Shown piece by piece: positions 1-64,000 of a stretch of 64,000 nucleotides of DNA. This stretch comes from Dermatophagoides farinae (lineage: Eukaryota; Arthropoda; Arachnida; Sarcoptiformes; Pyroglyphidae), in NCBI RefSeq assembly GCF_024713945.1, contig NC_134678.1, positions 3,162,001-3,226,000 on the forward strand. The letters are read 5' to 3'. The notes beneath the pieces are model-generated. The model had not been told where the DNA came from and searched no databases. It saw only the letters and a list, made by a program, of their open reading frames with translations. The first letter of the stretch is position 1. The number at the start of each line of letters is the position of its first letter. A program made the translations under genes and the position numbers.

Positions 1-1682
1 TTGATTTGTTATCAAAGTATTTTTTTTTAATAATCTTGATAATAAAAACATGTTATCTGACAATTTTTGTTTTCTCTTCAATTGTTTCATTTCAATCATT
101 GTATCAATCTATTAAATCAAGTGCATCATGCTCAAAATATATCTAATCTAATCTAGTTTATTTTATGTTACACATACCAATGTTAGTCATAAAACGACCG
201 GGTTTGTTTTTAGGCAAGAAAATGACTTTTAACCATGAGTCAAAAAAAATTGAGAGATTGAATGTGACAATATTTTTTTTTTTGTTATTTGTTAGGCAGA
301 TGGTACAATTTTAATTTGAAAAATTACTTGGTATTTTGCTGGAAAATCTTATTGAATTATTATACAAAGGTCAAATGAATGAATGAATGATGGTATAAAT
401 GGAAATTTGTTGTAAATTTTACCACATAAAAACAGATCACCTGCTTCAATAGAAAAGATAATCTTGAATTGTTTTTTTTCAGACTAATTTAAAGTCTATT
501 ATTATTATTATTATTATCACTATTTATTTGGATCAATTTTATATTGAAGATTGATCATCTTTCGAAAATATAAGAAAATTAAAAAATCATAGTTGTTGGT
601 AATTGTTCCAAATGAATTTCAAAATAAACATTAGTAAAATTTTTTTTGGAAATTTGGCACGCGCATCACGTGCGTGTTATGCACGTTCCCGATTCCGGTG
701 TTTTTCACAGAAATGATAATGGTTTATTAGTCCAAATTAGGCAGATGTATGATTTTACAGACCTAAATCACAGAGCAATTTACAGACCAGCAGCAGCAGC
801 AGAAGCAGCAGTTTTTTTTTGCAAAAATTGTTCCGTTATAAATAACAAACAACAACAACAATTGATTTAATATTATCATTCAGTCATTTGCAACATGAAA
901 AAAAAGAGCAAGGGAGGGGTCAACTTGATTAACCTTAGCCATGGAATTCATCACCTGCTCTTCACCTAAGGTCATTATTATCGATGATGATAATGTATCT
1001 GCGGATGGGCTTGTAGATAGAAATTGGGCCGATTGTCTAGTCCGATTGTTTGGAAAAATTGTTTGTTTGAAAGAAGAAAAAAATTTGATTTTTTCTTTTC
1101 TCCTAATTCTCTCTAGTGATTAATCAAATTAACAACCAGAAAAAAACCTAAGGGCCATCATCATGATTTGATCATCTAGATTTTTGTTTTCAACGATAAA
1201 GAATCTATAAAGCTTTGGAAAAAAAAATTTCTGTAGAAAATATTCCGATTAGATTGATGACCATCATCATCATCATCATCATCCAGTAGCAATAATCGTG
1301 GATGGACAATTTAAATTCCATATTCGTCGAATCGTAACCAGAGAAAAAAAACAGTAGTAATTCCTACTGTTCAGTCAAAAAAAAACGGAAAAAAATCGTG
1401 ATGAATCACTGGTGAATTCAATGATCAATGTGTGGTGTGTATAATTTTGTATTGAATTTTAAAATTGCAACATTGCAAATGAATGCAAAACACAGAGTGA
1501 CAAACAGAACAAAACAAAACAAAACAAAAAACTGTATAGATATGCAATGTATAATTGCAATTTCATTTGAAATTAAATTCAGGATGTCTGAATGAATGAA
1601 TAGCTGTTTTTTTTGTTTTGTTCAAATGGTCTCTGGTCTATCAAATCGTCATTATCATTATTATTTCTGGTTTGGCTAGCAG
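1..1682. other. AT-rich intergenic DNA, left edge
   Basis: No gene is supported here. The stretch is AT-rich with poly-A/T runs and short ATC/TTA trinucleotide tracts (for example near 500 and 1265). A GC-richer patch at about 656-710 holds a CACGTG E-box (669-674) among CACG/CGTG words. The short open frames at 646-870 and 941-1123 have no family match that I recognise and read through poly-Q/poly-A-like repeats, so I do not call them genes. Confidence 0.6.
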
Positions 1683-2254
1683 CTGTTGAATATATTTAAT
1701 TAGTATGTTCAATAGTGTAAATATTGTATATATATGAGTTTGTTAACCAGTTATTTATTAATGATTAAACACATATTTCATCAACTGCTTGACATTCTCA
1801 CAGCCGGATAAACGATAAAGAATTGGCCTCATCGACTGCTTGAACAACGAATGCCACTGCCAAGAACTAATCGAATCTTTTACGACGTGCTTCCAAAGCA
1901 CTCTTCTTTCCAACGTTAACATGATCACCATAGACCAGGCGTCGGCAACCTGCGGCCCGCGGGCCGCATCTTCCATAGAGCTCTATGGGAAATGCGGCCC
2001 GCGGGCCGCAGGTTGCCGACGCCTGCCATAGACCATAGATGAAAATTTGTATCGACCAAAATACAAATGTTTGACATCTCTTGCGTGCTGGGCCCATAAC
2101 CTGTTGAAATATTTAGCAAGAGGCTTGGAAGTATAAGATTCAATAGTTAGCAGTTGATGAATATGTGTTTTAATCATAATAAATAACTGGTTAACAAACT
2201 CATATATATACAATATTTACACTATTGAACATACTAATTAAATATACTCAACAG
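1683..2254. mobile_element. Inverted-repeat (foldback-type) element carrying a gene-like fragment
   Basis: Arms of about 105 nt at 1683-1790 and 2147-2254 are inverted copies of each other with few mismatches. They begin CTGTTGA(A/G)TATATTTAATT and share the TGAGTTTGTTAACCAG segment and the inner ACACATAT..CATCAACTGCT segment. The interior reads as an open frame on the minus strand (about 2210 to 1868) ending in a basic ALEARRKRFD-stop; I do not recognise the protein. The inner ends of both arms contain the same coding-like words, so the structure may be an inverted duplication of a gene's 3' part rather than a true transposon. I see no clear target-site duplication outside the arms. The 90-bp hAT-type element at 1936-2025 is a later insertion into it. 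Confidence 0.7.
1936..2025. mobile_element. 90-bp palindromic hAT-type miniature element
   Basis: The element starts CAGGCGTCGGCAACCTGCGG and ends with the inverse complement. The whole 90 bp is one palindrome with only two mispaired positions, and it contains the GC-rich core GCGGCCCGCGGGCCGC twice. It is flanked by an exact 8-bp direct repeat, CCATAGAC (1928-1935 and 2026-2033). An 8-bp duplication plus CAG..CTG ends with GTCGGCAACC is the signature of hAT-superfamily transposons. It has no coding capacity, so any movement would need a transposase from elsewhere. It is strikingly GC-rich in an AT-rich neighbourhood. Removing it and one copy of the duplication restores a continuous minus-strand open frame in the host element. 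Confidence 0.88.
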
Positions 2255-5200
2255 TTATATTAAACAACTAATTCAATATTTCTTTTAACAATTCCAACAG
2301 CAGCCAATTCGTATTGCATCACTACAATAATGATTATTCATCCATTCCATTTTCAGATTAGTGACTATGGTTTGTTGATAAGGTTTTTGCAACACCAAAC
2401 ATCGTTTTATTTTTTTCCATAAAGAAAGGATTAAATAATCCTAAAGAAAATCATATTGCACACATGATTATTGTAAGAAATTCATTCCCGGAATTTATTC
2501 ATCATGTTTATTAACAATGAATTCAATGCTTTAAATCATTAATGAAAAAAAAAATATTTGAAAATAAATGAATCATTTCATTTGAAAGAAACATACATAT
2601 TCGATACCTTGAAAATTTTCACTTGAAAACGGGCCTCAATTTTTTTTTTGGAAAAACAAAAATACCGCAAGTGAAAAGTTTGACCAAAAAAAAAACGGGT
2701 TTGTTGTCCTTGGAATGTCAATGAGTTGTTTCCACATATTTGGAATGTTGCCAAACCAAACAAAAACAATAATCATCATCATTATAAAAGCCATCATTAT
2801 CATCATCATTATTCATTGATGATCATTATTATCAGCGTTCATTCATTGAAAATTTTTCTCTTTTGGATAACGTACAACACAAATATTTGAAATTCATTTT
2901 CGGTGCCTTTTTTAGAAAGCATTTTTTCCATGGAATTTGATTTACAAAACGATTTTTCTTCATCATCATTATCGTCATTTCCTTTTTGTTCGTAGCAAAA
3001 AAACCGAAAACAACTCAAAAATTCGATGGGGCGAAAAAATATTAGTTATAACACCGTTCTTGTGATGGATCGTTTTTTAGTTTTTGGATCAAATATTTCA
3101 ATTAACTTTGTTTTTGTTTTGTTCACGAGAAAAAATAATCAGAAACTTGTTGAAATTGGAATAAAATAATGGACATTTCTTTCAGCTCATTAATCCACAC
3201 ACATCATACCATTTGACATATGACCTCCATTATGATCACATGGTTAACATATTGACAGCGACTTTGTATGTGTTTTCTTCGTTGAAACGACCCAAACATG
3301 TAAAACGTAAGGCAAACGTTTTTTTTTATTTTGAAGACTATATGACAATGATGGTCAGTCAGAAATCAGTCTCGACTTTGAAAATGACCTGGTTGAATAA
3401 ATGAATGAATGAAAGTGGTATATTTTGGAATTTCATTTGATAAAAACACTTACTTTTTTGCTGGTTTTAATTATGATGATGATGATCGGATGACCACCCC
3501 CTACCATCTACTATCATCATCATAGAAAGGAGACAGCAGTAAACGTACCTTGTTGTCCTTGGACATTTTCGTTGTTTTTCTCCAGTTGTCCATGTTAATG
3601 GTCAAATATTTGCATGAAATGTATGGAAAGAAACAAACACACAAAAAAACACCATCTGAACATTGTATATGGTGTGTGTGTATGCGTAGTAATTAGCCAT
3701 GAAAAAAGGAAGAACGAACGAAAGTTTTATTCATTGAAAAAAAATTTGCACCAAAAACTTGTCCTTGTCCAATTGGACAGGAAAAACAAAAATAGCAGAA
3801 ATTTCTCTGCTGTTTTGTTTTCCAAAATCATCGTCCTCATCATCGTCATCATCATTGTCAAATCGTTCAGGAAAACCTAAAAATTATTGTTTGATGTATA
3901 GCCGCACGGCTACACACTATTTACATATAAACACATGTAAATAATGTCCCAAAAATGAATACAATGATTAATGGTGTTTGATTATCAATTTATATATATT
4001 CGATTCGGTTGTTTGTTCATGTTTCATAAGCGAACTAAATATACTGACGGAAACACCCATTGATATGATCAGATCATCTCATCGAGAAATAACAACAACA
4101 ACAACAATAACAACAAGTGGAATTTTCATGTTTAATTATGGTCAAGTTTTTTCCTTATTTTCGGGTAAAACAAACAAAAAGACAAACAAAAAAAAATAAA
4201 TAAATAGAGAAAGAAAAAAACACTGGACACTTTAGAATCTATGAGAAAAAATAAAGTAGGACACACAACACACACACACACAATTGAAATGAATTATTAT
4301 TATGATTATTGCTTTTTTTATTGAAAATTTAAAATATTTGTGTTTATTTAAATTCAAATAAATTTTCAAAGATTATACCACCATCAAATACACATAGGAA
4401 ACAAATATGAATATATATGCCAGAATATAAGTGTCTTGATTATTATTAGTTTTATTATGATTGACAAATGTATGAATTTTTCAAAATAAAGCCAAAATTC
4501 TGTATGTTATGTTATATAAATATAAATGATTTAAGCCATATGACCATTCTATCCATGAGATTGAATTCAAATTGATTATTAAAACATCGTTATGATGAAA
4601 TATTGTGGAGCGAAATAAAAAAAACAAAAAACAAAAAACCAGGAAAAGAAAAATAACTTGAAATTCCATTTATCAATCATAGGCTGTAAAAAAGGCACAT
4701 TATTCATAGTGTTTGACAGATAGAGAGAGAGAGAAAAAAAAACTTGGATAATAAGTGTAGGTGTGTGTTGTGAAATGATCAAAAACAAACGTAAAAAAAA
4801 AGAATGACAAATGAAAATCGGAAATGAAGAAATTTATTTTGCTCCACATTATTATTTACGTTTAATTCATTTATCTTTTGAATAAAATTTTATAATTAAT
4901 TGTCAGCAATTATAATTATTATTATTATTATGATTATTAATATATATTTTTCTTCGTAATATAAATTGAATATAACCTGTTGATTAATATGTTAAGACAA
5001 TCTCTCTGTGTATGTATGTTTGTATGTATGTATGTTCTTGTCTGTGTCTTGTGTATGCAGCATTTTATTTAACATCTACAACACACGTATATCACAGAGT
5101 GAATAATGTAAGAAAAATCTAAGTGTAATGAAAGGGGCAAAAAAAAGAAAAAAGAAATGCCATGACAGAATCTGATGACAGATTAATAGTAAAAAAAAAG

Positions 5201-5296
5201 GATTGAAATGAATTGAACATATATGTTGTGTAATGTAATATATTTTTTTTCATAATATGCGATTATATATGTGTGCCATATATTATCTAAATGTTA

Positions 5297-5329
<33 letters not shown>

Positions 5330-5916
5330 GGAAAAAATTTTTTTTGCGAAAAAAAAACCAAATAGACATTTTATATTATTATTATTATATTTAGGAAATA
5401 TTTTCGTAATTCGTATAAGCAAAAGTGTTTATCTCTGTATTTTATGTGTGTGTGTGTGTGTGTGTGTGTGTTTGAGATAAACAAGTGTCAATGGTTTGTT
5501 TTTTTCCCCGTTCGGATAAGACAAAAAAAAAATATGTGTGAAATGAACAATTTTAATTTGAAAAAAATTGATTTTTTCATGTTTTTTTCAGTGTGTGTGT
5601 ATGTATGTATGTATGTATGTATGGTTTACCAAATCATCAATCAGCAGAAATCTGATCTTGTAAACATCCGATTACATTATTTAAAAAAAAAATTATACAA
5701 TTCAAAATCTTTCCATTTTCTTTAATTTCTTTTTTTTAGTCAATCGAAAAAAAAAATATTTACCACAAACACAAACAATGGTTAAACACAATCAGACAAA
5801 AAAAACATTACATTTGATGAAAATACAAAAAAAAATATATGTAGATTTTTCTCCCATTCAGAATGAAATGGATTTATATTATATATATATATATGTATGT
5901 GTTATTTATATGTTAT

Positions 5917-5947
<31 letters not shown>

Positions 5948-6373
5948 CATGTAATTTATTATATTCGTAAATTATTAGAATTTTTCTAAATTAATCGAAA
6001 AAATATCTTATGAATGAAAAACGAACGAATGAATGAAAAAAAATCAATTTCTTTACAATTACAAAATTAAAAAAAAAGAATTAGAAAATCCTAGTTTGTA
6101 TCCATTATCAATCAAAAATGTGAATTGAATACTCTGCACTCTTCATTTGCTAAATTTATAATAATGTATATATATCTTATATATTGTTCTATATTGTGAT
6201 TTATATATGGATAATATTATTATAAATGATGATAATGAGATGAAAAATTATTATTATCTTTTTTTTAAAGAACAAGATTGCTCAAGTACACGACAAATAA
6301 CGAATAGATGTGTATAATGTGGATTCAGTGGTACGGTCTAATGTATCATCAAATTGGTTAATTGTGATGTTAT
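2255..6373. other. Microsatellite-rich intergenic DNA downstream of Myc
   Basis: No gene is supported. The DNA holds many simple repeats (TGA at 5298-5329, TG at 5445-5470 and 5919-5947, GTAT near 5598-5622) and long A/T runs. The part next to 6374 should include the 3' UTR and poly(A) site of the minus-strand Myc gene. Two small neighbouring hairpins are seen at about 3899-3943. Confidence 0.6.
5445..5470. repeat. (TG)13 microsatellite
   Basis: Uninterrupted TG dinucleotide run in intergenic DNA. A second run of similar length lies at 5919-5947. Confidence 0.95.
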
Positions 6374-7892
6374 TTATGTTGAAGATTCATTACACCTTCT
6401 CAATATTTCCATTAAACGATTCCGTTTTTCAATCTCAATACGATGTTCATGTTCTAATTGTTCATTTTCATGGATCAAATCCTGTACATAATTTGTTGCT
6501 TCATGTAATATCATAATTCTTGGTGGCCTTTTCTGTGATGTTTTCAATTTTGGTATCTGATCTCGTAAATTATTGAATGAATTTCTCAAATGATCACGAC
6601 GTTTACGTTCCGAATCATTATGTTCACGTCGTTTTACCGGTGGTGATGATCCACCACCATTCAATTTTTGTTCACAACCATCACCTGATAAAAATGATAG
6701 ACTACTTTCTTCCGAATCAGAACATGCGGGACTATTTAATTGTAAATTCGAAATAAGGTTTACGGCTGCTGATGATGTGGTGGCCAAATTTTTTACATGA
6801 ATTACACGTGATAAATTCGATGATGTCGAAATTGATGTTGGATGTTGAACAATAGTGTTGGGATTTTTTCTTTTAAGCGGTTGAAAATTTTTTATATTAC
6901 TAGATGATGATGACGATACTAATGTTGTTTTGATGACGCTGTTCTGGTTTTCTTTCTTTATACCATTTATTATTGAGACATTTGATGATGACACGGCATT
7001 ATTATTCAACAAAGAACTACTAGATGATGTTTGTTGCTGTTGTTGTTGATGTTTGCGATTGCTATTCGACAATTTTTTACATCGCATTTTAGACATTCTC
7101 GGCTGACCAATCGATTTATTTTCCATTGGTTTCCTGTATATGCCTAAATATATTCAACAACCAATCATCAATTAAAATTTATTATCATAATGAAAAAAAC
7201 TTACTTTTCGTATCTTTATGTATGAGACTTTTTTCATTCAAATCAGACATAATCGTAATTTTCTGCTGCTGTTGTTGTTGTTGTGATGAACCATATGAAT
7301 GATCATTGGTCATTGCATAAACATTACCACTTGTTACGGTATTTGATGATTGTTGTTGTTGTTGTTGATCATGTTGTTGTTGATTATTATCATCATCGAC
7401 TGTATAATTTTCATTCATATTCAAATCACAAGAATGAATATAATTGAATGCGCTTTGTGGCGATGTCGATAGATTGAATGGTGTTCCAGGCCTAAAAAAT
7501 GTTGCCATTGATTTACTGTTGTTGTTGCTATTCATATTGGTAATGCCATTCAGGCTATATGTGGATGATTTACATTTATGTTCACTACATTGTCCTGACC
7601 ACATACAATCATGTGCAATCACATTTTTACCAATTTCTTCATCTAGATGCATCTTTTCATCATTAAGTAAATCTTCACAACAATCCAATATGAATGGTGG
7701 TGATTGTGGTGGTGTAGGTATAAAATTACTCCATATTTCTTCAAAACAAAATGAATTCGTTATATCTGTAACATCGATATCGGTTGGATCGACACTAAAA
7801 TCTTCATTAAAAAACATATCGAATGATGATGATGATGATGCTGGTAACGGTGAATACCGATTGTTGGAATTATAGTTAATTTTGACAGGCAT
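6374..7892 (-). CDS. Myc: Myc-family bHLH-leucine zipper transcription factor
   Basis: Two coding exons, complement(7205-7892, 6374-7143), give about 485 aa. The donor is GTAAGT at 7204-7199. The acceptor TTTAG just before 7143 keeps the frame (AGC codon split 1/2); the nearer CAG does not. Exon 1 carries the N-terminal MPVKINYNSNNRY start, Myc box I (EEIWSNFIPTPPQSPP, about residues 52-67) and Myc box II (DCMWSG, about 96-101), followed by poly-Q/N tracts. Exon 2 ends in a basic region (HNDSERKRR, with the DNA-contacting His, Glu and Arg), helix-loop-helix (SFNNLRDQIPKL) and a C-terminal zipper. Family role: heterodimerises with Max, binds CACGTG E-boxes and drives growth, ribosome biogenesis and metabolic genes in the nucleus. 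Boxes I and II plus the bHLHZ separate it from Max, Mad and Mnt. It stands alone in gene-poor DNA. Confidence 0.95.
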
Positions 7893-9420
7893 TTTTCGAA
7901 ATGTCTAATTTTTTTGTCAAATATGGACAACAAGGATGATGATGTTGATGAACACACGCACACACACACGAGATGAAAACAAAAAAAATTCGAAAATTAG
8001 AAATTGAAGAGATCAATCAATCCAGTAAAAACAAACACAAAGAAAATTGTCAACAGTTTTAAAACAAAAAAAAATTAAAGTTTGTTTGTAACCGGCAAAA
8101 TTTGGCGCCTAAATATATGTTGCTCCATTCAATTTAATTAGAAATGATTTTTCAATCCTTATAAATGAAAATTCAAATTCGTACGATATCCCTATATCAT
8201 ATAGAACAATTTGGATGAGATGACAATGTTCGAAATAGAGCGAAAAATAGAAAGTTCAAAATTCGAAATTTATCCAGTGAAAAAAAAAGATCGAATGGAA
8301 TTTGAATCCGCGCAACAGAGAGAGAAAGAAAACAAATTGCAGTTGCGAACAATGCGAGTGACGATGAACGTTTGGTAAAACCATCCGTATAGCAAGTGGA
8401 ATATAAATACCTCGATACACTACTATGGCCGACAATCGCGGTTTTTCTACTATCCATCAACAAACACTGACACTGCAGCATTGCTTTTACTGCTTTCAGC
8501 TGAATGTATGCAAACAAAAATGGGGAAGCAATGCTATTGCCGAAAATACAAACCACCCAAAAAAAATTTCGGCTAAAAATTCTATTCCAAATCCATTCCC
8601 TTTTTAAATATACTACTACCATATAATTCTTATCACTACACTAAAAAAATAGTCATGCGCATTAAACAAACATTATATATGTGTTTTAACCTGCACAACA
8701 CAAAAAAGAATTGATTTTGAAGCTCCAACTCATCATCATTATCCCCAAATCAGCAGTTGTAAGATTTTTGCAATAAACAAAGCTTAAAGCAGCAAATGGT
8801 AGTAGTGGGCAAGAAGAAACTATATTCTCTTGTTACACACACACACAATCTACAGGCAGGCAATGCAGCTGCTGATGATGCTGTTGTTGTTGTTGTTGTT
8901 GTTAGCACTTACCGCACCTTTTGAGCCTTTAAATTTCTTTTTTTTTTGGATTATAAAAGAAAAAAATAAGATCAACAACAATAATTTTAATCATCATTAT
9001 TTTTTGACCATATGAGACATTGCTATTGATCGATTGATTGGTTGTTTGATAAATTAAATTTCGATGATGACAATCATGTTCGAGTCATTGTCATGAGAGA
9101 AAAAATAGGCGTTTGCAATTGAAAATGCTGCATAGCATTCGATGAAAAAAAATTGGGAAATTTTAATAAAACTATATCTATCTCTATACATTACATTATC
9201 TTATCTACAAAAAAAAAATCGAACTCACAAATCTAATTCGAATATGTGGGGCAAATTCGCTAAAATTTTTCGATATGATATCGATAAATGGATGTAACAC
9301 ATAAAACATATGGCATTTTTCTTTTTCTTTTTTTTAGTAACAAAATTGAGTTTGCAAACAAAATCAACTTATTTCTTTTCTGATGATAATAATAATTAAC
9401 ATACCTGATGATGATTTGGA
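7893..9420 (-). other. Myc upstream region (candidate promoter / 5' UTR)
   Basis: No ORF here looks coding. The block at about 8200-8620 is more complex in sequence and has fewer microsatellites than its surroundings. It lies 300-730 bp upstream of the Myc start codon, as expected for a promoter or 5' UTR. The open frame at 8197-8622 (minus) has no recognisable domain and its composition does not match the real exons. A consensus-like splice donor (CAG|GTATGT) on the minus strand at about 9402 could end a distal 5' UTR exon. That is inference. Confidence 0.35.
8101..8113. promoter_or_regulatory. E2F-like site upstream of Myc
   Basis: TTTGGCGCCTAAA lies about 210 bp upstream of the Myc start codon. 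It differs by one base from the palindromic E2F consensus TTTGGCGCCAAA. Function is inferred from motif and position only. Confidence 0.45.
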
Positions 9421-12179
9421 ATCATTGATGATGACGATGGCGATGATAATGTCATACCATTTAATCAACGTATGTGATTACAATTAATTGATTCTATTAG
9501 AGATATATACAAAGACACCTGGAAATATGTTGTTTTGAAACGAAGAAAACCCAAAAAAGTTCCAAAATTAAAAATGATGAAATATTATGCAACTATGCAA
9601 TAATAAAGATGATTTTTTATTTAAAAAAAAACGTTGCAATAAAGTCAATCCAAGCAAGATAGGATGATGATGAATAAAGGAAAATCGAAATCGAATAGAT
9701 ACGCGATGAGTGTTTGTGTGAATAGCGCGAAACAACCAAACCACCACACTCATCATCTGAAACGTAGTTCTTCAATTCACCATCATCATCATCAACATAC
9801 AAGCCGGCACAATACAGATGCCGGCATCTTTCTACGCATGCGTATAATTCAAATTTAATTTTCCCTTACAGATGATTATCAGCCAAGCATGTGTGATATG
9901 TGATGTGTGTAATGCACAACTACTACCATTTTCATTTTGGATGTTAAAAATTTTTTTTTTTGCTGCATTTCTATATAATAATGCTGCACACACACACACA
10001 CACACACAAAACCAAACACCGATTGCTTTTCCCTATCGATTCTTTCATTCATTCATTCATTCATTTAAAATTTCCCCAAAATGCCAAATAACAACAACAA
10101 TTTTTTTTTATTATGGTTTGGTTTCCATGACCAAACTAAACCAAAAAAAAAAAGATTTCCACATAGACAGGGGGAAGAAAAACAGATGGGGAAGGAAAGA
10201 GAGAGAAAAAAAAAACGCCACGGCGTCATAATTGTTACAAAATCTAATGATAATTCTTATTGATTCTATGCGCAGTCGTTTAATGTTTCTCCCATTTCAT
10301 TCATTCAATTCTTTTAGCAATCAATTTTTTTCCTCACATTTTTATCCCCTATCCACCCCATCTATTATTATTATTTTGAAATTTTAAAATTTTCTTTTTT
10401 TCGTTTTCTAAACACCCAGGTACATGGGAATCCAGAAAAAAAACAATATGAATGAAATAATTTTTTTTTTAAACAACAACATTATCTATAGATATTTTTT
10501 CCAGGTCTACCAAGTCTGAATTTTTTTTTGCCTTCTTGCTCGTGATTCTCATCTGTCATTATTTCATCCATTCACCGGCTCCTAACACTTGTCAGTATTA
10601 CTCTGAATGAAGAAACATTTGGACATTTAAACCATGCACCCAACAACAACTGAACCAAAAAAAAAAAATGCCGGCATCGATGGTGAGAGCAAGTAAAGCA
10701 TCGATTGTGTCTGTATTGTGTATATGAATGCAGCAGAGACATGCATACCACCACCACCACCACCATCATCATCATGATCATGATGATGATGATGTACAAA
10801 AAAAATGAAATTTTTTGGTGAATGTGTGATCAAAACCAGCCAGCCAGGCAAATATTCGTATTTTTTTTTTTTTTTTGCAAACAACCAAATGTTGTCATCA
10901 TCAAACATTGAAACCAACTGATTTCAATGATGATGATATTATATTATCGAAGCAAAAAAAAAAGATCGTCGCGTCCTTGATTACGTTCGTTCACTTGCTA
11001 TTCTTTTTCTCTTTTCAAATTTCCACCACCACCACTCAAGCCAATTTCATCGTCTCGATTTTTTTTTTGAATATGCCCAGTACGTGTGTTGTTTGTGTTC
11101 TTCCTCCCTCCGCGCACGCGCTTTTTTGAATTTTTTTTTCTCAATATTTGAAATCCAGTGTTCGAATCGATAGGAAAAAATTTAATTTTCTTCAAATTTT
11201 TTTTCTCTTGTGTTAAATAGCTACAATATTGAAAGATAATGATTATTGATAATGAAAATAAAGACATTTGACATGTTCATCACTGATATTGCTATAGTTG
11301 ATAGGTCACGACCTAATAGTAATTTGTTTGGTTGGTTTGTATTTAAAAGTTGTAGAAAATTTAAAAGGTTCAACAAGCAACAATGATGAGACATTTAAAT
11401 GCTACATTTCGGAATCTGGATCACCACCGCACAAGATTGATCAATTCGAAATCGTGAATTTAAGCTTTTTTTGCAAATCACAAAAAAATGTAACGTTTAA
11501 AAGACCAAAACATAAAATTTCTTGTTTTTGTTTTTGGATTATGATCATTATAATGTCTGGAAAACGGTCGAACGGATAGAATGTGGACGTGTGGGGAATA
11601 AACGTATCTATTTGAATGTTGTTTAGACATGAAGCCCATTGAACCTAAATTCTACCCCAGAATAGGGTAGGTGGGTCAAAAATAGGCGTTTTCGACCTTG
11701 AATCTGATGTCTGGTTGGCAATGATTGTTCTTGATGGATAATAATGTACTGAGATGAATCCAAAATAAAATAGAAAAAAAAGAAAAACGATAAAGTTATG
11801 CCACCATTTGGAAACTGTATCCATTTATTTCCAAGGATATCATGGAATTTGTGTTATGTAACATTGCGCAGAATGGTTTTTTTTTCTTTTTCAATTTGGT
11901 ATTTTTTTTTTTTTTTTTGGTGACCTTGAGACGATCCAATTTTTTTTTTAAATTTTTAAGGTTAACTCCACTTTTTCCTCATTGATATTGAATTAATGGC
12001 ATCCAAGTTTATTTCTTTTTTTTTTGATTTGAAAAAAATTTGATAAAAACAACATCACGCCAAGACAAACGGATATCCTGCCTAACGATCTCATCATCAA
12101 AAATCATAAAAAAGTGATGAAAATTTTTTTTGTTTGAAAATTCTTTAAAGAAATTTTTTTCCCGCCAATTTTGTAAAAA

Positions 12180-12286
<107 letters not shown>

Positions 12287-13934
12287 TATTTGGAATTCAT
12301 TGTACCAGATATAAACAAACAAACACATAACCAAACGAAATACTGTACGTACTTAAAACGTACAATAACATGATGAACAAACAGAAAAAAATTTTTTTTG
12401 GCGCGCTTTTTTTTCATCATAGCCAGTGGCTGTATTGTACTTGTAGCTAGACAAGTTCACACATACCACTTGGCGATACTGCAACACAAATGTAAAACGG
12501 ACGTTTGCAACAATCCCCAACACCATCACACACAGATTGCAGTAAAAAAAAAAAAAAAAATTTCGCGCGCTTTTTATTCTGATGATATTGACAAAAGAGA
12601 GAGGGTGGTGGTGCTGGTGGTGGTTTTTGCAGACATTGGAGGGATACAAACACAACAAACTAACATTCCCCATCTCATGATGATGATGATGATTATGATG
12701 GTAAAAAAAAGGAAATTGTTTGGCAAAATCAAATAAAAAAATATACATGTTGAAAATCTGTATTGTCTGTGTAGTCTGCTACGTAGTCGTTTTAACCTTC
12801 GGGATGTTATGAGATTTTTTTTTGTAGCCAAAATAATTTCCAACGATCCAAGGCCAAATAGTCGTTGTTGATATGTGTGTGATCGACATTTTTTTTTTAA
12901 ACATTCGATTCTCCAATATCATAGACAACAATGATCCAAAAATATTTCACAAATATTCTTGATGAGATTATAGTTGATATTAACTAGATAAATTCTTCAG
13001 CTGCCAAGGTCATCGAAAATAACCACCACTACCACCACAAATGTTTTCGAATTCGAATCAATCCTTTTTTCTTGGAGAATCACTAGGACAGGCATTGACT
13101 TTTTTCTTGTCTTTGAGCTTTATGTGTGTTGAATCACCATAATAATCATCAAACATAATATATAAGCCAAAGTTTTATCGATGGAAATTCTTTTTTTTTC
13201 CAAAATAATAATTTTATCCATTATGGACGATCCTAGATGATCATAAACGACACTAATAAAAAAAAGGGGTTATTATAGTACACAAAAATAAACAAAACAA
13301 AAAAAGTTTCCATATAATACCTGTATGTGTTCGTAAATAAAACTTGTAACAACAACCTGTTATCATAAATAGATATATATAAACAACAAAATAACCAAAC
13401 GAAAAAACAAAAATTAGTAAAAACACAGCATGAAAAGGATAAATTCCATAAACATACATACATATAGATAACCCTTGACCTTTTTTTATAATTGTTATTT
13501 AGTGAAGATGATCAGTATAATCATAAAAAAATGGAATGATAAGGCATTATTTTTTATTTTGAAAAAGGTCATCATTATCAAAATGCTAAAGGTTTTTCAC
13601 CATAATACATACATGGTTTCAACACAAATCAAACCAGAACGAACAAATCGAACGGAAAAATAAGTGGAAATTGATTTGTATTCGTATTCGGATTTTCCAT
13701 GTAGGAAGTATTAGATGACAATACCATAACGCACACTATTCTCTAATCATGATGAAATAACATTTTTGAAATTTTTTTTCTTTTAAATGTTTCAAATTCA
13801 TCAAATGTATGATGAACCTACCTAGCTCTCGACAATGATGATGATGTAGATATTTTTCAGATTTATTGTGTCGGGAAAAAGCGGAAATTTTTTCATCATC
13901 TAAATATTTGTATTCGTTCGGTTCGATTAGTGAA

Positions 13935-14033
13935 TTCATTCAGCAAATTTTTTTTCCACGACTCACACACATACACTCATTCGATAATGTGACATTTCAA
14001 TGAATGAATGAAAAAAAAAATTTGCTGAATGAA
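13935..14033. repeat. Short inverted repeat with ~20-nt arms
   Basis: TTCATTCAGCAAATTTTTTT at about 13935-13954 is matched by its inverse complement at about 14013-14033, with a loop of roughly 55 nt. There is no coding sequence inside. It may be a degenerate miniature element or chance folding of A/T-rich DNA. Confidence 0.6.
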
Positions 14034-17000
14034 AACTTTGACCCAGACCAGACCCAGTGTTTGGCCTCTCAGTGCTTGTTGCTCACGTAAATAATCTCAT
14101 AGTATTTGGTTATGAATTAAACAACTGAATGTGGCTGCGATTACAATACAAAAAAAAATTTCAAGAATGTCATTGTCCATTATCAAATACCGCATCCGAC
14201 CCAGATCCTGGATCTATTGTGAAATGTATGTAGTCAGATGTGATACGTAAAACCAGATGTGAAACCTTTTTCTTCTCGTATTAAGCCGGTCACAAAAAAA
14301 ATTCAACAAAACACCATCATCATGAATATTGGATTTTTTTCGTCCGTTTGCAAAGAAAAACGATCGAACCAAAAAAAATAAAAACATCTGCAAATTGAAT
14401 ACTTGTTGTTTGAATATATTCAGTATTACAGCATATATGACATATTTTGTCAACCTGTTTTAATTATTTTGATCGTTATAATAAACGGCCATTTTTTTCA
14501 GGGTAATAACAACGATCAAAAAAAAATTTTTTTTTTGTTAAAAAAAATACCGGCAAATTTTCCTTAAATTGGTAACTACTAGCTAGATGGTGTATAGAGA
14601 TACCAATTAAGCATAAAACACACACACACACTCTTATACACATTTATGACATTATTCACCTGCATGACAATGTATTTAATATTGTAGTAGAATTCATAAT
14701 AAGATATAAAACAACAATCCATCTATCGTCATTAGGATAATAATAATAATGAAAAATTATTTAGCTTATTCATCATTCGTGTTTGTGTATATGTATGGAG
14801 TATTGCTATAGATTTGAACCACCATCATAATGATTACGATGATGTTGATGAAGAGGGAAACTTTGAATTTTTCAAAGACAATCAAGTAAGTAAAGTAGCT
14901 AAAGATCATCATCATAATAATAATGATGATGATGATGTATTTTTTGTTTTGTTTTGTTTTGTTTATAAAAGACTCAATATTCTTGATTGTATTTTGAATA
15001 GAGCTCATTCAACTCATACGATTCTTGTTTTCGGATTTCAATGTCAACCAATTTGTTTGTTTGACAGTATTTTGTTGTTGTTGTTGTTGTTGTTGTCTAT
15101 TATATAATCGATTTTAATAGTAATAACAAAATAATGATTTATATGGTTTAATGTTAATATAAACACTTTCACTACCTTTTAACTATCGACAAATGACATG
15201 TATACACGTAAATTTTTGTTGGTTTCTTTCAATTACATTGTTTTCATCATTTGGATTGCCGAAAGAAAAAAAAATTCCATTGACCTTAAGACATAAAGAG
15301 ATGATAGGAATCAATCATGTAATTTTCTTGTATCATTATCATCATCATCATAATGATTATATTATGGATAACAAATGTGTTGTATGTATGTGTTATAATG
15401 AAAGAGAAAGGAAAGAAACAAAAAACACATTTAAAAAAAAATCAAATAAAGAACAATAGAATGAAACTCGGTCAATGAATATACATTGTCCATATTAACA
15501 ATTAGAATGTATGTTAATATGAAAAAAAAGCTACCTCTTTTTCTGACTTAATAACACACACTATGATGATTGCTCGATAAAATGCAAACATCACTAAAAC
15601 AATAATAATGAAAAAAAAATATAATGGTATGGTGAAAATAATGAAAAAAAAACATTTAAAATTGGAAAAGCTACATGAAAAAAAATGGTGGCTAAAACAC
15701 CAACCAATCAATCTACAACAACATAAACACCAAAAGGATGGTTACTCTATACTGTTATGGTTACTATACCACATCATCATCATCATCATCATCAATTTAA
15801 TATTTGAATGGCGACATAAATGACGAAGACGACGTCGACAACTACGACGAATATGAAGGTCGCTCGGTCAGTCACACCAAATATCTATACAATTACCATT
15901 CGATGATGATGATGATGGCGTTCAAGGTCAACAAGAAAGAGAGAGAGAGTGAGAGAAAGAGAAACGAATTCTTCGCCAAAGCCAGCCAGCCAGCCAGCCA
16001 TCCAGGCATGATCATTATTATTTTGGAGCCTGGTTGGTTGGTTTGGGAGAATGAATTTCACATATTTTTTGGGAAAAAAATATAGCTTTTCTTCGATCAT
16101 ATAGTCGTATTAAACGCGTGCATGCGTACGCATTTTTATCGTTGCTGGTGGAAAAAGTTAGAATACTTCTTTAGGTTATTAGTTTGAATTTAACCAACAA
16201 CGAAAGAAAAAAGTTTTTTTTTTGGTTGATGGCTGGTTTGGTAAGTCAATGAATCCTGGTATTTTTTTTTTTGTTATTTTTCTTTTGTTTGAATGTTTTT
16301 TAGCTTGAATCGATTTCATTCCAACAATCACCACCGATGGCCATGAAATCAAATCTAAGAAAAAACAGAAAAAAAAGAAAAAAAAAGGTAAAATGAAAAT
16401 TATCCAATAAATGAATGAAAGCAAAAATAGCCAACAACAACAAAAACAAATTGGTATGAAGGTCACTAATATGGCCGTTATCGTAAAGTTTCATTATCCA
16501 CAGCATCATCATCATCATCATCATCGTAAAACTGATGGATCGATGAGGAAAGAAAATTTTCATATGAAACACAAACAGAAAGTGAACTTAACTACACACA
16601 AACGCAGAATGTTCAGGGCAATATTGAGGAAGCAAAAATAATATCGAATTGATTTGTCAATGAATGAATGTAGAGAAAAAAAAAATTTGTCTCAGTAATC
16701 GGAAATTTTGTCATTTCATTTCTTGTTTATTCATTCTACGTTGTAATTATTATAGTAACCAGACAACCTTCAACCTGTAATGTGATGGATTCAATGAAAT
16801 TTATTTCGCGCACATTCATTCTATTCGATTCTTCTTCGGAAATCAGCCAAAAAATAAAAAATAATAATTTTTTTTTTCGTTCAAAATGTCTAGACCAAGA
16901 CGTTCAACTTCATTCATTCATATTATTTTCATAATATCCAAGAAAAAAGTAAGAAAAAAACTTTCAGTCAATTCGTATGCGTGTGTGTCTGTGTCTGTGT

Positions 17001-20000
17001 ATGTGTCTTATCTGACAAATTCTTTAAGATGCAATGATTTTATGTTTTGTCGGCATGGAAAAAAATTTCGAAATCTTTCATTTAATGCATGTTTAGACAT
17101 GATTCGACATTGTCAACGATGAAAAATGAACAAAAAAAAAGATATATTCACTTTTTTCTAATATTATCATCATCTATATGATGATGATGATGATATAAGA
17201 GAAAAAAATTGTCACTAGATTTATGATTATTGCCGATGTTGAAATCATCGAAAAAAAATCAGAATTCATAATTCAATCCAAAAAAAGAAGAAGAAGAAAT
17301 CTTTAAAGGAACATGTGTGAGTGTTGGCGAATATAATAAATTAGATAAGAAAAAAAAGTGACGAGGAAAAATTCAAAAAAAAAATCTTAACCCAAAGCCA
17401 GCTAGTCATACTTGTTGATATTTTTTTTTCCTTTCATCATTGTTTGAAATTTTTTTTTTTTTTGGTTCAAAATTGATTAATGACTATTTTGCGTCATGTA
17501 ATCATCATCATCAGCATCATTTCGCGCCCGAATTTATATTAATACAGGGGAACAGAATTTTTTTTTTTTTTTTGGTAAATCTTCTCCAAATAAAATAAAT
17601 TTTTTAAATTAATAAACAACAAAAAAACATTAACAATTTTTTTTCTGCACATGTTGTGATCATCATATATACAAATTGATTATTTGAAGAAAACAACACT
17701 TAATTGAACAAAATATCTTATTAATGATGTAAAGATTATCATCATCATTAATGATGAAAAAAATTCAGTAGAATAAATTTTGTACGATAATTAAGTTTTT
17801 TTCTTTCTTTCTTTTTTTTTCTATCATTCGTCTCTCGTCTCCTGATTAATTAATAATCTTTCAATGTTTGCGAAGGGATTTTTTTTTTTTGATTTCAATG
17901 AATCTTACAGGTTTATTTTGGATTTTTGTTGTTTAATAAAACAATTTTAATTGGATCGATGTGAAGGAATAAATAATATGTCTGTGTTTGTGTGTGGGAG
18001 GTGGATTTAGTAAACGTTTATATTCGCAACTAAATTGAAAATTCAAATCAAAAAACATGTTACTTTTTTATCTTGAATCCGTTTCCGGAATTATTGTTAC
18101 AATGGCTCAACACGGATGTGTGTGTGTGTGTATGTGTCTGGTCTATGATGAAATGGAGATGTCCAATATTGATATAAACAAAACAAACAAAGATTGACAT
18201 ACATTTTTTGATGATCATCGACGGAAGGTTCCTTCCTTTACATTGTAATTAACATAATAATAATAATAATAAACACAAATTGAAAATGTGGAATCAATGA
18301 GAAGGGGACAGGAGAATAAAAAACATACATAAAATCTGTAATTAACCATACAATTAATGGCCATGGCCATTGCGAACGGAAATTCTTTGGCTTAGAAGAT
18401 TTTTTTTTGTCGTTGATTTACATCGTATTTTTTTTGTTGAATGAACGACCGTTCAAACGACCTTCTCGATTTTCTTTTTGATTACAATCAAATATATTTA
18501 TTTATATCGATTTTGTAATGAAACTAGAAGAATTGGGCTAGATTTTTTTTCCTTTCTCATCTTATTCAAATTATTAACCACATGTGTTATATTTTGTTAT
18601 TTTTGATTGCTGAATTTCACTTTCTTATCCTGGGATTAAATTTTTCATTTGAATACAAATAATAATAATGATGATAATTTTAATTGCCCGCCAAAAAAAA
18701 AAAACAAAAAAACAAAATCATCATTATTGATTGTCCTTGATTGACAAATGATTAATGTCATTCGCACGTCTTATATTGTATACGTCGGTGATGATTATGT
18801 CTGGCTGGCTGCGTGCATATTTTCTTTCTTAAAAAAAAGACAGAGTGAAATTTTTTTTTTCTTTTGCAAAAATTTGATATTAAAAACACTTTTATCATAT
18901 TATCATCATTGTATTTTATTATTTTTTTTTATTACATTTACAGCTACAGAATACAAAAAGACGGATACATTCATTTTCATTAAGAAAATTTAATATTGAA
19001 CAAAAAAAAAACAAAAATCAATAAATCAGATGCAAACGGATGTGCTCAACAAAGACAACAAACAATCATCTTCATTATCTCAATGTTTGTTTGTTTGTTT
19101 GTGTGTGTGACTTATATGTATATAAATCATGTGACACTTTTTAACATCTTGGTTTTTTTTTAAATTTTTATTCAAAAAAAAAATCCAGACATATTGCAAT
19201 TGAAATTTACGTTTTTTTTTGAATTGAATTGCATTAAATATATCAATCAAGACACTGCAATCAATCGACAATCATCATACATTCATAAGATCCATTTAAC
19301 AAGATAATAATCTTTTGTAAAATATTCAATGAATGAATTATCATTAGAAAGAAAATGTGAAAAATTTAAACGGTTTTCATACAGTGTGACGATACATTTA
19401 TATAAATGTATATATAGCCGCAAGTATCTTATTGAATTTTGTAGATAGATAGATAGATAGATAGCGTGTGAGTATGGTGTTTGTGTTGAATCTGGTTTAA
19501 ATTTAATGATTCGATTAGCGAATTTTGAAAATCATTTTTTTTTTTGCTTAGTAAGCAATATTGTCTCGTGTTACTAAACAAAAAACCGGTATATATTTAT
19601 AACAGACACACACACACACACATGAGTGAGTTGGAGGTTTTCATTTTCTTTATTTTCTCTTGATTGTCTGTCGTTTGGATTCATTGATGATGATGATGAT
19701 GATATGACATCTTTGTCTAGAAAAAAAAATCTGTCTTTTTCATCGTTTTTTTTGTTGTTGTTGTTGTACATTCTTTGTACTTTTTTTTCATATCTTCAAG
19801 TATATATAGAAATTCTAAACCCTGGTTTATATATAGTGATTATTGTTCATGTTCACATATCATTAATTCATTCATTGAAAAAAGATTTTACAAGCTACAA
19901 AGTTCAAGGGTCAGATTTTTTTTCTAATCAAATTTTTTAAAAAAAAAACTCGCTTGCAAATGTCACTAATGCAGCAAACAGAAGCATCACATTATTTGAT

Positions 20001-21569
20001 ACAATTTAAGAAACAAAAAAATTTGATCAAAAACATAATTTAAATTTGAATTAAAGAAAAAAAACATGAAATTTTCACAAAATCAATTTGTTTGAAGCAA
20101 AACCAACATATATTGTTTGTGTGTAGGATTTATGTCGCCATTGCGACATTAACAAAAAGAAAAATCCTATATAAAAAACGATATATGAAATTGATTTATT
20201 TAAGGCAATTTTGAACAACAAACAAATATTATCATTAAATAATTGTCGCCATTTGTTATCTCGATGATGATGGCGATGATGACAATAATAATAATGTCGC
20301 GACAAATTTTTTTTTTGTTTTTTACTTTTTTTTTCTTTGTTATTTGCTTCCGCAATCCACGAAAATAACCCCAAAAAAAAATTATTATTATCAATAATAA
20401 TCATAATAACAATGGATTCATTTTCATTTTCATTTTCTTTTTGGATTATTAAACGATAATGATAATCATTATCATCAATGGGGGTGGTCTTATCCGGAAT
20501 GTTTAAAATTTTTTATTTGTATTTGTATTTGTTTTCATCCTACATCACATCCCCATTATCCAAATTGAGTTGATTGTTTATCGGTCACGTATTCAACAAG
20601 TTTAATCAATCAAATCAAATGAATCAATCATTTATCAATGATAGACATCAAACACACACACAAAAATTGTTTGTTAAATTTCTGATGACAATCAAAAACA
20701 ATAACAATAATAACCAATCATTTTATCGAGAATTTCATATCGGAACAATAATTCATTGAATTCCAAAAAAAAAAAAAAAAAAACAAAAACAAAAACAAAA
20801 ATGAATCAATTTTCATTCAATTTACAATTCAATGAATGAATGAATGTTCATTGTTGTTTTGTTGATAAATTGTTTTCGCAAATCCAAATACACACCCACC
20901 GAAGTGTGAAATACAACGACAACAAAAATCATTGTTTTTTCCATTAAGGAAAAAAAATGACATACGATTTCATTATTTATTTCGATTTCTGTTCTAAAGA
21001 TAAAAAAAAATCCCAATATCAAATGGCAATATCATATAAGTGTGTTTTATATTTGAAAATGAAATGTTAATTTTTTTTCTTTTTTTTTTGCTATGATTAT
21101 AATGAATGATAAGAGATGCTACCAAACAACGACGGTTAACGGACAACAATCAACCACAAGTTTTGTGTGTGTGTGTGTGTCTTCAAACACGTGTGTACTA
21201 TGCTGATGTTGCTCATCATCATCATCATCGATTGATTGTTTGATTTTAACATGACGACAGTGTAGTAATCATCAAAAAAAATAAGAGATGCGCATATAAA
21301 AAAACGAGACAGAAACGAATTGTCATTGAATCCAATGGATACATTGTAAATTTGATACAGTATTAGTCAGTCAGTATCTTTCTCATTCATTCATTCATTG
21401 CTTCTTTGTATCGATAATCATCATTAAATCCATCACCAACAACAACTTGTTAGCACCGGTATACACTGGGCGAATGATTATGATGATGATGATGATGATG
21501 AACCATATATCATTTATGATGAAACAAATTCCATAAATCTAGTTATTTCTGGCTTGTATATTTTTTTGT

Positions 21570-22197
21570 GGTTCTATAACAATTGGTCGAACACAAAAAG
21601 GTCGAACACAAAATGGTCGAACACAAAAAGGTCGAAAACCCCTATCTCCTTAATGAGCGCTTAAATGAGTGAGCGCTTATTGAAAACGGTTAGAATGTAC
21701 ACATGTAGGCCTATGAGTAGCTCGCTTAAGAAGCAGAGCATGGGAATGGGATGGCCTATGGAGATCGGCACGCACGTTATGAAGATTTTAACGTAATGTC
21801 AGTGTCGGCTTTTCCCTTATTCAATGCGGGAAACGTCAGTGTCGACTTTTCCCGCATCCAATGTGGATAACGTCAGTGTTGACTTTTTCCCGCAATCAAT
21901 GCGGAAAACGTCAGTGTTGACTTTTTCCCGCAATCAATGCAGAAAACGTCAGTGTTGACTTTTTCCGGTATTTAATGTGGATAACGTCAGTGTTGACTTT
22001 TTCCGGTATTTAATGTGGAGAACGTCAGTGTTGACTTTTTCCGGTATTTAATGTGGATAACGTCAGTGTTGACTTTTTCCGGTATTTAATGTGGAGAACG
22101 TCAGTGTTGACTTTTTCCGGTATTTAATGTGGATAACGTCAGTGTTGACTTTTTCCGGTATCCAATGTGGTTAACTTGATCAACTCTTTGTTCGAAT
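21570..22197 (+). repeat. Left inverted arm of the Foldback-like element
   Basis: Order from the outside: four ~15-bp GGTCGAACACAAAA-type units, a ~170-bp unique segment, then about ten ~38-bp units of the form AACGTCAGTGTTGACTTTTT + CCGGTATTTAATGTGGA(T/G). Outer units carry CCCGC and inner ones CCGGTATTTAA, and the last five or six alternate ..GGAT/..GGAG. This pattern indicates amplification of a two-unit block. The arm ends at the ATCAACTCTTTGTTCGAAT segment shared with the right arm. Confidence 0.92.
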
Positions 22198-22611
22198 ACT
22201 TGATGGTTGGAAGCAAAAAAGTGTTTTACACATTTGTCGCAGGAAATTTCCTTGTCTTTGGAAATTATTATATACAAACGTCATTCTACTAGTCTATGTC
22301 GCTTAGCGTAACTGGCTATGCTTTTACACTCTGCAAGTGCTTGCACTGTGTATTAACTTGGCATTTTATGCGGCGAAGCTGAATCGGCGATTCCTACTTA
22401 TTTTCAGTACAAACATAACTATTTAGCATGAGCTACTCAGTGTGTGTGTGTCTGAACATATCGAACAGTGGGGAAAACTTTTGAATGCCTCTGAACAGTT
22501 CGTCCAGCTCAGAGCTAAAAGCCACTTCTAAAAAACGCATTCTGTGGTATGTAGTTTTGACAATGCTTTTTTTCATTGTTCTAGCTCAGCACACGTTGCT
22601 GCCAACATTGC

Positions 22612-22906
22612 CAAGATCAGTAATTTCAAATCTACGATCCAATTCATTAATCAGGGTATCAATTTCTGACTCATTAGGTCCGGTAACAATAATATCATCA
22701 ACATACAGAAGAAGAACGATATTTTCCCGTTTAAACAAAAATCGTTCTGATATGCATTTCAATAAGATGATTAGAAATAGTCCGGTACCACTCTAATGGA
22801 CTTTGTTTCAATCCGTACAACGTTTTCTCCAATTTCAGCAAACCACCACCTTCAAAACCAGGCGGCGGATGGACATAAACCGGTTCATTACTAGCATTAA
22901 GAAAGA
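22612..22906 (-). pseudogene. Decayed Ty1/copia-type reverse transcriptase fragment
   Basis: On the minus strand one frame gives FLNASNEPVYVHPPPGFEG and then LYGLKQSPLEWY. After a frameshift and an in-frame stop, a second frame gives LLLYVDDIIVTGPNESEI. These are the copia RT blocks, with YVDD as the catalytic aspartate motif. The two blocks are one frame apart. No gag, protease, integrase, RNase H or LTR is seen, so it cannot make a working enzyme. It lies in the loop of the Foldback-like element and most likely entered as a captured or nested fragment. Confidence 0.88.
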
Positions 22907-23019
22907 GTCCGTAAATAACAACCTTTTGTTTTCAAACTTAAACAATAACAAATACGATCTGGAGTCGGTGATGCAGTATCCAGATCAATCCATAGCGTTG
23001 ACGATAACCGCAAGCATGT

Positions 23020-23157
23020 TAGGTTGGATTTGTCATTTTCTCGATTTTGAACTTTGAATTCTGAACTGGTCGTGTTAATTTGGAAATTTGTCATTTTTTT
23101 GATTTTGAATTCTGAACTGGTCGTGTTAGGTTGGATTTGTCATTTTCACGATTCTCG
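23020..23157. repeat. Imperfect ~55-bp tandem repeat in the element loop
   Basis: The phrase TTTTGAATTCTGAACTGGTC with GTGTTAGGTTGGATTTGTCA-type text recurs two to three times in direct orientation next to the copia fragment. It is noncoding as far as can be seen. Confidence 0.7.
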
Positions 23158-23483
23158 AAAATTTTCGAAAGAACAACTCTTTTGCTATGCACTAGTGAAA
23201 TATTTTCGCTTAAATCCTACAAAAAACAAGAAGCTTCGAAAAAACTCTCTCTCCCATAGGCCATGAAACTGTTACTGTGTGTGTATGTATTTTTTATTTA
23301 AATGAAATAAAAAGATAAAATGCATTTTGAATGATAAACCATGTTACATATTTAACAAATTTGGAACCGATCTCATTGAATTTATATGAATTTGTATTAG
23401 AATAATTGATTCCTTATACAGCTTTTCGTTTTGCGGCCAAGTTTCGTGGAACGTATCTAGGCCGTAAAGCGAGGTATGAGTGC

Positions 23484-24050
23484 ATTCGAACCAAGAGTTG
23501 ATCAAGTTAACCACATTGGATACCGGAAAAAGTCAACACTGACGTTATCCACATTGGATACCGGAAAAAGTCAACACTGACGTTATCCACATTAAATACC
23601 GGAAAAAGTCAACACTGACGTTCTCCACATTAAATACCGGAAAAAGTCAACACTGACGTTATCCACATTAAATACCAGAAAAAGTCAACACTGACGTTTT
23701 CCGCATTGATTGCGGGAAAAAGTCAACACTGACGTTATCCACATTGGATGCGGGAAAAGTCGACACTGACGTTTCCCGCATTGAATAAGGGAAAAGCCGA
23801 CACTGACATTACGTTAAAATCTTCATAACGTGCGTGCCGATCTCCATAGGCCATCCCATTCCCATGCTCTGCTTCTTAAGCGAGCTACTCATAGGCCTAC
23901 ATGTGTACATTTTAACCGTTTTCGATAAGCGCTCACTCATTTAAGCGCTCTTTAAGGGGATAGGGGTTTTCGACCTTTTTGTGTTCGACCATTTTGTGTT
24001 CGACCATTTTGTGTTCGACCTTTTTGTGTTCGACCAATTGTTATAGCACC
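23484..24050 (-). repeat. Right inverted arm of the Foldback-like element
   Basis: Inverted copy of the left arm, with about eight 38-bp units instead of ten and five outer 15-bp units instead of four. The arms have therefore gained or lost units independently since they formed. Scattered single-base differences (for example ATCTCC versus ATCCCC after the outer units) suggest moderate age. Confidence 0.92.
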
Positions 24051-27000
24051 TTTTTTTGTGGTTCTATAAATGATGATGATGACTAAACGAATGAAATAGA
24101 TACAGAGTGAATAAAATAGAAAAAAAATCGATCAAAATCAATTATAAATGTGATTGATTATGATTTAACGATGATGATGATGATAACTCTATAAATTGAT
24201 ATGTTTATCGAGTGGTAAATCTCTTTATTATGCGTGTGTGTTTGTGTGTGTTTTTATGATTGAAAAGTATCAATCAATCAATTTAATTCAATTGATTGAT
24301 TGATTGATTGAACAACACACATAAAACGACAAACAAATATTGTCGTAGTTGAAAATATTTATTTTCATCATCATCATTACTCTTTTTCTCTTCTCTCTCT
24401 CCCTCTCTCTCCCTCTCATTTCACACACAATCTTTACGAGAAAGAAAATACATTTTGTCAAAAAAAAACAAATACATTGTTACAATAAATTTTTCCGATT
24501 GTCATCCCATTCGGAATGAAAAAAAAAATTGATAATCATGTGTGTGTGTGTGTGTGTGTTTGGAAAAAATTTGTCCCAATTAAATAAAATGAAAATCTCG
24601 ATTATTCTGGTTTTCCTGTTATCAATATGGACATCATACAATTGAAACTATTCATTCATTTGAATGATTGATTGATTGATTAAAGGAAAAAAAATTTGAT
24701 CATTGATCGATTGATATTCTAATCAATATATGAATGATACAATTTTTTTTTCTTCGAGTTGATTAGATTCACAAAAAATTCAGTTATTTTCGTCATGAAT
24801 GATAACAACCAACACCACAAAAAATGGGTGTTTGACATTTTTGGTTACAAAAATAATTTCATTTTTTTTTTGAAGGTTAAATTCACACAGTAAGAAATTA
24901 ATAAAAAAAATTTTTGATGTAATTAAATTTGAATTAAAACACCTATCCAACCTTGCCACCCATCCACCCACACACACACAAACACATAAAGGATGTGCAA
25001 TAAGTCAGCTCACCATCATCATCAACCAAATTAGATTTGACAACCATGAACACCATTTGGTTTCGGGAATCGGTTTATGTTTCATCAACAAAGTTCAACT
25101 TGATTTTAGCTATGTAATGAATTTGTTTAAAAACTGCGAAAAATGAGTAAAAAAAAATTAAATGATTGATTGATTGATGTATTTTGGCCCGGCACTTTTT
25201 TTTTGGTTTATTACTTTTCTTCATGGCATTTTTTTTCATTTGGTTTTGAAAAATAAATGAAAAAAAAAGATTGGCAACCAACCAGAAAAGAGAATTTTAT
25301 ATGTTCTTTTTTGCGAATGCAAAAATTATATATATTCATCATCATCATCAAACCAAAAATGAATAAACGATATCCACATGGATTTATTCATTTTTGGTTG
25401 CCGTGTCTATGTTTGTTGAATTCAACAGGCAACTACAAAAAAAATGAACTACTGTGTTTTGTACACTATAGCTTAAAAGTTTAATTTTCTAACTAAAATG
25501 ACGATATAGCTCATTGAATTTTATTTGAAGTTTGAATCGTCGTTTGAATGTTGATGATTCATGAATGAACAAAATGAATTGAATGAATAGAAAGAAAATG
25601 AGAAAATTGAGAACACACACACACACCGAGTATAGACAAAACAAAATATCATATAATCAGCGTAAAATGATATAGCTTTAGCATTCGAATAATAAATGAA
25701 TGATGCCTTCCCATGTGTCATTCATATATACTCATATATTTATATATGGAATTCGTTACAGATTGAATGATTAACCAGAAAAAAAATGATGAAGAATTTT
25801 TCCTCTTCGTTTCTTTCTGGTTGGTTACCATATTATATTATAAATTGGTGAACATTACCATTTTTGGATTGATGCCTGACTGATATTCATAAATTCATTT
25901 GGTATATACATCTCGATGTGGGTGGTGATGATGTTGATGTTGATGTGTATATCCACAAAGACCAAAGGTTATTCCATGTTTATTATGATGATTTTTGTTT
26001 CTAGCCAAAAGGGCAATAAAAAGTGGGTTCTATTATTTTACCGAACTATGAACTAGGAATATAAATGATCGAAAAAAATGTCTGTTTTATCCATGGTGAT
26101 GTGTGAATCTGATTTTGGATTTAGTTTTTTTTTCGAACAAAATTGAGCTAGATTTATGATTATTATGATGATGATGATACGGTTTTTTTTTCGTTTTTCG
26201 GCAAACAACAACAAGTGTCATGATTTGTAATGTTTTTTCTTACCACCTTTTTTTATTTTGTATATGTGTGTGTGTGTGTGTGTGGTTTGATTTAGTGATT
26301 TATGCCATTGCCATCATTAAATATTGCATTATTTTTCTCATTCGTTTCTCATCTACCAATGATGATGACTTTGTTGAACTTTTGTTTTGTTTTTTTTTTG
26401 GAATATTATCTCAAAAAAAACTGAGATGTATTGATTGATTGTTTTGGCTTTAAGGTCAAAATTTTGTTAACGAAAATAGTAATTAAATAAAGAATTAATT
26501 CGATTGTCTATGAATTGATTTGATTGAAAATTTTTTTTTAATGATTTTTTTAAAAAATCAATTTATTTCAACTGCCATGGTCCATGAATCATTATTATAT
26601 TAAAGTTTATCAATTTTGATCAATGAATGATTTTGACTGTATAACCTCGATCGAGGACAATAGATTCCCATATAAATTCATTGATTAGAATTAATTCTTT
26701 GAATATGAACAACAACAACAACAACAACAACAGAAATATCCATGATGAGTATATGATCATTATTGATGATGAAGATCATCAGACAAAAACCATAATCTAA
26801 CCAAATCATCATACAAAAAAATGCATATTATTGAGGCCTGCAAACAACAAACAGACAATATATGAATATATCATTAATCTATGGGCGAATGACCATGGTT
26901 GTCTGTTTGATGATGATGATGATCATCATCATCATTTTGATCGGTTTATTGACTATGTGTGTGTGTGTGAGAATGAATCGGTATAAATCTGATCAAAAAC

Positions 27001-30000
27001 AAATCAGCATTTATATAATCGGATTTTGATGAAAAACAAATCGATATAATATTGTTACAATGTTTGGCAATCATCATCATCATCAAAATTGATAGATCGT
27101 TGAGTATTTATTCATTCACTATTTATACAATGGATACATTAAAAAAAACTAGATAAAAAAAACCAAAACAAAAAGTCATTTAATTTACCAGTGTCATTGA
27201 ATGATTAATTTTTGATCATTCACTTTTTTTTCTGCCTGAATCATTCATCAAAATAAAGAAAAAAAAGCTTCCGAACAAACAAAAAATTAAATAGAATTAC
27301 GCATTTTTTTCCCAAGAAAATCATGGAAAAGTGAAAATATTGAAAAACAAAAGTTTTGCAATTTCAATTTCATTCATTCATTCATTCATAATTGTTTTAT
27401 AATGACCTAATGAACATTGATGAGCGAATAATGTTTTTTTTCTTTTTGCTTTCGTTGGTCAAATTTCAGAAAATAAAAAATTCATTAAATATAATAAAAA
27501 CCGACTAACTACAACAAATTAAATGGATGAATAATAAATGATGGATCGACAAAAATGATAAAATGAAACAAAAATCAAAGATGACATTCATTGATTCACA
27601 TTTCCACACACACACACACACACACAAACACAGCAACAATGATGTTGATAATGATAATGACCGAATAATAAGATTCTCATATTAATAAATAAAAATGAAT
27701 ATAAAAAACTAATAATGAATAAAAACAAACTACTGATTGACCATCGAAAATAAACAAACAAAGAGCCATTCGACCATTGGACCATCATCATCGGGCTATC
27801 GATTATAATCATCACGCAAATACATCATTAATTGTTTGATTTAGTAGAAGAATAAAAAATGAGGAAAATTTTATTATTATTGTCCTTGTGGTTGCTGTTG
27901 TTTTGGGACCGACCGAGAACGTTTCCATGCAATTTGATTCTATATGAATACGTTTTTTTTCAACCGAAAATAATATAAATAACAACAACAACAATAACAA
28001 CAAAGGAAAATTTGATAGTAGAAATGGCTAGGAATCATTGGAAAGTGAAAATTCTCTACATACAAAAAAAAACTCGACAATGTGAGACAAGCTGACACAA
28101 ATGGATCGAATTGACAATATTCTTTTTCTCACACAAATAACGACACAAAGAGACAATGGTTTGGTTTGTGTGTGTTTTTTTTCCATCCAGGGTTCAACAG
28201 TTTTTGTCACAACTACACGACAGCAGGCTATAGCCAGTTTCAAATTGTCCAATTTGTTTGATTGATTGAAACCATAGTGACATGAATAAATTTTTCGTCA
28301 ACGAGAGAAAAAGACCTCAGAAAAAAAGAAGAAATCAACCAAAATAGAACCATTTTTATAGTCGATCGATTATGAATATGGAAAAATGAAAAATGAAAAT
28401 TATTAGCTTTACTTATTTTTTTTCAGGTTCTTTGACTAAATCTCATTTATTTGGATAAAATCAAATAAAACTTTCTTCCAACGGCCGGGTCATATCATCA
28501 TTATTCTATTTACTTTTAGCTATAGCTAAAGAAAGATAAGGGAAAAATTCTCAAATGTCATTCCTAACAACAACAACAGCAAACACTACCAACGAAGAGT
28601 TCATTAACATTTCATCTCATCATCGGTGTCATGTCATTTCGGTTGTTGATCGAAATTGAATTGACAAAAAAAAATTAATTTTTTTTCATATTCGTAGAAT
28701 TCATTTGAAACCTCTCACACTGTAATATAGAAAATTCTTCTTTCTCGATAATAATAATTTTCTATCCCAATCATCATCATCATCATCGATAATAGGCATT
28801 CAGATTCGTTTAGAAATTTAAAAAACAGGCACCGAAGAAATCGGGCAAATTTGTTTGTGCCTTTAGGGCACTAAAATTTGTTCAAATCTCTAAAATTTTA
28901 ATTTTGAAATTTTTCAGCCAAATATTTATCGATTTCATGATTTGGGATTATTCAATTTATTTTTCTTTCAATAATTATCATTATCATCATCATCATCATC
29001 GATGTTTCAGGTTTAAATTTCACTTTCTCTCACTATCATCGATGTATCTAGGTAGGAAAATTCATTACCAAAAAAAAAAAAAAAAAAAACACTGTGAATC
29101 TTTATTTGAAATGATTATTAACATTTCAAATGAAGCAGAAAAAAAACGTAATGACAGGTATCACAAGGGTCATAAAATGTGATGAAATTAAAACTAGAAA
29201 AAAAAATCTAAAAAAAACATCATCTTTATCATCATCGTTTTGAGCTTGCTGACCCGCTTTTCGATGGTCATTATAAATAAGGTTTGAGGGACATGACTTG
29301 AATGAATATATAAATGGATGAATAGTTATGTGCTTGGCGTTAATAAATTCCGGTTACATATGACATTTTATTTCAAAATAAGAATAATAAAAATTTCCGC
29401 GAATTTTTCCACATTCAATTCTGTTTTTGTTATATTGGAATGCACAAGGCAGCACCATTCAACATCGTTGTTAATAAAAAAAAATCGAAAACATACCTCT
29501 AAAAATACTCATTCATTTTTCAAAAAAAAATCTACACATTGCAAATAAACATTTCCGGATGGATAAAATTAGAACGGAGTTGAATTTCGCCTCTTCTTCT
29601 TCTTATTCTTCTTCTTTTGTTTCCATTTCTCTTTCAAAGAATAATGAAAAAGAGGCACCCCGTTTTGAATCATCATCATCATAATCATTATTTTTATTCT
29701 AGACAAATTTTTCCCGCTTAAACTTACGAAAAACGATTCTTTGTTCATTCAAAATATCATCTTGATGTAATGGTAATCGACACATACATACAGACACACG
29801 ACCAAGTGTTTGGCAAACATAAATGTTTCAAGCCAAAAGTTCATTTTAATTTTTCCATCCTTTCATCTTCATCCTCATCATCATGTATTTGGTTCATTCA
29901 AATTAACAGAATTTTTTTTTTAAATATACATCATCACAATTGTAATGATAATCAAATTGTAGTCATTTAATATTAATATAATACTATAAAGTTCTAATAA

Positions 30001-30088
30001 AAATCTTGTATTGTCGTGTGTATGTAATGTGGTAATGTTCTCGATTCTTTATATAATTAGAGAGCCATTATCATACATATACAAATAA

Positions 30089-30125
<37 letters not shown>

Positions 30126-31024
30126 TTATGAATGAATGAATGAATGGATGGATAGATGGTAAAAATACAACAATTGTTGAATGGAATGAAATGTAGAAAA
30201 GCAAAAGAAAATTAATAGTACACACACACATATGTGTGTGTATGATTGTTGTAACAAGATTGTATAAGTTTAGCTTTTTCTTAAAAAATAAATAAATAAA
30301 TACAACGATTAAGAATATCAATGAACTTTTCAAAATAGTAGAATATAAATAAATATGATTGCTGTTGTTGATCATTTTAATGATTATCATCATCATCCTC
30401 ATTTAGTTGAGAATTCAGAAGAAACGAATTTAATAATCAAAAAAAAAAAAAACGTTTATTAAACGTATTGGCAAATCGAAAGTGATAGCGGTGTGCGTAT
30501 GTGTGTGTGTGTGTGACATGAATGTATCGAAATCAAAAATATAGTGGATTGGGCCAGTTTTTTTTATTATTTGCAAAAAAAAGGAAAAGAAAATGTATAA
30601 GTAAGTTAATGATGATTGCATCGCATATAATACATAAACATTCCATTGCATTCAACATAGTTTTGAAAGAATGAATGAATGAATGAGACGAGATGAGATG
30701 AGATGAGAAAAAAAAACCGAAAAAATATAGAATCTAAATCGAACGATGATCTTGACAAACTTGTTCGACAACAACAACAGCCAAATCTTCAAAATATTTA
30801 AAAAAAATACACCGGTAATACAAGTTTATTGAGAAAAAAAAATCAAAGAAAGTTTTAGTTATAGACTGACTGATAGATTCGGTACACACACATACAAATA
30901 CACATTGGTTCAAGATTTATTGTCTGGATATTGACTTTTTCCTATTCCTTCTTTATTCGTTGAAAATCCTCATTTCGCCAATGTCTTTTGATGAAAAATC
31001 TCAAGGTCTTATTCTCGCATCATT

Positions 31025-31056
<32 letters not shown>

Positions 31057-34000
31057 CAATTGATGATTTTGTGGCCACACAGCTAACACATAGTATGCAT
31101 TTTGACTTATCGATTTAAAATAATTTCTTTTTTTTCATCATCTCTTCAACATTTATATTTGCGATACACACACACAGTCATCATTGAAGAATTTTCATGT
31201 TTATTTAATCTTAATAAAGAAAAAGAAAGAGAAAAAAAAATTTTTTTTATTGGTGAATTGCTTGTTTGTAACATATTATTTTTGTTTGTGTGTGTGTGCA
31301 TATAGAAGTTCAACAAGAATCGATCATAGAATAATCTTATCCGGAAAAAAACAAAACATTAAAAAATTATCAAAAATTGAATAAATCCATAAACGTCACA
31401 TACACAAAACACACGTACCTAATTCCAATCCGATGGTTTTTCAACTTTTCAAGAAATCAAAAAAAAAAAACTATCAATCTGGCTGTCGTCTTCGTGCAGT
31501 TTGTCTATAACACACACACACAGACAAACACTAATCATCGACAGGTCTTCAAGTTTAATTATCCTCCTTACACACACACAAACACCGGCTGAACAATCAT
31601 AAAAAAAACTCATTCGAATAGAATTTAACTCAAACGAACCAATGAAAAAAAGATACATAATTCATATAATAACAAAAACTATTTTTTTTGTGTGCAACAA
31701 GAGAGAAAATCAAATGTAAAGGAAAGAAAAAAAAAGATAGAAAGAAAACTTTACTAACATATTTGATTTGAACAAAGGTATGGAAAAAATTATTAATCCT
31801 AAATTCTTTTTTTTTCTTCTGAAAAAAAAGTTGATCATCATGATTCTTTCGATGAGTTGACAGTCATTTTAGATTCTTCTTTCTATTCGATGATGATGAT
31901 GATGATGAAGAAAATGATTCATACACAGACACAGAGTGAAAGGAAGAAAGCTAGATAGAGAAAGAGAGAGAGAGAGAGATTAATTTTTTTTTTTTTTTTG
32001 GATTGTTGTTCGTCTGGTTTTATTTTTTCAATTTTTTTTTCTTTTTGAATCGATGAGGTTAATATAATGTTGATGTTGTTGTCGGTATCAAATCCTGATG
32101 TGATTATAATGAATATATTATGTTTTTATTTTTGGTTTTTTTTCAAAATTTATGCCGAGAAAAAAAACATTGATAATTTTTCTTGTTTTTTATCGATTCC
32201 ACAACGACGACGATCGATTGGATGTTATTGACCAGAGAGAAAAAAAAAGAAGAAAAACACTCCAATGATCATCATCAGTGGTAAACAAACGTAGTAGACA
32301 TTGATTGTTGCCGATCCTTAAAATTTTTTTTCCTTTGAATTAATTAAATTAAAAATATTATTATTATTGACCGTCATTTTGATTTTTTTTTCTTATTTCT
32401 AACCTGTCTGTCTGTTTGTTGAATTTTGTAGATAAATTTTCTAGAATTTATTATTTCTCCATTTATTCTATATCGATCTATTCCCGTAAGCGGCTACCTT
32501 CGCGTAATTCTTGCACTGAATAATAAGGATAATTATTACTATATATACATTATTACATTGAATAATAGTATAATGATGACTACATTGTTAATTGATGGTT
32601 ATCATCATTATGACCAGGTAAATTGAAAAATGATAGCAATAGAATTAGTTCTCTTGTCGAATGAAAAATAATTTTTTATTCAGAAAAGATAGAATAAAAA
32701 ATGATTTTTTTCTTCTCAAAATTTTAAATAAAAATCATGTAAAACATTTACACGTGCTTCCATCTAGCGATCGTCCAAAACCCTAGTTTTTTTTTAAAAA
32801 AACAACGTTTTTTTCTTGTTGCAATCAATCCAATTCGTTGATTTATTTATCGATTTTTGATACAATAAAAAAAATGATCAATAAATATTCCATTCTTTAA
32901 TGTTATTTTTTCTTTATTCTCATGTCTATATGTTAATCGTTTGTTATTAAAAAACGAAATAAACATATAATTGATATCAAATTGGCGCCACGTTTTCGTG
33001 TTACAATTTTATAAATAATAAATATATATAAATATTATCACCAATTGCCAGACAAACAAAACCCAATGCAATCAACCTAACTAATATATATTGTGTAACA
33101 AATACGCTACAATTGTTTATTTTAGCTAAACACACACGCCGTACGAATGTGCAAGAGAGAGAGAAAGAGAAGACTTTTCCCTTATTTTATATGAGACATG
33201 ATTCCAATGAATTACCTACATGTTTTTTTTTATTGGCTGTTACAAATAGAACAACAAATTTGATAAAAAAAATATTACCTGTTTGTATTACAAACAAACA
33301 ATGACTAGATAAACATTGCAATATCATTGTTGGATTCCTAAATTCATTTCTCTATCCAATTATTTGATTTACATATATAATATATATATAGGGATTATGA
33401 TCATGAACTTTATCTAATCAAAAAAAAAAAAAAAACGATGACAATCATCGCAATGCAAATTTTCTTTTTTATCCATAAAATTAATAATAAATAAAGAAAT
33501 TATCAAGAAATTATTGTCGTGATTATTTCTAAAATTATCAAAGAATTCTTATTATTATTATTATTAATTACCATCATCATTAAACGAATCAAATCAATGA
33601 TTTTTTTTTTGTTGTTTGTTTGTTTTGTGAGAACGAACGAAAAATGAAATGAAAAATAAATTAACAAAAAAAAAAATTTTTTTTTATACGAACAAAAAAC
33701 GAAAATTTTTCACTGTGTGTGTGTGTATGAGTCTCATACTATGAGAGTGTTGTGAACACATCCAATTTTTTTTTAATCAATTAACAATTAATAATTATAA
33801 AATTTTTTAACAATAAATTTTCTCTTCTTTTTTTTGTTGTTGTTGATGATGATGATGATGATGATGATGATTAAATTTTTGTAATTTAAAACAACAAAGA
33901 AAAAAATTCTGATAAAAATTTTGAAAAAAAAGAAAAATCTATGTTACACAATTACAATAATAATAATGAATGAATGAATAACAAATAAAAACATGCAACT

Positions 34001-35083
34001 GTTGATCAATCAATCAATTCTGATTTTTTTTGTTGCTTTGACTGCTGCTGCTGCTGGTTACATCGTAAATTAATAATTAATAATAATTCATATGGCCAAA
34101 AAAATATATAATATCTCTGTGTGTTTATGTGTGTGTGCGGTTGGGTAGTGCGTAAAAAAATAAAACACTTTTTCTGCATATATATCATTTCAATTGATAA
34201 TAATAATTTCACAAGGTAAATGTGTGTGTGTGTATATGTGTTTATGGTGAATGAGAATTATAATCATTTTATATCGATTATTTAAAGCGCCTTATTATTC
34301 ATTTGGATTGTAAGTTGACCGGTATGTAATAGTTGATAATAATCATCATCGTTCAAAGGTTAAATTTTAAATCGAATCGAATGTAGCTCTAAATAAATCT
34401 TCATTAATTCATCTGCCAATGAATTATTATTAGTATTTTTGTTTCGAAAGAAAATTCTAAGATTGTCTTGTGTGTGTGTGTGTGTGTGTGTGAGTGTATG
34501 CGAAAAATGAATTGAACTAAATCTCGATCGAATAATAATAATATGTTGAACACATTCAATTTTTTCTGTTTTTTGAAAATGAATTTTTCAATTTCACTGA
34601 TGATTCTTTGTGTGACTACCAAAAAAAAGAATTGATGAAAAGACAAAAAAAAAATTTAAATATATGAAAATAGCAAACAACAATAATCAATAAAAGTGGG
34701 TGGGAGGTGTGTATTGTTTAGTATATTTTAAAATGAAAATGAGCAGCTAAAAATCTTTGTCATAATTTCTATTGAAAAAAATACTCTTAACTCTTCTATC
34801 GGTATTCATTTGAAAGTTTTGTGCACACACATCATTTTAAACGACAAAAAAAATAACAACAAAAACATGTGAATGTAAAATTAACAAATAAAATAATTTC
34901 TGCCGTGTAAAAAGCGAGCTGATGATGATGATGATGATTATATATAACGTGAATCAAATTATCAATCAAATACTATGTTGAACAATCATCAACAAAACCG
35001 ATCGACATCTTGTTGAATTGTTGTTTTCTATGGTTGATTGTTGATTGATTGATTCAAATTTAATCGGTAAATTTTGAATTCGT
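24051..35083. other. Gene-free interval between the Foldback-like element and ERR
   Basis: About 11 kb of A/T-rich DNA with simple repeats: CA at 30092-30122, ATC near 31024-31053, and a hairpin of AATCAATCAATT arms near 24275-24312. The part next to 35084 should contain the ERR 3' UTR. TTGGCGCCA occurs near 32982. No open frame shows a recognisable domain. Confidence 0.5.
30092..30122. repeat. (CA)15 microsatellite
   Basis: Uninterrupted CA run in intergenic DNA. Confidence 0.95.
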
Positions 35084-37148
35084 TCAGAATGCAACATTTG
35101 ATTCAAGCATTTCGACAAACAATTTTTGCATCGGTACACTTCCTTCTTGCAATATATTTGACCATAATCGCCGTGTAACTGTATCCAATTGTCTAAGCAA
35201 TGGAAAACATAGAAATATTTGACTAAGATGATTTATAGCTGATTGTGGTCGCAGTATGGAAACACATTCCTGTAATGTTTGTAGCAATGTATCACGTAGT
35301 TTTGAAACACTTTCTTGATTTTCCAATTGTATATCTGTATATATGTGTAATGAATTTGGAAATAGAAATTATCATTAAATCAGTGAGTATTTCAAGTTAA
35401 AAACCACAAACATTTACCCGCATTGGTCAATATGATTGCCTTCATAAGTAAATATTCTTCCTTGGCAATTTTCAACTGATTCAAACGTCGAATCAATTGA
35501 ATCAGATGAGCAAACAATTCTTCGGCATTACATTGAGCAGCCTGTTGATCATCAATAATAAAATCTGTTGCAAACACTAATTTATTAAATATTGGATTCG
35601 TTGTCGACGATGCATTGCTTGGACTAAGACATGCAGGTGTGTTTGGCGGTGAACTATATTGTTGAGATCTATCAATTATGTTTATGAAAAAAAATATTAT
35701 GATGATAAAAAAATAAACAGACATATATCGGCATATAAAAACGAACCGGAACGCAAGTGATAATGATAATATTTCAGCCCAAGTTGATTGTAATAAACGC
35801 ATTTGATCATTAAGAATTAAATCAGTAAAACCGGGTATCTGTTTAGCCCATGCTATTGTAGCCACTAATTCTTTATCAACCAATTCACTTAAAATACATA
35901 GATTTTTATATTGTGATGATGAAACGGATGAAATGCTGTTATTCGAACTAGGACTATATAGATGTATATTGGCATTACTCATTATCGGTTCAGGCTCACA
36001 TTTAATCAATGCGGCAATAATTCGATTATCTACAGAAAAAATGTAATTAAAATCATCATCAATCATTAAGTGAGGAAAAATCAATAAAATACCATCAATA
36101 TTGGATTTTTTTAGACTGTAATTCTGTCCCTGATATGGTGCTTCCGAAGTACGGCGATATTTTTGCCTACCACCACGAACACGATCCAATCGTACACCTT
36201 CTTTAAGCATACCCATGCGAAGACACTTTTGAAAACGACATGCCTGACATGCTTTACGTCTTCTCTTATTGATTTCACAATTATTGGTCGCTGGACATGT
36301 ATATTCAATGTTGCCTTTTTTCAGAAAAAAATTGTGAAAAATCAATTAATCTGTTAAACAAATAAATACCTTGAATAGTCCGTTTAAAAAATGCTTTACA
36401 AGCTTCACATGATGCAACACCATAATGAAAACCGGATGCCGTATCACCACAAACCAAACATAGACGTTTTGGGGATGAATCACGTACCTTATTTAAATCA
36501 TTTGTATCCAGACAAACATTTGTGTTTATATCACCTGAAACGGTGCTTGAGCAAAACATTTCTTGATGATGAGTGTCATTATTATTATTATAATTCAATG
36601 GTGATGATGATGGTGAATGTTCAAGGCTTGCTGGTGCGCTAAAGAGATCCTATTTATTCATTAATTGAAGAATCAAATTTATAGAATTTTTCTCATTTAA
36701 AACTACTTATACTTACGACATTGATCGATGTTTGTGTTGTGCTATTACTGTTACTGTTATTGATTTGATGCTTGGAAATAGGAAATTCGATCCGTTTTAT
36801 ATTGGCCGATGATGATCGATGATTATTATTGGCAGTTGTCGTTATAGTTGTCACACCTCTATGTAATGTTGATATTGTTTGCTGCTGCTGTTGATGATGT
36901 TGATGTGAGGTATTCTGGTTGTTGGAAGTCGATTTAATAATGGCAGCCGTATAATTATGTCCATTTCTAACATCCAATGATTCTTCATTATTCAATGATG
37001 TTGTTGTACTGTTACTGTTGCTGTTATTTCTTGAACTTGTACTGGTGGAAATATATCGTATACATTCATCTTCTTCTTTAATAATTTCCTGTTTAATAAT
37101 CTGTTTTGTAATTAAAGGACTGATGATCGTTGCATTCGTTGTTGACAT
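35084..37148 (-). CDS. ERR: Estrogen-related receptor (NR3B-type nuclear receptor)
   Basis: Six exons, complement(36717-37148, 36370-36649, 36093-36314, 35747-36029, 35418-35668, 35084-35334), keep one frame for 572 aa. The start is ATG at 37148; the longer open frame begins at a TTG and is not used. Residues 1-175 are low-complexity. The DNA-binding domain follows: first zinc finger [21 protein letters not shown] with P-box [10 protein letters not shown], second finger [20 protein letters not shown], then the ERR-typical C-terminal extension [20 protein letters not shown]. The ligand-binding domain has the helix 3-5 signature ([20 protein letters not shown]) and the AF-2 helix [13 protein letters not shown]. 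Family role: ligand-independent activator of glycolytic and mitochondrial genes, binding TCAAGGTCA. A Ser/Pro/Asn insertion lies between LAFR and KLVFATDF. Introns 3 and 4 (63 and 78 nt) are stop-free and in frame. Confidence 0.95.
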
Positions 37149-40100
37149 TTTCGGTTTATTTTTCAATTTGCAATTTGAGACTTTTAATAAAATGTTAGTT
37201 GACAAAATTTATTCTTTTTACGGCAATTAATCTGCAAAAAAAAGTGAAGCAGAAAAGCATGATTAAGGAAAGAAAATTGAAATCGAAATTGTAAATTTCT
37301 AAAAAAAACATATCACAATAGATCATAGATGGCGTCGTTTAATAAATTTAAAAATTAAATACCATTAAATTGTGAAACATTTTAAACTTTTTTAATCAAT
37401 CAATCAATCGATAAGGATAATTGAAAATCATTTTAGCTCTGTTGTTCAAAATTGTGGTTTAGATATTTTAGATTGTTATGTAAAAGTCTTTTGTTTTGTT
37501 TTTTTTTTAAATAACACTTGGAAAAAAAGACAAAATTCATCATACAAGCTAATACTTTCACTACACTTTATTATTCCTGATGAACAAACAAACAAACAGT
37601 ACAAGTGCTACAAATCAACCAACCAACAATTATTATTACAAACAGACAATTTTGATTGCAATCGTAAGACGTTTTTTTTTCTAAACATCACACCACAGGC
37701 AGGCAGGCAGACAGACACACACGCACGCACATACTAAGATTGTGATTATGATAAAATGCATCATCGTGTTAAGAAAAAATAAAAAGCAAAAATATGCTCA
37801 AATTCAAGGCCACTGGTGTCCACAAATGCACATACACACCATCACCGTAAAAAAAAATTCGTATGTATCCAAACTCGAATCAATTATCATAGAATGGACT
37901 CATCAATGACGTTAATGGAATTATTAATTGATTATAATGGGAAAAAAAGTGAAATGGAAAATCAAACATAACATATAAATAATTCCAACGATTGATGATT
38001 ATGATGATCCTGTTTTTTTTTGAATTTAAGGAATGTTGATCATCACATGTTATCATTACATGATGATGATAATTTAATTGCTGCATTTAGTTTTTACATC
38101 ATCATCATCATCATTATTATTATGAAAGTGAAAAAGGTACATCATTTCATAGTTATAGCAAATTATTCTATAGAATTTAAATGTGTTTTATAATCAAACT
38201 ATGAAAAATCAAAAAAATCAGGATTTTCCATAATCATCAAATTGATGATGATTGTTGATAATATTAATAGTTATAGTTATGAAAAAAAATCACCATTAAT
38301 CGATAATGATGAATGTCGAAAGATGGCGCCCATTATAGCTTTTTGATTTGAAATTGACAAAAAAAAATTCATCATTTCTTTTAATAAATACAAAAAATGA
38401 AATGAAATGAATGGTTAGATGATTTTGTGCAAAAAAAAATGAAATTGAATCCTTAAACAAACAAAAATTTCACTAATGTAACAAACGGAAAAACTACAAA
38501 CATACACACACATTGCCCGTATTATTATTAATGAAATGACAAAGCATGATTTTTTTTTTGATTGAAATAAAATTATTGTTTGTCATTATTACTTTAGTAG
38601 CCAAAAAAAAAAAAAAAGAAAAGGATTGGATCATCATCATCATCATAGTCATTATCAATCACCGGAATGATGATGAAAAAATAAATTGAATGAAATGAAT
38701 AAAAAACTTAAGAAAGAAAGTAAGCAAAAAAAGATATAACTTACAGATTCACAATTATATGTTTTTTTTTTGTTGTTGTTGTTGTTGTGATGATGGTATC
38801 TGTTGTTGATTGAGTTTCAAATGATTCACAAAAATCACAACTTGACTAGTTAGAATGATAATAAATGATGAACAGATTAAATTAAATTCTTATAACGGAA
38901 ACGGATATACCACACACACACACACACACATGCACACATCTAGCCCAGTGATAAGAATTGGAAGCACTAACAACAAAAAAAAAGTAATTACAAGAAATAT
39001 AGTAACGATAACGATATCATAGAATGGTAATCATAAATGAAAAAAAAAATGTTTAAACAACGAAAATTAAACAATGGTGGTATATGGGTGTGTGTGTAGG
39101 CGTGAATTTGAAAATAACAATAATAATAATAATTTTCGTATATGGTTGGCACACGTTTTTAATTTTTTTTTATTATATTTATTCGTCTTCTTCGTTTAGC
39201 TTGCTATTTTGTTTGATTATAGATGACATCTCACTTTTTTTTTAACCGGATAGATTTATGTATGCTGTGTGAATGTTTGTGTGTGTGTGTGTGAATATGT
39301 GGTGAATGAATGTTGATTCGAGAGACAAAAGACCACTTTTTTAGATGATGAAAATTTCTTCTTTTTTTTGTTGAGAAAAAATGTGAAAAAAAATATTCAA
39401 ATCTAGTATCATAACAAAAAAAAAAACAATGATCGATAATGGCAAAAGTGATGACTCTCTCTCTCTTTCTCTGTTGAATGTTTATTTATTGCAAAATAAA
39501 GATTTCAAATTTTCTGAGGTAAAAAAAAGATAAGGTTACCCGTGTTGTGTATATGTTTTTGTTGTTTAGATGTAATTGGTTAAAATGTAGAAAATGACAA
39601 AAAAAATGAAAGAAACAAACAGAATCCTTTTTCAATGACTAGAAATTGGCTAACTTTTTGTTAATTAGTGTGTTTTGAATAGACAAATTTTTTTTCAAAA
39701 AAAAACAAAACAAAACATAATATGCACGATAACAGATTGTATAATAAATATTGGATCGTTTTTTAAAAAAATAATTAACAACAACAACAACAATGATAAT
39801 AATCAAATAACAGATATAATTTTTTTTGTATTGAAAAAAAATGATAACAAATACTATAAGTGTGTCTTATATATGTAAATAGTATAGTATAAGTGTTTTT
39901 TGTGTTTTCATAGAATCAAATCCGGAAGAAATGAATTGAAATTGTATATTTTTTCGATTCAATCGATTCTTGATGATAAGATGATGATGATCATTTGGTG
40001 AATGAATTTGGTCCACACTCTTTCAAATTAATCAATTTTTAAAACAATTTCAAAATTGATTTTTATAATAAACAAATAAAATACAAATTGCAAAAAGGTA

Positions 40101-43100
40101 TATGATGTGTCATAACCAAGTTTTCATATCATTTCATTTCTTTTCTCATATCGAATTCGGATGAATGAATTATTATGATGATAATTATTATAATGATGAT
40201 TATTTATAACGGAAATATTCAAGTTTCTTCCACAAAGCCAATTTCAAACTTTCTTTTTTTTCTTTCCTCATACACTTTCACCTCGTACACACATACACAC
40301 ACACACAATCACCATCAAACACCAAACCAGATCTTCACGAAATTAAATCACGATAGATACACCATCACCATCAGATTCACATTCTCTCTCACTCTATACA
40401 CACACACATACACACAAAAAACCAACAAATTCAATTCAATTAAAAATGAAATTCATTCATTTCCTAAAATCTGCAAAAAGAATTCAGTTCCCAGTCGCTA
40501 TATTTTGTCACCGGGTAGGAAAAAAACAACAACACAAACCAACGATAATGATGATGATCAAAACCGAAGAAAAAAAAATCACCACCAACCAACCAACCAC
40601 CACCACAATACACACACACACACCTACAGCCAAAATTTTAACCAGATTGCAATGCAGATGTATAACAAAATAACGAAACGAGTAGGAGGAACATTTGTTT
40701 GGAAACCAGAAAAAAAAATTACATGTGCACTTACGTTGTGTATGTAGTGTATCATCTACCATCAAAAAGCTCATATCTATTGTTTTTTTTTCTCTCTTTA
40801 TTTCTGGTCGTACATGGATCCAACACAAAACAAAACGAATTGAAATGATAATGGGCGAAGAAAATAGAAAATTATGTTTGGAAACACCATGCGTCCATCA
40901 CACCACCACTAACCATTATTTGGGCGCATTGCATCTCTCTCAAACATGCATACACACACACACACAGTTGATTCACTTTCTATATCTTCTTTATGGATAT
41001 TCAATTCTCATGCTTTTTTCCACTGGTGGTGATGGTGGTGGTGGTGGTGGTGGTAGCCATCACAAATGAATGAATGGCGCCCGAATGTGAAAGAAGCAGC
41101 GATACATTAAATTCAATAATGAAAATTGTCTCCCATACTGATATACACGGTTATAATATTGTTTTTGGGTTGGCATTGACAACACGCAGGCATCATCATC
41201 ATCCAACATCCAAAACTCAGATGATATATAATATATAATAACTAAAAAAAATACCGCTACTATGATAATCATAAATTGATCAAATGTTATATGAATGGAT
41301 ATTATATTATTATTTGGATTGTTATTATTATTATTGCTTCTGCTACTGCTACAACCATTAATGGTTCCATAGATTGAATGAATGATGTATGTTTAGATTT
41401 ATATGATTATCATTATTGGATAATCATTCAATGGATCATATTTTTTTACAAGTAAATGTACAAATTTAGTATCGGAATTGATCCAATGATCCTAAACAAA
41501 CCATAGATATATATAGATAGATAGATAAATAGTTTATGCAATGAATTACCATTTGATGATGAGAAAAAGATTAACCATTAAAAAAGGAATAAATCGAAAA
41601 ATTCATGGTCATAATACTTACAATCAATCATTTTTTTTTTGTTTTGTTGAAAATGATTGGAAACATTTCAATATCATCATTTTGTTTCGCAATAAATATG
41701 TGGAATGGAATTTATATAAACAGAATTTCTAGATTTTCATCACCAACAGACAAAAACCAGAATACGCCGCCCAAATCAACAATTATTATTATGATTAAAA
41801 TAGGGAAAAAAACGCCGAATATGTAGCTAATGTGATTACACCACCACCACAATCACCACCACCACAACCAACAGCAGCTCATTCATAATAATAATGGCTT
41901 AAAATTAAGGAAAAGCTAATAATAATAATAATAAGTGAAAGAAGAATGAAATTCATCGTCAAATGATGATGATTTTGATTGTTTTTGTTTTGTTTTCTTG
42001 CCGACAGACATAGGAAAGAAATTCTATTTTTAAATCCTTCAACCATGCATGCACAATATGATGATAAAAAATCCATGAGAATTTAAGCTAAATTATAATT
42101 TTGTATAAGAAAACCAAATTAAGAATGAAACAGAAGACATTAAAAACAATAGATATTGATATATGGTTATAATGGAACAATTCAATTCTTAACCGAATTG
42201 TCCTTGAACTTGGTAGGAAAAAAAATCCTATTCAATTATTGTAAATTTCGGGCTATTTAGCATCTTGGTTCCAAAAAAATTAAACAAAACACGAAAAAAA
42301 GACTGAATTGAATTGATTATTTAGCTTAATAAAATAAAGGAAAGTAAAGGGCTGATTCGATACAACTTTTCTCTCAAGATCTTTTGTTTGAGAAAAATTC
42401 AAAGATTTTTGTCTACCAATCCTTAGTCAGTTGGCTTCGGTAAATAGACATTTTTCATTGGTGTAAAGTCTATCATTTTTACTTATAACAACAGAAAATA
42501 AAACGAAAGACCGTTTTCATTGTTGACAAAAAGGAACGGAAAACTTTGTCGAACCGCATCATCATCATCGATTCAAGACATTCGAAACAAAAAGGTCACC
42601 TTTTCTTTAACAACAACAAAAAAAACTTGAAGGTGAAGGTGACATTAGAACATTCAACCCTATCGTCTCATATTCATATTCAAATTGATGTTGTTGGGTG
42701 ATGTGTGGGAATGTTGAACAGATTGTGATGTGATGTTTTGGAACAACATCATCGTGTCCTTGGTTGAAGGTTATTGATACAGGGGATTTTTATAAAGGGT
42801 TATTATGTGCTTGTATGCCACAGGTGGGAAAATGAAATCGCGAGCATTCAATCGTTTTTTCTTTTGTATTGTTTTTTTCTCGGGCATATCATTATGATTA
42901 TCATGATAATCATCATCATCAAAGATTGATTGCCGATTTTTCAAATGATAAAAATTCGATTTCGATGGAGTTCCAACATCATCACCATGACAATTAGATG
43001 GATCTATAGTCACGTGATCCAAAAGCAATTGTAATGTATTTATGATTGAAATGTTGACACGACCTTCAATGGCCATGAGATGATGATGGTTCAAAATGAC

Positions 43101-46100
43101 TTGAGACATATGAGTTTCCCACACACTTGCTGCTGTCTGGTTAGTGTTTTCAGGATTCATAAGATGTTTGAGATTTTGTTTGAGTGTTGGTATACTACTA
43201 ACCAAACATATTTTTTTTAGAAAGTATAAAGTAAAAGTATTATTATTCGCTTGGGAAAGGATGCGGCGGTCTTTTGTCCTTTCACCTTCAACTCTGTGAC
43301 TTATACATATTAACTTACCCTTTGAGCTTTCGTGTGCATAAATTTCATCTTGATGATAAAGGTTACAAAGGGACAAAAGTTTAAAGATTCGAAGACGAAT
43401 GAAGGTTATTATGCCATTATGATTAAAATCAATTTAGCCTTTGGGTACTCCAAATGTCACCCTTGGAAAAAATGTCAATATCGTTGCTGTTGTGAATTGT
43501 TTGAAATTGTAATGGTAATGACCACCAAGACAGGTTTCAATCGATACGAATCCAAAATGAAAATGATTTGTATATGTATGGTACAATCATTTTCAATTAA
43601 TCGAACTCATCGATGCATGCATCAATGCCTTTCAATCGGGTTTTTGTGTATACAAAAAAAAAGAAGAAAATTTGATCGTTTCAATTTTGTCAAAATTTCA
43701 TCGGTCTCACCCAGATTTTAGTTTTTTTTTTTTTGAATAAATAAATCTTGAACATCCATTAGAGTGGCATTGATTCTGATGATGAACAATTGTTGACAAC
43801 AATTGTAAATTGTATCGATTAGTCGATTTTATATCGGTGTCCTTGTAAACAAGAAACGACAATTTTTTTTTTTTTTTTGAAAAAGAAAAATTAAATGAGC
43901 AATAGCCAACAACAAAAGAAATATTTAAAGATAACCAACATTCTAAAACTTATGTTATCTTATGTACGAATATCGACATAATTAATACTGTCATTTGATA
44001 AATCATTGCATTTCCTGATTCGTTTATTGCTTTTTTTGTTTATTAATTGTGAACTTTTTTTAATTGTTTTTATTTTATCATCATCATTATTTTATAATCG
44101 TTTGTAACGAAATCGAAAAAAAACCTTATGATGAGATCGTTCTGTTCAATTCAAACAATCAGAAAAAAATTACCGAAATTTAAACGATTCTTATGTAAAC
44201 ATAATAAATTGTCATGAATGAATAGACAAAAAAAACAAATGTAATTTCATTTATTTCAACATAAATTGATCTAATAAAGTAAAACAAACAAAATTATCAA
44301 ATCAAATGAAATGTATTACTTTAATCGTGGCAATCAATTTCTATACATATCAATTGTACAATGATACATTAAAATATCAAACATGGAGTAAAAATCATTA
44401 GTTATTACTTGAAGATTTGTTCATTGGTTCATAATTTCATGTTGAAATTCAACATGCCTGCTGATAGACATCATCATCGATGGGAAATGCATCAATCTAT
44501 GTACATGTGGTTATATGGTGTTTGTTTGTTTCTATTGCTGATTTGATCAAATTATCATCAAAATGAATTGAGTAAATCAAAGCTTCCAATAATTATCATT
44601 AAAAATGATGTCATTTTTTTTGTATCCAAAATAAATTAGTATCAACAAAGAAACAGACCATTTGAAATCAAGAAAAAACGGAATAGATTCTGATAAATCA
44701 ATCATCATCATGAATAAGAATGAAGAATAATATTCTGGTAGTATTGGTACTAGCAATGGTGGTGATTGTTATATATAGAAATGAAATATTAAAGAAAAAA
44801 GATAATCATCATCATAGTAAAATCAACATCAACAAACAACAACAGAAAAGAAAAAAGTCAAAGATTCATAGTTAGTATACATACGATATACCATGTTCAT
44901 TCATTCATTCATTCATTCATTGTTCATTCTTTCATTCTTCATAGATCATATTGGAATAGAATCGTATTGAAAAATTGAAAGACCTTGACCAAAAAAAAAG
45001 AACATTTGGCAAACTCAAGCAATTACAATGGAATTGAATTGAATTGAATGTTCGTGTACAAAACACCGAAAAAAAAGAATTCTACGTTTAACAAACGAAG
45101 AATAAATAATGATGGGTGCGTGAAGGGAAAGAAAATAGCGAAAAAGAAGTAACAACAACAACAACAACAAAAAAATTCAAGGCGAAAAAATGTATAGAAT
45201 TTGAATGTTTGTTTGACGGTATTTATATATATTATATATATAGAAAGAGAGCAATTGTTCCTAATCAATTGGTAATATTACTATATTCTGTAGCATCATA
45301 CTGATCTATATATATATTTTGATCGATTCATTCAAGTCATTTGATTATTATTATTCGATAAACAAACAAAAAAAGAGAAAGAAAACGCCGGTAACTTACC
45401 AGAATTTGATGAATTTGAATCGCATGAGCATTTGAAAATGACAATCATATCATCATTATCATCAAATCACAAAGAAAATCGAATGCAATGGAATGAAACT
45501 ATCTATTTTTTTCAATATTTTCCACCTTGAATTTATTGTACTGTGTAAAATGATTTGGAGCAGAATAATTTTTCTGTATTCACTTTCACTGAACAACGAA
45601 GGAAAAAATTCAAAAAAAATTAAAAGATCAGATTAAGACGGTTTTTCTTTCGCCTCTCATTTTATATACCACGAATTGGATCTTTTTCCAAAAAAAAAAT
45701 TTCATTAATTCAAATAAAAATCGAAAAAATTGTTTTTTTTACAATCTAGGCCCATATATTTGGTGTCGGTGGTACCTCCTTCATATTTTTGTGTGTGTTG
45801 ACTCAACCAATTCGGACATTGTTAAATAAGCCACACACGCACAAAAGGTCCAAAGTTCCAAATGGATCCACCTACTTTTTTTTGAAAAAGATCTTAAACC
45901 TTATGTTGGTGACAACCTATCCTCAATTTACATCTTATTTTAGAAAAAGTCCTTTCTTATCTTTTACAGGATTTATTTTGTTTCGTCAATCTTTGAAGAC
46001 TTTGATAAATGAAGATTCATGAAATAGTCGGCAAAACGATATTGGAATTTCCGTTCCTGATTTAATCGATTGAACACTAATTAGGTTTCTTTTATTTATT

Positions 46101-46540
46101 ATTTCAAACAAACAACATAAAATCGAATCGATCATCATTATTCGATCAATCGAATCGAATTGCTGTATGAATTATTAGTTTTTCACACAATTCGTTATAC
46201 ATTTCATGACAAATCAATTTAAGTTTAAATTTTATTTTTTAAAAAATTTAAATTTAAAAAAAAACAGAAAAAAAACTATTAACATACCGGATTCGATACA
46301 GTTATTCTTTCTTCTTGTCTGATTTTCATGTTTATTGAAACAAAAGAAACATTTTTTTGTGTGAAAAAAAATTATAACATTAATAATCGAATATCGCTAT
46401 CGATAATGACATTAAATTATCAAAAATTGATTGGAAATTTTTCAGTGTACCATCTTATATGAATGGCCAACATTTCTGTAAACTTTTTTCAGTATCATTC
46501 TATTGGTTGCCATATGATTTTTTTCGGTTGAGTTTTGTAT
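37149..46540. other. Interval between ERR and ADSL; candidate distal 5' exons of ERR
   Basis: About 9.4 kb with no supported coding gene. A minus-strand acceptor (CTTTTTTTTGCAG) lies about 85 bp upstream of the ERR ATG, so the first coding exon probably has a spliced 5' UTR. Minus-strand donor-like GTAAGT sites occur at about 38743, 41619, 43318 and 45399; any of them could end a 5' UTR exon, but such hexamers are common. A 606-nt minus-strand open frame at 42771-43376 is less repetitive than its surroundings but matches no family I know. The rest is microsatellite DNA. Confidence 0.4.
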
Positions 46541-47004
46541 TGTGGCGCGAACATCTAGCATCAATGTTGTAGTTGTATCGCTCCACCCAACGTAAAGATT
46601 TTATCTTTTATATTGATATTGATTTTTTTTTGATGATAATTTTCAATTTGATAAGACAATAAACGGAGGTAAGCTTTTATAATGATGGCAACATTTGATG
46701 ATCATGATCATATATATGACCTGATTGGTTTTCTATTTCCATTTGATTTTGTATATGAATTTTTTTTTTTAGTCTTTGATCTTTCTGTTTTGGACCCATT
46801 TTATTGCCATTCAAGAAAAGATAAATATCTTATAATTATCTTTTTATTCAATTTCGTTTTCATCATTTCGTTGCTTTTACTTTTTTTGCATTTCCACCCA
46901 TTAAAAAAAGGTATTTATTCATTCATTCATCGATATACCAGGCAACAATTTTATTTTCTTCTTTTTAATTCTATTTTCCATCTATTTTAAAACTATTCGA
47001 AAAA
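46541..47004 (+). promoter_or_regulatory. ADSL upstream region
   Basis: The 460 bp before the ADSL start contain GTGGCGCGAACATC (46542-46555; E2F-like TTCGCGCC on the other strand) and a donor-like GGAG|GTAAGC at about 46670, which could mark a 5' UTR intron. The open frame at 46682-46990 is Phe/Leu/Ile-rich with no domain and is not called a gene. Confidence 0.35.
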
Positions 47005-48525
47005 ATGGCATCAACGAAGACGACGAAAAAAATGACTGAATTCCACTTGAATCGTTATCAATCACCATTGTCGATGCGTTATGCATCGGATGAAATGAAT
47101 TATAATTTTAGTGATTTGAAAAAATTCTCTACTTGGCGTCGTTTATGGATTATTTTAGCCAAAGCTGAAAAAGAATTGGGTATCGACATTACTGATGAAC
47201 AAATACAGGAAATGGAAAATAATCACGATAACATCGATTTTGAATTGGCCGTTGAAGAGGAAAAGAAAACACGTCATGATGTAATGGCACATGTTATTGA
47301 ATTCTGTCATAAATGTCCATCAGCGACTAAAATTATCCATTTGGGTGCTACCAGTTGTTTTGTTGGTGACAATACAGATTTAATCTGTATCCGTGATGGT
47401 TTTGATATTCTTCTACCAAAAGTTGCACGCTGTATTAGTCGTATATCTAAATTTGCCGAACAATATCATTATCTTCCAACGCTTGGTTTTACTCATTTTG
47501 TAAGTTTCTGTTTGTTTGAAATGATTGTTGTTAATTAATTATCTAAAAAGCAACCAGCACAAATGGTCACCGTTGGTAAACGAGCATGTCTTTGGCTTCA
47601 AGATTTATTGATTTCATTACGTAATATGGAACGAGCAAAAGATAATCTGGCTTTTCGTGGTTGCAAAGGAACGACCGGTACACAGGCTTCGTTCATGCAA
47701 TTATTCAATGGTGATGAGGAAAAAGTGAAAAAACTTGATCAACGTGTAACAGAAATGGCCGGATTTCGTCGATCATATCCAGTTACTGGACAAACATATA
47801 GCCGTCTGGTTGATGCTGAAGTTTTAATGTCACTTTCGTTATTAGGTTCAGCTATACATAAAATCTGCACCGATATACGATTATTGGCAAATCGAAAAGA
47901 AATTGAAGAACCATTTGAAAATACGCAGATTGGATCATCGGCTATGCCTTATAAACGTAATCCAATGCGTAGCGAACGTTGTTGTTCATTGGCTCGACAT
48001 TTGATTACGTTGTCAGCCGATGCATTCAATACCGCTTCAGTACAATGGCTTGAACGTACATTAGATGATAGTGCCAATCGTCGTATTTCGATAGCCGAAG
48101 CTTTTCTCACTGCCGATATTATTCTGAATACAATGCAAAATATTTTTGAAGGTACCGTTGTTTATCCGGCTGTCATTAATAAACACATCAAAGAAGAGTT
48201 ACCATTTATGGCAACTGAAAATATAATCGTAGCAATGGTGAAAAAAGGAGGCAATCGTCAAGAATGTCATGAAAAAATTCGTGTCCTATCACATCAAGCT
48301 GCTGAACAGGTGAAACGATTAGGATTGCCTAATGACCTTATTGAGCGAATTCGAAAAGATTCGTATTTCAATTCAATTCATAATGAATTGGATGGTTTGT
48401 TAGATCCAAAAACATTTATTGGTCGTGCACCGAATCAGGTGCTTGAATTTCTTCGCGATGAAGTCACACCCGTTCTTAATCAATATAAATCCTATCTTAA
48501 TTCAAAAGCCGTAGTAAATGTCTGA
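47005..48525 (+). CDS. ADSL: Adenylosuccinate lyase
   Basis: Two exons, 47005-47499 and 47551-48525, with a 51-nt intron (GTAAGT..AAAAAG) give 489 aa, close to the human enzyme. The homotetrameric cytosolic enzyme cleaves SAICAR to AICAR and adenylosuccinate to AMP, releasing fumarate; it serves both de novo purine synthesis and the purine nucleotide cycle. Seen in the sequence: RHDVMAHV with the fumarase-superfamily histidine region, [26 protein letters not shown] across the splice site, and the superfamily signature loop [16 protein letters not shown] containing the catalytic serine. [11 protein letters not shown] and [10 protein letters not shown] are also typical of animal ADSL. It faces the PAK4-type kinase gene tail-to-tail with 157 bp between stops. 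Confidence 0.97.
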
Positions 48526-48682
48526 GAAGACAATCGATTAAAATTCAAAATTCATATTTTTTAATAATCGAAAATAAGTTATTTGGCATAAGAGAAAATA
48601 AATACATATCTCGTTTTCTTTCGTAAAAAAAATTTACAATCACAAAAAACTGAAAAGTTGTCTTTGTTTAGAAAAATGTAAA

Positions 48683-51348
<2,666 letters not shown>

Positions 51349-52511
51349 TTTTTTCTTTTACAACTAAAATCAATCAATCAATCGATTGATTGACGAATCA
51401 CAACAAAAAAAAATAAATAAATGATGAATCAAAATAAATAAAATAGATAATGACAGTCTTTGATGATTTGATCTAAAGATTCGTAATCAATACAGATTTT
51501 TTTGGTTTCGTTTCGTTTCTTCAACAATGTCTGTCGTATTTTTTTATTATTATTATGCTGAATGGATTATTATCTTTGTGTATGTAAAAATGAAGTTTTG
51601 AAATAATTCAACAACGACGAAGACGATGATGATGACGACGACCGTGGCCAAGGTGTGTCAACACATAGTTTTCATATAAAAAGCATCATATATGGCTCAT
51701 TTAATCAAATTGAATTGAATAATGAATGTAAACACATATATACAGTCAACGAAGAAAAAAGAGCCAAAAGCTGTTTTGCTTCTATTGGTGTGGTTGTTGT
51801 TATAACATAAGCTTGATGATGATGATGAATATCATGGTTAATAATGAATGAATAGTTGGAATTGATGCAGCCAGTCAGCCAAAAGAAAATTCACACGAAA
51901 GCAACTTGACGTTAGTGGTGGTGGTGGTGGTAGCAAGGTAGCTTCGTTGGTAAGTTTAGTCGCCATGTTTGTTATGACCATGATGATTATCATGTACATT
52001 CTTTAACATCATCATTGCCAAACAGTTCGAGTGGTTAAATGCAGTAGATGTCTTTAAAAAAAAATTGAAAGCAGCGGCAGCAATGGCAGGTATTTATAGG
52101 TTGAGTTTTGTCCTTCTTTCGTAAAAAGACAAGTTTCTTTGGCTTATTTTTTCATCCCCCAATTATAAATAAAATGGGGGTCATGAACACACAATTATCG
52201 ATGATTATTTGATTTCTTATTTGAAAAAATCGGGCAAAAAATTTTAATTTATTAATAAGTTTTCATTCGAAAATTTATTAACATTAAAAAAAATATTTGA
52301 TTGGAATTTAATTTTCCAAATTATTATTTTGATTCGGAATATTTGATTTTTGAAACGGTTTTTCCACTATTTACACATGATTCAGTTCTGGTGGATTAAA
52401 ATAGAAAAGAGTGGAATTTGCACAGCACACATTGTTTCATTGTTTTGTTTTTTTACTTTAGTTTTGGATCGATTTTTCAGAGAATTTCTCTTTCAAATCG
52501 TTTCCATCGAT
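51349..52511. other. Divergent promoter region between the PAK-type kinase and MCRS1
   Basis: No gene is seen. It separates two divergently transcribed genes and holds GTG (about 51914-51931) and GAT microsatellites and A/T-rich DNA. The apparent upstream extension of the MCRS1 frame (from 52350) starts at a TTG and has no family similarity. Confidence 0.5.
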
Positions 52512-54053
52512 ATGTCATCGAATTCAACAACGTCACATAATTTAGTGAATATGGGAAAAAATGATAAAACAACATCATCAACACCATCAGGATCGAATAA
52601 CCTAAAAACAATAATATCTGCTGCTATATTACAAAATACAGTTCGAGATTCAACATTTGATGACAATTGTCCAAGACGACGAGCATCATCACGTTCAATA
52701 AAACGGAAAAAATTCGATGATGAACTTGTGGATAGTGCTAGTACATCATATCCAAGACATCAGAAACCTGAGCGTAAATTTGATTTTGGTGGTGAATATT
52801 CGGAAAGTGGTGGTGGTGGTTATAACGAAACAATCATTACAACGCATCACAATGAACCACCTACTCCGTTAACCCCAGCGGCCACCACAACTATCATCTC
52901 ATCGAAACGTCAATCATCAAAACCCTCATCATCAATATCAACACCAGCGTCGATAGCAACTGTACCGGAAAAGAAGAAAAAGAATAAAAAACGAACAATC
53001 GTGACAAGTCAATACGTTGAAGAGAATAATTTCTGGAAACCCACCGATGATCTTGCGTTGATAATCAATGTTGAACAGACAAATAATCTACGAAAAGTAT
53101 ATAATGGTGTAAAATTTTCCAGTAAATTTACCTTTTCAGATGTTGAACAACGATGGCGTTCCTTATTATATGATAAGAATGTTAAAAATCTAGCATTGGC
53201 GGCCATTCGACAACTTCATTCGGATATTGTTCAATTTATTGAATCACGTGCTTTATTCAGTGATGCAGAAGAAGAATTATTGAAAAAATTGGAATCGTGT
53301 AAAGAACCAGCATTAGAATCATTACAGGAATTGATAGATATGAATGCAGAAGTATTCCTTCCTAGTCGTACACCGAAAACATTGCTTAAACATTGGCGAT
53401 TATTACGACATTATAGCCTACTTGGTGACCAATCATTACAGCCGCAAGCACGTCATGAAAGTGTTGTTAGTTTTTCCGAAATAGAAAATACGATCAAAAA
53501 AGAGCTACAAGAAGAGCTGAAGAATAATGAACTGGCAACGAATGCAGCAGCCGAATCAAATGAATTGATACGACAGGAAATTTCACATAGTGTACGTAAA
53601 AGTATGCTTGAAATACGAATGTTGGAAAATGAATTACCAAAATTTCAGATACTATTGGATAGTATTACCGGAGTGGCACCATCCGATTTTGATAATAATA
53701 CCTATGCTGTTTTACGTGGTCGTCTAGTACGCTATCTGATGCGTTCAACCGAAATCACAATCGGTCGGATAACAAAAGATTTTGTCGTCGACGTGGATCT
53801 TTCGCTTGAAGGACCATCAACAAAAATATCACGTTTACAAGCGGTTATTAATTTTCAATCAACCGGCGAATTTATCATATTCAATACGGGAAAACGGCCA
53901 ATCTATATTGATTCAAAACCATTAATATCACAATCATCATTACAGATACATCATAATTCATTAATTGAATTTTCATCATTGAAATTTTTATTTCTAATTA
54001 ATCAGGATTTGATATTGAAAATGCGTAATGAAGTACTACAATCATGTAAATAA
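52512..54053 (+). CDS. MCRS1: Microspherule protein 1 homologue (FHA-domain)
   Basis: One uninterrupted exon of 513 aa. The ATG at 52512 was chosen because it has a purine at -3 and everything upstream lacks similarity. Residues 1-170 are disordered with basic clusters (RRRASSRSIKRKK, EKKKKNKKR) that look like nuclear localisation signals. The MCRS N-terminal domain starts at about 175 (FWKPTDDLALIINVEQTNNL..FTFSDVEQRWRSLLYD). A coiled-coil stretch spans about 322-380, and the FHA domain about 400-500 (TEITIGR, DVDLSLEGPSTKISR, FIIFNTGKRPIYID). In other animals the protein is a subunit of NSL and INO80 chromatin complexes and also acts at spindle minus ends. A divergent TBP-family gene follows in the same direction after 133 bp. 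Confidence 0.95.
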   Translation: MSSNSTTSHNLVNMGKNDKTTSSTPSGSNNLKTIISAAILQNTVRDSTFDDNCPRRRASSRSIKRKKFDDELVDSASTSYPRHQKPERKFDFGGEYSESGGGGYNETIITTHHNEPPTPLTPAATTTIISSKRQSSKPSSSISTPASIATVPEKKKKNKKRTIVTSQYVEENNFWKPTDDLALIINVEQTNNLRKVYNGVKFSSKFTFSDVEQRWRSLLYDKNVKNLALAAIRQLHSDIVQFIESRALFSDAEEELLKKLESCKEPALESLQELIDMNAEVFLPSRTPKTLLKHWRLLRHYSLLGDQSLQPQARHESVVSFSEIENTIKKELQEELKNNELATNAAAESNELIRQEISHSVRKSMLEIRMLENELPKFQILLDSITGVAPSDFDNNTYAVLRGRLVRYLMRSTEITIGRITKDFVVDVDLSLEGPSTKISRLQAVINFQSTGEFIIFNTGKRPIYIDSKPLISQSSLQIHHNSLIEFSSLKFLFLINQDLILKMRNEVLQSCK

Positions 54054-54186
54054 ATAAATAGTAATCAATCAATAAAATGAAATTTTTATCTAATTTTATG
54101 GCCATCAGGTGTCGCTATTTTGCAGATCTGAGTTTTAACTCATTGCATGCATGTGTTTGTATTTTGTTTTTAATTTTTCGAAAAAA

Positions 54187-54975
54187 ATGGATTCAGAATT
54201 TGATGATTGTTTACCTGATGAATCATTAATTACAACAGATTTTAATCATATTATCGATGGTGATAACGATGAACATAGTTTTGATAACCAAAAAATTGAT
54301 GATGATGGCAATAATCAATCGAATGAATTGAATCAACCACCCGTGCAACCACCACAATCGATGATTAATATTCGGCTTGATATTGATGAACCTGTCGTAC
54401 ATAATATTGTTGCGACAGCTAATTTCAATTGTCGATTAGAATTATCTAAAATTGTAACTCGTGTACGAAATGCTGAATATAATCCGAAAAGATTCTGTGC
54501 TGTTATAATGCGAATTTTTGAACCAAGAACAACAGCAATGTTATTCGCATCTGGTAAAATAGTGGTTACGGGCGCTAAAAATGAACGTTTAGCCTGCCTT
54601 GCATGTCGTAAATATGGTCGTATCGTTCAGAAACTTGGCTATGATGTAAGCTATTTTGATTTTAACGATGAACTTTTCTGATAAATGTTTTTTTTCTGAA
54701 AGGTAAAATTCTCTGAGTTCAAAGTACAAAATATTGTATCCACTGTGGACATGAAATTTCCGATACGTTTAGATAAATTGGCTATTTATCATGGACAATT
54801 TTGTACATATGATCCAGATTTTTTTCCCGCGCTTATCTATCGAATGGTACGACCACGAACCGTATTATTAATATTTGTATCGGGTAAATTAATCATTACC
54901 GGTGCTCGTAGTCGTACCGAAATGATGGAAACAATGGAACATATTGGTCCAGTTTTATGTAGTTATCGAAAATGA
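54187..54975 (+). CDS. Divergent TBP-family protein (TBP-related factor)
   Basis: Two exons, 54187-54645 and 54703-54975, are joined in phase 0 by a 57-nt intron (GTAAGC..CTGAAAG) and give 243 aa. An in-frame upstream ATG at 54151 would add 12 residues. After a ~60-residue acidic N-terminus come two direct TBP-fold repeats: [34 protein letters not shown] and [36 protein letters not shown]. Family role: TATA-box DNA bending and nucleation of transcription pre-initiation complexes. Of the four DNA-intercalating phenylalanines, the two in LFASGK and LIFVSGK are kept. The other two positions read Tyr (LGYD and LCSYRK). The core is much less conserved than TBP normally is, yet it is clearly not the TBPL1/TRF2 type. 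It could be a lineage-specific TRF or an unusually fast TBP. Confidence 0.88.
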
Positions 54976-55016
54976 TTACATAAAAGAAAATTTATTACAT
55001 TTTTAGTCATTTTTTT

Positions 55017-55916
55017 TTAAAAATGATGTGAGTATTGATGATTATTATTATTATTATGATGATGCATACTGTAATTATTTTTCTGAGATCTCAAACAACA
55101 TTTAATAAAGTTTACATCCTCTTTGATTTCATCTTCTTTCAATCGATGAATAATGTATGGACCACTTATTGGCACGGCTTTCCGACGTTTTTCATGATGA
55201 CCACCATTATAATCATCATTATAGGAATATTTTCTTGATTTTTTCATATAATTTACTGATACGGAAAAAAATTCACTATCCGCTTTGTAACGTTCTTCAT
55301 TTAATTTCTGTATCTTTTCCTCAACATCTTTACGTATAGAATCTTTGAGTAATTCTTTTTCATTCTTATGTTTAGGAGAAAGAAAAATATTTTAAAATTT
55401 TTTAAAAATTTGAAACAAATCAAGTTACCATGTAATTCTGTTCAGCTGCCAATTTTTCTGCATCATAAAATTGTTTGAGATTATTCAGGCGATAATTTCG
55501 TATTAATTCGGCTATCTCTAGACGAATTCGATTCTGTGCAATTAATTCTTCGAATGGTTGTATATATTCGGGTGCTATCCCCTCACATATTTGCTGTATT
55601 TTCGTATCGATTTCAAAATTTTTCTCATTCTTATACAATAATCGAATGAGATAGAATTGTTTTTCAACATCTACCAATATGTTATTATATTCCTTATCCT
55701 TATCCACACATTCTAAATCTAAATCATACAACAACAAATCATATATTATGATGAGATAAAGCAAATTTCAAATGATTCAATGAAAAAAAACTTACCCGAA
55801 CTTTCAAATTCATCTGATGAGGAGGAATTGGAGTTTGAATCATCATTCGAATCTTCTTTATCGCTATCGACAATCTCATCATTTTCTCCATTATTCTCAT
55901 TCTCCATGGAAGACAT
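55017..55916 (-). CDS. BRMS1L: BRMS1/Sds3-family SIN3-HDAC corepressor subunit
   Basis: Three exons, complement(55796-55916, 55429-55718, 55017-55364), with consistent phases, give 252 aa from the ATG at 55916. The N-terminus is Ser/Asp/Glu-rich (NSNSSSSDEFESSG). The Sds3-like coiled-coil region follows: ECVDKDKEYNNILVDVEKQF, then GIAPEYIQPFEELIAQNRIR matching the APEYLEPLATLQ block of BRMS1L, then RNYRLNNLKQFYDAEKLAAEQ. The C-terminal AVPISGPYIIHRLKEDEI matches the VSGPYIVYMLQDLDI block of BRMS1L. Family role: scaffold in the SIN3-HDAC1/2 nuclear corepressor. The tail ends in His/Asn repeats. It is tail-to-tail with the TBP-like gene (41 bp between stops) and diverges from the next gene over 259 bp. 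Confidence 0.92.
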
Positions 55917-56175
55917 TTCAATTGAAATCGGATAGTAAAATCGTAGGAAAAAATTAAAATTTGTGAACAAATTTCGTTTTTTGATTTTCCGATGAAAAAA
56001 ACTACTCGAAACTACTACCTATTTCTACCCAGTCATTCTGTGCTCTGGGTGGTGTTGATATAGCAGCAGGATCGAATCGGATCGAACGGTTATTTTGATG
56101 CGATTTTTCGCGCGTTTGTATTTTTCCTTTTATTCTGCTATTTATGATTAATGATTTCAACGATTTTTCCTAATA
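55917..56175. promoter_or_regulatory. Bidirectional promoter, BRMS1L / sororin-like gene
   Basis: A 259-bp gap between two divergent start codons. TTTTTCGCGCG at 56104-56114 is E2F-like, about 60 bp from the rightward start. GC content here is higher than in the gene-poor region. Confidence 0.5.
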
Positions 56176-56751
56176 ATGAGTGCTCGAAAATTTTTCAAAT
56201 ATAATCGATCACTACGATCAACTTCGACAACAGCTCGAAAAGATGTTATCGAGGATTTTATTTCATCAAATGATGAAATTGAACAAGAATTATCGAATAA
56301 TAATAAACGAAAACATGAAATAAATGATCAACAACAAAATGATTTCGATGCAGCTGATGATTTTTCATTGGATAGTTCGGGAATTGATGATGATTTTGAA
56401 TTTGATGTAAGTAACGTATACGATTATTTTCATCATTATTAACTAATTTTTGTTGTGAATAGTTTGATAATGACCATTTCAAACCACTATTCTTTCGATG
56501 TTCAACACCTAATCACCGTGATGAAAATGTACCACAGCCTATTAAAATCGATAGAAATGAGCGGAAAATAAATCCATGGGATAAGGCTCTATTGGAAAAT
56601 GTAAATTTTATGAAAAAAAATCCCCAATTACAATCAGTAATTTTTTTTACATCCATCACAGGAATCATTACAGGATTGGGTAAAAAAATTCAATGAACAT
56701 ATTGAAATGGTGGATAACACTGAGGTGGTCATCAAAAAGATCAAACGTTGA
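56176..56751 (+). CDS. Small acidic/basic nuclear-type protein, candidate sororin homologue
   Basis: Three exons, 56176-56406, 56463-56600 and 56662-56751, with GT-AG introns of 56 and 61 nt in phase 0, give 152 aa. The sequence is mostly disordered: a basic N-terminus (MSARKFFKYNRSLRS), an acidic middle (DSSGIDDDFEFD), and RKINPWDKALLEN near the C-terminus. It ends ESLQDWVKKFNEHIEMVDNT-EVVIKKIKR. The spacing L-x-x-W-x4-(M/F)-N with following acidic and hydrophobic residues resembles the conserved C-terminal motif of sororin (LDEWAAAMNAEFEEAEQF), which protects cohesin from WAPL. This similarity is from memory and short, so the gene model is firmer (0.85) than the family assignment (about 0.4). 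Confidence 0.6.
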
Positions 56752-56915
56752 GAGGAATTTTCCGTTAAATTATTCATATCATTGTGATCATATACGATCA
56801 TTTTCAATCCTATCTATCAATTATCTATTTTGTTTGATAATCCTTTTTTCAATAAAAATAAATTCAATTTAAGTAATTTTAATTTAAAAAGTAAAATATT
56901 TCATTACAAAAATTT

Positions 56916-57772
56916 TTATTCAGTTCCGTTGATTGGCGGCTTAAAAACATTATTCTTTTTCACCGTTTCGATTATCCAATCGATCGATTCTTTAATGCCA
57001 TCGCTGATGTATGATTTCAAAAATGAAAAAATTTAAAGTTTCAACAAAGAAAAAATTCAATTCATTTACCCTTTCAACGCAGATACGGCAACAAAATGAA
57101 AATCACGTTGTGCAGCTGATATGATTGTTTCCAATCGAAATTGATCCATTATCCTCGTTATTGGCAGACATTTCTTTTTTTTGAGCCGATCATCAGTTCA
57201 TCAATAATAAATCAATCAATTAATTAATTTTTCTTACCGAAACATCTTGTTTATTGGCCACAAATAATAACGGCGTTCCTTTCAATGATTCATTTTCCAT
57301 CATTTTATCTTTATTAATTGATTAAAAAATTAATTAATTGAAATTAATGAATCAATAGGCTTACCAAAAGCTTGTTTCGATTCATCCAGCCGTTCATGAT
57401 CGGATGAATCGACCACATAGATGATTGCATGTGATTCAGCATAATACTGGATAAAAGAGAAAAAAAATCCAATATAAGATAATGATTCTCAACAATACCA
57501 ATATATACTTTATCCCAAAGACATTGTAATTCAGATTGGCCACCGAGATCCCAGAAATTTAATACAACACCATCGGAATCAATTTTTCCGATATTCAATC
57601 CCACTGTACAGCTTATTTTCATCAAATTTAAACCTTTATAACCGGGATTCATTGAGATTTTTGTCTGTTCCAGGAATGTTGTTTTACCAGCATTATCTAG
57701 GCCCAATATAAGTACATAATATTCATCTTTTTGAAACAGGTAACGCCAAAATCCATATAATAATGAAAACAT
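56916..57772 (-). CDS. ARFRP1: ARF-related protein 1 (small GTPase)
   Basis: Five exons, complement(57509-57772, 57365-57446, 57238-57308, 57070-57173, 56916-57003), with consistent phases give 202 aa, one residue from the human length. The N-terminus MFSLLYGFWRYLFQKDEYYV has no glycine at position 2, so it is not myristoylated like ARFs, as is usual for ARFRP1. GTPase motifs: GLDNAGKT (P-loop), a TVGLNIG switch I threonine, WDLGGQSELQ (switch II, Gln following GG), NKQD (G4) and VSALKG (G5, SAL). Family role: acts at the trans-Golgi, controlling ARL1, golgin recruitment and sorting. It is tail-to-tail with the sororin-like gene and lies downstream of Nup54 on the same strand. Confidence 0.96.
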
Positions 57773-57946
57773 TGTTTATTATTATTATTATTATTTTCTA
57801 ATCAAATCAAAACAATGGACATATGTATTTTATAAAAAAATGAATATGATGATAAGCCATGATTTTTCTTTTGTTTGTTTGTTTGATTGAAAAAGTCACA
57901 ATCATATGATGATGACGACTATTTCTATTCGTATATGGCATATGGT

Positions 57947-59094
57947 TCAAATGGTAGATTTTTTACCATCATTCAAAGAAAGTCGAATGTCTTGGATATC
58001 TTTTTTCAATATTTCAACTAAACTCATAATGCCACGATTCTCTTCATTTAAAAATTGTAGATATTCATTCATACTGGATTTATCGAAAGATATTTTACCA
58101 ATCAATGGATTTTGACATTGCATCTGCCGTAGCTGTGACATTAATTCATTAAGGCAGCCTTGAAATTTGGTTGGTACATTTAGTTCAGCTTGTATGGCTT
58201 CCAGATCAGCACGTAGCTTATCTTCTTCAGCCTGTATTGGCATCGTTCGTTTACGTTGTACTTCCTGTACAATCATCTTACGCAATACACGATACGAAAG
58301 ATTATCATGTTTACGTCGACATTCTTCGAATTTTGCCTTGAATTGTGAAATATTACTTTCCAATGTTGAAACATTATCAATCATCTGTTTCAATCGAAGT
58401 TGTTGTTGATGAATTTCTTTTTCCTGTAATTTAAATCGATCATTTAGCGCTTTAAAACCAATCAATGGTACGGGTATGAATCGTTGTGGATCAGGATTTT
58501 CCAATTTCGCCTGTTCCCATATTCGTTCATCAATACCTTTCGGTGGTGAGCTTAAATAGGCTTCGATTTCCTGTTTTGAAAGAGATGTGAATATAATCTC
58601 GACAAAATTGTTGATGAAAATTTGATTCAATTGTTGTTTCCATTGGGGTTGATTGAAATTTGTACGCAATTGTGCGTCTGGTATGATTTTACTGGTAGCA
58701 TTTTCAGTAACCATAATGGCAATCAATGCTTTACTATCGGGCAGTATTGTTTTCAACTCAAGTTTAACAGTATGATTTTGTCCAATAAATTGTTTAAAAT
58801 TCTGTTCATACTGAACCAAATTCGTTCGTAATTGTTGTTCATCAACATATCGGATGAGAAAGAATAATTTTTCTTCAAGATTTTTTTCTTCTGAATAGGA
58901 AATCGTTTTAAAACGATTAAATGAATCCGTTTTATTCAATTCATATGGGGGATTGAAAGCCGAATAGTATGCTTTACCGGCACCCCAGAATGCCTGTATT
59001 TGATTGAATAATCCAATAATATTATCACGGTCATCATTGAAAATTTTCGGCATAAATAATGATGTTAAGGGAACATTTTGCTGTTGTTGCGACG

Positions 59095-59125
<31 letters not shown>

Positions 59126-59200
59126 AGTTTGAAACATATTCAATCCGGGATTAACGGAAAAATTGGTAAAATTACCCGATGATAAATTTGATTGAGCCAT
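57947..59200 (-). CDS. Nup54: Nucleoporin Nup54
   Basis: Single exon, 417 aa, ATG at 59200. Residues 1-50 are Q-rich (FQTQQQQQQQQQQPSQQQQ). The conserved Nup54 part follows: IIGLFNQIQAFWGAGKAYY near 62-80, FLIRYVDEQQL, and DPQRFIPVPLIGFKALNDRF near residue 240. A long coiled coil covers the C-terminal third (RLKQMIDNVSTLESNISQF; VQRKRTMPIQAEEDKLRADL). Family role: with Nup62 and Nup58 it forms the central channel trimer of the nuclear pore. I see no FG dipeptides in the N-terminal part, where relatives carry FG repeats, and the protein is shorter than the human one (507 aa). An unseen upstream exon is possible but the divergent ASF1 gene leaves only 241 bp. Confidence 0.94.
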
Positions 59201-59441
59201 TATCGATTAAAGAATCAATTTTTCGAACATTGCATGCACGAAAAATGTTGAGAAAAAGTCCGTTCATAAAGGATATTACGAGTTTGGCGCTAATTATTTT
59301 ATTGGGCTTTCTTTTGTGTTGTGCTGACGCTTGCTGCTGTTGCTGCTATCACTGTGTTCTGTTCGAACTCCACTCGAGTCGGTTTTTGACTTGTAATCGT
59401 TGAAAAAAAAATTCAAGAAATCATTGTTAAATCAAAGCGAA
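59201..59441. promoter_or_regulatory. Bidirectional promoter, Nup54 / ASF1
   Basis: 241 bp between divergent start codons, with TTTGGCGC at 59283-59290, an E2F-type core. Confidence 0.5.
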
Positions 59442-60341
59442 ATGGCAAAGGTTTGTTTTTGATTTTTCTGATTTTTTTTTTGATTTGAAGTTGATTGAAA
59501 TGATTTTTTTTTTCTCTCGTTCGATCATAGGCTCAAATTGTTAACATTGTCGTTCTTGGTAGGTGTTTCTCATTCTTTGTTCTTTAGTTGATGTTTGGCT
59601 GAATATTCATTAATCTTATTCCACTTTTCACATATAGACAATCCTTCATTATTTTTTAATCCATTTCAATTTGAAATTACATTCGAATGTATTGAAGATC
59701 TAAAGGATGATCTTGAATGGAAAATAATTTATGTTGGTTCAGCTGAAAGTGAAGATTATGATCAAGTTTTGGATACAGTGTTTGTTGGGCCCGTACCAGA
59801 AGGACGACATATGTTTGTATTCCAGGCTAATGCACCGGATCCATCAAAAATACCTGTTGCCGATGCTGTCGGTGTTACCGTTGTGCTGTTGACATGTTCA
59901 TATCGTAGTAAAGAATTTGTTCGTGTTGGTTATTATGTTAATAATGAATATATGAATCCTGAGCTACGTGAAAATCCACCATCCGTACCACAATTTGAGA
60001 AACTTCAACGTAACATATTGGCCACTGATCCGCGTATAACAAAATTTAAAATTGATTGGGGTGATGATGTCGATGATGATGTTAATGATAATATCGGTAA
60101 TAATGGTGGTAATAATGAAAACAATTCATTCGAAAGATGTTCTACAACAAATGGAACATATAAAACAATGATGGAAAAATGTGGTTTCCTCGAACCATCA
60201 TCAAATGTTAATGGTACAACAATAACAACAACCAAAAGTGATATGAATAATTCGAATTGTTTCATATCTGAAGATAGCATTGGACCATTGAATCCGGTTT
60301 CATTACAACAGCAACAGCAAGATAATCCAATGGAAATATAA
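59442..60341 (+). CDS. ASF1: Histone chaperone ASF1
   Basis: Three exons, 59442-59450, 59531-59558 and 59638-60341, encode 246 aa. Exon 1 is only nine bases (Met-Ala-Lys) and exon 2 is 28 bases (AQIVNIVVL plus one base), so automated gene finders would probably truncate the start. The first ~155 residues are the conserved immunoglobulin-like core: NPFQFEITFECIEDLKDDLE, WKIIYVGSAESEDYDQVLD, VGPVPEGRHMFVFQA, GVTVVLLTCSYRSKEFVRVG and YYVNNEY, including the strands that bind histone H3-H4. The tail is acidic then Asn/Gln-rich (DDVDDDVNDN; QQQQQDN). Family role: delivers H3-H4 to CAF-1 and HIRA during replication and repair. Confidence 0.97.
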
Positions 60342-60487
60342 ACACGATTGGCTGAATCGATCAAAATTAAATTGGATTAATGATTATGTCAAACAATTTA
60401 ACCTATTTAAGTTAATCATTTTCAATAACCATGTGTAAATATCAATTAATCTTGAATAGAAATAAAATTCATAATTTTTAAATGAAT

Positions 60488-61265
60488 CTAAATATCAGAT
60501 TTAAAAAATTTAAACAATAAAATCTTATTATTAGCTGGCATATCATATGTTTGATCCAAAATCAGTCCATTTTGTTGTGCCAATTTTTTCAGATCGGAAA
60601 TATCACGAATACCCCATTCTGGATTACGTTGACGTAATGATTGATCAAAATCACGATTGCTTTGTGGTTCTAATGAGCCATCCATTGCAAATGGTCCATA
60701 CATTACAAGAATTCCATTTGAATGTTTTAGACAATGTTTAGCACCGGCAAACAAACCAATCGAACATGGCCATGGACTTATATGGACGACATTACTGCAA
60801 TAGATAATATCATAAGAATTGGCTGCAATTGGCCATTTAGATGTTGGCCATGTTAGATCCAATACGATTGGTTCATAAACATTTCCTAATGGTTTTTCGG
60901 GCGGTTCAACACCTAAGCCAAGACGAAATGCATTTATCGAATCAAAGTAACTTGTACCAACATCCGATGGTTGAAATTCGATACCGGAAAAATTACGGGC
61001 AAAATGTGCTAAATGTTGTCCGGAACAACTACCTAAAATGATGAATGTCATGCAAGTCGAAACTAACAATTAACACAACTTGAAACATTGTCGAATGATA
61101 CATACCAATTTCGAGAAATTTCAATGATTTAACCTTCACATCATTATCAAACGGTACATCACCGAATTGTTGTCGAAAAATTACCTTCAAAACATCCAAT
61201 ATTGGGCTTTTATTGCGTTCAGGAATTTCATAGATTGTTGGATTTAAAATTTTTGATGCCATCAT
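60488..61265 (-). CDS. METTL26: METTL26 / DUF938 methyltransferase-like protein
   Basis: Two exons, complement(61106-61265, 60488-61032), joined in phase 1, give 234 aa. The frame extends to a TTG at 61268, but ATG codons at 61265 and 61262 are the likely starts. Seen: AERN-like PERNKSPILDVLKVIF, then FLEIGSCSGQHLAHFARNF across the intron (the SAM-binding glycine-rich loop), FQPSDVG, VLDLTWPTSKW, SNVVHISPW, GILVMYGPFAMDG, RNPEWGIRDI and DMPANNKILLF. These blocks match the conserved DUF938 family in order. The enzymatic substrate of the family is not established as far as I know. Convergent with ASF1 (146 bp between stops). Confidence 0.92.
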
Positions 61266-61644
61266 CAAATCGATCAGTAACGGACGTTATTTCGAATAAT
61301 AATGATTATATGATTATTGATATTTTGGGTTCATCATCAGAAAATACTATTATCTTACGATAAAATGATACTACGACGGCGCTGTACGAATTATGAATCA
61401 GCCGTGGTCATGCGCGTATCGCCTTTTTGGATTGAATTATTTTTTTTGATATTTAATATTCATCGATTACTCAATTAAATATAAGTATATGATATGATTT
61501 CTTGAAATAAATGATCTCATATCAAAGATATGGATTAGTATGAGATTAAACTAGAACTTTGATTGATAATTGCAATCGAATTATATTTATTTTATTATAT
61601 TAAGCTACAACTAACAATCATCTGATTTGATTAAGAACTTTATA
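61266..61644. other. Divergent promoter region, METTL26 / basic protein
   Basis: 379 bp between divergent starts. The METTL26-proximal part is GC-richer (GACGGCGCTG near 61376, ATGCGCGTATCGCC near 61410) and the rest is A/T-rich. No gene is seen. Confidence 0.5.
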
Positions 61645-62812
61645 ATGACCGAAAAGAATGAATTATTATCAACTTATAATGGTTAGTTCATTGTGGTCAA
61701 CTTTGTTTAATTGAATTTTATTTTTTTTTTTATTGTGATTGTATGATAAACTAAGAAAAGGAATTTTTGCCGCCTTTTTGGAAATGTCAAAAAGTTCATT
61801 TTCATCAACAAGTAAAATTCGTCGTGGAATTACTTCCCGAAAAAGTAATTATTCGCCATTAAAAGAAACATTTGATCCAAGCGATAGAATGATGATAAAA
61901 TCAAATCGTGGTAAAAGGCGAACCGGAACAAGAAAAAAGCAAGCAAAAACAACATCACGACCATCATTGGTCAAAAGAAAGATTAAACAAAAAGGAAAAA
62001 TGAAAAAACATTTATCGAAATTCCGAATTTCCACAATCAAACGCAAACGACGTTCAATTGCGGCTAAATATTCACGGATATCGAGTAAATCAAGCCCGAA
62101 AAGTAGTCGTCGTAGTAGACAAAGTCTAAGTAGTAGTACTCCAAGTACAATATATCAATCACCGGTAATGAAAGTCAAAACGATGACAAAAACATCCAAA
62201 CGACGTGGAAGAGGAAGACGATCATTATCTACCGGTAGTATAAAAATGAAAATGACTACTGCAAAATCTAAACGTCCATCGCGTAAACAACCAAGTCGCC
62301 GATCATTATCATCAAAAATTTCAATGAGCAAACGTCGTAGTCAAAGTAAAGCATTGATTAGAAAAAATCGTGTTGGTTTCAAATATTTTCTAAGTCCAAA
62401 AGTAATGAAAATGATGAAAGAATTTGAACCATCATCACCATCATCATTATCCAAATCTAGTTCAATTTCTGGTCGCAAAGGAAAAGGTCGTCGCAGCGGT
62501 GGTGGCATGTTAAACAGTAGTAATTCATTTTTACTATATAAACTACCACCGGAAGAACGACAAGAATTATTCGAAATGGCAGATGAATTAATCAATGATT
62601 CATTTATCGATGATAATAGTGATATTGATCAATTATTTTCCGAGTTGAATGCTGCCTTACCAAAAGTATTTGGTCATCGTGCCAGAAGTAATACCGTTAG
62701 TGGCAGTAATGTTTCGATCGGGGATCAACAACAACAACAACTAAATGATAGTCGAATTAAAACGAAAAAAAAGTCATCGAGTCAGAGTAGTATCAAGAAT
62801 ATCGGAAAATAA
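61645..62812 (+). CDS. Unrecognised Ser/Lys/Arg-rich basic protein
   Basis: Proposed exons 61645-61681 and 61761-62812 (79-nt intron, phase 1) give 362 aa. If the short first exon is wrong, the ATG at 61784 gives 343 aa. Residues from about 35 to 255 are extremely basic, with repeated K/R-S patches (SKSSPKSSRRSRQSLSSS; KRRGRGRRSLSTGS; KRPSRKQPSRRSLSS), like histone H1 tails or sperm nuclear basic proteins. A C-terminal segment of different character follows: LLYKLPPEERQELFEMADEL, then SDIDQLFSELNAALPKVFG, predicted helical and acidic. No globular H1 domain is seen. I do not recognise the family. Nuclear or chromatin-bound location is inferred from composition only. Confidence 0.75.
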
Positions 62813-62928
62813 AAGATATTTCGATATTTATTTATGATGTGTTAGCATGTGTTTGTGTGACAAGACAAAAAATCTAAAAATTAAAATTTTTTTTGTTTTA
62901 AATTAAATCTAATTTTTTTTGTTTATTC

Positions 62929-62996
62929 CAACCTTTCACAAACTGTGGTCCGCGATCCAGTACCGGTCCGCTGCCGAAAAAGTTTGCGAAACGTTG
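62929..62996. mobile_element. 68-bp hAT-like miniature element beside the UGT stop codon
   Basis: The ends are inverted: CAACCTTTCACAAAC on the left and GTTTGCGAAACGTTG on the right (13 of 15 pairs). Read on the minus strand it gives GTTTCGCAAACTTTTTCGGC, then GCGGACCGG..ATCGCGGACC, a common sequence type at the ends of hAT elements. Flanks GTTTATTC and ATTTATTT agree at 6 of 8 positions, a possible decayed target duplication. It sits in the 186-bp gap between the convergent basic-protein and UGT genes, 2 bp from the UGT stop. Confidence 0.55.
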
Positions 62997-62998
62997 AT

Positions 62999-64000
62999 TT
63001 ATTTAGTTGATTTGACCATTTGTTCAATATGTTCACAGGCAATTTCTTTCGAACGACTTGCACGAATTCTTTGACCAACTTTATCCAGTTTTTCACAAAG
63101 TTCGCGATCATTGATCAATTCATCAATTGTTTGTACAAGTTGTTCATCAGTGAATTGATGTTGATCTAAACGACGGCCAAAATTTTTCTCATGTACACGT
63201 TGTGCATTATTATATTGATCATAGAATAATGGTATTACGATCATTGGTTTTCCATAATAAACCGTTTCCGTCAGTGTGTTGTTTCCACCATGAAAAATGA
63301 CTAAATCAACCATTGGAATAATTTTTGTTTGTGGTACGTATGGCCCACCCCACATATTTGGTGCTATTTCATATTGATCATGAAGTGGTCCCATCGATAT
63401 CAGATAATAATATGGTGTTTTGGATAAAACACGTACCATACGTTTCATTAGATCCAGATTACATGAACCCATTGAACCCATTGATAAAAATATGAGTTTA
63501 TCACCCGGTTTCATTTGGCTACGAATGCTGACAGGTAATTCAAATGGTTCCGGTTCATCACGTACGAATGCATCAACACGTAAATAATGTTTGGGTAACG
63601 TTACCACATCATCGTAATCTAGTTCCATTGGAAATTGATAAATATTTAGCAATGGTGATCGTGGGAAAAAAACTTGATCCACTGTCGGTGGATAGCCGAA
63701 TTTTTCGCAAATTTCTCTTTGTCTAGCAACAACTTTATCAAAATATTCTCGATGTAATATTGTACGATATTCTTGCCATTCGCGGCGATCACCATCGATC
63801 GGTAGGCCGGATGAAAATGGTGGTAGACGTTCATCGGTAAAAAGTCCTAATGGATTAGCACAGAATATATAAGCCCATGGTATTGATGAATTCATAATGC
63901 ATGGTGGCATTATTTTTGCATCCGCAAGTAAAATATCCGGCTTTTCTCTTTCGATTAGAATCCGAATCTGTGGTTCAAATGCTTCAGCATTGGCGCCAAG
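62999..64000 (-). CDS. UDP-glycosyltransferase, C-terminal part (runs off the window)
   Basis: The frame is open from the window edge to the stop at 62999, giving 333 residues of the C-terminal portion. The internal ATG at 63910 is not the start. Seen: KPDILLADAKIMPP, then a linker, KLIFLSMGSMGSCNLDLMKR (the C-domain start with GS), and the nucleotide-sugar signature region DLVIFHGGNNTLTETVYYGK followed by PMIVIPLFYDQYNNA. Family role: transfers a sugar from a UDP-sugar to small lipophilic compounds such as xenobiotics. The chain ends ACEHIEQMVKSTK with no membrane anchor or dilysine tail. Typical animal ER UGTs have both. Anchorless UGTs are known in mites, where bacterial transfer has been proposed. 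No introns in the part seen. Confidence 0.93.
   Translation of the reverse strand, partial: LGANAEAFEPQIRILIEREKPDILLADAKIMPPCIMNSSIPWAYIFCANPLGLFTDERLPPFSSGLPIDGDRREWQEYRTILHREYFDKVVARQREICEKFGYPPTVDQVFFPRSPLLNIYQFPMELDYDDVVTLPKHYLRVDAFVRDEPEPFELPVSIRSQMKPGDKLIFLSMGSMGSCNLDLMKRMVRVLSKTPYYYLISMGPLHDQYEIAPNMWGGPYVPQTKIIPMVDLVIFHGGNNTLTETVYYGKPMIVIPLFYDQYNNAQRVHEKNFGRRLDQHQFTDEQLVQTIDELINDRELCEKLDKVGQRIRASRSKEIACEHIEQMVKSTK

Follow-up and report, generated by a model that had tools for sequence, protein, structure and literature searches.

Foldback elements, whose hallmark is long inverted arms built of tandem subrepeats, have been described in several animals. Muta1 of Aedes aegypti is a Mutator element that its authors class as a type 2 Foldback; its reinsertion in yeast gives 8- or 9-bp duplications, and non-autonomous derivatives of Muta1-like families carry host gene fragments (PMC5225508). 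For Tm1 of root-knot nematodes, one transposase-coding element and many elements without a transposase have been reported (PMC3169594). Tetris of Drosophila virilis is flanked by duplications of 8-10 bp (PMC4079207). Against this background, we analysed an element in a 64,000-nucleotide stretch of the Dermatophagoides farinae genome, hereafter the window. This element is very probably a non-autonomous Foldback transposon, with Mutator (MULE) as its most likely type, and belongs to a family with recent movement in this genome.

The window element (Table 1) bears the Foldback hallmark. Its arms are 96% identical over 515 nt, and the nested 15-bp and 38-bp arrays described in an earlier note on this DNA were recovered on both sides. 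The unit numbers given there also held, with 10 against 8 for the 38-bp units, and 4 against 5 for the 15-bp units if the degenerate last unit is included; counting full 15-bp units gives three on the left and four on the right. The flanking duplication was likewise recovered, its 9-bp length being MULE-like, and there is no transposase inside the window element, as had been stated. While the element is real, the span first assigned to it (21561..24069) ends too far to the right, taking in 10 bases beyond the duplication (24060-24069).

Table 1. Features of the window element and its immediate flanks, in window coordinates.
Feature	Position	Strand	Basis
Complete non-autonomous Foldback element, subfamily A, 2481 bp	21570..24050	+	Ends, duplication, relatives
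Left target-site duplication TTTTTTTGT	21561..21569	.	Flank comparison
Right target-site duplication TTTTTTTGT	24051..24059	.	Flank comparison
Left arm, outer end GGTTCTATAACAATTGG	~21570..22197	+	Inverted-repeat pairs I1, I2, I12
Right arm, outer end GGTGCTATAACAATTGG read inward on the minus strand	~23484..24050	-	Inverted-repeat pairs
Left 15-bp unit array (GGTCGAACACAAAAA)	21585..21636	+	Tandem repeats
Right 15-bp unit array	23969..24036	-	Tandem repeats
Left 38-bp unit array, 10 units, types ABCDEFEFEG	21794..22175	+	Repeats, unit typing
Right 38-bp unit array, 8 units, types ABCHFEIG, left-type	23506..23811	-	Repeats, unit typing
5' terminal piece of a Helitron family, starting TCTACTAG	22285..22602	+	Genome matches
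Broken copia reverse-transcriptase piece, gapped against two related loci	22601..23016	-	Pfam RVT_2
Satellite-like repeat, 2 units of about 51 bp at 23045-23146	23017..23155	+	Repeats, genome matches
Right part of loop	23156..23483	+	Locus comparison
GGTTCTATAA, copy of the element's left terminal 10 bp, outside the duplication	24060..24069	.	k-mer occurrence in window

To find further copies, the whole genome was scanned with a degenerate 22-base end pattern, the reversed pattern serving as control. At up to three mismatches, the pattern matched 58 times and the control 17 times. With no or one mismatch there were 34 matches, 30 of them forming the paired ends of 15 two-ended elements and four being single ends; the remaining 24, with two or three mismatches, are at about the control level. 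The two 2-mismatch matches had no inverted partner within the 2.5 kb examined at either. The one at C1:4425319 (contigs are labelled C) may be a decayed relative, with further short, weak matches to a B copy nearby. The element ends had no match in viral contigs and one in prokaryote contigs, in a metagenome-assembled Armatimonadetes record, which is about chance for a 22-base degenerate pattern over 257 Gb.

Target duplications measured 9 bp in 11 of the two-ended elements and 8 bp in three, with none in the last. As a chance level, 20,000 shifted-junction draws, some skipped for want of flank, contained 26 duplications of at least 8 bp, against 14/15 (8-9 bp) observed. The flanks of the elements, compared over up to 600 bp with low-complexity filtering, yielded only two short matches, of 39 and 45 bp. 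The family is mobile, as its copies lie at unrelated sites with their own target duplications in 14 of 15 cases. Over 928 bp, three short copies on three contigs (C2, C3 and C4) do not differ at all, and therefore the family moved recently. The A-copies on C4 and C5 each have a duplication of their own and agree at 99.7% across 2266 aligned bases, in an alignment containing 120 gap columns. The loop of the window copy has 27 and 31 nominal substitutions, but many of these lie in clusters next to small gaps and resemble alignment noise, and we therefore derive no age from them. An old, dead inverted duplication with tandem arrays would fit the missing transposase and the broken copia piece in the loop, but we consider it extremely improbable given 15 two-ended copies, 14 with their own duplications, in unrelated flanks and with three of them identical. 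The earlier note had counted arms confined to this site, or an assembly artefact, as grounds against its reading; the end-pattern scan of the genome instead gave these 15 elements, 14 of them with duplications of their own at unrelated sites.

The loop, which spans 1286 bases, is a patchwork of a Helitron 5' end, a broken copia reverse-transcriptase piece, a satellite and further DNA without assignment. Of the earlier reading of the cargo as a broken copia reverse transcriptase, the broken piece stands, but its copia match covers about 416 bases and most of the loop is something else, including the Helitron end and the satellite. Searched apart, two pieces of the minus-strand copia sequence matched Pfam RVT_2 with E-values of 5.8e-10 (over the cut-off) and 4.9e-6 (below it). 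The Helitron family has dozens of copies in the genome, and one relative has a PIF1 helicase ORF behind this piece. Large arrays of the satellite repeat are located at C5:2846-2851 kb and C4:1247-1248 kb. Among the loci compared, the right part of the loop has long matches only in the other two long A copies; matches elsewhere are 23-26 bp long. Because the C4 and C5 A-copies have the loop of the window copy in common with it, the cargo travels with the arms. That three copies at different sites share this loop shows that it is passive cargo, which moves because it is located between functional ends. Helitron and copia debris and satellite are carried to new sites as one block.

The arms carry traces of exchange. 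The right 38-bp array of the window element differs by 0.8% from the left array of the C4 copy and by 6.8% from its right array, and this left-type composition points to conversion between the arms; outside the array, arm exchange is marked by two sites only. Across the family, nine of the 11 short copies have one or two 38-bp units, while a long copy has up to 14. The unequal unit numbers had been proposed as a clock of unequal exchange. We reject this, since conversion is evident in the arrays of all three long copies, the right array of the window element itself carrying left-type units. The comparison of copies shows that the arm arrays change via conversion between the two arms together with gain or loss of units, although the molecular path is inferred.

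Within the window, the 19-mer TTTTTTTGTGGTTCTATAA occurs twice, at 21561 and 24051, and the 10-mer GGTTCTATAA is found on either strand only at 21570 and 24060. The copy beyond the right duplication is probably an excision scar. Imperfect excision at this site would have left the scar, which exchange or repair in the shared duplication may then have joined to a filled allele. When the donor construct lacks duplications, Muta1 excision in yeast is reported to leave up to 13 bp of the end occasionally (PMC5225508). About 90% of yeast excisions are precise when such duplications are present, which weakens the support from Muta1 (PMC5225508). The ten bases could alternatively stem from a second tandem copy that was later deleted, or from insertion adjoining an old element end. 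They copy the left end exactly, and these paths are indistinguishable on this allele alone, but no second element remains at the site; we take this origin as a serious possibility that we nevertheless lean against.

No transposase was found in the 15 two-ended elements. An autonomous partner with the same ends, as envisaged earlier, did not appear in the whole-genome end-pattern scan, and none of the 15 is longer than 2481 bp, so that the mover may or may not share these ends. Profile searches of the genome with PF10551 and PF20700 detected no intact MULE transposase. PF10551 gave one decayed locus, with 26.5 bits in the genome search (cut-off 27.6) and 27.7 bits for the ORF piece alone. The decayed FLYWCH-MULE locus on C3 had no arm match within the 9 kb examined, the one feature in common with B being a telomere-like repeat. 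The sole genome candidate for PF20700 (30.6 bits, cut-off 26.5) is a fragment at C6:720 kb with inverted arms on its two sides. Compared with the arms of an element at C8:2282 kb, the C6 arms score 114 bits, against a maximum of 29.2 in 50 shuffles, and the 170-bp core of the C8 element is 90% similar to the core of the C1 A-copy and 85% similar to the B core. The core of the C6 element matches B over just 51 bp at 88%, and the shared core has no match in the window, C4 and C5 copies. The ends of the C6 element are decayed, with no 8-9-bp duplication in the stretch tested, and the duplication of the C8 element, a stretch of T within T-rich flanks, is weak when taken alone. Based on these sequence similarities, the related foldback element with its Mutator fragment at C6:720 kb is the best, if indirect, clue to the mover. 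Next to the C8 element lies a protease ORF with a general resemblance to trypsins, mite allergen Der p 3 ranking seventh among its matches.

Other candidates were set aside. ORFs at C1:8549 kb and C8:495 kb contain only the FLYWCH domain, without a MULE domain. The protein remnant in the loop of the C1 A-copy has no Pfam match and, beyond itself, only weak matches in the genome, to B-type elements (E-values of 0.008 to 0.16). Two loci matching part of that loop, at C1:7902 kb and C6:961 kb, show no self-repeat and no obvious transposase ORF.

Mutator elements make duplications of mostly 9 bp, ranging from 8 to 11 bp, while those of hAT elements are 8 bp and those of Galileo 7 bp. The lengths observed here fit the MULE pattern, with 9 bp in 11/15 elements and 8 bp in 3/15. 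If the element belonged to another superfamily (Merlin, P/Galileo or hAT), its long arms would be convergent; Foldback arms do arise in unrelated superfamilies, Galileo being placed in the P superfamily (PMC3573991, PMC3169594), and the genome searches recovered no intact MULE transposase. We find this assignment unlikely, as hAT and Galileo duplications differ from the prevailing 9 bp, a genome search for the Merlin domain PF12762 (IS1595-type DDE transposase) returned 0 candidates, and a Mutator domain lies inside a related foldback element. For a Mutator-type Foldback, a transposase made elsewhere would recognise the ends, and probably the tandem units too, cut the element out and insert it with an 8-9-bp duplication. 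It is conceivable, though we would not expect it, that the family is still moving by a transposase in the assembly that is missed by the Pfam MULE models or has quite different ends, its arms being kept alike by frequent flip or conversion. If so, it would allow one to follow in nature how foldback arms arise, undergo exchange and leave scars.

The Foldback kind is known, but the family itself appears undescribed, with no earlier report among the matches listed in the open-access literature. It offers a test case for how Foldback arms grow, through the number of 38-bp units across copies, for how they stay alike, through one arm converting the other, and for how identical copies come to lie on three contigs of an assembly without a recognised intact transposase. 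As in Galileo of Drosophila mojavensis, tandem units and sequence exchange among copies make the arms variable, although Galileo has a P superfamily transposase (PMC3573991). Tetris is also a non-autonomous foldback with tandem arm units whose autonomous partner was not found; its units of about 220 bp seed large satellites (PMC4079207). Here, in contrast, the arm units occur in family elements and in no large satellite array among the matches listed. With Tm1, the family shares duplications of 9 bp, outermost motifs that differ between the two ends, and arms of short units in varying number, the Tm1 units being about 14 bp long, whereas the unit and end sequences differ (PMC3169594). In Tm1-A, matching arms enclose the coding sequence of a FLYWCH-MULE (Phantom) protein (PMC3169594), whereas the decayed C3 gene here shows no arm match. 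Muta1 differs in its intact transposase, 145-bp arms and 12-bp units (PMC5225508), compared with arms of up to ~600 bp, two kinds of units and a transposase that was not found here. Muta1 and related long-TIR MULEs of Aedes aegypti nevertheless resemble the window family in their 8-9-bp duplications, in long arms with short subterminal tandem units, and in non-autonomous copies with mixed cargo (PMC5225508).

The Foldback element of the window is one member of a family within the D. farinae genome, whose contigs are labelled here C1, C2 and so on. Querying the 62.4-Mb genome with the 629-bp left arm gave 32 matches (20 candidates, all scored), and a genome-wide search for a degenerate end pattern, with zero or one mismatch, found 34 ends, which make up 15 two-ended elements and four single ends. 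Four elements form subfamily A, the window type, and eleven shorter relatives of 886-1671 bp form subfamily B. Target duplications measured 9 bp in eleven elements and 8 bp in three, and one element had none; with randomly shifted junctions, duplications of at least 8 bp arose in 26 of 20,000 draws, draws short of flank being skipped. The flanks of the 15 elements were unrelated except for two short matches of 39 and 45 bp, in a comparison with the low-complexity filter on and one side shorter than 600 bp for seven elements. The element without a duplication, C5:2853285-2854955, is the largest of B type. Both of its ends are of the GGTTC form, as would be expected of a recombinant of two elements. 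In the region C2:670000-678000, tandem genes that, by eye, look like chemoreceptor genes flank a lone foldback arm.

Members of subfamily A and cargo of the window loop; 38-bp unit types are lettered A-P
Feature	Position	Strand	Size or occurrence	Left unit types	Right unit types
Window element, subfamily A	window 21570-24050 (C2:3183570-3186050)		2481 bp	ABCDEFEFEG	ABCHFEIG
C4 copy, subfamily A	C4:828690-831075			ABCEFEG	JKLMNOG
C5 copy, subfamily A	C5:2408359-2410624			ABFEG	PKLMNOG
C1 copy, subfamily A	C1:4311802-4313255
Copia RT piece	window 22601-23016	minus
Satellite	window 23017-23155		arrays on C5 and C4

The window element is flanked at either side by TTTTTTTGT, and its arms measure about 628 bp (left) and 567 bp (right). 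Each arm begins on the outside with a 17-bp end that overlaps the array of 15-bp units; a spacer of about 150 bp leads to the 38-bp units (an array of ten left, eight right), and a short inner end closes the arm. In all four A copies, one end is of the GGTTC form and the other of the GGTGC form, and the three copies with a common loop agree in how these ends are oriented to it. The gap around the window element holds no ORFs of at least 200 aa; window ORFs at 6374-7904, 35392-36345, 47539-48525 and 57947-60341 resemble, by eye, Myc, nuclear receptor, adenylosuccinate lyase, Nup54 and ASF1.

The window holds two copies of the 19-bp sequence TTTTTTTGTGGTTCTATAA, one at the left edge of the element and one just past its right end. 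The last 10 bases of this sequence copy the left end of the element; a hand estimate from base composition puts the chance of such a copy at a given position at about 2 in a million. No such end copy outside the duplication was found in the 20 bases printed beyond each of the other 14 elements. The present structure would result if an excised allele with an end-copy scar recombined with a filled allele via the duplication. For Muta1 in yeast, about 90% of excisions are reported to have been precise when donor duplications were present; in constructs lacking them, up to 13 bp of the end occasionally stayed behind (PMC5225508).

The family has moved recently. Three B copies, at C4:3130229, C3:4113851 and C2:1407398, show no difference across 928 bp, and the C4 and C5 A copies share 99.7% identity (2266 aligned bases, 120 gap columns). 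Global alignment of the C1 copy to the other three A copies gives an identity of only 60-65%. The right 38-bp arrays of the C4 and C5 copies differ by 0.4%, but that of the window is closer to the left array of C4 (0.8% difference) than to the right one (6.8%). In the window copy, two base markers of the spacer (alignment columns 127 and 139) stand in the opposite arms, while the outermost marker, in column 4, keeps its place. Taken together, these array distances and markers point to at least one conversion, and perhaps a double flip, between the arms of the window copy, the direction of conversion depending on the assumption that the C4/C5 state is older. In nine of the eleven B elements, 38-bp units are confined to one side and number one or two; the pattern found none in the other two. 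A state of this sort was probably the starting point of the long arms.

The loop of the window copy recurs in full in the C4 and C5 copies (95% and 93%), so its cargo was most likely present before the three spread. The loop query (22200-23490) gave at least 76 matches in the genome, the best 40 of 183 candidates being scored, and window 22285-22602 matches dozens of dispersed copies. At all seven distinct loci aligned to this part, the copy starts with TCTACTA after an A, as is the rule for Helitrons; in the window copy, the preceding base is T. A relative at C9:3482500-3486500 shares the Helitron 5' part from about its 53rd base, followed by a 377-aa ORF that encodes PIF1 helicase domains. 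In the window loop, no 3' end of a Helitron was found. The copia piece is 83% and 82% like loci on C6 and C8, with gaps against one of them, and these loci are 99.1% identical to each other over 3.5 kb; the Helitron may have picked up this piece, or both may have arrived separately. Large arrays of the loop satellite, in alternating orientation, lie beside a Helitron 5' end at C5:2846334-2850885. Many foldback loops, including those of B and the C1 copy, contain a hairpin with short telomere-like repeats of TTAGG type beside it (for example locus L034, at about 1280-1375).

A genome search for the transposase profile PF10551 found one decayed FLYWCH-MULE locus, C3:1393-1398 kb, scoring 26.5 bits in the genome search and 27.7 for the ORF piece against a cut-off of 27.6. 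An ORF with a LEM-3-like GIY-YIG domain follows the transposase pieces, and no arm match to the Foldback family was found at this locus. The transposase there is partly duplicated (locus L052, C3:1392500-1401500, at 465-1342 and 3893-5336; 98% over 1.18 kb), and the pieces are separated by short telomere repeats of TTAGG type. A 393-aa ORF at C8:493800-497200 (L070, 849-2027, minus strand) has a FLYWCH domain and no MULE domain; it could be a host gene, or the N-terminus of a transposase that was domesticated. PF12762 gave zero candidates in the genome search. PF20700 (Mutator) gave a single fragment, C6:720843-721139, barely above the cut-off and with one stop, whose 83-aa piece matched only itself when searched.

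This fragment sits between inverted arms that are 79% alike over 95 bp. Similar arms, 81-83% alike over 110-123 bp (114 bits, versus at most 29.2 in 50 shuffles), bound a foldback element at about C8:2281680-2282865. The C8 element has nine T on each side in T-rich surroundings, and its 170-bp core is 90% like the core of the C1 A copy and 85% like that of B. Among the core loci read outside A and B, a set that does not include six further core matches, two (C6:720 kb and C6:3208 kb) are enclosed by arms of this sort or by pieces of them; at C4:534 kb, units of similar type occur on one side, and no inverted arms were found. The window, C4 and C5 copies have no core, and the core could be a hairpin spreading on its own. 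The matching C6 and C8 arms, the likeness of the C8 core to the A and B cores, and the core loci between arms suggest a link of the family to Mutator that is good but indirect.

No description of this Foldback family was found among the papers listed by our searches of the open-access literature. In Aedes aegypti, all 14 MULE families have 8-9-bp duplications, and tandem units of 9-15 bp lie subterminally in ten of the 12 long-armed families (PMC5225508). The mite family fits this kind of MULE.
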